Source of the DNA: a virus
Direction: 5' to 3' (one strand)
IMG/VR virus record: IMGVR_UViG_3300042453_001570
Coordinates: 1-37,302 of that record
Length of the DNA: 37,302 bases
The first letter of the stretch is position 1, and each line of letters starts with the position of its first letter. The translations under genes and the position numbers were made by a program. Below the pieces are notes generated by a model. It saw nothing but the letters and a program-made list of their open reading frames with translations, was not told where the DNA came from and did no database searches. Below, piece after piece: positions 1 through 37,302 of the stretch.

Positions 1-919
1 ACTTGCCCTGCTTCGCAGCGTTGCGGCAGGTCAGGTTACCGTAGCACATGATGAGCGCGTAGCGCGCATCGAGGTTCTCTGGACGGACGAATTCCGTCTG
101 CGCGAACCACTTGCCCGTGTGACCAACTAGGGTCAGGTACTTGCTGTTGAGGAAGTAAACCACACCAGCGGTGCAATGCTCATCGTAAACCACGGGAGCA
201 GCCTTGAACAACAGGTTCTGGAAACCAGCATCTGCCGTCTTGGTGTCCGTGTAACGGAGTTGCGGCTGCAACAGTGCCTCGTACTTCTCGAACAGGGTCT
301 GGGTCGTCAGCACCATGTCTGGGTGGTCATTACCAACCGACACGCTGTTGTACGCCGTGGACAACTGGGCGAGAGTCAAAGCACCAGCGGTGTTCTCCTC
401 GTATGAACGCCAGTATTCGTTACCAGCAGTTGCACGGTTGATTCCACCGACAGTTCCAGAGGCTTCGACGATGTTGCCGAGGCCGTTCCAGTCCTTGCCG
501 CTGTTGCCCGTACCATCAGCGAAGAACATCTGGTTGAAGCCTTCACGCATCGACTCCTCGGCCTGCATAATCTTGGCTTCGAGAAGGTTGATGATTTCTT
601 GCTCACCGTTGTTCTTGGCTTCTTCGATACCCGAGATGGCGATGGATGCAGCGTACTGCTTCCAGTCGTACTCGGCTGCCGTGATGCCGCTCTGGGCCGT
701 CAGCGAAATGGTGTCGTAGCCACTGTACGAAGCCACCGTGCTGTTCTGACCGTAGATGAGTGGCTCCACAATCTTGGTGCCACCGTTAAGCATACGGATG
801 CGACCCTTATCCATGAGGAAGTAGGTCAGGGGGCGAGCAGAAAACACGTTGTCGGTCAACTGGTCGCGGTAGTTGGCGAGCGTTGTTGAAAGCAACGCAT
901 CGAAATTCGGGTTAGACAT
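1..919 (-). CDS. Major capsid protein, N-terminal part (gene continues at 37084-37065)
   Basis: This is the main shell protein, probably HK97-fold. It starts at ATG 919 behind a CTAGGAG ribosome site and runs off the left edge. Joined through the terminal repeat it continues to the stop at 37065 and gives 312 residues. The N-terminus (MSNPNFDALLSTTLANYRD), a GG-x-KIVEPL strand and an FFADGTGNSGKDWNGL segment are typical of phage capsid proteins of this size. It directly follows the scaffold gene, as expected. The assignment rests on context and general pattern; no fold search was run. The 313-codon frame is intact across the junction. Confidence 0.85.
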   Translation of the reverse strand, partial: MSNPNFDALLSTTLANYRDQLTDNVFSARPLTYFLMDKGRIRMLNGGTKIVEPLIYGQNSTVASYSGYDTISLTAQSGITAAEYDWKQYAASIAISGIEEAKNNGEQEIINLLEAKIMQAEESMREGFNQMFFADGTGNSGKDWNGLGNIVEASGTVGGINRATAGNEYWRSYEENTAGALTLAQLSTAYNSVSVGNDHPDMVLTTQTLFEKYEALLQPQLRYTDTKTADAGFQNLLFKAAPVVYDEHCTAGVVYFLNSKYLTLVGHTGKWFAQTEFVRPENLDARYALIMCYGNLTCRNAAKQGK

Positions 920-949
920 TTCTATACTCCTAGAAAATTAATAAACGGA

Positions 950-1747
950 TTAGGATGCACCCATTTGACGCTTCGCTGCTTCCCAAGCATCCGCTACCGA
1001 ACTAATAGGCACAAAAGTTTCATTCGTTGTGCTGGCTGTAGCCGAGGCCCCACCAGACACAACAGACGCTGCACGCTTGGCCTCCAACACCTGTGCGTCA
1101 GCCTGCTGCTGACGCTCCTGTGCTGCTTTGGCCAACTGTGCCTGCTGTACCATGCGGTCAAAAGCAAGTTGCTTGTAAACACCTTCGAGGTCATTCGTTC
1201 CCATCCGCAAAGCGGTAGAAACAACCTCTTTAACATCAAAATCAGAATACTTGGACTGCAAACCTTGAATTTCACGCTCAACCTGCTGCTGACTCTGGTA
1301 GTCCTCAAACGAGGCAATACGCTGGTCAAGTTCACGGTAACGACGCTCAATCGGGTCATCGGACAGATAATCCATTTCACTTGCTGCGTTGGCCATCTCG
1401 GTGGCAGCCTTACGGCTGATACCATAATGGTCCATCAACAGGTCAATAGTGGTTTGGGGGTCTGTCTCCAAAGCCGACTGAAGCGCTGACGCAAACTGCA
1501 ACTGGTCACGCTGCTGGGAAAGTTCCTGAGTCTTACGGGTATAATCCGCTTGACGCTGGTACCCAGCGAGTGCTTCACTCAACGGAACTTGCAGTTCCTC
1601 ACCATCAATCTTAATCGGAACTCTATAATTAGAATATTCGTCAACCGAAAGAACGGGTGTATCGGGTGCTTCTGATATTTCACTCGGGGCTACGGTTGAC
1701 CCATCAACTACAGGTTCCACCTCGGGCGTTGCGATTTCATCGCTCAT
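950..1747 (-). CDS. Capsid scaffolding protein
   Basis: A 265-residue acidic, helix-rich protein between portal and capsid genes, the usual place for the assembly scaffold. It has a proline/glutamate-rich N-terminus, then GYQRQADYTRKTQELSQQRD, a pattern I associate with phage scaffolds, a long charged coiled-coil stretch (about residues 130-215), and an Ala/Ser/Thr-rich segment before a basic C-terminal helix (WEAAKRQMGAS) that could dock on the coat protein. It starts at ATG 1747 behind CTAGGAG. No protease motif is seen, so cleavage of the scaffold is not predicted. Confidence 0.75.
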   Translation of the reverse strand: MSDEIATPEVEPVVDGSTVAPSEISEAPDTPVLSVDEYSNYRVPIKIDGEELQVPLSEALAGYQRQADYTRKTQELSQQRDQLQFASALQSALETDPQTTIDLLMDHYGISRKAATEMANAASEMDYLSDDPIERRYRELDQRIASFEDYQSQQQVEREIQGLQSKYSDFDVKEVVSTALRMGTNDLEGVYKQLAFDRMVQQAQLAKAAQERQQQADAQVLEAKRAASVVSGGASATASTTNETFVPISSVADAWEAAKRQMGAS

Positions 1748-1798
1748 TTATATTTATCTCCTAGAGTCCTAAAATGGTTGCTCTAATGATAACTGGGC

Positions 1799-1806
1799 GT
1801 TCCCTA
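1799..1806 (-). repeat. TAGGGAAC junction motif (portal/scaffold)
   Basis: Its TAG is the portal stop codon. The scaffold start is 51 bases downstream. Confidence 0.65.
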
Positions 1807-3564
1807 GGCGGGAAGTTCTGGAGGCTGTCCCTGCTGTTGGGCCATCATGGCCATAATTTCTGGTGGAAGACCAGCGGCTTCCATTCCAGGCTGAGCAGTA
1901 GGCTCAGCCCCAGCACCAGCAGCGGGGACAGGAGGGGTGCCGCCCATTTGGGTCTGAGGCTGAGCCATAAATTCGTCTGGGTTCTTAACACCGAAACCAA
2001 ATTGCAGAACATGAGCCGCCAACTTCTGCATATCAACAATACCAAGCGGAGCAAACGGTGCCATAGCGTCAACCATCTGGAGTGCCATCTGACGCTTAAA
2101 CGACTCGTTCTGTGGCTGGGTTGAACCAGCAGCAACCTCGAAGTCGAAATCACCAGCAAGGTAATCGCGGTCAAAGTTAATCCACATTGGTTCGCCATCT
2201 CGTCCAGCAACTCTGGCTACCTGTTCGCCAATCATAAACTGCTGGGCAAGCGCCAACATGCGGCGGCCAACTTCCGCGATAGACTGCTCGACAATCGCCA
2301 ACTTGTCTGCGGTGCGGGCATTAATAGCATCCTGCACAAAAGATGCTTCTGTCGCCGTGCGGCGGATTTCTGGCAAGCCACCACGCTGAATCTCGGAAAC
2401 ACCAGAAACACGGTCAATGTCCTGAAGGATGATTTCCGTCTGATTATAGAATTCGGGTGGGTTAATTACCGCTGGGAAAGCCGTAACGACAGCGCCCAAC
2501 GGCTCGTCGCTGATAACGGGAACCATAACATTGTCATCGTCGGATTCCAGCGCCGAACGACCCAAATTATCAAAAGCGTTTTCCTTATATAGATACTTGC
2601 GGGAAAACTTCTTGCGATGATTCATCATCTGCGAACGAGTTTCGTTCAACTCAAGTTGCAGCGGCTCAATAGCCTCTAGGTCGCCAACAGGGTAAAACTG
2701 GTCTGGCACATCGTAGTTGCGAATCATCACAAACGGCTGACCAAACGAGTACGGCATACGCATCGGCTTAACCAAGAACTGGTCAGAACCTTCGCAGAAT
2801 ACCGACATTGTTCCAGCAAGAATGTCGTAAAACTCCCAAATTTCCGCGTAACCCTCGTTCTTATCGTAAATCTTTTTGCGTGAAGGGTCATCGGCATAAC
2901 GGCTAACAGCCATCGGCTGCACTTTTTCGCGGGCAGCCTTAGAGTAACGCTTATCTGCCTTTACTTCAGCGATTGGGCGGCGGATACGCTGCGCAATCCA
3001 CTTAATGTCCTTCATGCTGGTGGCATCTGGGTCAACAAACACATCATTGACCGAAACACGCTCAGCAAACGGGCTGTCCTCGCGAATAACTGTTACTGGA
3101 GTAATTTCCCCACCCTCGGCGTTCGGGTCAGAAAACTCGGTATCCCCTTCGGCAACAACTTCTTCCTCAACGAACCTGTAGGCAACCTTAATCCACCCAT
3201 GACCAAACACGAGTGCGTCTTTTACCGCACGGCGGAACTCCGTGCGGATGTCACGGTGCTTCCACCAGTAATTGACTACCGCTTCAGCAATGACAGCATT
3301 AGCGGCGTTTTCTGGCTTAACAGCATTAACCGTAATCTTGGGATAGTTTACCGAAATATTAGGTGAAATAACATTAATTGTAGAAAAAGAAATATTGACC
3401 AGCATCTGGTCTTCATTCTTGTAGTCATCAAAATGCTTGCCGCGATACAGGTCATTCATCCGCTTCCACAAAGCGTCATAACCGTCGTTCTTGCGCCAAC
3501 GCTTAGATGCTTCAAGGCGCTGCTTATAGTGCTTCAGGTAGTCGGCAGCAGATTTCTTAGCCAT
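1804..3564 (-). CDS. Portal protein
   Basis: A 586-residue protein of the length and style of P22-type portal proteins, which form the dodecameric DNA gate at one capsid vertex. The N-terminal half has NVISPNISVNYPKITVNAVKP followed by a helical segment and FGHGWIKVAYRF, the pattern seen in many podovirus portals. The C-terminal 60 residues are rich in Pro, Gly, Ala and Met. The ATG at 3564 overlaps the TAA of the upstream gene by one base (TAATG), so translation is coupled. The TAG stop at 1806-1804 is part of a TAGGGAAC junction motif. Confidence 0.85.
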   Translation of the reverse strand: MAKKSAADYLKHYKQRLEASKRWRKNDGYDALWKRMNDLYRGKHFDDYKNEDQMLVNISFSTINVISPNISVNYPKITVNAVKPENAANAVIAEAVVNYWWKHRDIRTEFRRAVKDALVFGHGWIKVAYRFVEEEVVAEGDTEFSDPNAEGGEITPVTVIREDSPFAERVSVNDVFVDPDATSMKDIKWIAQRIRRPIAEVKADKRYSKAAREKVQPMAVSRYADDPSRKKIYDKNEGYAEIWEFYDILAGTMSVFCEGSDQFLVKPMRMPYSFGQPFVMIRNYDVPDQFYPVGDLEAIEPLQLELNETRSQMMNHRKKFSRKYLYKENAFDNLGRSALESDDDNVMVPVISDEPLGAVVTAFPAVINPPEFYNQTEIILQDIDRVSGVSEIQRGGLPEIRRTATEASFVQDAINARTADKLAIVEQSIAEVGRRMLALAQQFMIGEQVARVAGRDGEPMWINFDRDYLAGDFDFEVAAGSTQPQNESFKRQMALQMVDAMAPFAPLGIVDMQKLAAHVLQFGFGVKNPDEFMAQPQTQMGGTPPVPAAGAGAEPTAQPGMEAAGLPPEIMAMMAQQQGQPPELPA

Positions 3565-3788
3565 TATTCAGCATCCTTCTGGCCCTTATGCCATCCCAGG
3601 TGTTGGTGTAATTCTTCATTGATTTCGTCAACTTTTTCGCCAATTTTATCAACACGGCGACCAATACTGCGTAACAATAGACCATTCTCTGCGTGCTGCT
3701 CCGTATTCTCTTTCCGAAGGCGCTGTAGCACAACAACAATCGGACCCGAAATAACCGCAACCACTACAGGAACAATCCACTCGACCAC
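3564..3788 (-). CDS. Small membrane protein with coiled coil
   Basis: A 74-residue protein with one N-terminal membrane segment (about residues 5-22, IVPVVVAVISGPIVVVLQ), then a charged coiled coil (RRVDKIGEKVDEINEELHQHL) ending in GWHKG. Short actinophage membrane proteins of this shape are often called holins or left unnamed. The topology would also suit an i-spanin, but no partner lipoprotein is visible and the lysis genes lie elsewhere. It starts at GTG 3788 and is coupled to the portal gene by a one-base overlap. Function not known. Confidence 0.7.
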   Translation of the reverse strand: MVEWIVPVVVAVISGPIVVVLQRLRKENTEQHAENGLLLRSIGRRVDKIGEKVDEINEELHQHLGWHKGQKDAE

Positions 3789-3792
3789 CTCA

Positions 3793-4020
3793 TCACATCC
3801 AATTAGTTACAGGTTCGGCATTATAGCCATTAATCTTAGCCTGCTCCACGGTCTGACGCTGACGCTCGCGAATAGTAGGGCCATGAAAGTCCTCTTGGCC
3901 ATAAGTAAAGCCAAGTCGGACACCCTTAATATGGCACTTAAAGCAAATTTCGCCCCTATGGGGCTTCTGCTCGGCAGAAAACTGCTTGCCACACTCCTCG
4001 CAAATAAAACTTAGCATCAT
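3793..4020 (-). CDS. Zinc-finger-like small protein between terminase and portal
   Basis: A 75-residue protein with an N-terminal C-x2-C (FICEECGKQF) followed by GEICFKCHIKG, giving four cysteines that can bind zinc. The rest is a polar helix ending in NWM. I associate similar proteins with the terminase-portal interval of aquatic phages, but their role is unknown to me. Two adjacent ATGs (4020 and 4017) are possible starts, with GGAG upstream (AACTGGAGTTTATG). A TAGGGAAC motif overlaps the terminase stop just upstream. Confidence 0.75.
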   Translation of the reverse strand: MMLSFICEECGKQFSAEQKPHRGEICFKCHIKGVRLGFTYGQEDFHGPTIRERQRQTVEQAKINGYNAEPVTNWM

Positions 4021-4032
4021 AAACTCCAGTTT

Positions 4033-4040
4033 GTTCCCTA
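4033..4040 (-). repeat. TAGGGAAC junction motif (terminase/zinc protein)
   Basis: Its TAG is the terL stop codon. The next start is 12 bases downstream behind GGAG. Confidence 0.65.
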
Positions 4041-5645
4041 AGATTGGCCAAAAGGCGTGCGTTCACGCACATTATGTGACCCCAAAAAGGTTTTACCGTG
4101 CTGTTGGCCCCCAAAAATATGGCTCTCCCACCACAACAGGCTGTTCGCTGGCGGCTTCAGGTCCTGACGATACTCTGGCAACCAGACATATTTAAGCATC
4201 TGAACGGCAATAGCCAAAGAAATAACCCTGTCGTCATGTGGACTGCCCTGCATTTTGCCATTTTCCTTGCGCACAAAAGTGCGCAACTCGGCAATAGTCC
4301 TAGAGTCCACCAAATCAATACCACCATCCCTGAGGGCTGCGTTTAATTCGTCAATAGCCAGAGGCTTTGTCGTCGCCGTAGTACGCCAACCGAGAACTTC
4401 CGTCGCCTCTGGGCGACGCATAGCCAATTTGCGTTGACGATACAGATTCTTGTACCCATACTTTTGGGCAGCCTTAAGCGTTGTTAGACCGTGGTTATTA
4501 CTTTCAATGCCTAGCAGCGCCGTATTATACCACCAGCCCAACTCGGACAACAGTTCACCAAACAGGTCTGGCTCAATCCGCCCATGCCAATGGGCGACAA
4601 CAATGCCAGTAGTAGCATCAATAATGTGGGCGGAACTAAAGTCACCGTAACTGAGTCCTTCGGCCACATCGGCCCCAATCACATACAAACTATCACTACG
4701 AGGAAAATCCCAAACCGCGAACTCGCCATTTTCTGTTTCATGGAACTCACCATTGCCAGTAGAAAACAAATGGAAGTATCCACGCATTGGGTCCATTGCC
4801 TGAATTTCGTCAAGCAAAGAAATATCAAAAACTGGGTTACCTGACTTGATGAACGCTTCTTCTGGAAATGATGGATACTCCTGGTGCAACTGCCACGAAG
4901 ACATATTCGCCGCCTTCATGTCGTACCACTCTTGGTCGCGTTCACCGTCCGCGCTCCAGGGGAAGAAAATGCCCTTAAAACGGTTTGTCCCCGCTTGAGA
5001 ACCAACCCACAGTTCGTGATAAAAGTTACCAGAACCATTGGCCGTACTCAAACCAATAACGCGACCACCAACATCAGCGACAGGCTCAATAGAAGCCCAA
5101 GCCTCCTCAGCGTTGGGGAGGAACGCCCATTCGTCAACGATAACCAAATAGACTGACTCACCACGAGCAGGGTCATTACTACTAGGCAAAGATTCAATAG
5201 CAGATTCATTATCAAACACCATCTTCAACTGGTGGTCCGTGGTTTGCTGCGGACCTCTTTCCTTTAACCACTGCGGCAAAAACCTATAGCCGTACTTGGC
5301 TTTTGCCAACAACTTAACAGACTCGCGTTCCGTACGAGACAACATAACCACAAAACGGTCAGGGGCAAAAAAGGTTAACCAAAAAGCGTACGCCGCAGCC
5401 AGCGTACTGAACCCAATCTGGCGGGCCTTAAGAACAATAGTATAGCGTTCAGACATCCATGTTTGCACGGTGTCAATTTGCGCTTGGCGCAACTCAAACC
5501 TGATTCGTCCATGCTCTGGATGTTTAATATACCAGTAGTTCGCACAAAAATACTTGAAGGCTTCCAGTTGGTCTTCGACGGACCCATCCTTGGGTCCGCG
5601 ACACTTTCTGAATTCTGCCTCGTTTACTAATTCTCTGAGTTCCAT
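4038..5645 (-). CDS. terL: Terminase large subunit (DNA-packaging motor)
   Basis: A 535-residue packaging ATPase and nuclease that pumps DNA through the portal and cuts the concatemer. The ATPase half has a Walker A variant KARQIGFST (73-81) and Walker B VYLVIVDEWA (165-174, D171/E172), followed by the coupling motif region GLSTANGSG. The nuclease half has the RNase-H-like acidic residues in VIGADVAEG (D326) and HDDRV (D471/D472). Length and motif order are normal. The start overlaps the end of the transglycosylase gene. The stop TAG (4040-4038) lies inside a TAGGGAAC motif. The packaging mode (cos or headful) cannot be decided from this. Confidence 0.93.
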   Translation of the reverse strand: MELRELVNEAEFRKCRGPKDGSVEDQLEAFKYFCANYWYIKHPEHGRIRFELRQAQIDTVQTWMSERYTIVLKARQIGFSTLAAAYAFWLTFFAPDRFVVMLSRTERESVKLLAKAKYGYRFLPQWLKERGPQQTTDHQLKMVFDNESAIESLPSSNDPARGESVYLVIVDEWAFLPNAEEAWASIEPVADVGGRVIGLSTANGSGNFYHELWVGSQAGTNRFKGIFFPWSADGERDQEWYDMKAANMSSWQLHQEYPSFPEEAFIKSGNPVFDISLLDEIQAMDPMRGYFHLFSTGNGEFHETENGEFAVWDFPRSDSLYVIGADVAEGLSYGDFSSAHIIDATTGIVVAHWHGRIEPDLFGELLSELGWWYNTALLGIESNNHGLTTLKAAQKYGYKNLYRQRKLAMRRPEATEVLGWRTTATTKPLAIDELNAALRDGGIDLVDSRTIAELRTFVRKENGKMQGSPHDDRVISLAIAVQMLKYVWLPEYRQDLKPPANSLLWWESHIFGGQQHGKTFLGSHNVRERTPFGQS

Positions 5646-6073
5646 CTTGGTTTACCACCCCACGGAATCCAGCCGTTCCCGTTCCTGTCGTGAGAATAAT
5701 CAAAAATAGCCATAAACGCATTAGCGTTTACAATAGGGTTAAACAGTTCCTCACAGGTCTTCAAGATGCCCTGTTCCTGGAGCCAACCCCGTTTGCTGTA
5801 ACGATTGGGCTTGCACCAAAAAGCATTAATCTGAAACAACCCATAAGAACCTCCCATTGGGTCGTAGGGGTTAAATGCTACTTGTCGGCAGCGAGATTCG
5901 CGCCACATTACATAATCAACCTGTCGAATATGCGCCTTGCGGCCCGAGGCCGCCAGCGCAGTAATCTCGAAACGGTCATCGCAACGCAAATGATTTGAGG
6001 TCGCCTGTGCGGCAGGGACAAAACCACAAATCCCTGCGATAAATACGGATACGGCAAATACCAGTTTTATCAT
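5627..6073 (-). CDS. Secreted lytic transglycosylase / lysozyme-like enzyme
   Basis: A 148-residue protein with a clear Sec signal peptide (MIKLVFAVSVFIAGICGFVPAAQA, likely cut after residue 24) and a small SLT/lysozyme-type domain. The catalytic glutamate is probably E59 in VMWRESRCRQ, followed by the GSYGLFQIN motif (75-83) typical of the SLT/Rpf/goose-lysozyme fold. Cysteines 31, 62 and 87 could form disulfides outside the cell. Its export signal means it can reach peptidoglycan without the holin, unlike the neighbouring endolysin. It overlaps terL by 19 bases. Confidence 0.85.
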   Translation of the reverse strand: MIKLVFAVSVFIAGICGFVPAAQATSNHLRCDDRFEITALAASGRKAHIRQVDYVMWRESRCRQVAFNPYDPMGGSYGLFQINAFWCKPNRYSKRGWLQEQGILKTCEELFNPIVNANAFMAIFDYSHDRNGNGWIPWGGKPRWNSEN

Positions 6074-6097
6074 AAATTAAACCCTAGTTGGGTGGTG

Positions 6098-6556
6098 TCA
6101 CGCAAAAAGTGACTTAAAAGCCTCGTGAACTTTTTTTGGGTCATCAGCAAACTCGGGAGACAACTCAATATGGTACCAGTCTCCCTGGGGTGCGCCTGAC
6201 ACCGTTTTCTTTGTGTAGCGAACCCAACCAGGTCGCGTACACTTGTAGGCCCTGCCATGCGGCTTGGGAAAATAGTCGATTACCAATTCAACACCAAGTT
6301 TATCGGCGTTAGCAACAACCATTTCGATTACTTCGTTGGCAATCTTTCTGTCCTTGCCGCGCCAAGACAAATCCATTGCACGACCAGTAGAATGAACCGA
6401 CATCTTATCGGAACCGCGAATAGGGCGAACACCCCAAGTTCCGTTATTCCAAAGATTCTTTTTGCTTAGCAGTACCAGATGTTTGACGAACGCTTCTGTG
6501 CCTTTGCGTTTGCCTTTGGCAACGCCATCAAATCCCGTATAGGGGCGACGCTTCAC
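6098..6556 (-). CDS. Endolysin, M15/VanY-like peptidase type
   Basis: A 152-residue lysin with no signal peptide, placed directly behind the holin candidate with a 4-base overlap. Zinc-site motifs of the M15 (D-Ala-D-Ala carboxypeptidase/LAS) fold are visible: SVHSTGRAMDLS (H55 and D62) and DWYHIEL (H129, E131). This HSxGRAxDL form is common in phages of Gram-positive hosts. It would cleave peptide bonds in the cell wall at the end of infection. No separate wall-binding domain can be seen, so the protein seems to be a single catalytic domain. Confidence 0.85.
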   Translation of the reverse strand: MKRRPYTGFDGVAKGKRKGTEAFVKHLVLLSKKNLWNNGTWGVRPIRGSDKMSVHSTGRAMDLSWRGKDRKIANEVIEMVVANADKLGVELVIDYFPKPHGRAYKCTRPGWVRYTKKTVSGAPQGDWYHIELSPEFADDPKKVHEAFKSLFA

Positions 6557-6777
6557 TTAGCGGCTTTCTTGACGGCCTTCTTCTTGCGAACCTTGATTAC
6601 GCGTCCGTAGCGCGAATCCTTCGGGTCCAAATAGTTATAGACCACAGGCAAAACTGCGGCTGCGCCAGCAGCCAGCAGAGCCTTGGGGTCACGCTCGCCA
6701 GCAATCGCCAAAGCAACAACACCAGAACCAAAAACCTTGGCCCACGACTTTAACATCTCCAAATGCTCTTTTGACAT
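6553..6777 (-). CDS. Putative holin
   Basis: A 74-residue protein directly upstream of the endolysin. It has hydrophobic stretches at about residues 15-28 (FGSGVVALAIAG) and 34-48 (LLAAGAAAVLPVVYN) and a strongly basic C-terminus (KVRKKKAVKKAAK), which is the classic holin layout. The start is taken as ATG 6777 rather than the upstream in-frame codon, because a TGATTATG junction couples it to the previous gene. The identity is from topology and position only. Confidence 0.7.
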   Translation of the reverse strand: MSKEHLEMLKSWAKVFGSGVVALAIAGERDPKALLAAGAAAVLPVVYNYLDPKDSRYGRVIKVRKKKAVKKAAK

Positions 6778-6779
6778 AA

Positions 6780-6953
6780 TCACCACTTTCCCAACGGACA
6801 ATGAAAAACCTTGAATCGTGTTTTAACCTTCATGAAGCAAAAACATTCGCCACATTGCGGTGCGCCAGGTAGGATTTCAATGAGTTTATCGCAATCCAAA
6901 CAAATATCTAGTCTTTCCTTGGGAGAAAGATTTTTTTCAGTCAAGGAACTCAT
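6780..6953 (-). CDS. Cysteine-rich putative zinc protein
   Basis: A 57-residue protein with C-x2-C (ICLDCDK), C-x2-C-x-C (PQCGECFCF) and a final CPLGKW. This spacing is one I recognise from small proteins near tail-fibre genes of marine and freshwater phages. It probably folds around one or two zinc ions. The start is taken at ATG 6953, giving a 17-base overlap with the upstream gene. Its function is not known. Confidence 0.75.
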   Translation of the reverse strand: MSSLTEKNLSPKERLDICLDCDKLIEILPGAPQCGECFCFMKVKTRFKVFHCPLGKW

Positions 6954-7326
6954 TGTCGAAATGGTAAGACGCATCTAGGTCCCACTGCTGCTTATCTTCA
7001 TTCCAAAGATAATGTTGGCCATCTTCTGGCTTTGCGACTGGGGCAACCCAATCGTAAGAAGAATTCAACGACCAACTTGCATGGGGGCGGGGTTCAACGA
7101 AAACATCTGGTTCAGCAAGAAACAAAAATCCTTGCTGTGCAAAATCTTTGCGAAAAGACTTGCTGTAAGATGTTTGCTTCCATGTTCCAGGAATACCAAG
7201 CGAAGCAATGTAATCCTGTCCTGGTTGCTCTGACTCTGGGTAATTCCCACCAGCACAATCGTCATTAGAAATGACGATTACATCTTGGACAACGCCGTCT
7301 TCATTAATTTTGGCAAAATGAGCCAT
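6937..7326 (-). CDS. Conserved phage protein of the MAHFAKINE type, tail-fibre associated
   Basis: A 129-residue protein. Its start (MAHFAKINEDGVVQDVIVISN), the central WKQTSYSKSFRKDFAQQGF and the later PYSSW-like HASWSLNS and PVAKPEDGQHYLWNED match a family I know from many aquatic phages, usually close to tail fibres and without an assigned role. The start is at ATG 7326 after a TGATTATG junction; an upstream in-frame extension is translated in the shadow of the adhesin and is rejected. It is probably a virion or fibre-assembly protein. Confidence 0.8.
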   Translation of the reverse strand: MAHFAKINEDGVVQDVIVISNDDCAGGNYPESEQPGQDYIASLGIPGTWKQTSYSKSFRKDFAQQGFLFLAEPDVFVEPRPHASWSLNSSYDWVAPVAKPEDGQHYLWNEDKQQWDLDASYHFDNEFLD

Positions 7327-7328
7327 AA

Positions 7329-8066
7329 TCACCCAATCCTGTAACGAATCACAACAACACCCGACTGTCCAGCAGCACCACTGTTTCCACCGTTTCCAGT
7401 GTTCGCGGTTGTGGATGCACCATAACCACCGCGGGCATAGGTGACAGATGTTCCAGTAAAAGAGTTTGCAGTTCCCGCACCACCAGTCGTCGTACCAGCA
7501 GCGGAAGAACCACCACCACCCATTCCAGAACCACAAGTGTTAGTACCACCAGCGGTTCCTTCTGGCGGATTGTATCCACCTGAGTTTCCTGCACCACCGA
7601 CACCGCCACCTTGACAGCCGTTGGTGCCACCGCCACCACCGCCTGAACCACCAGCAGCACCGTTACCATAACCACCACCGCCAGCGCCACCAGCGGAAGA
7701 AGAATAACCAAGCGCGCTGGAAGTACCACCCGCACCACCAACAGTAATTGTATATGCTTGCGCGGTAACAGCAACACCAGTAAATACTCGGTATCCACCA
7801 GCGCCGCCGCCACCACCGTTAACACCAGTGCCACCACCAGCAACAATCATCACATCGACAGTAGAACCAAACGCGCTGGAAGCGGCGTTAACCGTAAAGG
7901 TTCCAGTAGCGTTAAACTGATGGTATGCGTAAGTATTGCCATCCTGGGCGTAAGTTGACGAATCAACCGCACCACCAGATGCAACTATGCCCTGCCAAAA
8001 ACCACGTCCAGCATTAACCTTTTTAGCAATTGGCTGGCTTACATCTCCTCTATTACCACGAGACAT
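7329..8066 (-). CDS. Glycine-rich tail adhesin
   Basis: A 245-residue protein. The first third has a normal beta-rich composition (HQFNATGTFTVNAASS, then VDVMIVAGGGTG). The rest is dominated by glycine runs (for example GGGGGGTNG) ending in GQSGVVVIRYRIG. This matches the glycine-rich domains of phage tip adhesins, which can pack as polyglycine-II helices and present variable loops for receptor binding. It would sit at the tip of a tail fibre. The repeats are imperfect and run throughout the C-terminal half, so this gene may vary quickly between relatives. Confidence 0.8.
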   Translation of the reverse strand: MSRGNRGDVSQPIAKKVNAGRGFWQGIVASGGAVDSSTYAQDGNTYAYHQFNATGTFTVNAASSAFGSTVDVMIVAGGGTGVNGGGGGAGGYRVFTGVAVTAQAYTITVGGAGGTSSALGYSSSAGGAGGGGYGNGAAGGSGGGGGGTNGCQGGGVGGAGNSGGYNPPEGTAGGTNTCGSGMGGGGSSAAGTTTGGAGTANSFTGTSVTYARGGYGASTTANTGNGGNSGAAGQSGVVVIRYRIG

Positions 8067-8068
8067 AA

Positions 8069-8434
8069 TTAAACCGCAATTCTGTTGACATAGCCGTGCA
8101 GCGTAATCACGCTGGCCGTACCAGCGGACGCGCGAACAACCAACGGCGTAGCATTTCCCTTCAACACAAGCCCAGGGGCAATAAGAACCAAACCAGATTC
8201 ACCAGTAAGAGTAATCTCAATCAAATCGTTCGGGTCGGTTGTTCCGCCCCAACCAACCGTCAACTTAACGGCGCTGGTCGAGGAGTTGGCTGCATAAAGC
8301 CAAATTTCGTCAAAAGTCGTAGCGGTGCTAGAGCCAGTATGAATCGTGGTTCCAGCAGCAATCGAAGTTGCCGCAACAAGAACTGGGCGACCATCCGTTG
8401 AACCGCTAAGCGTTTGCTTTGCAAAAGTTGCCAT
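8069..8434 (-). CDS. Putative small virion protein, beta-rich
   Basis: A 121-residue protein rich in Thr, Ser, Gly and Val, with alternating strands (EIWLYAANSSTSAVKLTVGWGG, VLIAPGLVLKG). Such proteins in this position are usually decoration, fibre-base or neck proteins. It starts at ATG 8434; the upstream leader carries TAGGGAAC 15 bases before the start. It lies between a fibre-like gene and the adhesin and has no recognisable catalytic motif. The virion role is inferred. Confidence 0.65.
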   Translation of the reverse strand: MATFAKQTLSGSTDGRPVLVAATSIAAGTTIHTGSSTATTFDEIWLYAANSSTSAVKLTVGWGGTTDPNDLIEITLTGESGLVLIAPGLVLKGNATPLVVRASAGTASVITLHGYVNRIAV

Positions 8435-8449
8435 ATACTATGTTATCCT

Positions 8450-8457
8450 GTTCCCTA
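8450..8457 (-). repeat. TAGGGAAC junction motif (fibre-like/beta-rich)
   Basis: Lies one base after the TAA stop of the fibre-like gene, within CTAGGGAACAGG. The next start is 15 bases on. Confidence 0.65.
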
Positions 8458-8458
8458 G

Positions 8459-8839
8459 TTATCCAAAAATAATATTAGCCAAAATGTTTTGGTCGTCTTC
8501 CCATACTGGCGTAGTGGAAGCGGGAGTGGCCCATTTCAGTCCAGTTCCCGTGGAAGAATCTGCTACCAGAATCTGGTCATTACTACCAACTCCCAATCGA
8601 GCGACCGTGTTGTCCGCGCTACCAACAAGCAAATCACCCTTAGCGTCAACCGTGCTAAGAGCAACCTTGCCGTCTAGCAGCGTCGTAATCGCGCTAGATG
8701 CCGAAATATACTCGGCAATATCTCCAAGACCAATTTTCTTGGTCGTAGTCGTGCTAGTATCAACAACTGGCAAAACATCAGCCGCGACAGCATCAATAGC
8801 CGTTAATGCGGTTAACTGAGAAATTTTAAGGTCAGCCAC
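8459..8839 (-). CDS. Fibre-like structural protein
   Basis: A 126-residue protein starting at GTG 8839, overlapping the previous stop by one base (TAGTG). The N-terminus (LKISQLTALTAIDAVAADVLPVVDTS) is a pattern common at the start of phage tail fibres and neck fibres. The middle part (AKGDLLVGSADNTVARLGVGSNDQILVAD) is a widespread fibre repeat segment. Its last residues (DDQNILANIIFG) resemble the end of the protein at 31787-31557 (DDQIVLGSQIFG). Confidence 0.75.
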   Translation of the reverse strand: MADLKISQLTALTAIDAVAADVLPVVDTSTTTTKKIGLGDIAEYISASSAITTLLDGKVALSTVDAKGDLLVGSADNTVARLGVGSNDQILVADSSTGTGLKWATPASTTPVWEDDQNILANIIFG

Positions 8840-9135
8840 TACAGATTACCTGCTTCCAACAAAATAAACGACCCGTCTTCCAATAGCAAATCGTTCCCTA
8901 GTTCATCCTCAAGGTTACTCGCCGTGTAATCAGGGTCATTCCAATACGAGTTTGCCAAATCACCCAGCGTGGTACCGACGGCACCAGCGGTAACATAAAA
9001 GTCGTACTGCAAAGTGCCACGCTTGTCCAAACCAACACTAGACCAATGGGCATATAGCAAATCGCCCAAAGTGTCTCCAACCGTTGGGTACAACGCCTTG
9101 AGCGCCACATACATCGCGTCGTTAGTTGTCGCCAT
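8839..9135 (-). CDS. Hypothetical small virion-associated protein
   Basis: A 98-residue acidic protein. It has two similar segments, TVGDTLGDLLYAHW (about 18-31) and AVGTTLGDLANSYW (about 52-65), so it may contain a short internal duplication of about 34 residues. The C-terminus repeats LLEDGSFILLEAG, a turn-rich beta segment. It overlaps the small-terminase gene by 14 bases. No function is recognised; position suggests a structural protein. Confidence 0.65.
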   Translation of the reverse strand: MATTNDAMYVALKALYPTVGDTLGDLLYAHWSSVGLDKRGTLQYDFYVTAGAVGTTLGDLANSYWNDPDYTASNLEDELGNDLLLEDGSFILLEAGNL

Positions 9136-9565
9136 TATCCACCTTGGTTGCCTTGGTTTCCAAACGGAAACGCTGTTCGTTGCTAGCGTGCAAAGAAATC
9201 AACTCAGCCAACTCCGCATCCGACAACTCACTCGCCTTAGAGGTATGCTCCACATTAACCTGCACAGGAGCCAAACGGCCCGTAGCCTGGAGATACAACT
9301 TAGCCGAATTATTATCCCCCTCCAAAGCACGCTGAAACAAATTGTCAAGCAACGCTTGGGTTCGCTCAGGCGAACCTTGAAGGTCACTTACACGCTTTTC
9401 CCACTCCGACTTAAACGCTGGCTTCTTCTTCCACCTTCTTAGAGTAGTCTCGTCAATACTATTCTCTAGCGCATAAGCAGCCTGAGAGGAAGGCACCCTG
9501 CCGTTAGGCGGGGTGACCAACCAATTGAGAAACTTCTCCTGGCGTTCATCCAAGAAATCAGACAT
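9122..9565 (-). CDS. Small terminase subunit-like protein
   Basis: A 147-residue protein, first gene of the leftward arm. The N-terminal helix-turn-helix (KFLNWLVTPPNGRVPSSQAAYALENSIDETTLRRWKKKPAF, about residues 11-51) is like the phBC6A51-type DNA-binding domain of small terminases. The helical middle (ALLDNLFQRALEGDNNSAKLYLQATG) would form the oligomer core. It would recognise the packaging site for TerL. TerL is several genes downstream instead of adjacent, which is unusual but known. It starts at ATG 9565 with TAGGGAAC 16 bases upstream. Confidence 0.7.
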   Translation of the reverse strand: MSDFLDERQEKFLNWLVTPPNGRVPSSQAAYALENSIDETTLRRWKKKPAFKSEWEKRVSDLQGSPERTQALLDNLFQRALEGDNNSAKLYLQATGRLAPVQVNVEHTSKASELSDAELAELISLHASNEQRFRLETKATKVDNGDN

Positions 9566-9581
9566 TCAACATAGCCACCCT

Positions 9582-9589
9582 GTTCCCTA
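9582..9589 (-). repeat. TAGGGAAC motif before the small terminase gene
   Basis: CTAGGGAACAGGG on the minus strand, 16 bases before ATG 9565. Confidence 0.65.
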
Positions 9590-9668
9590 GTGTTACAGTT
9601 TGATTAAATTTTAGACCCCAAATGTTACAAGTTGAGCGTCTGTCCGCGCCGTTACTGGATGTTGTGTT

Positions 9669-9686
9669 AACTTGTATGCAACTTGT
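9669..9686 (+). promoter_or_regulatory. Direct AACTTGT pair (putative operator)
   Basis: AACTTGT at 9669-9675 and 9680-9686 start 11 bases apart, on the same face of the helix. An inverted copy, ACAAGTT, is at 9627-9633. Suggests regulator binding between the two arms. Confidence 0.5.
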
Positions 9687-9687
9687 C

Positions 9688-9695
9688 TAGGGAAC
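9688..9695 (+). repeat. TAGGGAAC motif facing the early arm
   Basis: The only gene-flanking copy on the plus strand. It abuts the second AACTTGT of the putative operator. Confidence 0.65.
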
Positions 9696-9730
9696 GGGCT
9701 GTTTTTGATATGGGGGAACCACACGGAGGG

Positions 9731-9772
9731 GGACCGTTGGCACGGTCCGACACGCGAACCCAGTGAGCGTGT
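9731..9772 (+). other. Two adjacent hairpins in the early leader
   Basis: GGACCGT (9731-9737) pairs perfectly with ACGGTCC (9742-9748) around a 4-base loop. Immediately after, ACACGC (9750-9755) pairs with GCGTGT (9767-9772). No T-run follows, so these are not standard terminators. They may structure the 5' leader of the first rightward transcript. Confidence 0.6.
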
Positions 9773-9832
9773 TCGTAACTGAGAAATATATTTTATTCTA
9801 GTCCCGTACAGCATGGACAGAAACGAGGGGTA

Positions 9833-9934
9833 GTGGGAACATTCCTGATTATAGTAGGGACTGCGATTTCTACTTTGGTGGGTATCGCTGTTGCTCTCAG
9901 GTTGATACTTTCGGAGTGGATTGATGACAAGTGA
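9833..9934 (+). CDS. Tiny membrane peptide
   Basis: A 33-residue frame from GTG 9833, with GAGGGG just upstream, to TGA 9934. Residues 2-26 (GTFLIIVGTAISTLVGIAVALRLIL) form one long hydrophobic segment ending in SEWIDDK. It overlaps the next small gene by 11 bases, as expected of a coupled phage micro-operon. The ribosome-site spacing is short (2-3 bases) and there is no ATG, so the call is moderate. Confidence 0.5.
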   Translation: MGTFLIIVGTAISTLVGIAVALRLILSEWIDDK

Positions 9935-10019
9935 AAATAAGCCCGCGCCGCAGGCGCTTAGCGAGTCGGACCGCCTGTTGGCTCAGGTGTACGCGAAAAC
10001 CAAGAAAAAGCGTAAGTAG
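9924..10019 (+). CDS. 31-residue hypothetical protein
   Basis: ATG 9924 follows CGGAGTGG, a usable ribosome site. The product is polar and basic at the end (VYAKTKKKRK). The TAG stop overlaps the GTG of the next gene by one base (TAGTG), so it is a link in a chain of four coupled small genes. Function unknown. Confidence 0.6.
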   Translation: MTSENKPAPQALSESDRLLAQVYAKTKKKRK

Positions 10020-10423
10020 TGGCCTATAGCAAGCCAGAGTTGCGTAACCGTCTAAAGAACCAAATTATGGCTGGTACCCAGGGCGGTAAGGCTGGTCAAT
10101 GGTCTGCCCGTAAAGCACAGTTGCTGGCCCAGCGTTACGAGAAGGCTGGGGGTGGTTACACGGGTCCGAAAACCAAAGCCCAATCCAACCTGAGTAAGTG
10201 GACGAAAGAGGAGTGGCGCACCAAGTCTGGTAAACCGTCCACCCAAGGCCCTAAGGCTACTGGTGAAAGGTATCTACCCAAGAAAGCCATTAATAGTTTG
10301 ACAGCAGCCGAGTATGCTGCCACTACCCGCGCTAAGCGTAAAGGCACCCAGCGTGGACAACAGTTCGTACCTAATACGCCAGCAGCGAAGCGCGCTGGTC
10401 GTGCAGCCAGAAAGGCAAAATAA
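10019..10423 (+). CDS. Basic conserved protein, DUF5872-like
   Basis: A 134-residue basic protein from GTG 10019. The segment GGKAGQWSARKAQLLAQRYEKAGGGYTGPKTKAQSNLSKWTKEEW and the following TKSGKPSTQGPKATGERYLP match, from memory, a domain (DUF5872) found in phages and large DNA viruses. It has no known activity. The C-terminus is a lysine/arginine/alanine tail (AAKRAGRAARKAK). It is coupled on both sides by one-base overlaps. Its basic nature would suit nucleic-acid binding, but that is inference. Confidence 0.8.
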   Translation: MAYSKPELRNRLKNQIMAGTQGGKAGQWSARKAQLLAQRYEKAGGGYTGPKTKAQSNLSKWTKEEWRTKSGKPSTQGPKATGERYLPKKAINSLTAAEYAATTRAKRKGTQRGQQFVPNTPAAKRAGRAARKAK

Positions 10424-10740
10424 TGGCAACAGCAAAACGCGACCCACGGCTCGCCAGAGCAGGAGTCGCAGGCTACAACAAGCCAAAGCGAACCCCAGGC
10501 CACCCAACCAAATCACACATCGTAGTAGCCAAATCTGGTGGTCAAGTTAAAACCATCCGCTTTGGACAACAAGGCGTGCGAACCAACCAGACCGCTGGAC
10601 AACGCGAAGCGTTCAAGTCCCGCCACTCAAAGAACATTGCGCGCGGACCATTGTCCGCCGCCTACTGGGCCGACAAAGTGAAATGGTCACCATCCAAGAC
10701 AGCGCAGCCACGCAACAAGAAATGGGTTAAAGGCTCTTAG
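10423..10740 (+). CDS. Basic conserved protein, DUF6321-like
   Basis: A 105-residue very basic protein. The block GYNKPKRTPGHPTKSHIVVAKSGG plus IRFGQQGV and SFKARH-like AFKSRHSKNIARGPLSAAYWADKVKW is a conserved phage/viral pattern that I recall as DUF6321. It is commonly next to DUF5872-like genes, as here. The start ATG overlaps the preceding TAA by one base. It is the last gene before the strong terminator at 10784-10811. Function unknown; it may bind DNA or RNA. Confidence 0.8.
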   Translation: MATAKRDPRLARAGVAGYNKPKRTPGHPTKSHIVVAKSGGQVKTIRFGQQGVRTNQTAGQREAFKSRHSKNIARGPLSAAYWADKVKWSPSKTAQPRNKKWVKGS

Positions 10741-10783
10741 GTTTTGTGACACAATTGTAACAATACTGTAACACAACAGAAAC

Positions 10784-10811
10784 AAAACCACCCCTAGCGG
10801 GGTGGTTTTTC
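10784..10811 (+). terminator. Strong rho-independent terminator
   Basis: AAAACCACCCC (10784-10794) pairs perfectly with GGGGTGGTTTT (10799-10809) around TAGC and is followed by TTC. The 5' arm starts with A's, so it could also work on the opposite strand. It closes the first rightward cluster. Confidence 0.9.
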
Positions 10812-10912
10812 TGTATCCAAACCCATACAAAATAAGGCCCAAACAGCCAACCAAAACCGACACAACTGGCAGCATGGACAAGCCAGATGCCTTGTATGGC
10901 CCGTTTTTAATT

Positions 10913-10941
10913 TTAACAAATTGGCTATGCGTTGTTATAGT
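10913..10941 (+). promoter_or_regulatory. Sigma-70-type promoter
   Basis: TTAACA (10913-10918) and TATAGT (10936-10941) are separated by exactly 17 bases. The site lies in an AT-rich island just after the terminator and just before the structured leader of the next gene block. Transcription would begin at about 10948, at the foot of the first leader hairpin. Confidence 0.7.
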
Positions 10942-11132
10942 ACTACCGACAAAGGGGGCGTAGCCCCCCCATGCCCCCCGTCGGTCACGCGCGCACCCGT
11001 CCGACCGCGCATTTGCGCACGCACCCGCCCATCCGCAAAGCCCCCCAAAAAAATGCCGAGCCTCACGAGCAGGCGGGCGGGCGAGTACGGAACGACCCTG
11101 TTGCGAATCGGCACATATACGCGGGCGGGGGT

Positions 11133-11144
11133 GTGCGTCATAGA
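11133..11144 (+). repeat. GTGCGTCATAGA repeat, copy 1
   Basis: Exact copy preceded by a G-rich stretch. GCACA upstream can pair with TGTGC of the repeat. No gene start follows closely. Confidence 0.7.
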
Positions 11145-11214
11145 AGGGGGGCAATTCAGTCGATGGCACACGCCATGTCCACCGAGCGTCGCAACGCGGC
11201 GAGCGGGTGGGGGG

Positions 11215-11226
11215 ATGCGTCATAGA
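11215..11226 (+). repeat. GTGCGTCATAGA repeat, copy 2
   Basis: One mismatch at the first base (ATGCGTCATAGA). It is preceded by a run of G's, lies 82 bases after copy 1, and its upstream pairing is weaker than in the other copies. Confidence 0.65.
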
Positions 11227-11298
11227 CGGAGGGTGCTGTTACGGTGGTCATGCTGTCCACGCTGTAACGGTAGCACACACACGCTTGCTGGTGGGGGT

Positions 11299-11310
11299 GT
11301 GCGTCATAGA
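11299..11310 (+). repeat. GTGCGTCATAGA repeat, copy 3
   Basis: Exact copy 84 bases after copy 2. Upstream GCACAC pairs with GTGTGC. The ATG of the 77-aa gene lies about 30 bases downstream, behind AAAGGAG. Confidence 0.7.
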
Positions 11311-11339
11311 GTGACGGCAACAATAACAAAGGAGCCAAC

Positions 11340-11573
11340 ATGGCACGCAAAGCAACACAGGTTATGGGCGGTTACGCCCGAGTCGGGGCTGATTGGACGG
11401 TGGGATTCCCTGCCGACAAGGCTCCCAACGAGGGTGCGACCGTGCAGGTTCGCAAGGTGGATGGTGAGGTGAACGAGGTTCGCGTGAAGCGGGCTGTTGC
11501 GGTCACGATTCCTGCGAATGACAATGCGATTCCGACGGTGTTCTTCACTTACGCGAAGATTGCGAAGAAGTAG
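11340..11573 (+). CDS. Small beta-rich protein followed by a ribozyme
   Basis: A 77-residue protein with an excellent ribosome site (AAAGGAG, 6 bases before ATG). The pattern WTVGFPADKAPNEGATVQVRKVDGEVNEVRVKRAVAV resembles small phage domains of alternating beta strands with W near the start and a G-x-x-V-x-V turn. I do not recognise a function. The sequence is strongly basic at the end (YAKIAKK). Its TAG stop supplies the first base of stem II of the hammerhead ribozyme, so its mRNA would be cut about 30 bases after the stop codon. The strong signal and upstream promoter suggest high expression. Confidence 0.8.
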   Translation: MARKATQVMGGYARVGADWTVGFPADKAPNEGATVQVRKVDGEVNEVRVKRAVAVTIPANDNAIPTVFFTYAKIAKK

Positions 11574-11630
11574 GACGAAACACGGGGGTTCGCCCCCGTG
11601 TCCACGGATTTTGTCCGTGCTGATGAGTCC
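11573..11630 (+). ncRNA. Type II hammerhead ribozyme
   Basis: All conserved core bases are present in the correct permuted order. Stem II is open: GGAC (11573-11576) pairs with GUCC (11627-11630), including the conserved C-G pair next to the core. GAAA is 11577-11580. Stem III pairs 11580-11588 with 11593-11601 (nine perfect pairs, A-U next to the cleavage site) around a UUCG loop (11589-11592). The cleavage triplet GUC is 11600-11602, so the cut falls after C11602. Stem I pairs CACGGA (11603-11608) with UCCGUG (11614-11619). CUGAUGA is 11620-11626. Confidence 0.93.
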
Positions 11631-11650
11631 AACAACATAGGAGGCGAGTT

Positions 11651-11797
11651 ATGCGTAGCGAGGACAGTAAGGTTATGCCGAAGGGCGATTATTGTTGCCC
11701 GAAGTGCGAGAATAGGGTTACCCTGTTTGTTCGGGTGTCCGAGGTGGTTTGTGGTCGCCACACGCAGGGCGTGGTGGCGATGGTTCGGTCAAAATAG
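11651..11797 (+). CDS. Small zinc-ribbon protein
   Basis: A 48-residue protein from ATG 11651 behind AGGAGG. It has CCPKC near residue 15-19 and CGRH at residues 34-37, a likely C-x2-C...C-x2-H zinc site. It is the first gene after the ribozyme, so its mRNA would begin at the new 5'-OH end produced at 11602/11603. Ribozyme cleavage could therefore separate its expression from that of the upstream gene. Function unknown. Confidence 0.75.
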   Translation: MRSEDSKVMPKGDYCCPKCENRVTLFVRVSEVVCGRHTQGVVAMVRSK

Positions 11798-11886
11798 TTC
11801 GCAATGCGGTGAGGGCGCACAGGGTAATCCCCTGCCTTGTGCGTCTGACTCCATGGTGCGGAACCATGGCTACAATAGGAGCGATT
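11798..11886 (+). other. Intergenic stretch with two hairpins
   Basis: GCGCACA and TGTGCGT (one wobble) enclose a second GGG/CCC pairing, and CCATGGT pairs with ACCATGG around GCGGA. The region ends in AGGAG, the ribosome site of the next small gene. It has no T-run and no coding frame of note. Confidence 0.45.
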
Positions 11887-11961
11887 ATGGGTTGGCATAA
11901 TGAGGTGTTGGATAGGTTGGATGACCGCGAGGCGGAAATCCTTGAGCGTGAAGAGGGCTGA
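11887..11961 (+). CDS. 24-residue peptide
   Basis: ATG 11887 lies behind AGGAGCGATT, a good ribosome site. The product is very acidic (LDRLDDREAEILEREEG) and probably helical. Its TGA overlaps the next ATG (TGATG). Such micro-genes are common in this kind of phage region, but the call rests only on the start signal and coupling. Confidence 0.5.
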   Translation: MGWHNEVLDRLDDREAEILEREEG

Positions 11962-12074
11962 TGGGTTTTCGTCGCCGTTATTCGGTGAATAGAATGTTCG
12001 GGGATAATGTTTTCGAGGCATTGTTCTGGGCGTTGCGAGGCAAGTGTTTCATTATGGACAAGGAGGACAAGTAG
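11961..12074 (+). CDS. 37-residue peptide
   Basis: The frame starts at ATG 11961, overlapping the upstream TGA, and ends in TAG 12074, which overlaps the next GTG. The product is basic at the start (GFRRRYSVNRMFG) with an aromatic middle (FEALFWALRGKCF). There is no recognisable domain. It is supported by coupling on both sides. Confidence 0.5.
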   Translation: MGFRRRYSVNRMFGDNVFEALFWALRGKCFIMDKEDK

Positions 12075-12235
12075 TGTCTAGGTGGGGTATTATGATGGGC
12101 GATGGGAAAATCATCGCGGATGGTTATGATAGTCAATGGAGTGCCGTTCTGGCATTGGGCGAGATTCGTTATGCGGGTAATGTCGATGCTATTTTGGTGG
12201 AATGGATGGATTTTGATTGGGAGGAGCAGAAATGA
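12074..12235 (+). CDS. 53-residue hypothetical protein
   Basis: GTG 12074 is preferred over the earlier in-frame ATG because AGGAGG lies 8-9 bases upstream and the start overlaps the previous stop. The sequence (WGIMMGDGKIIADGYDSQWSAVLALGEIRYAGNVDAILVEW) looks like a small alpha/beta fold. The end EEQK overlaps the next ATG (ATGA). Function unknown. Confidence 0.65.
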   Translation: MSRWGIMMGDGKIIADGYDSQWSAVLALGEIRYAGNVDAILVEWMDFDWEEQK

Positions 12236-12450
12236 GTTTGTCACGCAAGGATTATGAGGCAATCGCTAAGGCGATTACGGATACGAAACAGTCTCATCGT
12301 GGGCTTGATGAGTTCTTTTATGAGGCTGTTGAGGGCGCGTTGGAGGAACTTGAGGAGCGTTTGGCGGATTATTTCCTTACGGATAATCCGCGATTTGATG
12401 CGACTAGGTTTTATGGTGCTTGTGCCGATTTGGAGGTGGGCAATGGTTGA
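12232..12450 (+). CDS. 72-residue acidic helical protein
   Basis: ATG 12232 (MSLSRKDYEAIAKAI) overlaps the upstream TGA as ATGA, with GAGGAG before it; the earlier in-frame ATG is less likely. The protein is acidic and helical (EAVEGALEELEERLADYF). A similar type, with KDYEAIAxAI near the start, is common in mycobacteriophage and related phage early regions, where its role is unknown. Confidence 0.7.
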   Translation: MSLSRKDYEAIAKAITDTKQSHRGLDEFFYEAVEGALEELEERLADYFLTDNPRFDATRFYGACADLEVGNG

Positions 12451-12799
12451 GTGTGACGGTTGTGGCAAATTGTGCGAGGAAGCAGCAGACAAGGGCAGAA
12501 TCGACTATGGTTGGGAACTTGAGGCTTATCGTTTCGGGTTCTATGGTGGGTTCACCGATGTTACGGGCGATGACCCTCAAGATGTGTGGCAGGTTTGCCA
12601 TAATTGTGTGGTTGCGCTGATGAAAGCGTTGCCTCGATTGGGAGGCAAGTTGAGGGTTGGTGGTCATCCGTCTGTAACGGATTCCCCTTGCTGTCGTTGG
12701 GCTTGGTCTCATCGTGATGGTAAATTGTTGTCCCCGAACGAAGATTTGACTGATTGGGAGGAGGTGAATGATGTACCGTTTTCTGGATTGGGTTCATGA
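12443..12799 (+). CDS. Cysteine-rich putative zinc protein
   Basis: A 118-residue protein from ATG 12443 with GGAGG upstream. It has an N-terminal C-x2-C-x3-C (ECDGCGKLC), then DVWQVCHNCVVALMKALP in the middle and a later CCRW. The CHNC segment followed by a hydrophobic helix is typical of small phage zinc proteins. It overlaps its neighbours by 8 and 32 bases. Function unknown. Confidence 0.75.
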   Translation: MVECDGCGKLCEEAADKGRIDYGWELEAYRFGFYGGFTDVTGDDPQDVWQVCHNCVVALMKALPRLGGKLRVGGHPSVTDSPCCRWAWSHRDGKLLSPNEDLTDWEEVNDVPFSGLGS

Positions 12800-12911
12800 T
12801 TGGCTAACAGATGGCCGCGCCGATAAGGTGGTTGGCGTGTTGTTGGTTGCTTGGATGGGCTTGATGGCTTGGATGATTGCTATAACAATTATTTGGGCTG
12901 TTGTTAGTTGA
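12768..12911 (+). CDS. Small membrane protein
   Basis: A 47-residue protein from ATG 12768 (or the adjacent ATG 12771) behind GGGAGGAGG. After a short soluble head (YRFLDWVHDWLTDGRADK) one membrane segment fills residues about 22-46 (VVGVLLVAWMGLMAWMIAITIIWAVV). It is nested 32 bases into the end of the previous gene. Function unknown; it could be a minor membrane-active early protein. Confidence 0.6.
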   Translation: MMYRFLDWVHDWLTDGRADKVVGVLLVAWMGLMAWMIAITIIWAVVS

Positions 12912-12917
12912 GTTGCC

Positions 12918-12947
12918 CGCCACCTGGGCGGTGGCGTGCGTCATAGA
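12918..12947 (+). repeat. GTGCGTCATAGA hairpin repeat, copy 4
   Basis: CGCCACC (12918-12924) pairs with GGTGGCG (12930-12936), and the exact repeat occupies 12936-12947. AAAGGAG and the ATG of the next gene follow within 34 bases. Confidence 0.75.
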
Positions 12948-12980
12948 TAGGTCGGCAAGGACAAACAAAGGAGAATAATC

Positions 12981-13634
12981 ATGCCGAATTGGTGCTATAC
13001 GAACATGGAAGTAAGAGGCAAGTACGAGGATTTGGTGCGGTTCCGTGAGGCGATTCGTGTCCGTCACAGGGACGAGTCGCGTGTGGAATGGTCGCTGAAT
13101 CAGTTGTTCCCGATTCCTGAGGAGTTGGAGCAGACCGTTAGCGGTTGGACTAGCGATGAAGCCGAGCAGGCGAAACGCGAGGCTCAGTATGCGACTAATC
13201 GTGAGAAGTATGGTTTCTCGGATTGGTACGATTGGGCTAATGCGAATTGGAGTACGAAGTGGGGTGCGTGTAATGTGGAGTTTGATTGCGACGATTTCCC
13301 TGAGGGTACTGATTCGATTCATTTGCGGTTCGAGTCTGCGTGGGGTCCTGCGACGGGGTTGTTGGCAAACATTTCGGGGAAGTTTCCCGAACTTGCGTTC
13401 GCCACTTGGCTTGAGGAGGAGGGCTTGGCGTTCATTGGGTGCGAAGTATTCCATGATGGTGAAATGGTTTATGATTGCGCTGTAGAGTACGAGGAAATGA
13501 ACTTGCCCGATGTTGATTGGGAAGACGACGAGTCCATTGAGGCGTACAATGATGCCAAAGTGGATGTGTTGGACAGGATGATGGATTCGGCTACAATGAG
13601 GGCTGACGCAATTTATCGTACCATCACAGAGTAA
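12981..13634 (+). CDS. Api92/YubB-like protein (DUF1281-type)
   Basis: A 217-residue protein. The MPNWCYTNMEVRG start, the NQLFPIPEEL segment, the WYDWANANWSTKWGACNVEFD block and SAWGPATGLLANISGKFPEL are hallmarks of the ferredoxin-like Api92 family found in phages and conjugative plasmids. Its biochemical role is unknown. The C-terminal 50 residues are very acidic. The start is behind AAAGGAG. The gene stands alone between two GTGCGTCATAGA hairpins, so it may be a separate transcription unit. Confidence 0.85.
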   Translation: MPNWCYTNMEVRGKYEDLVRFREAIRVRHRDESRVEWSLNQLFPIPEELEQTVSGWTSDEAEQAKREAQYATNREKYGFSDWYDWANANWSTKWGACNVEFDCDDFPEGTDSIHLRFESAWGPATGLLANISGKFPELAFATWLEEEGLAFIGCEVFHDGEMVYDCAVEYEEMNLPDVDWEDDESIEAYNDAKVDVLDRMMDSATMRADAIYRTITE

Positions 13635-13635
13635 A

Positions 13636-13670
13636 GCACGCCCCGCATGGGTGGGGGCGTGCGTCATAGA
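13636..13670 (+). repeat. GTGCGTCATAGA hairpin repeat, copy 5
   Basis: GCACGCCCC (13636-13644) pairs perfectly with GGGGCGTGC (13654-13662). The repeat is 13659-13670. It starts two bases after the upstream stop codon. Confidence 0.8.
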
Positions 13671-13699
13671 TAAGGTCTGACGGTTGCCGCTGGGGCAGT

Positions 13700-13723
13700 C
13701 GTCATAGCAGTCCCTGTGGGGAC
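13700..13723 (+). repeat. Partial TCATAG repeat with hairpin, copy 6
   Basis: CGTCATAG at 13700-13707 is followed by GTCCC/GGGAC (13710-13714 with 13719-13723), then AGGAGG. The ATG of the AAA+ gene is about 30 bases after the motif, the same distance as for copies 3 and 4. Confidence 0.5.
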
Positions 13724-13738
13724 AGGAGGAAAGCAATA

Positions 13739-15070
13739 ATGGCTGGGAAAGCAATGAATGTTGTCGGGTTCGACCCGTCAACGGGACAGGCAATTATCCG
13801 TAATGTTGATGGTAGCGATTATCGTCGCCAGTTGTACCATCTTGACCGCAATACGCTGGTTGTGTTGGCAGGCAAGTTGGGTTACAAGTTGACGAAATCG
13901 CCTCTGAAATACACGGCGGTTGAGTTGATGGAAATAGTCAAGCGGGATTACATGGCAGAAGGCGAGGAGGTCGTTATGTTTCACACACCGACGACACCAG
14001 TACCGATTCCACCCAAGCCGACGGCTACACCGTCGTCAACGGGTAGTGCGGTTGACGGTGCGTTTCGTACAATGATTCAGGCAATCATGTCGGACATGGG
14101 GGCATCATCGGTTGACGATGCCCGAGTGACGCAGTTGATTGAGGAAAAGTTGGCGACAACGGTTGACGAGTTGGGCGAAATCATCGTACAGTCTGCCGAG
14201 CGTGCTAATCAACGCATCGACCGACTGGCAATCGAGTTCGCTAACAGTCGCCCACAGGTGACCAACATTACGCTTAGCGGTGGCACTCGCAGAATGATTG
14301 AGAATCGTACACACTTCATGCTGGACAAGGTGTTGCGTGTCGTTGACCAGGGCTTGTCGCCGTGGCTTACGGGTGGCGCTGGTGTCGGCAAGACTACCAT
14401 CGCAGAACAGGTTGCGAAGTCGCTCGACTTGGACTACAGTCCCGAGTCGTTCTGCTCGCAGTCGTCTAAGGCGGAGATGAAAGGCTATAAGACGGCTAAC
14501 GGCTTGTACGAATCAACCGAGTTCCGTAAGCGGTTCGAGGAGGGTGGCGTTTATCTACTCGATGAGGTGGACGCGGCTAACCCGAACATTCTGTTGGCTC
14601 TCAACAGCGCATTGTCCAATGGGATTATGGCGTTCCCCGACAAGGTGATTCACAAGCATCCGAAGTTCGTTGCGATTGCTTGTGCCAACACTTACGGCAA
14701 CGGTGCTACAGCCGAGTATGTGGGTCGCCAAGTGATTGACGGCTCGTCGGTTGACAGGTTCGTGAAACTGGACATTCCCGTTGACGAGAACATGGAGGCT
14801 GGCATCGTGTCGGACTTGTCGGTTGACAAGGGTGCTGGCAGTATGTGGCACGGCATTGTCCGTGCTGCTCGTTCCAATGTAATCGACTACGGACTCAAGG
14901 TTATCGTTTCGCCCCGTGCCTCGTATCACGGTGCGAAGTTGCTCAACGCAGGGTTCACATTCCAGGAATGTATCCCGATGACTTTCGGTTCAGGCATGAA
15001 GCGCGAGCAATACGACAAGGTTATGACGAACATCGTCGTCCCTGACGGTGGTGCAACCCTACCAGCATAG
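13739..15070 (+). CDS. MoxR/CobS-like AAA+ ATPase
   Basis: A 443-residue protein. An N-terminal part (1-75) and a helical linker precede an AAA+ core with Walker A GGAGVGKT (212-219), Walker B GGVYLLDEVD (269-278), sensor-1 AIACANT (312-318) and a candidate arginine finger in SVDRF (R340). This AAA_5 type acts as a hexameric remodelling enzyme and commonly works with a VWA-domain partner that reads its substrate; the next gene may be that partner. The ribosome site is AGGAGG. It is probably an early remodelling function; the substrate is unknown. Confidence 0.85.
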   Translation: MAGKAMNVVGFDPSTGQAIIRNVDGSDYRRQLYHLDRNTLVVLAGKLGYKLTKSPLKYTAVELMEIVKRDYMAEGEEVVMFHTPTTPVPIPPKPTATPSSTGSAVDGAFRTMIQAIMSDMGASSVDDARVTQLIEEKLATTVDELGEIIVQSAERANQRIDRLAIEFANSRPQVTNITLSGGTRRMIENRTHFMLDKVLRVVDQGLSPWLTGGAGVGKTTIAEQVAKSLDLDYSPESFCSQSSKAEMKGYKTANGLYESTEFRKRFEEGGVYLLDEVDAANPNILLALNSALSNGIMAFPDKVIHKHPKFVAIACANTYGNGATAEYVGRQVIDGSSVDRFVKLDIPVDENMEAGIVSDLSVDKGAGSMWHGIVRAARSNVIDYGLKVIVSPRASYHGAKLLNAGFTFQECIPMTFGSGMKREQYDKVMTNIVVPDGGATLPA

Positions 15071-15085
15071 GCGTAGCGATACGCC
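15070..15085 (+). other. Hairpin with GCGA tetraloop after the AAA+ gene
   Basis: GGCGTA (15070-15075) pairs with TACGCC (15080-15085) around GCGA. It begins on the last base of the stop codon. There is no T-run. Confidence 0.6.
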
Positions 15086-15123
15086 CTGCGTCCCAGCCCG
15101 TAAGGGCGTAACCGTTACAATAA

Positions 15124-15149
15124 CCCCACCAGCAATTCGGCTGGTGGGG
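15124..15149 (+). other. Perfect 10-bp hairpin upstream of the VWA-like gene
   Basis: CCCCACCAGC (15124-15133) pairs with GCTGGTGGGG (15140-15149). AACAACAAAGGAG follows directly, so the hairpin sits just before the ribosome site. It lacks a T-run and may protect a processed 5' end or regulate initiation. Confidence 0.7.
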
Positions 15150-15168
15150 CAACAACAAAGGAGTGATT

Positions 15169-15990
15169 ATGAAGCAGCACATGGTTAATCAGGTTTGGGT
15201 TGATGAGTTCAGTTCGTTGGCGGAAACATTGGCTTACGCCAAAGCGAACACGAAGCGCCTATCTAGCGATAAGCGTACCGATAACAAGTGGTCAGGTTCA
15301 GAGTCGCTTGATGCGGCTGTTGACTTGGGTATGGTCGGTTGGCATGAGGTTCGCCCCGAGGTTGACCGCATGGTTGACCAAATGAACGAACACATTAACA
15401 TGGCATTGGGCGATGTGTTCCAAACGGTGATGAACTACGAAGGTGACAGCGTGGACATGGACAGATACCTTATGAACGACCCCGAGTGTATGATGGACTA
15501 CGAGATGGTTCCTAGTGGCAGGATGGGTCGTGTTGTCAGGGTGTTGGTTAACGGTTCGTGTTCGTGGCGTGTTGATTCGGACACAATCAAAGCCAGGGGT
15601 GCGTTGGCTTGTGCGTTGGTTGACACGCTGGCGAAACTTGGTGTCGGTGTTGAGGTGTGGCTTGAGATGGCTACCAAGCATCGTGGTTTGCACTCTGCGC
15701 TGATTATGTTACACTCAAGCGAGGAGCGACTTGACATTGACAACCTGATGTTCGCTATGGCTCACCCGTCAATGTTGCGTCGAATCAGTTTCTCGTTGAT
15801 GGAGCAGACACAATGGCCTGATGCGAAGCAGATTATCGGTCACGGTTACGGTCAACCACATGACCTGCTAATGGGCGATTATGTTCGGGCTGATGTCAAG
15901 GTGGACAAGTTGGAAAATGCGACAGGCGACCCGATTCAGGATGGTGTGAAATACATCTTGAGTACGGTGTCGGGGTTGCAGTTGGTGTAA
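15169..15990 (+). CDS. DUF7192-like protein, possible divergent VWA fold
   Basis: A 273-residue protein. ATG 15169 is chosen over GTG 15163 because AAAGGAG needs the spacing. The N-terminal part (VDEFSSLAETLAYAK) is helical. The middle, VRVLVNGSCSW (about 122-133), then ARGALACALVDTLAKLGVGVEVWLEMAT, has the strand, N-x-S-x-S, helix, strand order of a VWA domain, with Asn in place of the usual first Asp. I recall phage proteins named DUF7192 with this RGA...ALVDxL...GxxVEVW pattern. Its place next to a MoxR-type ATPase supports a functional pair, which remains inference. Confidence 0.75.
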   Translation: MKQHMVNQVWVDEFSSLAETLAYAKANTKRLSSDKRTDNKWSGSESLDAAVDLGMVGWHEVRPEVDRMVDQMNEHINMALGDVFQTVMNYEGDSVDMDRYLMNDPECMMDYEMVPSGRMGRVVRVLVNGSCSWRVDSDTIKARGALACALVDTLAKLGVGVEVWLEMATKHRGLHSALIMLHSSEERLDIDNLMFAMAHPSMLRRISFSLMEQTQWPDAKQIIGHGYGQPHDLLMGDYVRADVKVDKLENATGDPIQDGVKYILSTVSGLQLV

Positions 15991-16021
15991 GGTAACATTA
16001 CTACAAGCAAAGGAGAAAGTT

Positions 16022-16612
16022 ATGGCTAAGGCAATTTTGTTGGAAGCGGGTGTAGGCGGAAATGTTATTCCCGTCGAAGTCAATGGTTACAAGGAAATCC
16101 AAGACAAGGTGGGTGGGCTGTTCGATGTTGTCCGCCAACAGGTGAACGATGACATCGTGGCGGTTGGTTATGTCCACGATGAGGGTTTGCTGTTGGACTT
16201 AGACATGAACTGGCTGGCTAGTGCATTGTTTATGCGGGAAATCCGTGGCGATGTTGTGGTGGTCAACGGTTGCTCTCCTAGTGGTGAGTATGACGGCGAC
16301 GATTACGATTTGCCGTCATCGTTTATTGACTACATGAAAACGACTTTCTTGATGAAGGTTGCCAACACCTATAATGAGTCGGTTGTCGTAAGCACGGCGT
16401 TTGATTACGCTATCGACAATGAACTCCTTGAGCAGAACGAAATCGATGAACTTCTTAACCTTATGGAGTCATCGGGTAACACCGAAGACGAGTTGCGCAA
16501 TCTGCGCAACAGTATGGAAAGGATACTGGAGATTGTGAACGAACATCAGGCTAAGCGGGTAACCGAGGAACTGATTGACGAAATCTACGACTTTCTGAAG
16601 GAGCAGAAATAA
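16022..16612 (+). CDS. DUF3846-type protein
   Basis: A 196-residue protein. Residues 1-95 follow the DUF3846 plan: GGNVIPVEVNGYKEIQDKVGGLFDVV, a middle HDEGLLLDLDMNWLASALF, and IRGDVVVVNGCSPSGEYDG. The function of this phage- and plasmid-borne domain is unknown. The C-terminal half is an acidic helical extension not normally part of the domain. It starts behind AAAGGAG and overlaps the next gene by one base. Confidence 0.8.
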   Translation: MAKAILLEAGVGGNVIPVEVNGYKEIQDKVGGLFDVVRQQVNDDIVAVGYVHDEGLLLDLDMNWLASALFMREIRGDVVVVNGCSPSGEYDGDDYDLPSSFIDYMKTTFLMKVANTYNESVVVSTAFDYAIDNELLEQNEIDELLNLMESSGNTEDELRNLRNSMERILEIVNEHQAKRVTEELIDEIYDFLKEQK

Positions 16613-16932
16613 TGGATACGATGCCGAAGAATTACAGGTTTACCGTTAAGATTGGTGACCGCACCGTACAGATTAGCCAGTCGGGTAAGACCCGATTTTT
16701 GGCGCAGAAAAACCTAGCCCGAATCCTGGAGGAATCACATTTGCCACCGTTTGAGATTATTCCCGACGACACACAGTTGATGATGGTAACATTCACTTAT
16801 TCGATGATTGTCGAAGCGGATAACGAAGACGAGGCGGGCATTGTTGCCTACGAGAAACTGGATAAGATGCTCACCGACGGTTCGCTTGGTGCCGCATCGT
16901 TCGCCTGTTATGATAAGATTGTGAGAATGTAA
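16612..16932 (+). CDS. 106-residue hypothetical protein
   Basis: It starts at ATG 16612, overlapping the upstream TAA (TAATG), and its own TAA overlaps the next ATG in the same way. The sequence has two beta-rich blocks (YRFTVKIGDRTVQIS; MMVTFTYSMIVEADNEDEA) and a C-terminal helix. No domain is recognised. Strict coupling with both neighbours suggests equal amounts of the three products. Confidence 0.75.
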   Translation: MDTMPKNYRFTVKIGDRTVQISQSGKTRFLAQKNLARILEESHLPPFEIIPDDTQLMMVTFTYSMIVEADNEDEAGIVAYEKLDKMLTDGSLGAASFACYDKIVRM

Positions 16933-17105
16933 TGTTTGACCCGTACCCAAACGAGCCTTGCGTCATCTGTGATGACGACTGGGATGAACTAATAGACGGA
17001 CATTTGATTGTGGGTGGGGATTCTTTTCACGCTTGCATTAGTTGTATTATCAACATGGAAAACAAGGATTGGGAGGATGGTGATTATCTTGGATTGCTTG
17101 TCTGA
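16932..17105 (+). CDS. Small zinc-finger-like protein
   Basis: A 57-residue protein from ATG 16932 with C-x2-C at residues 10-13 (CVIC) and HACISC later, a plausible four-cysteine zinc site. The C-terminus is acidic (NKDWEDGDYLGLLV). Coupled by TAATG to the previous gene and overlapped by the next. Phages often encode such small ribbons near regulatory genes; the function is unknown. Confidence 0.7.
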   Translation: MFDPYPNEPCVICDDDWDELIDGHLIVGGDSFHACISCIINMENKDWEDGDYLGLLV

Positions 17106-17676
17106 TGTCAAGCCGATTGGTGTTCGCATTACCGTTGATGCCGTCAATGAAATGTGGATGGGTGAACGCATCGCAGAAATCATGGGCTACACAAACCCCG
17201 ACCACGAATGGGATACCGACAGCATGTTGGATTATTTCGAGAAGTTGGTCGAGTGCCATGATGCGTTCGTGAACAATAACGGATTCGTGTCAGCCACACC
17301 CGATGCCATAAAACCCTTATCCCGTAAGGATTTTACGAACCCGCTTAGTTGGTGGAAGGCAATCCGTGAAGCCGTAATCGCCCACTCGCAGCAACACCCA
17401 ACCCTCAATCCAGTTGATGTTATAATTAAACTGGGCATTACGCAGCAAGAGTTCTTTACCGCAGTTACCGTCAACAAGGTCAAGTACGATTTGACGGAAA
17501 CCGAACTGAGAGAATTGTGCGACAAGGTTGGCGCTCGTAATCCTAATCTGTCCGCCATAGGCAGACAGTATAAGATAACTCGCGCCACCATGAACTACTT
17601 TAGGAGACTAGGAAATGCAGTAAGAACAGCAAGGACAGATGCTGGACACCAACCTGATAGACTGGAGACAACATGA
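17077..17676 (+). CDS. Putative DNA-binding protein with C-terminal helix-turn-helix
   Basis: About 199 residues, taking ATG 17077 (GTG 17080 is equally possible; GGGAGG is directly upstream). An earlier in-frame ATG would need a 23-residue extension overlapping the previous gene. The C-terminal part contains PNLSAIGRQYKITRATMNYFRRLG, a good helix-turn-helix candidate, and an earlier segment (NPVDVIIKLGITQQEFFTAV) may be a second. It could be a regulator or replication accessory protein. It overlaps the nuclease gene by ATGA. Confidence 0.65.
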   Translation: MVIILDCLSDVKPIGVRITVDAVNEMWMGERIAEIMGYTNPDHEWDTDSMLDYFEKLVECHDAFVNNNGFVSATPDAIKPLSRKDFTNPLSWWKAIREAVIAHSQQHPTLNPVDVIIKLGITQQEFFTAVTVNKVKYDLTETELRELCDKVGARNPNLSAIGRQYKITRATMNYFRRLGNAVRTARTDAGHQPDRLETT

Positions 17677-18473
17677 AAATCGACTTCGTTAATAACATCA
17701 TCTATGTCAGACAGTCTTGGCTCAATGACATGGCCATCTGCCCCGAGCGTTCCAGATTAGGGATTACTCATCCCCAGTTTAGAATTGGTAGTGATGCTAC
17801 TATTATTGGCACTGCTGTCCATGCTGGAATAGAATCAGTATTAAAATATGGTATTACTAGAGAAGAAATGCTAGAAGTAGTATCTAGTAAGTATGATGAA
17901 CTATCAAAGACCCCGCACAAGACGACGAACATTGACCCAGATAAGATTCCAGACTATCTGAGTGCCATGTCAACGGCGTTCTATGAGGGCATCCTGCCCG
18001 AGGTGACAACGGGTGGACAAGTCGAGTTCTACTTTAAGGTTCCGCTTGGCGTAATGATTGACAAGTACGCTGTGTGGCTCGAAGGGACGATGGATTACAT
18101 TGACCCAAACGGTGTCATTTGGGACTGGAAAACAGCCTCCAGGGCTTATTATGTAAAGGAAAAGCAGAAGTCGGCCATCCAGCCGACGGTCTATGGTTTC
18201 GCGGCAACGGAATTGGGGTTAATTCAGGATGATGTCACAACTTTTAACTACGGTGTCATGGTGCGTGCTGATACTCCTAAGCCTCAGATTGCTACTGTCA
18301 CTAGAACGAAAAGCCATTATGATTGGTTGCGTCATTTCGTTACTGGTGCTATTGGTTCTAGTTACCATGTTGGAACCGATACCAAGTGGTTTATGAACGA
18401 CTCCAGTAATCTATGCTCGGAGAAGTGGTGTTCCTTTTGGAGCATCTGCAAGGGTGCGTTTGTCAATGAGTGA
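17673..18473 (+). CDS. Cas4/RecB-like PD-(D/E)XK exonuclease with iron-sulfur site
   Basis: A 266-residue nuclease. Motifs: GTAVH (46-50), EGTMDYIDPNG (137-147, D141 or D144) and DWK (151-153). One cysteine near the start (C23 in CPERS) and three at the end (C248, C253, C259 in CSEKWCSFWSIC) fit the four-cysteine 4Fe-4S cluster of Cas4/AddB-type nucleases. It would resect DNA ends during recombination-dependent replication. It precedes the helicase and primase genes. Codon use in 17780-17890 looks more AT-rich than in flanking genes. Confidence 0.88.
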   Translation: MKIDFVNNIIYVRQSWLNDMAICPERSRLGITHPQFRIGSDATIIGTAVHAGIESVLKYGITREEMLEVVSSKYDELSKTPHKTTNIDPDKIPDYLSAMSTAFYEGILPEVTTGGQVEFYFKVPLGVMIDKYAVWLEGTMDYIDPNGVIWDWKTASRAYYVKEKQKSAIQPTVYGFAATELGLIQDDVTTFNYGVMVRADTPKPQIATVTRTKSHYDWLRHFVTGAIGSSYHVGTDTKWFMNDSSNLCSEKWCSFWSICKGAFVNE

Positions 18474-18525
18474 CACCGCCCTGCTACAGTTGTAATACCC
18501 AAACAAACAGACAGGAGAAACATAA

Positions 18526-18963
18526 ATGAGCGTGTCCAAGGACCACTCGATTATCCTTCAGGTCGCTGGCAAGATTGCCGCCGACTTGACCCCATCCAGC
18601 GACGACATTATGATTAATGTCGCCAACTGGAACCTTGCCTATGATGCCATCAGCGATGCGCTGTTGACTTCTATGGGCATGACGGCATCACAAATTGAGG
18701 ATGTCGAACAGCGAGTAATGGAAGCGTTTAACGCCACCCCCGTTACCAGCACCCATGCACCAACCGCTTCTAGCGGTGGTTTCCAGGTGCGCATCAAGGG
18801 CAAGCAACACGGACCAATCCCCGAGTGGTTGCACAGCGAGTGCGCCAAGAAGGGTGTCACGGAAGTTTGGGACAACCGTGACGGTCTTGCCGCCAACCCG
18901 AAGCGCCCGTGGTTCAAGGCCGTCAATGGTGACGCTGCCTTTTGGGAGCCGAGGCGTAAGTAA
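18526..18963 (+). CDS. Conserved phage replication-block protein, possibly ssDNA-binding
   Basis: A 145-residue protein. The N-terminal half is helical and acidic. The C-terminal half, KQHGPIPEWLHSECAKKGV then EVWDNRDGLAANPKRPWFKA and AFWEPRRK, is a motif I associate with proteins beside helicase genes of actinophages and other phages. An ssDNA-binding role would fit the position between nuclease and helicase, but no OB-fold signature is evident. The start is behind AGGAG; its TAA overlaps the helicase ATG by one base. Confidence 0.7.
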   Translation: MSVSKDHSIILQVAGKIAADLTPSSDDIMINVANWNLAYDAISDALLTSMGMTASQIEDVEQRVMEAFNATPVTSTHAPTASSGGFQVRIKGKQHGPIPEWLHSECAKKGVTEVWDNRDGLAANPKRPWFKAVNGDAAFWEPRRK

Positions 18964-20057
18964 TGCCAGCCACCGCTTCCGAGTTTGCGGAGCGTTGGGC
19001 GAAGATTGGGCGTGGGGAGCAATTCCCCACGCCCAATCCATCCAAGCCTTCGTACAACTATTATGTACCGTTGGCTAAAGCCGCCGACGATTATGTTCAT
19101 TGGGCGCAAACCCCACACGAGCGTATCTATCTAGGGTTCCCTGAGATTGACGCTGAGATGAAAGGTATTGCCCCATCAGAGATGTGCTTGATTAACGGTT
19201 ACAGCCACTCGGGTAAGACGCTTGTGTTGCTCCAGATTTTGGCGGCTAACCGTGACAAGCGTGTTATCTACTTCTGCCCCGACGAGCCACGCACCTTGAC
19301 GCTGATTAAGTTGTCGTGCGTTACTCACGGTATCGACGCTAATGAACTTGAGTCGCTGGTTGCACAAAATGACCAGCGCAGTATCGCGTTGTTGCGTGAA
19401 ACTGCACAGAAGTTCTTTCCACACCTTGCGGTGTTTGACCAAACCGTGTCGCTTATTGACATGGAGCGTGCGCTCGCAGAGTATGTGGATGTTATTGGCG
19501 ACCCGCAGTTGATTGTGGTTGACTACCTTGATTTGATTACTGGTGGCGGCGAGGACATCCCGTCTAAAGCCAACAGCATCAAAGCGTTCGGCAAGCGCCA
19601 CAATGTTCCTCTGCTCGTTCTTCACCAGTCGTCCCGTACCGCAGGTGCAGACGGCAAGAAGATGACCATCAGTTCAGGTGCTTACGGTGGAGAACAGCAG
19701 GCCACCCACATTGTTGGTGTGCGCCGTAAGCGTTTTGAGATTGAGGGCAACATCCGAGAACTGCAAGAGAAACTGGACCGTGCGAGTAACACGGAGCGAA
19801 TCATTGAGAAGATTGAGTCGTTACAGTTTGACTTGCGCATCCACCAGGACACGGTAACTCTTAACCTTGTTAAGTGTAAGCGTCCCGCGTCCCGTTTGTT
19901 GGATGACATGGATTTCGTTATTGAGGGCGGGACGGGTCGTCTCAATCGGCTTGAGAGCGGAGTGATACCGTACCGAGATGACCGACCTGCCCCACCGACG
20001 ATAGCCCAACTTGAGGAGAATCAACCGCAGTTAATAGACGCACTAGCAGACTGGTAA
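18963..20057 (+). CDS. DnaB/RecA-like replicative helicase
   Basis: A 364-residue RecA-fold ATPase: Walker A GYSHSGKT (79-86), a switch region YFCPDEP, Walker B LIVVDYLDL (183-191), then VLHQSSR and a basic LVKCKRPASR. It lacks a recognisable DnaB N-terminal primase-binding domain, having only about 65 residues before the core, so it is a short phage-type helicase. It directly precedes the primase gene, which supports a replisome role. Starts by TAATG coupling. Confidence 0.88.
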   Translation: MPATASEFAERWAKIGRGEQFPTPNPSKPSYNYYVPLAKAADDYVHWAQTPHERIYLGFPEIDAEMKGIAPSEMCLINGYSHSGKTLVLLQILAANRDKRVIYFCPDEPRTLTLIKLSCVTHGIDANELESLVAQNDQRSIALLRETAQKFFPHLAVFDQTVSLIDMERALAEYVDVIGDPQLIVVDYLDLITGGGEDIPSKANSIKAFGKRHNVPLLVLHQSSRTAGADGKKMTISSGAYGGEQQATHIVGVRRKRFEIEGNIRELQEKLDRASNTERIIEKIESLQFDLRIHQDTVTLNLVKCKRPASRLLDDMDFVIEGGTGRLNRLESGVIPYRDDRPAPPTIAQLEENQPQLIDALADW

Positions 20058-20068
20058 GGAGGCCATGA

Positions 20069-20986
20069 ATGTCCGTGCTGAACGATTACCTAGAACAATA
20101 CATAACCCTGTTTCGTGGCCGTGCCGATGTGTACGGTCACGACGAGGGGCGATGTGTCAAGGACAAATTGACACCCGAACGCTTCATGGCACATTTGGAT
20201 GGCACCGAGCCTATTGGTGTTTATCCGATTGTGCCGATGCACAATGACCATTATGTTGTGTGGGGCTGTTCCGACTTTGACACTACCGATGCGCTAGATA
20301 ACGCTATCGCTCTGCACGACGCACTACAAGAGGCTGGCATCCAGTCATGGATTGAGCGTTCACGCTCCAAGGGCTACCATGTTTGGGTGTTCGCCAACGA
20401 GCCAGTAACCACCAAGGTTATGCGCAACGCTTTGCTTGTTGCGCACCAGGTAGCCGATGTTCCTGCAACCGAAGTTAACCCCAAGCAGTACGACTTACGG
20501 CATGGACAGTACGGCAACTATGTGCGCATCCCTTATCCTAACGCAATGTCAGATACGGTTCACCAACGGATTGTGCTTCGTGACAAACTGCCCAACGAGA
20601 TTGTCGCCATGGACTTCTCGTCGTTTGTCACTCAGGCGTTCGCTGGTCGGAACCAGGCTTACCTCCTTGAGCGTATTTCCTCCTTATACGCTGAGCCTGC
20701 CCGACCAGCAGCGCCTGTTGGTGTCGTCGAATACGACGCAACCTTAGACGAGGCTATGGCTTATCTCAGTCCTCTTGGCAAGGTTATTTGGCGTGACGGT
20801 CCGCTCGTTGGCAAGGACCGCTCTAGTACGCTAACCAAGTTGGGTCACGAATGTGTGCGCTCTGGGCTTAACCCATCGCAAACTAAAGTTGTTGTTCGCA
20901 CCGCTGACCAGCGTTGGGGCAAGTACCACGCTCGTCCCGATGGCGAACATGAAATTGATAAACTTGTTGTAAGAGTCCATTCATAG
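20069..20986 (+). CDS. Archaeo-eukaryotic-type primase (AEP/TOTE-like)
   Basis: A 305-residue protein. The AEP catalytic plan is visible: DFD metal pair (D69, D71), then SRSKGYHVWVF with the conserved S-x-H-like pattern (H104), followed by PKQYDLRHGQYGNYVRIPYP, typical of the TOTE-type primase group. The last 80 residues form a helical accessory region. It would lay primers or, as some AEPs do, extend DNA itself. The correct ATG is 20069; another ATG at 20065 is out of frame. The ribosome site is AAGGAGG. Confidence 0.85.
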   Translation: MSVLNDYLEQYITLFRGRADVYGHDEGRCVKDKLTPERFMAHLDGTEPIGVYPIVPMHNDHYVVWGCSDFDTTDALDNAIALHDALQEAGIQSWIERSRSKGYHVWVFANEPVTTKVMRNALLVAHQVADVPATEVNPKQYDLRHGQYGNYVRIPYPNAMSDTVHQRIVLRDKLPNEIVAMDFSSFVTQAFAGRNQAYLLERISSLYAEPARPAAPVGVVEYDATLDEAMAYLSPLGKVIWRDGPLVGKDRSSTLTKLGHECVRSGLNPSQTKVVVRTADQRWGKYHARPDGEHEIDKLVVRVHS

Positions 20987-20994
20987 GAGGAAAA

Positions 20995-21183
20995 ATGATT
21001 AATCCAGAATACCAGTTCGACAAATACGAAGAAGAAGCCGACCGAATGTTGACTACAATTAATCGTCTAAAAGTCACCAGTTCGCGCTGGCGAGAAGTGG
21101 CAATGCTATTAATGAGCAATGACCCACGAGAAGTGGGATTGGGCAGGCGTATGTACGCCGCCCTAACGGATGCGGAATCGTGA
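20995..21183 (+). CDS. 62-residue hypothetical protein
   Basis: It starts behind AGGAGG and is charged and helical (YEEEADRMLTTINRLKVTSSRWREVAMLL). The final TGA overlaps the start of the next gene. No domain recognised. Confidence 0.7.
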   Translation: MINPEYQFDKYEEEADRMLTTINRLKVTSSRWREVAMLLMSNDPREVGLGRRMYAALTDAES

Positions 21184-21410
21184 TGCCATACATCCTTAGC
21201 GTTATCGGCGTTACCGCCATGCTGGTAATCGGCTCAGGCAAATGGTGGGGCTGGGCAATTGCTTTCATTAACGAGTGCCTGTGGGTCGGGTTCGCCATTA
21301 CGACACGGCAATACGGATTCATTCTTGGCGCAGCGTTTTATGGCACGGTTAATGCCTACAACGCTTATAAGTGGAGGCGCAACCACACAATCATAAGGGT
21401 AGTCAGATGA
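21183..21410 (+). CDS. Small membrane protein with two or three membrane spans
   Basis: A 75-residue protein from ATG 21183 (GTG 21180 possible), overlapping the previous TGA. Hydrophobic spans are about 4-18, 24-42 and 46-58; WVGFAITTRQYGFILGAAFYGTVNAYNAYKW resembles one repeat of PnuC-type nicotinamide riboside carriers but is far too short to be one. It ends in a basic tail. Its ATGA overlap couples it to the HslV-like gene. Function unknown. Confidence 0.7.
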   Translation: MPYILSVIGVTAMLVIGSGKWWGWAIAFINECLWVGFAITTRQYGFILGAAFYGTVNAYNAYKWRRNHTIIRVVR

Positions 21411-21988
21411 CAACAATACTCGCAATCCAAGGCGACGGCTGGGCAGTAATCGGTTCCGACACACAATGGAGCGACGAAGAAGGCAGAATCGGCAAGTCGC
21501 ACCAACCCAAAATCTCTAGCGTCGGCAGATACCTAATTGGTGTTGCTGGCGATGTGCGTGGCGGCAATGTAATCCAACATTGCTTTACGCCACCACCCCT
21601 GCCAGCCAAAGCACAAGGAGCAAAACTGACCAAGTTCATCGTGTCGCAGTTTGTCCCCGCCTATAGGCAAACGCTGGAAGCCAACGGAGTTGGGCTTCCA
21701 CAATACGATAGCGAAATAGCACGGACAACAATCGACTCGCTCGTTGTCGCTAATGGCGTAGTGTTCCAGGTTGATGGAGATTACGGCACCGAAATGGATG
21801 CCAATAGAATCTACGCTATCGGTTCGGGCGGATGCTACGGCATCGCCGCCTTGCAAGCATTGACCGAGAAAAAGAAGTTAACTATTCCAACGGCGCGTCA
21901 AGCGATACTGAAGGCGCTTGCAATTTCAGCCAAGTTCGATTCGGGTACTGGCGCGCCGTTTCACATCTTCACGCAGGGGGCAGCATAA
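21407..21988 (+). CDS. HslV/proteasome-like N-terminal-threonine hydrolase
   Basis: A 193-residue Ntn-hydrolase. ATG 21407 is chosen because it puts MTT at the start: after Met removal, Thr1 is the nucleophile, Asp17 falls at exactly the HslV active-site position, and Lys34 (PKI) sits where HslV has Lys33. Further matches are LIGVAGDVRG and YAIGSGGCYGIAALQAL, close to the IGSGG loop of HslV and proteasome beta subunits. It would assemble into a ring peptidase, perhaps fed by an unfoldase. It lies in an ATGA/TAATG-coupled cluster with a membrane protein and RusA. Confidence 0.85.
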   Translation: MTTILAIQGDGWAVIGSDTQWSDEEGRIGKSHQPKISSVGRYLIGVAGDVRGGNVIQHCFTPPPLPAKAQGAKLTKFIVSQFVPAYRQTLEANGVGLPQYDSEIARTTIDSLVVANGVVFQVDGDYGTEMDANRIYAIGSGGCYGIAALQALTEKKKLTIPTARQAILKALAISAKFDSGTGAPFHIFTQGAA

Positions 21989-22353
21989 TGGCTGCACGCA
22001 AGCGCAAGCCCCCCAAGACCAAACCGTGGAGTTTAACGGTTGGCGTTAAACCAACCCCAAAGGGTAGGCCACGCATGACCCGTCGAGGTCGCGTGTTCAC
22101 TCCACAAACAACGCTGGATGCCGAAGCCATTATCGCTGAGGCGTGGGATGGACCCAAATACGAAGGGTTGGTGGAACTGGAGTGCGTGTTCACGCCCGAA
22201 GGAACTCAAGTAACCGTGCGTCCCATTGAGGGAACCCCATCCAAGTTGCGTGGCGATTTGGATAACTATGTGAAGTTGTTGATGGATGGTCTTAACGGTG
22301 TTGCTTGGTTGGATGACAAACAGGTGACAGTAATCAAGGCGGTGAAAAGGTGA
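21988..22353 (+). CDS. rusA: RusA-type Holliday junction resolvase
   Basis: A 121-residue protein of normal RusA length. It has KPTPKGRPRMTRRGR near the start, the catalytic cluster GDLDNYVKLLMDGLNG (D90, D92) and LDDKQV (D109, D110), with a C-terminal lysine (K120). It would cut four-way junctions formed in recombination and clear them for packaging. ATG 21988 overlaps the previous TAA; a longer in-frame start would overlap the hydrolase gene and is rejected. Confidence 0.92.
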   Translation: MAARKRKPPKTKPWSLTVGVKPTPKGRPRMTRRGRVFTPQTTLDAEAIIAEAWDGPKYEGLVELECVFTPEGTQVTVRPIEGTPSKLRGDLDNYVKLLMDGLNGVAWLDDKQVTVIKAVKR

Positions 22354-22496
22354 CTGACGACATTGTGACCCGACTAGAAGCGCTAGCAAGCAACTACAAG
22401 ACAACCGAGTTTGAGTTTGTGTATGCAGACTATGAAACTGTGTGCGAAGCAAGTTACGAAATTGAACGGCTACGAAAGCAGGTGCGTGGTGAGTAA
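22350..22496 (+). CDS. 48-residue hypothetical protein
   Basis: GTG 22350 overlaps the RusA stop as GTGA, with AAAAGG upstream. The product is acidic (TRLEALASNYKTTEFEFVYADYETVCEASYEIERLRKQ) and helical. It is supported mainly by coupling to both neighbours. Confidence 0.6.
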   Translation: MTDDIVTRLEALASNYKTTEFEFVYADYETVCEASYEIERLRKQVRGE

Positions 22497-22959
22497 GAAC
22501 CAATCTGATTACGACATCCCAGGTCGCACATACGACTTCCACACCGACCTAAAGTTCGGTAAGAAAGGCGAGAAACTCGTTGAGGACTTCTTGCAGGTTC
22601 TCAGCGACGGTGCGTTCGAGGTAAAGACCGACCGCTATCGGAATGGGCGCATGGTAGTAGAGATGACCCACAACCCACGCCGTCGTCTTGACGACGACGG
22701 CAAGCCCCTGTGGAAGCCGTCAGGCTTCGCTATCACGAAAGCCAAGTGGTGGGTTTATGTTTACACCCTGGATGGCGCGTTCATCATGGTGAATGTTGAC
22801 CGCATGAAACGCTACCTGAAAGCAAACAAAGACCGATTTAACCCCAAGAACTATCACGAGTTCGCAAACCGTTCCAGCAACCCATCCAAGGGCTACTTGT
22901 TGCAGCCCGAAGATGTTATGGACATGATGATTAACCCCAAGTATGATGCACCCGAATGA
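22489..22959 (+). CDS. PD-(D/E)XK-type endonuclease
   Basis: A 156-residue protein from GTG 22489. GKKGEKLVEDFL is a helix before the catalytic strand FEVKTDR (E44, K46, D48). Then come MVVEMTHN, KPSGFAITKAKWWVYVYTLDGAFIMV and a C-terminal helix. The order and spacing (E-V-K-x-D, then SG-x-x-x-T-KA-x-W) are those of small phage endonucleases of the restriction/resolvase superfamily. It may cut branched DNA together with RusA, or host DNA. ATG starts in this frame lie too far upstream, inside the previous gene. Confidence 0.8.
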   Translation: MSKNQSDYDIPGRTYDFHTDLKFGKKGEKLVEDFLQVLSDGAFEVKTDRYRNGRMVVEMTHNPRRRLDDDGKPLWKPSGFAITKAKWWVYVYTLDGAFIMVNVDRMKRYLKANKDRFNPKNYHEFANRSSNPSKGYLLQPEDVMDMMINPKYDAPE

Positions 22960-23311
22960 GTATTCTAACCCGTTAGCGGACGGCGGGGACATGGCCGACC
23001 CCACCATCTACGGGACTGACACAACCGAATGGCTGATGATGCCCAATGCGCCCGACTACGAGCCGTCGGATGTCTCCGAGGTTATAGCCATTCTGAAGCA
23101 AGTTCTGTCCACGCTGGATGAGACTGACCAGCGTATGATACACTTGATTTACTATGAGCGAAACACCTTCCAAGAAGCAGCCCGTAAACTCGGGTTGCGA
23201 GCCAAATCTCACACCTGGCGTAAAACTAAAACGGCAATGGACAAATTCGGTAAAGCCCTCAGGGCGGAACCGCGATTAATGGAAATACTAGAGGAACGAT
23301 ATGGCATCTAA
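22943..23311 (+). CDS. Sigma-factor region-4-like protein
   Basis: A 122-residue protein from ATG 22943 (an ATG at 22991 is also possible), overlapping the nuclease gene. Residues about 50-105, AILKQVLSTLDETDQRMIHLIYYERNTFQEAARKLGLRAKSHTWRKTKTAMDKFGKAL, follow the region-4 pattern of sigma-70 proteins, including the helix-turn-helix FQEAARKLG. Region 2 is missing, so it may act as an anti-sigma, a partial sigma or a late-transcription regulator. There is no direct proof of RNA-polymerase binding. Confidence 0.7.
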   Translation: MMHPNEYSNPLADGGDMADPTIYGTDTTEWLMMPNAPDYEPSDVSEVIAILKQVLSTLDETDQRMIHLIYYERNTFQEAARKLGLRAKSHTWRKTKTAMDKFGKALRAEPRLMEILEERYGI

Positions 23312-23804
23312 ACACGGTTACAGAACATTTAACGCAGCCGCCGCAGGCGCGCTGGCAAGCATCGAATACGACGCATCCACATCACTAGCAGATAGGAACA
23401 AGTTTGACCCAATCGAAACTTACATTAGCCGATGGGTAACATCTTTGCAAACTGGGGAATACGACCCCAACGACAACGAACTGGCGACATCCGTAATCAA
23501 GCGTGCGGGTGTGGAATCGCTGAAATGGTTAACGGAAAATCTTGGACCCAGCATACCCGACATTGCCGAAATCGTTTGCAAAAAGCAACACGATTATGGT
23601 CACAGGAACATCACAAACTTTGGCACAATCGGCGTAGCCATCCGAGTATGCGACAAAATCGCGCGAATCAAAAACCTAGAAAAGACGGGCAACCCACAGA
23701 ATGAGTCACTAGTGGACTCGTATGTGGACATCGTAGGTTATGCGATTATTGCGGTAATGCTAGACAATGAATCATTCCACCTAAACTTGGAGAAGAAACA
23801 ATGA
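23301..23804 (+). CDS. Nmad1-like nucleotide modification protein (DUF1599-type)
   Basis: A 167-residue protein. The KKQHDYGHRNITNFGTIGVAIRVCDKIARIKNL block, then ESLVDSYVDIVGYAIIAVMLD, matches the Nmad1/DUF1599 domain, which occurs in phages near base-modification genes and has an all-alpha nucleotide-pyrophosphohydrolase-like core with conserved D, K and N residues. A partner transferase or hydroxylase is not seen here, so the substrate is open. The N-terminal 60 residues are a variable extension. Confidence 0.82.
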   Translation: MASKHGYRTFNAAAAGALASIEYDASTSLADRNKFDPIETYISRWVTSLQTGEYDPNDNELATSVIKRAGVESLKWLTENLGPSIPDIAEIVCKKQHDYGHRNITNFGTIGVAIRVCDKIARIKNLEKTGNPQNESLVDSYVDIVGYAIIAVMLDNESFHLNLEKKQ

Positions 23805-24046
23805 GTTACGGAGAAACTGGCAAGAAATACTTTATCGGTGGCAACCCAATCGCCATCGACGACAAGTTCCTAATGTCAACAATTATGGCGCTAGTAATGG
23901 TTCTCAAAGAGAATCTGCCCGAGTTGTCCCAGCAAGAAGTTGACCTGTTTGACCTAGTAGAATTTTTAGCCTCAAGGATTTATGAAACCATCACAGAAAA
24001 CGAACCTGACAACGCTGGAGAAACAACTAGCGAACCTCAGGTCTGA
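23801..24046 (+). CDS. 81-residue hypothetical protein
   Basis: ATG 23801 overlaps the previous TGA (ATGA). The protein is acidic with two helical stretches (KFLMSTIMALVMVLKENLPELSQQEVDLFDLVEFLASRIYETI). No recognised domain. Its end is overlapped for 65 bases by the next small gene in another frame. Confidence 0.7.
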   Translation: MSYGETGKKYFIGGNPIAIDDKFLMSTIMALVMVLKENLPELSQQEVDLFDLVEFLASRIYETITENEPDNAGETTSEPQV

Positions 24047-24161
24047 ACTAGACCAACTCGGAGCGCCCCTTGGGCTGCTCCGATATGTGGACGATATGCG
24101 CACACCAATCATGCGCCTAATTGAATTACGGGGAAAGCATGAGCGGCACAGAGGGGTTTGA
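23982..24161 (+). CDS. 59-residue hypothetical protein in an overlapping frame
   Basis: ATG 23982 follows CTCAAGGA, a usable ribosome site. The frame bridges the gap between two neighbours that would otherwise leave 92 bases without a gene. It is a coiled-coil-like helix (TTLEKQLANLRSELDQLG) with a basic end. It is supported by continuity and signals, not by family recognition. Confidence 0.6.
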   Translation: MKPSQKTNLTTLEKQLANLRSELDQLGAPLGLLRYVDDMRTPIMRLIELRGKHERHRGV

Positions 24162-24384
24162 CCCCGACGACATGGACGAACTCCAAGGCATCTTTGCCGA
24201 AATGATAGCCGACAACGAAGACGGCTACATAATGGAATTCGCTATAAGCAAACTCGCCGCCAAAGAACTGGTGCGCCTATGGAAAGAAGCCTCGCTTGGC
24301 GTTAAAGAAGCGCAGGCAATATCCTGGTCTGAATACAGCAAGATTATCCGTGAACTTGCTGAAGCACTACAAGAAGATTACTGA
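24139..24384 (+). CDS. 81-residue acidic protein, last gene of the rightward arm
   Basis: ATG 24139 (MSGTEGFDPDD) is chosen over TTG 24121 because GGGGAAAGC precedes it. The protein is very acidic and helical (DDMDELQGIFAEMIADNEDG; EYSKIIRELAEALQEDY). Its last seven bases overlap the end of the 1755-aa late gene on the other strand, so the two arms meet without a terminator. Function unknown. Confidence 0.7.
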   Translation: MSGTEGFDPDDMDELQGIFAEMIADNEDGYIMEFAISKLAAKELVRLWKEASLGVKEAQAISWSEYSKIIRELAEALQEDY

Positions 24385-27300
24385 CCCTGTAGTTTAATCT
24401 GCTCCAGCATCTTTTGGAAATCATCCAGCGCGTAGCGCCGTCTGATTACCTCGCTTCGCATCTGCTGTTCGCCAATCTCGCGGTACGGCACACCGAACCA
24501 TGTCAGCACGGACGAAAGCCAACGCTCCTGCAAGGTTTCCTTGCCGCCCAACTTACCGCCACTCAATCGGAACGACTGCGCTAGTGGTGGGATAAACTGT
24601 TCGATGGTGTAGATAACACGCGGGTCCATAAGCAACTGTCCAGACTTCTTGTCACGCGATGTCAGCCAACTGCCCGTGCTGGCCTCAAGGAACTTGGCCA
24701 ATGTTTGGTCAACAAAACCATTCACCGCCTTGTCCTCGCCAAACGGTCCAACATCAATTCCCAACTGGCGCTTAGCAATCCAAGTCTCAACAGGAACCTT
24801 AAGAAGCGGCGTTGACTGACCCAACAAGCCAGTAACGGTGGTCAAATCCTTCAGGGATTTGGCCAACCTAGTATGAGGCAAATCGGGCGTAAGCACCGCA
24901 TTTGCACCAGCGCCCAACGGACCAATATCCTGAATCCACTTAGGAACAATCAAATCAGGGTCAACTGGATTCTCCTGCTTAATCCGCTCATACTCGTAAT
25001 AAGCCTTCGGGCGGAACGCAATCTGAGAAACCTGCAACGGTAGGTTGCGGCTAGTCCAAATCCAGAACGGGATAAACCTGCGGGCGTACTCGTCCATCTT
25101 CGACAGGTCGCTGTAATCAAAGTGAACACGCCTAATGCGGGCTACCGCTTCATCAAAGGTTAATCCCTTACGCACCGAATCAATGGCCATTGGTAAACGA
25201 ACAGCGTTCTCAACAAAGTTGTTCTTTCGGGCAAACCAGCCGATGTATCCGTTGTAACCTTGCTTGATAATGCCACCATCGCGCTTAGTTAATCCCAACG
25301 CTGGAATCGCAAAATCGTCAGAAACGCCTCGTCCAGCAGCCATGACAATCTCGGTAACAAGTTGTGCTTCTTCTGGGTCCGTAATACCAGCACGGTCCAT
25401 CCAGTTGGCAAAAGTCTCACCAGCAGCCCTGCCTCGACGGCTTTCCGCTTGGGCAGCAGCCCAACGCAAACCCTCCGCAATGTGCGCATTTGTTACGCCA
25501 TCAGCGTAATTCATGAATGTTGCTGACAAACCGTTGCGAACAAAAAATCCGACCGATGCGGTGACTGTCTTTTTCCAGTATTGGTGGAACTTGTCCACGC
25601 CCTTCCAGAACGCTTTGGCTTCCTCCGTGTCCTGCAGTTTCCTGAGGTTTGGTCCCCACTTAGCGGCAACTTCTTCGGGGACCTGCACACCGAGTCCCTT
25701 TAGTTCTTCCCAGCCTCTTTCAGCGGCACGGACAACTTCCTTGCCGATGCGACCAGCATCGGCTTCACCCAGGCGAAATGCGTTATCAGCCAAATCGTCA
25801 TCAATCTTAGCAAGAGCAACCTCGTCTGACCTAAGGAGAGTTATAACGCGCTCTGTTGCCGCTCGCACCTCTGGCAAATCATTAAGAACTTCCAAAGATT
25901 CCAACTGCTTTTCAACATCACGCACCCAGGCAGCGTTAGAGGTAGCCGTGCTGCCCTTGGCGGGACGGCGTTCCAGCAAGGTTTTAACATCATCAATTTC
26001 TTGCTGCAACCTAACACCAACGCCATTGTCCCAGTTTCTTATGGCCGCAGCATTATCCATAAGATAAACAAGTCGGTCCTCCAGGTCCATACGCAAAGCA
26101 GAGTTGTAAGCCTCGGTGCCAAACTCGGATTCGATTACGCGCTTAACTTCAGCGTCCATTCGCTTATACTGGCTCTCGAAGAAACGGTCCATCTTGGCAA
26201 CCTGCTGGCGCACCGCCTTCGCTGGCAACTCTTTTCCATTTACAGAAACCTTTTCGGTTGCACGCAGTCTTTCCAGTTGCTCAACCGTTGGGTCTGGATT
26301 CAACTTGGACAACTCGTCCTCAAGTTCACGACGAGTCAAATCAACAAGGTCAATGTCCAAACCTTGCGTCTTAAACTTGTCTCCCTTATTCATCAAGTCA
26401 AGAACATAAGATTCTTGGGTGCCTCGATAAATGGATTCGGCAAGCGGGTTATCGACAACCATCTGCCAGTCATCAGCAAAACTGTCTCCGACCATCGGTG
26501 CTGGCATATCTTTCGGGAACAGCACAGACCATTCACCAGACGCGCTATCCAAGTCGGGGAACAAACTTTGCATCGGGAATAATGCGCCACGCAAACCGCT
26601 AGCGGCAGCGTCTTCCGTAATCTGGGCGTAAATAGAGTTAAGTACCTGACCAGCAACAGCATCGCTGTTGTCTGGTGAAATTTCGGCAACAATATGCTGG
26701 TTAATGTTGCGCATCCAGTTAAAGAACGACTCAACTTCATACAGACTCAAGTCTGCAAGTTCGCCTTCTTCTGTTAGATTATCCGCAATTCTTGTTCTGA
26801 AGTCCAGTATTTCTTGCAGCAACGCAGACTTAGCAGGGCTAATCTGCGTAAATGTTTCATCAACCCGACCAGTAGCAAAAGCATCCTGAACAACCGAACG
26901 CCACATCGGGTCCTGGATTCCAAGTTCGCCCCAAGCATTGTCGAAATATGTGGCAATCGAATCCTCATCCAGCATGGACAACATACGGTCGGCAACACGG
27001 AAATCCAGTAGGTCTTCCTCTGATGGAGCAAGACCCATGATGCTATCTGGCATCCTAAAGAATGTCCCAGTTTCGTCATCCACGGGCTTCGTGGTAAACA
27101 TCTGGAATGGCACATCTTCACCAGGCATTTCCACGCTGCCCCAAATAACACCATCATCCGCATACGACGCTTCCATGCGTCGTTCAGAAACCGCCTGCGC
27201 ACCAATCATCTGGTCCTCAATGCCGTTAAGTTCAGTCTCAATTGCCTTACGGGTCGCAATCGTTTCTTCCGATGCTGGCAAATCATCCAGTCTGGCGCGC

Positions 27301-29645
27301 AGATAATCCCTACGCTTCGACAATATTGCCTGCTCACGGCTTACAACATCAAGACCCCCACGGTTGCGCAAAATGTGTTCCGCAAACCATTCTGCACTCT
27401 TGTCGTCAAGCGCGCTAGCAGGGAAATCATCCCCGTACATTGAGATAAACTCGCTACGCAAAGCCTTTAGAGCCATAAAGCGCTCACCATCGCCCTGGAC
27501 CAAAGCCTCACGGAAGGCGTTAGTTTCATTAATCAGACCCTGCCACAAGTCGTCGAATTCGCCCTTGGCTTCATTGGTCATGCGCAGCGACATTGCGCGC
27601 GCATCCTCCAACTTCTGCATCAAAGCATCTAACTGCTTGACTGTCCCCGCCACTTCGGCATCCGACAGTTCACGCTCCATTAGGCGACCATCAAGAATCC
27701 CGCGAGCCAAATCATCAATGCTCTGAAGTTCCCCAGCAACAACATTGCCAGTACCGACACGACCCTGGAGTGTCTTGCGGGACACACGCTTGCGCAATAC
27801 CGCCTGCTGCGCTATAAGCGCGGCATTAGCCTCGGTCAGTTCCTTTACCAGTTGCGGGTCACGGACGGTATCCTTAATGAGCGGTTTAATAAACTCGGGG
27901 CCATACTGCATCGCTCGGTCAACATACCTCACACGACCAACAGCCCTCGACATGGACTCTGCGTAACCTTGCGCAATCGTACCAAGGTCGGTCTCAAAGA
28001 AATCGAAATCAACGCCAGCCTTGCGGCGGAAGATTTCGTTCATTTCCGCAATGGTTCCAGTCTGGATTTTTTCACCCATGAATTCATACTGCTGGATAAT
28101 ATTGCCATTTTCATCGCGGACTGGCGCACGATATTTACGGAAACTCGTAGTTCCGTTTCCAACAATTAGGTCCTTTGCGGTCAGGTCTTTGCCAGTAAAA
28201 CCATAGGACTTGCCATTAGTGGAACTCATAAAGTCCCTGGCTTCCGATGTCAGAGTGTGAAAAATGTGGTCCTCAACAAAACCCATTTCCGAAACGGCCA
28301 GGTCGTAATCCCGAGCCAACTTGCTACGCTGCTCAACAACGCGGCTATAAACATTGTCTCGCCAAGTCTTGTAAGATTCCGCCAACTCCTGCAACGGCTC
28401 ATCAAGAGTTGCAAAGTCAACCTGACCCTCAATGGCGGAAACAACCTTAGCCATTTGCTCTGGCGTAACACCAGCATCTCTGGCCAACTGGATGTCGTTG
28501 GCAATTTCACTTTGCGCAACACTAAGGAAATATCCTTCCGCACCCTTGGCTGCGTCACTAGCAGACATTTCTGCAAGTCCTCTAATAAATGCGCTATTGG
28601 CGGTGTTTTGTGCCGCTTTGCGGCCAAAACCAGAAGTGACCAAACCGCGAATCGACTCTGGTGCTGTACGCTCCAAAACATAACGACCAGTCTTTGTCTT
28701 AGAAACGACATCACCGATTCCAGCACGGACAGGAGCAAGACTATAACGCCATGCCTTAGCCACGCCACTAGAATATGGGACTTCCATGCCCATGAATTTG
28801 ACACCGCTAAATATGCCTTCTGCGGCTCTGATTTCTGCTGGGATTTCAGATGCGCCATATCGCGCCACATTACTTAGGCGCGGTGCCATCTGCGGATACT
28901 TTTGCAGCATGGCCTTGGTGGCAAACTTGTTAGCCAAAGCAAACTTGGTGGCTCTTGATGCGGCGCTTGCGCCAGCACCAACACCAAGAGTCATGTAGGT
29001 TGTCGGGTCAAAAATGGTGTCGCTACCAAAACGCAAAACAGCGCCCATCTTGCCGCTGCCAGCATCCCAGCCAGACCCCTTGCCGAACACATTAAAGTCT
29101 TTTGTCCGTGCTTGACGAATGAAGTCATCAAAACTGACCTCAATCTTATTTCCAGCCTTGTCGGTTTCCCTGCCAACTACTTTAGCGAAACCGTCATACA
29201 GTTCATGCAAGGCGGCATTGCCGACTTGCTGTATTGGGGAAACAACTTTATCGAAAGCCTTGAGCGCCCCCATCGCTGCGGTTGCTGGAAGCATGGCAAC
29301 CTTTTTGAGCGCAGTACCCAATGGGCCAAACGAAGAAGTTTCCTGCGCCCTTCCACCAGCGGCAATGCGCTGGGCATCCTCCGCCGCATTAATTTTCTGC
29401 ATGGCATCAAGCGCAGGATTAATCTTGGCAGCCCCTATGGACTGCTTAAGTTCCCTATCTAGAGCAGATTCTTCCTGGCGGAATGTCGTTTTTGGTTTAG
29501 ATGTCTTACCAACACCTTTACCGCCCAACTGCATAATAGTGCCATCAGAACGGACATAAATCGGGTTGCCCTCGGAGTCAAAAGTATAACCCTGCTGTTG
29601 GCCGCTCGCAGTAGTCTTCGAGAATGGTGAGCGGCTTACAGCCAT
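24378..29645 (-). CDS. Giant internal virion / DNA-ejection protein candidate
   Basis: At 1755 residues this takes one seventh of the genome. It is the third of three consecutive late genes after the tail genes, the place of the ejection proteins (T7 gp14-gp15-gp16 type). It is mostly helical and charged. No lytic transglycosylase motif is visible. Near the C-terminus, NGYIGWFARKNNFVENAVRLPMAI and FIPFWIWTSRNLPLQVSQI are hydrophobic or amphipathic and could insert in membranes, consistent with a trans-envelope channel. Start ATG 29645 follows a TAATTTATG junction. Its end overlaps the opposite-strand gene. Confidence 0.75.
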   Translation of the reverse strand: MAVSRSPFSKTTASGQQQGYTFDSEGNPIYVRSDGTIMQLGGKGVGKTSKPKTTFRQEESALDRELKQSIGAAKINPALDAMQKINAAEDAQRIAAGGRAQETSSFGPLGTALKKVAMLPATAAMGALKAFDKVVSPIQQVGNAALHELYDGFAKVVGRETDKAGNKIEVSFDDFIRQARTKDFNVFGKGSGWDAGSGKMGAVLRFGSDTIFDPTTYMTLGVGAGASAASRATKFALANKFATKAMLQKYPQMAPRLSNVARYGASEIPAEIRAAEGIFSGVKFMGMEVPYSSGVAKAWRYSLAPVRAGIGDVVSKTKTGRYVLERTAPESIRGLVTSGFGRKAAQNTANSAFIRGLAEMSASDAAKGAEGYFLSVAQSEIANDIQLARDAGVTPEQMAKVVSAIEGQVDFATLDEPLQELAESYKTWRDNVYSRVVEQRSKLARDYDLAVSEMGFVEDHIFHTLTSEARDFMSSTNGKSYGFTGKDLTAKDLIVGNGTTSFRKYRAPVRDENGNIIQQYEFMGEKIQTGTIAEMNEIFRRKAGVDFDFFETDLGTIAQGYAESMSRAVGRVRYVDRAMQYGPEFIKPLIKDTVRDPQLVKELTEANAALIAQQAVLRKRVSRKTLQGRVGTGNVVAGELQSIDDLARGILDGRLMERELSDAEVAGTVKQLDALMQKLEDARAMSLRMTNEAKGEFDDLWQGLINETNAFREALVQGDGERFMALKALRSEFISMYGDDFPASALDDKSAEWFAEHILRNRGGLDVVSREQAILSKRRDYLRARLDDLPASEETIATRKAIETELNGIEDQMIGAQAVSERRMEASYADDGVIWGSVEMPGEDVPFQMFTTKPVDDETGTFFRMPDSIMGLAPSEEDLLDFRVADRMLSMLDEDSIATYFDNAWGELGIQDPMWRSVVQDAFATGRVDETFTQISPAKSALLQEILDFRTRIADNLTEEGELADLSLYEVESFFNWMRNINQHIVAEISPDNSDAVAGQVLNSIYAQITEDAAASGLRGALFPMQSLFPDLDSASGEWSVLFPKDMPAPMVGDSFADDWQMVVDNPLAESIYRGTQESYVLDLMNKGDKFKTQGLDIDLVDLTRRELEDELSKLNPDPTVEQLERLRATEKVSVNGKELPAKAVRQQVAKMDRFFESQYKRMDAEVKRVIESEFGTEAYNSALRMDLEDRLVYLMDNAAAIRNWDNGVGVRLQQEIDDVKTLLERRPAKGSTATSNAAWVRDVEKQLESLEVLNDLPEVRAATERVITLLRSDEVALAKIDDDLADNAFRLGEADAGRIGKEVVRAAERGWEELKGLGVQVPEEVAAKWGPNLRKLQDTEEAKAFWKGVDKFHQYWKKTVTASVGFFVRNGLSATFMNYADGVTNAHIAEGLRWAAAQAESRRGRAAGETFANWMDRAGITDPEEAQLVTEIVMAAGRGVSDDFAIPALGLTKRDGGIIKQGYNGYIGWFARKNNFVENAVRLPMAIDSVRKGLTFDEAVARIRRVHFDYSDLSKMDEYARRFIPFWIWTSRNLPLQVSQIAFRPKAYYEYERIKQENPVDPDLIVPKWIQDIGPLGAGANAVLTPDLPHTRLAKSLKDLTTVTGLLGQSTPLLKVPVETWIAKRQLGIDVGPFGEDKAVNGFVDQTLAKFLEASTGSWLTSRDKKSGQLLMDPRVIYTIEQFIPPLAQSFRLSGGKLGGKETLQERWLSSVLTWFGVPYREIGEQQMRSEVIRRRYALDDFQKMLEQIKLQGQ

Positions 29646-29648
29646 AAA

Positions 29649-30956
29649 TTAACCCTTTTGGTTCTTAATGTCCTTGAGGCGGGTTCCTACAGGCTTAGGC
29701 TTTGAGGTTGACCCACTACTAGGGGTAGTTGTTCCCTTTTTATTACTAGTATTGGGCGCAACAGGCTGCTGCTTCTTCTTTTTTCCCTCATTGACCTTAC
29801 CGTATTCCGCAAGAGTCTTGGCAGCCATTTGGTTAGCCGTAGCAATAGCCTCGTCGTAAGCCGAGCCAGCCTCTGTTTCAGCAGTAGCCCGCTCCCGAGC
29901 CAACTCATCCAAAATCTTGCGGTAATCCGAACGGACACCTTCCTCGACCTGGGGCCTTCTGGCAGCCATATTCTGCAAAGCAGCAGTCACACCACCAGAA
30001 GACGCGCGACGCATCGCCTCCTCGTAGTTTTTCTGGCTCGTACCCAACTGACTAGCAGCCCACTTTTCCAAAGCACTAGCCTGCTCAGCCGACTGCCTAG
30101 CCAAACCAGTAGCAGCCTCAACCTCACCAGTACCAGCGCCCTGCTGCTGCAAGGCAGCAAGCAGCGGATTATCGGCAACATTATATGTAGCAACAGGGAC
30201 ATCCTGGTAGGCGGTTCCTGGCTGAAAGGACTCGGAAAACATTGTCCCCGCAGCACGAACCTGTTGTTCCGCATTGGCAAAAGCATTGGCAACATTCGTC
30301 AACGAAGCAGTCAACTCGTCTTGACTACGAGTCTGCATTGGGTCATACAAACCAGCAATACGCTCAATTGCATCCTTTTTAATTCGAGCAGCCTCGCCCT
30401 TAAGGTCGGCAACAGCCTTGGCACCAGCAGCAACCGCACGCTGACGCTCCTGTTCGGCGGCAGCACGAGCGGCGGCGCTGCGAGCAGCAGCCGCACGCGC
30501 AGCGGCATCCTTTTCAGCCCTTTCTGTTTGTGCCGTAATTAGCCGTTCGCGCTCATCAATTGCCGTTTGGATTGGAAGAAGTTGAACCTGATACCAAGAC
30601 GCAGGAGGGTCTTCTCCATTTACCTCTTTGTATTTGGCAGCATCATCGGCAACCCTGGCAATATCAGCATTGATAACATCCAAGGTAGAACTAATACCAG
30701 GTGTAGCGGGACCAGGCATTTTGCCATTATGAGCAGGACCAGCAGGCACGGCGGGAGTATTCAATGGAGGCAACGAACCGTCTGGCCCAGGAGGACCAGC
30801 ACCAACAATCTTGCCATCAACACCACGCTTCGCTTGCGTCTTCGGGTCTAAGCCACCCTTTGACTTTGGCGCGACAGGCCCCTGTTGTCCAGCGCCAGTC
30901 TGATTAGACTTGCGTTGCTCAAACTTACCAGTTGCGGGATTAAAAACAAAAGCCAT
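29649..30956 (-). CDS. Internal virion protein candidate, coiled coil
   Basis: A 435-residue protein: a proline/glycine-rich N-terminal 100 residues (KGGLDPKTQAKRG, GPPGPDG), then a long Ala/Glu/Arg-rich coiled coil (about 135-215) and a further helical region to about 385. It ends in a low-complexity lysine/Ser/Thr tail. As the middle gene of the putative ejection trio it resembles T7 gp15 in place, not in sequence. Its ATG 30956 follows AGGAGTAGTT. Confidence 0.65.
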   Translation of the reverse strand: MAFVFNPATGKFEQRKSNQTGAGQQGPVAPKSKGGLDPKTQAKRGVDGKIVGAGPPGPDGSLPPLNTPAVPAGPAHNGKMPGPATPGISSTLDVINADIARVADDAAKYKEVNGEDPPASWYQVQLLPIQTAIDERERLITAQTERAEKDAAARAAAARSAAARAAAEQERQRAVAAGAKAVADLKGEAARIKKDAIERIAGLYDPMQTRSQDELTASLTNVANAFANAEQQVRAAGTMFSESFQPGTAYQDVPVATYNVADNPLLAALQQQGAGTGEVEAATGLARQSAEQASALEKWAASQLGTSQKNYEEAMRRASSGGVTAALQNMAARRPQVEEGVRSDYRKILDELARERATAETEAGSAYDEAIATANQMAAKTLAEYGKVNEGKKKKQQPVAPNTSNKKGTTTPSSGSTSKPKPVGTRLKDIKNQKG

Positions 30957-30964
30957 AACTACTC

Positions 30965-31402
30965 CTAGTAAGCGGCGTACTGCTTAAGCGCAGTAGCCGC
31001 ATTAATAATGTTCTGCTGCTTTTGCAGCGCCAACTGCTGAATGTAATCATCAAGGTCTGCCTGAGACTGCGCCTCGCGCAACACATAAGTGTTCTGCTCA
31101 TCCTGAAGCGCCTGAGTGGCCTCACCCAACTGGTCCTGGAAATCTGCTGCATAACGCTCAAGCCCACGCCGTTGAATACCAGACTTGACCTGCGGGCCAG
31201 CCAAACCACGAGAACCAAACTCCGCCATCTTGGGGCGAAAACCCTCGGTTAACTGCTTGGTCAACTTCGACAGGCTCCGCTGTCCCCGCTGTTGCCCAAG
31301 CATTGCTGCCTGTCGATTGGCAATAGATTCTTGGGCGCGTCTGCGACGCGCCGTAGCCTCAGCCAATCCAAAGTCACCGTAAAATGCGTCAGTCATACTC
31401 AT
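30965..31402 (-). CDS. Small internal virion protein candidate (T7 gp14-like by position)
   Basis: A 145-residue helical, Gln/Ala-rich protein (MTDAFYGDFGLAEATARRRRAQESIANRQAAMLGQQRG; YIQQLALQKQQNIINAATALKQYAAY). Its size, composition and place before two larger helical proteins fit the first ejection protein. Two in-frame ATGs (31402, 31396) are possible. No catalytic motif. The role is inferred from position. Confidence 0.65.
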   Translation of the reverse strand: MSMTDAFYGDFGLAEATARRRRAQESIANRQAAMLGQQRGQRSLSKLTKQLTEGFRPKMAEFGSRGLAGPQVKSGIQRRGLERYAADFQDQLGEATQALQDEQNTYVLREAQSQADLDDYIQQLALQKQQNIINAATALKQYAAY

Positions 31403-31404
31403 AG

Positions 31405-31554
31405 TTACCTAGCCCGCTCATCAAGTGTACGCTCAAGCGCGACAATCTGCCGTTCCATCTTTTCTAGTTCTCCCTGAAGCGACCTAAAGATGGCTTGTAG
31501 CGCATCTTTGTCGGTTCCAGACAGCGTGGACAGAAAGGGTGTTTGCCAAGCCAT
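31405..31554 (-). CDS. 49-residue helical protein
   Basis: ATG 31554 follows a TAATTATG junction with the upstream gene. The product MAWQTPFLSTLSGTDKDAL continues as a coiled-coil helix (SLQGELEKMERQIVALERTLDERAR). It closes the gap between two late genes, leaving only two bases before the next start. It is probably a minor virion or assembly protein. Confidence 0.6.
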   Translation of the reverse strand: MAWQTPFLSTLSGTDKDALQAIFRSLQGELEKMERQIVALERTLDERAR

Positions 31555-31556
31555 AA

Positions 31557-31787
31557 TTATCCGAAAATCTGTGAACCCAAAACGATTTGGTCATCATCGC
31601 CAGAAGTTGTAATTTGTGACAACACATTAGCGTTTAGTTTGCTATAGGTGATAGCACCATCATCAATGTTTGTTCCAGCAGCCAACGCCTCGACGAAAGT
31701 TTTAACTGCGTTAAAGTTTGCGTTTACTTCTGTCGCAACCGCTGGGGTTCCGTTAACAAAAGTATTAGGCACATTCAAGGTAGCCAT
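31557..31787 (-). CDS. Small structural protein with a shared C-terminal motif
   Basis: A 76-residue protein. The start MATLNVPNTFVNGTPAVATEVNANFNAVKTFVEAL is a motif I recognise from neck or fibre proteins of several phages. The C-terminus DDQIVLGSQIFG closely resembles that of the fibre-like protein at 8839-8459. It begins at a TAATTATG junction downstream of the nozzle gene. It probably forms a trimeric stalk or collar piece. Confidence 0.7.
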   Translation of the reverse strand: MATLNVPNTFVNGTPAVATEVNANFNAVKTFVEALAAGTNIDDGAITYSKLNANVLSQITTSGDDDQIVLGSQIFG

Positions 31788-31789
31788 AA

Positions 31790-33397
31790 TTAACCCTTAA
31801 TTCTCCGAGCGTTATATTTATATCCGATACTGTTAATACCCCATTTTTGTCCCGTCGGCCCAATAAATTCCAATTGGACACATTTGGCAAGACCAAGATT
31901 TCGACCAGTTAGAATTGTCGAACTAACAGCCCCCACCGACCATTCTTCCCCCCAGTTTCCTGTTCCCCAAATCAATCCACCAGTAGGTGGATTCTGTGAT
32001 AAAGAAAAAATCTTTCGCTCATTGCCAACGCCTTCAGAGAAGTCATGATAAACCTTGACGGTAATAGCCTGGTTGTAATCGGATTCTTTTACAACAACAT
32101 CTGGTCGGCGGAACATTTTTCGTTGCATATAAGAACCGCCATCAAACCAGCGGGTCTTATAATAAGAATTAAAAGAAGCAAGAGTTCCAGAAATATTATC
32201 CTGCTCCTGGCCATATAAGTCAACCTTTATCACATATGGCTGCGTTGGATGAATCAATAATCTATAGTCAATGTTGTTTCCGTCCGTCCAATCACATCCA
32301 CCGATTAAACCGAAACCATCAGCCGTCTGGAACTGCGTGAAAACGCCGTTCCTGATGGATGGGTCCATAACAAAGTTGACTGTTGGATTTGTTTCAGTTG
32401 AAATAGTGGAATATGGTGCGGATACCCAAACTCGTCGTCCAAGCCACGAAACATGAATTGCCTCGTCTGCTTGAGAATTGATGTAGTTAAGGTCAAGTGC
32501 TGGGCGCAAGTTGCCAAACATATCCTGGAGTGTTGAACCGTTATAGAAGAACAGTCCTTGGTTGTGTGAGAACCAGTAAACACCGTCTTCTGCTTGTGCA
32601 ATTGAGTGGTGGTTAAGGCATCCAATTCGGTTTGTAAGTTCAACAACTTGAAAAGTAGCCGAATCGTAACCCAAAATAATATAAATTGCCGAGGGCTTGA
32701 ATACCACCAACTGGCCAGATACGACAGCCATGCCAGTAATACCAGTTCCACCACCATTAATATCAATGTAATCGTCTTGGTCCCAGTTCTCAGGTGCGTT
32801 TTCCAACGACCAACGCACACGGTTAGGATAATCTACGGATACTTCGTTTGTGTGCGCAGCCCACAACTTGTTAGCGTGAACAATAACATGTTCACAAGTT
32901 GGCATTTTGCGTGACCCATCAGGAGTCGTTTGCCAAGCGTTAGGGCTGGTGCCACTAGCCGTCAACTCGAACGCATAAGTATCAGTTGTTTTCCAGGCAA
33001 AACCTCCGCTACCAGCGGTACCATCAGCAATATAAAGAGTATCACCCCACTGCGCCATACAGGCACCATGGGGGCTATTGATTGTAATATCATTACCAGC
33101 AGAATACTGAAGTGTGGTAAAGTTGCCCCCAGTAGAACGATAAACTTTATTAGAATTAGCCAACATAAGTGTCTTGGTTGCACCAGAAAACGCATACAAC
33201 CTTTGCGGGTTCCATGTCCCCGCCACAGCAGTCTCATTTAATCGCTGCATAGCGCCACGGCTAAATACTCCGCCACGCGGGTCAATTTCAACATTCAACA
33301 TCTCAGGTGATTCCGAGGATGCCAACTGAAACTGGTCGGCCCTGAAGTTCAGGCCGCCAGTAAAGTCGCTAACCTCGGTGATGTTGATATCACCCAT
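31790..33397 (-). CDS. Tail nozzle / beta-propeller-like tail protein
   Basis: A 535-residue beta-rich protein. Blade-like repeats with GDTLYIADG, VIVHANKLWAAH, LVVFKPSAIYII, VYWFSHNQGLFFYNG and RVWVSAP suggest a beta-propeller, as in T7 gp12 or P22 gp10-type tail hubs. It follows the adaptor gene with an 8-base overlap, the order seen in podoviruses. It would form the distal tail tube below the portal-adaptor ring. The start is at ATG 33397. Confidence 0.78.
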   Translation of the reverse strand: MGDINITEVSDFTGGLNFRADQFQLASSESPEMLNVEIDPRGGVFSRGAMQRLNETAVAGTWNPQRLYAFSGATKTLMLANSNKVYRSTGGNFTTLQYSAGNDITINSPHGACMAQWGDTLYIADGTAGSGGFAWKTTDTYAFELTASGTSPNAWQTTPDGSRKMPTCEHVIVHANKLWAAHTNEVSVDYPNRVRWSLENAPENWDQDDYIDINGGGTGITGMAVVSGQLVVFKPSAIYIILGYDSATFQVVELTNRIGCLNHHSIAQAEDGVYWFSHNQGLFFYNGSTLQDMFGNLRPALDLNYINSQADEAIHVSWLGRRVWVSAPYSTISTETNPTVNFVMDPSIRNGVFTQFQTADGFGLIGGCDWTDGNNIDYRLLIHPTQPYVIKVDLYGQEQDNISGTLASFNSYYKTRWFDGGSYMQRKMFRRPDVVVKESDYNQAITVKVYHDFSEGVGNERKIFSLSQNPPTGGLIWGTGNWGEEWSVGAVSSTILTGRNLGLAKCVQLEFIGPTGQKWGINSIGYKYNARRIKG

Positions 33398-34106
33398 TCT
33401 GACTCAGATTCTTTCCCATCATCTGCATCCAACCATTAAAGGTCGGACGGCCAGAAGTCTGGCCAGCCGACAACACCAGATTAGCGTGACTGGACGGCTT
33501 CTGGATATTTGTTACAGCCAACGCAACACCTTCATCAAACGCACGCTTATACTCATTCGACATCAGCGTATCTTCCAGGCGTTGATATACGCGGCTACAC
33601 GCATAGTAAGCCAACGGGAAATGCAAACTAGGAGAGGCATCGACATTGCCCTCGGTTGTAATCCAGTCAATCGGCTCACGATAAGCGCGCACCGTCAAAG
33701 TGCGCGCATTGTTTGGCTTTGGGAACAAATGAATCTTGCCTTCCCAAATAGCATAAAACAACGGGTCGCCGCTAGTGTCATACGAACCAACGTAAGTGTT
33801 CTCCGCCATATCATACGACACCATGTCCAAACGCAAACCAACATTAGTGTTATCCACAATCGAAACAATCTGGGCAATCGGGTCAGCCGTAAAAACCGAA
33901 ATATCGTAGGCCCGCTGTTCGGCAACCGTATTAAAAGTAAAAGTCTTCTCCAAAAACGGCCAACGCTTCTCAATATCCAAAATCCTGTAATAGCCGTCAC
34001 GCAAATACAGGTTAACCAAGCCATCGGGCAGGTCCTCTTGGTCAAGGTCCGTAATGTCGCGGACGGTCTGACGCAAAGCGGCAGCCGTCATAGTCGCAAA
34101 AGCCAT
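33390..34106 (-). CDS. Head-tail adaptor (T7 gp11 / P22 gp4-like)
   Basis: A 238-residue protein. The helical start (AALRQTVRDITDLDQEDLPDGLVNLYLRDGYYRILDIEKRWPFLE) and FTFNTVAEQRAYDI, then DPLFYAIWEGKIHLFPKP and HFPLAYYACSRVYQRLED, follow the plan of podovirus tail adaptors that ring the portal exit. Placement before the nozzle supports it. It overlaps the upstream gene by one base (ATGA or TAATG-type coupling). Confidence 0.8.
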   Translation of the reverse strand: MAFATMTAAALRQTVRDITDLDQEDLPDGLVNLYLRDGYYRILDIEKRWPFLEKTFTFNTVAEQRAYDISVFTADPIAQIVSIVDNTNVGLRLDMVSYDMAENTYVGSYDTSGDPLFYAIWEGKIHLFPKPNNARTLTVRAYREPIDWITTEGNVDASPSLHFPLAYYACSRVYQRLEDTLMSNEYKRAFDEGVALAVTNIQKPSSHANLVLSAGQTSGRPTFNGWMQMMGKNLSQNG

Positions 34107-34363
34107 TAGACCGACTCCTCAATCTTGGTTGCGGCCTCGGCTATAGCCTTGGCTTGCTTCAGATGCCCAGCACAGAACTTCTGTCCACGCACCTTATTTG
34201 CACCACAGGTGTCATCATTGCCCTCACACTTGTCTCCACGACCCACATAAGGGCCGCTGGGCGGCGCTATACGCGCATTAGCCACAGCGGCCTGCCTGTA
34301 GCCATCAACTGGCCTTCCATGCAGGGTATGGGCGGGGACAGAACCACGGTATCCAGTCATCAT
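34106..34363 (-). CDS. Small cysteine-rich protein
   Basis: An 85-residue protein with CEGNDDTCGANKVRGQKFCAGHLKQ, a C-x6-C-x9-C-x2-H site able to bind zinc. The N-terminal half (GYRGSVPAHTLHGRP) is likely disordered. It starts at ATG 34363 with GGAG upstream; a TAGGGAAC motif lies 12 bases before the start. The role in the virion cluster is unknown; similar short proteins sit next to adaptor genes in some aquatic phages. Confidence 0.7.
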   Translation of the reverse strand: MMTGYRGSVPAHTLHGRPVDGYRQAAVANARIAPPSGPYVGRGDKCEGNDDTCGANKVRGQKFCAGHLKQAKAIAEAATKIEESV

Positions 34364-34375
34364 AATACTCCAAAT

Positions 34376-34383
34376 GTTCCCTA
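34376..34383 (-). repeat. TAGGGAAC junction motif (before the cysteine-rich gene)
   Basis: Minus-strand TAGGGAAC five bases after the previous stop and 12 bases before the next ATG. Confidence 0.65.
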
Positions 34384-34388
34384 AAGGC

Positions 34389-34922
34389 TTATTTGTTGGT
34401 GTCTAGAATTTCTTTAAGCGCCTTAAGGCTAGGAAGCAAAGATTTTCCCGCTTTGGTTATTTTACCCAAACCAAATGGCGCATAGGTTAAACCAAGATTA
34501 ATAGCGTCCATCGGGCTGGCTTTCCCTTCAGCCGTTTTCATTATTTCTGGCGCACCAAAGAAAGACCCCCAGTTGCTAGCGGCAATAGCCTCAAGAGCCA
34601 GTTGGGCCTTTTTGCCAGCGGCACCCAAAAACGGCGTAGCCGTTTTGCCACCGTAAGCAGCAATAGGATTATTGGATTTGGCCATAAACGGTGGCATCTT
34701 GATTGCCTGCATTTCCGCAATCTTTTCATCGAAACCAGGACCAGTAGGCTTAATCATGTTTTCGTAAAAACTCTTAAGCCCCTGCAGAGTCTTTTGAGTG
34801 TCCGTAAGCGGCTTCATGCCCCCAGCAGCCGTATAAGGCACAGCATCCAACGGCAACTTAGACGGACCAGAAGGCCCCTTATCACCCATCTTGGGCTGCT
34901 TCTTATAACGAGGCACGCCCAC
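34389..34922 (-). CDS. 177-residue hypothetical virion-cluster protein
   Basis: The N-terminus is Pro/Lys-rich (MGVPRYKKQPKMGDKGPSGPSK), followed by helices and a Gly/Ala-rich middle (NNPIAAYGGKTATPFLGAAGKKAQLALEAIAA) and an amphipathic C-terminus (FGLGKITKAGKSLLPSLKALKEIL). No domain recognised. It lies two bases after the basic gene upstream and may be part of the head interior or vertex. Confidence 0.6.
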   Translation of the reverse strand: MGVPRYKKQPKMGDKGPSGPSKLPLDAVPYTAAGGMKPLTDTQKTLQGLKSFYENMIKPTGPGFDEKIAEMQAIKMPPFMAKSNNPIAAYGGKTATPFLGAAGKKAQLALEAIAASNWGSFFGAPEIMKTAEGKASPMDAINLGLTYAPFGLGKITKAGKSLLPSLKALKEILDTNK

Positions 34923-34924
34923 GA

Positions 34925-36034
34925 CTATTTGCCCTTCTTCGGACCCCTCGGGGTAATCGGATTACCATACCTATCAGTGGTACGGGGCTTCGGTCCACGA
35001 GGCTTACCCATCGACTCCCGCTCCTTCTTAAAACGGGCAAGACGCGTATCACGCTCAGCCTTCGACAAGCCAGCCTGCCCCTTCTTCGCGTTAGCCTCCA
35101 TCTCCTTACGCAACTTCTCGGGCATATCCTTATAACGCTGCGCCTCGGGATAACGCTCCGCACCACGCTCCCTATAGGAACGCTTCTTAGAATCAACAGG
35201 CTTCGGGTCACGCGGCTTGCTGCCAGCATTAGCCTGGTCAATCGACTTCTTCTGGCGCTTAGTCTGCTCAGCGTACTGCGCAGCCTTGCTGCGCGTCCGA
35301 GAAGCATCATCGCCCTTGCCGACAGTTCCACGCTTCAGTTCTTTGCGGTACTGGCGACGAGCGGCAGTAGTAATTGTCTCCTGCTCCGCCTCATTCCGCT
35401 GTCCACGCCGACCCTTACGGCCCTTCTCCTTGGGCAGCGGCTTTTGCTTTGGAAACTTAGCCTGACCAACAACCTGCTCAACACGGCTACTAGCAGCCTT
35501 ATTGGCCTTAGCGGCGCGCTCAAGCGCGTCGCGGGCAATGTCGCGCTGCTGACCAATAGTCAAATCACTAGGATAACCCTCACGCTCCAGCATTGTGCGG
35601 AACTTCTTGACTTCCTTCTCCAAAAAAGTACGACGAGCCTGAGAACCCTTAGTCAAAACACGACCAGTAGCACCCTCACGGTCCAAAGCCTTGCCAACTT
35701 CATCGGCAAAAAACTCTTTAGCCTTACGAATCTGCGTACCCCTAGTCCACTCGCTACGCATTTCACGCAAGTCACCACCAATAGCCTCAGCGCGATTCTT
35801 TTCCTTGCGGATAGCACGCATCTTTGCACTTGCCTCAGAACCAGCCTTCATACGAGCCTCACGCTCGGCAGCAGCCCTAGCCTTGTTGGCAGCGGAACGG
35901 TCAGCGCGAGAAACAGGCTTAGAAGCACTGGCGGTAGCCTTCTTGGCTGCGGTCTTTTTGGCGGTAGTAGAACCACTCTTTTTAGTGGCCTGCATAACAC
36001 CCTTAAGAATATCGTCCCAAGGCTTCTTAGCCAT
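34925..36034 (-). CDS. Large basic, histone-like protein
   Basis: A 369-residue very basic and apparently disordered or helical protein. The start MAKKPWDDILKGVMQATKKSGSTTAKKTAAKKATASASK is like a histone H1 tail and is nearly shared with the next gene (MAKKPWEPI). Later come repeated Arg/Lys clusters (KGRKGRRGQR; KPRGPKPRTTDRYGNP) and no catalytic site. Placed among late genes after the capsid gene, it may coat or condense packaged DNA. Starts at a TAATTATG junction. Confidence 0.7.
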   Translation of the reverse strand: MAKKPWDDILKGVMQATKKSGSTTAKKTAAKKATASASKPVSRADRSAANKARAAAEREARMKAGSEASAKMRAIRKEKNRAEAIGGDLREMRSEWTRGTQIRKAKEFFADEVGKALDREGATGRVLTKGSQARRTFLEKEVKKFRTMLEREGYPSDLTIGQQRDIARDALERAAKANKAASSRVEQVVGQAKFPKQKPLPKEKGRKGRRGQRNEAEQETITTAARRQYRKELKRGTVGKGDDASRTRSKAAQYAEQTKRQKKSIDQANAGSKPRDPKPVDSKKRSYRERGAERYPEAQRYKDMPEKLRKEMEANAKKGQAGLSKAERDTRLARFKKERESMGKPRGPKPRTTDRYGNPITPRGPKKGK

Positions 36035-36036
36035 AA

Positions 36037-36420
36037 TTACTTACCCTTCGACTTCTTATTCTTATACTTCTGCCAAGCGGCCTCACGCTTAAGGTCACGG
36101 TCGGAACGCATCTCGCGCCACATAGCGCGATTCTGCTCACTCTTGGCCTGACGCTCAGCAGCCTTGGCGGCTGCACGCTCAGCCAAATCCTTTTCACGAG
36201 CAGCCCAGTGTGCCTCACTATTCAGAGTGGATTTTTCGGCACGAGTCAACTTTTTCTGCGCGGACAACTTCCCCCGACTGGTAGTTTTACCAGCCGACTT
36301 CTTTGCCGTGCCAGAAACAGCCTTTGCTACAGCCTTCTTGGCTGGCGCTTTCTTGGCTGTTGACTTTTGGGTTGTCTCAACTATCTGACTGATAATTGGT
36401 TCCCAAGGCTTCTTGGCCAT
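36037..36420 (-). CDS. Basic histone H1-like protein
   Basis: A 127-residue protein with 35 residues of Lys/Ala/Thr-rich tail (STAKKAPAKKAVAKAV, GTAKKSAGKTTSRGK) and a charged helical second half. The MAKKPWEPI start repeats that of the downstream 369-aa protein (MAKKPWDDI), so the two look like paralogues or share a targeting signal. Coupled to the previous gene by a one-base overlap. DNA-binding role inferred from composition. Confidence 0.7.
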   Translation of the reverse strand: MAKKPWEPIISQIVETTQKSTAKKAPAKKAVAKAVSGTAKKSAGKTTSRGKLSAQKKLTRAEKSTLNSEAHWAAREKDLAERAAAKAAERQAKSEQNRAMWREMRSDRDLKREAAWQKYKNKKSKGK

Positions 36421-36860
36421 TATTTCTCCATGCCTTTTCGGCGCTTACTCGGAGTTCTCTTTGTTGCTGGCTTTACAGCCTGCTTTTTTGGCATCGGCTT
36501 GGCCTTAAACGCAGGCTTTGTTTGCTTTGCTGGCGGCTGAGGCGGACGGGGGCGCATTGGAATCGCTGGACGAACAGCATCACCAGTGCGCTTCGGCGGC
36601 TGAGGCGGGCCTTGTGGGCGCATCTGGATAGATGGGCGTGGTGCAGCCTGATTGGTGCCAGTACGCTTCGGTGGCGACGGCGGAGCCGTGCGCTTATAGC
36701 GGCCACCAAAAGACTTTTCTACTCCACTGAGATTGCCGAGAGGCTTCTTTTGCGCGGGCTTTGTGGCCTTCCCACCAGCCTTCAATGCTCCAAGAATTGC
36801 CTTGGCAAAATCATCCATGTAGTTGCCCTGAGGCTTTCGCGAACTCTTTTTAGCAGCCAT
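36420..36860 (-). CDS. Proline/lysine-rich basic protein with internal repeats
   Basis: A 146-residue basic protein with no clear fold after residue 30. It carries imperfect repeats of the form PPxPPKRTG...RPxIxMRPxxPPQPP (about 60-110) and a Lys/Ala/Pro tail ending KRTPSKRRKGMEK. The first 30 residues (DDFAKAILGALKAGG) may form a helix. It is likely a virion DNA-binding or disordered scaffold-interacting protein; no family recognised. Confidence 0.65.
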   Translation of the reverse strand: MAAKKSSRKPQGNYMDDFAKAILGALKAGGKATKPAQKKPLGNLSGVEKSFGGRYKRTAPPSPPKRTGTNQAAPRPSIQMRPQGPPQPPKRTGDAVRPAIPMRPRPPQPPAKQTKPAFKAKPMPKKQAVKPATKRTPSKRRKGMEK

Positions 36861-36862
36861 TG

Positions 36863-36997
36863 TTAGTAACCCTTCTTTACTTTCTTGGATAATTTAGACG
36901 ACTTTTTCTTAGACTTAAACAAACCAGGTGCCGTAACTGTCCCCGCTTTTGGGGTGGCATCTGCGTGGCTTGCAAGAAAACTATACTTCTTTGGCAT
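36863..36997 (-). CDS. 44-residue lysine-rich protein after the capsid gene
   Basis: ATG 36997 follows GGAGATAATAGTT. The product has a neutral first half (MPKKYSFLASHADATPKAG) and a lysine-rich second half (FKSKKKSSKLSKKVKKGY). It is the first gene after the capsid gene and the hairpin at 37024-37047. It may be a decoration or DNA-contact protein. It is the smallest of the four basic proteins in a row. Confidence 0.65.
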   Translation of the reverse strand: MPKKYSFLASHADATPKAGTVTAPGLFKSKKKSSKLSKKVKKGY

Positions 36998-37023
36998 AAC
37001 TATTATCTCCAATTAATGGAGGC

Positions 37024-37047
37024 GGGGGGCGGCTTCAACCGCCCCCC
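37024..37047 (-). terminator. Strong hairpin after the capsid gene (no T-run)
   Basis: GGGGGGCGG and CCGCCCCCC pair perfectly around a 6-base loop, 18 bases after the capsid stop in the direction of transcription. There is no T-tract, so it may reduce, not stop, read-through, or protect the abundant capsid mRNA from 3' decay. Confidence 0.7.
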
Positions 37048-37064
37048 ACACATCCTATATTTAC

Positions 37065-37302
37065 TTAGGCAGTCTTAGCGGTCAACTTGCCCTGCTTCGC
37101 AGCGTTGCGGCAGGTCAGGTTACCGTAGCACATGATGAGCGCGTAGCGCGCATCGAGGTTCTCTGGACGGACGAATTCCGTCTGCGCGAACCACTTGCCC
37201 GTGTGACCAACGAGGGTCAGGTACTTGCTGTTGAGGAAGTAAACCACACCAGCGGTGCAATGCTCATCGTAAACCACGGGAGCAGCCTTGAACAACAGGT
37301 TC
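37065..37302 (-). CDS. Major capsid protein, C-terminal part (same gene as 919-1)
   Basis: This is the second piece of the capsid gene cut by the window edge. Bases 37085-37302 duplicate 218-1, and the unique part adds the C-terminus KLTAKTA before the TAA stop at 37065-37067. The only difference between the two copies is 128 T versus 37212 G, which on the coding strand is CTA versus CTC, both leucine. The change is silent, as expected of natural variation rather than an error that breaks the gene. A strong hairpin follows the stop. Confidence 0.85.
   Translation of the reverse strand, partial: NLLFKAAPVVYDEHCTAGVVYFLNSKYLTLVGHTGKWFAQTEFVRPENLDARYALIMCYGNLTCRNAAKQGKLTAKTA
37085..37302. repeat. 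Terminal redundancy equal to bases 1-218
   Basis: 217 of 218 bases are identical to 1-218; the one mismatch is 37212 G versus 128 T. This is the overlap expected from assembling a circular or circularly permuted genome. It lies inside the capsid gene and so is unlikely to be a true physical end. Confidence 0.9.

Follow-up and report, generated by a model that had tools for sequence, protein, structure and literature searches.

A type II hammerhead ribozyme overlapping a stop codon in a phage early operon, and its probable role in forming a hairpin-ended upstream mRNA

The early, plus-strand operon of an uncultured tailed phage contains a complete type II hammerhead ribozyme at positions 11573–11630 of the window, a linear 37.3-kb virus record. 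Its identity as a hammerhead is near certain, and its placement against a stop codon is the rule for its type II relatives and is not peculiar to the window. We consider it probable that the ribozyme acts in cis and that its selected function is to release the upstream gene as a separate mRNA ending in a hairpin. Ribozymes of this kind most likely make hairpin-ended, gene-length mRNAs.

The minus strand of the window encodes terminase, portal and scaffold genes, and the plus strand helicase, primase-like, nuclease and RusA genes. Beyond the divergent non-coding region, the first two small genes are those that flank the ribozyme. The upstream gene (11340–11573, plus strand) encodes 77 aa, ends in a TAG stop at 11571–11573, and belongs to no Pfam or PHROGs family. 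An alignment query with this gene returned homologues in two loci only, L121 (80% identical) and L122 (70%). The downstream ORF (11651–11797, plus strand) encodes 48 aa and is preceded by a GGAGG ribosome-binding site at 11640–11644. The preliminary description called it a zinc-protein gene, a label taken only from a CxxC...C/H pattern; the ORF has no Pfam family and may encode a zinc ribbon. BLASTN of the region against isolated phages gave no match.

Read on the plus strand, the element runs GGAC, GAAA, CACGGGGG, UUCG, CCCCCGUG, UC, then the cut, then CACGGA, UUUUG, UCCGUG, CUGAUGA, GUCC. In the minimum free energy fold stems I and III are closed and stem II is open, the order that defines type II. 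Stem II consists of four pairs between GGAC (11573–11576) and GUCC (11627–11630). The core GAAA follows its 5' strand at 11577–11580, and the last base of this core, A11580 (A15.1), pairs with U11601 as part of the stem III hairpin, which spans 11580–11601 and has 9 bp (11580–11588 with 11593–11601) and a UUCG loop. The NUH cleavage triplet required 5' of stem I is present as GUC at 11600–11602, which puts the predicted cut after C11602, where the preliminary description had placed it. The stem I hairpin CACGGA/UCCGUG with its UUUUG loop (11603–11619) would form the 5' end of the downstream product; it has 6 bp (11603–11608 with 11614–11619), or 7 bp counting a U-G pair. The core CUGAUGA was read in the sequence at 11620–11626, and together with it and GAAA the G10.1-C11.1, A15.1-U16.1 and C15.2-G16.2 pairs are all present, both in the sequence and in the model alignment. 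The conserved A that neighbours stem II on its 5' side (11572) is here the middle base of the TAG stop, so that the stop codon ends in this A and the first G of stem II. The overlap at base 11573 noted in the preliminary description is therefore real.

An unconstrained RNA fold returned exactly the expected three-way junction (−31.6 kcal/mol, z −4.2), and none of 200 shuffled sequences folded as well. Relatives were gathered from phage sequences with the pattern GACGAAAC-N-GTC-N-CTGATGAGTC, which matched at least 119 stretches, compared with 5 for the reversed pattern; stems I and III also formed in 134 of the 142 matches listed. A covariance model, R1, was trained on 32 hammerheads of other phages, with the window and its orthologue L121 left out, and scored the window ribozyme at 72.4 bits (E 2e-17). 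The window holds no second hammerhead by this model, the next best place scoring 11.1 bits. In the alignment of the 32 relatives 99.5% of cells were paired and the covariation score was 0.878, compared with 0.150 when shuffled. Changes on both sides were seen for all six stem I pairs and for six stem III pairs, 12 of 18 overall; stem II is invariant in this set and hence uninformative on covariation.

At this locus the nearest relative is L121, where a hammerhead, 3 nt beyond the stop codon of the first gene, again separates the two genes. Its core is identical to that of the window and stem I differs by compensatory changes, while stem III has been entirely rewritten, with 13 bp against 9 in the window, so that compensatory changes are found in both stems. 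The base-by-base check, the fold and the independent model thus uphold the assignment made in the preliminary description, and the invariant core suggests that the ribozyme self-cleaves. That the motif is instead a chance match, a relic or a simple intrinsic terminator hairpin is scarcely credible. Such a reading would fit the failure of the window to reach any Rfam family at gathering thresholds, but it is opposed by the E-value from an independently trained model, by the covarying stems of L121, by the reversed-pattern control and by the lack of a U-tract terminator at the site. A chance match is ruled out. A terminator search found no site at 11580–11610, and there is no U tract at stem III.

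The second relative with the same gene pair, L122, has no hammerhead at the junction, and the ribozyme is therefore dispensable between the 77-aa and 48-aa genes. L122:4243–4330 contains, in order, a short hairpin directly after the stop, a minihelix resembling a tRNA acceptor/T-arm (GTGTGCG...GGGTTCGATTCCCG TCGCACAC) and another hairpin. ARAGORN called no tRNA there; the minihelix might take the place of the ribozyme as a substrate of RNase P. The idea that this tRNA-like hairpin recurs as an RNase P element replacing the hammerhead was rejected: apart from one coding-like repeat, no further locus has the pattern, which stays a single observation.

Terminases related to that of the window occur in 162 contigs. 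R1 hammerheads are present in 9 of the 29 whole records of the phage group that were examined, with 1–4 copies each, and are thus recurrent but not universal in it. The group members that have none contain no known Rfam ribozymes and two tRNAs only.

The preliminary description proposed scoring the segment with the Rfam Hammerhead_II model (RF02276) and named the lack of a hit above threshold as one part of a refuting outcome; taken literally, that part was observed. The fold is shared, but RF02276 gave no match in the window even when E values as high as 5 or 10 were allowed, and the orthologue L121, which aligned with it end to end, scored 22.5 bits, under the gathering cut-off of 37. However, none of the 37 R1 matches of at least 50 bits, from 15 loci, reached Rfam gathering either. 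Only two Rfam hammerheads were found in those 15 loci, both at places where R1 scores lower. Since all 37 strong relatives were missed as well, we attribute the miss in the window to a gap in the Rfam model, whose type II family describes a pseudoknotted form. Pseudoknots were counted where loop I could form at least 4 Watson–Crick pairs with the 3' tail, and the counts were compared with chance. Among the matches listed, the class with a GGAC/GTCC stem II showed no excess (7 of 77, 11.4 expected), whereas other type II matches did (18 of 43, 11.2 expected; 13 with at least 5 pairs). The window reaches 4 pairs only by opening its closing pair. The GGAC/GTCC class is marked by a 4-bp stem II, a flanking A and a loop I of 5–6 nt. 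The A precedes stem II in 76 of the 77 GGAC/GTCC matches listed, at a base outside the search pattern, and in 145 of 146 of all relatives listed; loop I begins with U in 75 of the 77. The window ribozyme belongs to this common, pseudoknot-free type II form that lies outside the Rfam model. In the main-text passages of Perreault et al. (PMC3088659) most type II hammerheads are described as pseudoknotted, with at least 4 pairs joining loop I to the 3' tail, a pairing that the class of the window does not have above chance. The same passages put pseudoknot use at about 40% of hammerheads and note that many lack one, so a form without it is not unheard of. The hammerhead class as such was correctly described as known, phage type II examples having been reported since 2011 in that paper.

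Both forms occur together in L060 (1649–7241), where about 12 type II hammerheads lie on one strand over 5.6 kb, nearly one per gene boundary. This array mixes pseudoknotted copies (TTGGTA loop, TACCAA tail) with GGAC/GTCC copies, and Rfam recognises only 2 of the 12. A phage contig that carries a type II hammerhead also has a Type-P5 twister ribozyme (L071:745–803, 45.2 bits). The Phycicoccus jejuensis and Streptomyces iakyrus assemblies (L207 and L208) hold the same three R1 hammerheads with identical scores, which reflects either a shared phage or cross-contamination of two NRRL assemblies.

Placement relative to coding sequence was examined in 131 distinct type II copies that had enough flank among the matches listed. 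ORFs of at least 40 aa were called mechanically by length and the nearest ORF stop was measured. Stem II had a stop no more than 15 nt away in 106 of these 131 listed copies, leaving 25 without a called stop in that range, and in 54 the stop abutted or overlapped it. By comparison, a stop lay that close to 50 of 655 random positions taken on the same strand (8%), and to 16 of 131 on the opposite one. Clustering by upstream sequence left the result in place (100 of 121 copies listed). Stem III is a stable hairpin, with a minimum free energy of −6 or lower, in 144 of 145 copies listed, and hammerheads in one contig share one strand with the single exception of L064. About two hundred similar ribozymes were compared in all; the search patterns fixed part of stem II, and the samples are therefore a slice of all phage hammerheads.

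Hammerheads of types I and III were taken from a scan with the pattern CTGATGAGTCC-N-GGACGAAAC. Among the matches listed, a stop was found within 15 nt in 81% of type II, in 26 of 64 type I (38 had no called stop in range) and in 1 of 29 type III copies, the difference between types II and III having a P of 1.5e-15. The distance to the stop is about 30 nt greater in listed type III copies than in type II copies. The topologies differ in what the cut leaves upstream: in types I and II this product has the stem III hairpin at its end, which is lacking in type III. Were a 3' hairpin under selection, one would expect type III copies to have it at another place. In the first type III sample a stable hairpin lay between stop and cut in 24 of the 26 listed copies with a nearby stop. 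The prediction was recorded beforehand and the count repeated on two fresh type III sets, where the extra hairpin was present in 40 of 42 listed copies, against 48 of 236 (20%) control intergenic stops in the same loci (P 2.7e-21). After clustering of both samples it was found in 47 of 49 listed copies, and in 31 of 33 when the hairpin segments had to differ.

This extra hairpin might be regarded as a folding aid that stacks coaxially on the open stem III of type III, in which case it would say nothing about mRNA 3' ends. Its position allows this, as it adjoins an open stem III of 4–5 bp and ends 0–1 nt before it in 44 of the 47 copies listed. However, it faces the stop codon, from which it begins at most about 10 nt away in 43 of the same 47, and a folding aid would require a coincidence, since the types that end in stem III sit at the stop without an extra hairpin. 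We regard this explanation as very improbable. Alternatively, the hairpin could insulate the ribozyme from upstream RNA. At L381, L387, L390, L406 and other type III loci, from different phages, the extra hairpin frequently combines the core GTGTCTTCAAAGACAC with an outer stem that varies.

We propose the following sequence of events at the window site. Once the polymerase has passed 11630, the RNA would fold and cut itself co-transcriptionally after C11602. A ribosome terminating at the stop covers stem II, and cleavage is therefore expected before or between ribosomes. Type II is the only classical order that would leave a closed hairpin at the cut on both products. The mRNA of the 77-aa gene would close with the 9-bp stem III hairpin, which begins a few bases beyond the stop codon and would bear a 2',3'-cyclic phosphate; for this end the predicted energy is −17.8 kcal/mol. 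On the downstream mRNA, the first nucleotide would carry a 5'-OH and open the stem I hairpin; the ribosome-binding site of the next gene comes after this hairpin, and transcription of this mRNA would continue after the cut. Hairpin ends slow 3' exonucleases. Cleavage would thus do the 3'-end job of an intrinsic terminator, blocking these enzymes, but would not end transcription, and it would set separate mRNA levels for the two genes. The hairpin presumably affects the stability of the upstream mRNA. An intrinsic (rho-independent) terminator likewise gives a GC-rich hairpin at the mRNA end just after the stop. The ribozyme differs in having no U tract and in making its end by cleavage, so that the downstream genes stay transcribed.

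The preliminary description emphasised the 5'-OH mRNA freed for the downstream gene. The cut is expected to produce such an mRNA, but this is not the best-supported function, as it is the upstream 3' hairpin that is conserved across types. The ribozyme could serve the downstream gene by giving it a fixed 5'-OH leader with the stem I hairpin, in the manner of the synthetic insulator RiboJ, and this hairpin might protect against 5'-end-dependent decay or standardise translation. Consistent with this, the downstream products of types II and III both have stem I as a hairpin at their start, 120 of the 131 type II copies listed are followed by a start codon within 60 nt, and GGAGG precedes the next gene in the window. 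We nevertheless think it unlikely that the leader, or either of these effects, is what the ribozyme is for. Tight spacing is to the upstream stop, which 54 of 131 listed copies abut, and stem I is not predicted as part of the best fold of the isolated downstream product of the window. Stop-proximal type I copies listed have a stem III at the upstream end with a median of −9.55 kcal/mol and a downstream product that lacks a 5' hairpin (median −2.2 kcal/mol), and type III adds its hairpin on the upstream side. Because type I lacks a downstream hairpin and type III adds an upstream one, the upstream 3' hairpin is the feature common to the three types. A downstream 5' hairpin was rejected as a universal feature, given the type I copies that have none.

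Cleavage might also act as a down-regulator. In the case of glmS, the 5'-OH downstream product is reported to be degraded after cleavage, and 5'-OH ends are decay signals in some Gram-positive hosts. Degradation of the 5'-OH product here would lower downstream expression or uncouple its translation, and the position of the ribozyme would suit this, the two genes having no other junction between them. We hold it to be quite improbable: an array such as that of L060 would silence most of its operon, and the added type III hairpins would go unexplained.

Whether the release of a hairpin-ended upstream mRNA extends to a general role is evenly balanced in our judgement. On this broader account phage-operon hammerheads of any permutation are 3'-end-forming devices that replace internal terminators, and the ribozyme of the window falls in an abundant, pseudoknot-free type II subfamily that Rfam does not recognise. 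Ribozymes in place of internal terminators would cut an operon into gene-length mRNAs and keep downstream transcription. Within the account, stem III would serve as the end in types II and I and a dedicated added hairpin in type III, a division of roles to which we give about an even chance. The three types share the core, the intergenic phage setting and a hairpin-ended upstream product near stops. They differ in permutation: type III depends on a separate hairpin, and in type I the downstream product is without one.

The type II hammerheads described in the 2011 passages (PMC3088659) share with the window the core, the strand order with open stem II and the prophage setting, and likewise flank single genes or short blocks. 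Those passages suggested that long phage transcripts are processed to gene-length mRNAs and demonstrated that tandem copies cleave in vitro. Neither the stop-codon rule nor the 3'-hairpin rule appears in these passages, and no paper stating the latter was found in a search of open-access texts. To our knowledge the 3'-hairpin rule is new. The purpose of bacterial and phage hammerheads has been stated as open since 2011 in passages of PMC3088659, PMC6155905 and PMC10085705. A positional rule that ties topology to stop-codon distance, and that was repeated on a fresh sample, allows simple tests of that purpose. Surveys based on Rfam overlook a large group, and the abundance of hammerheads in phage operons is therefore underestimated.

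Further features were observed in the window. Upstream of the 77-aa gene, at 11121–11320, are three 34-nt direct repeats (GGGGGTGTGCGTCATAGA...) spaced by 82–84 nt; similar copies occur in L121, and at the divergent junction such repeats may belong to a promoter or an origin. After the 48-aa ORF, a strong double hairpin (GCGCACAGGG...CCTTGTGCGT and CCATGGT...ACCATGG) at 11806–11876 belongs to no Rfam family and is missing from L121 at that junction. An ORF of the early region at 21371–21985 matches the Pfam Proteasome family at 26.3 bits (cut-off 22.4), which may hint at an actinobacterial host.
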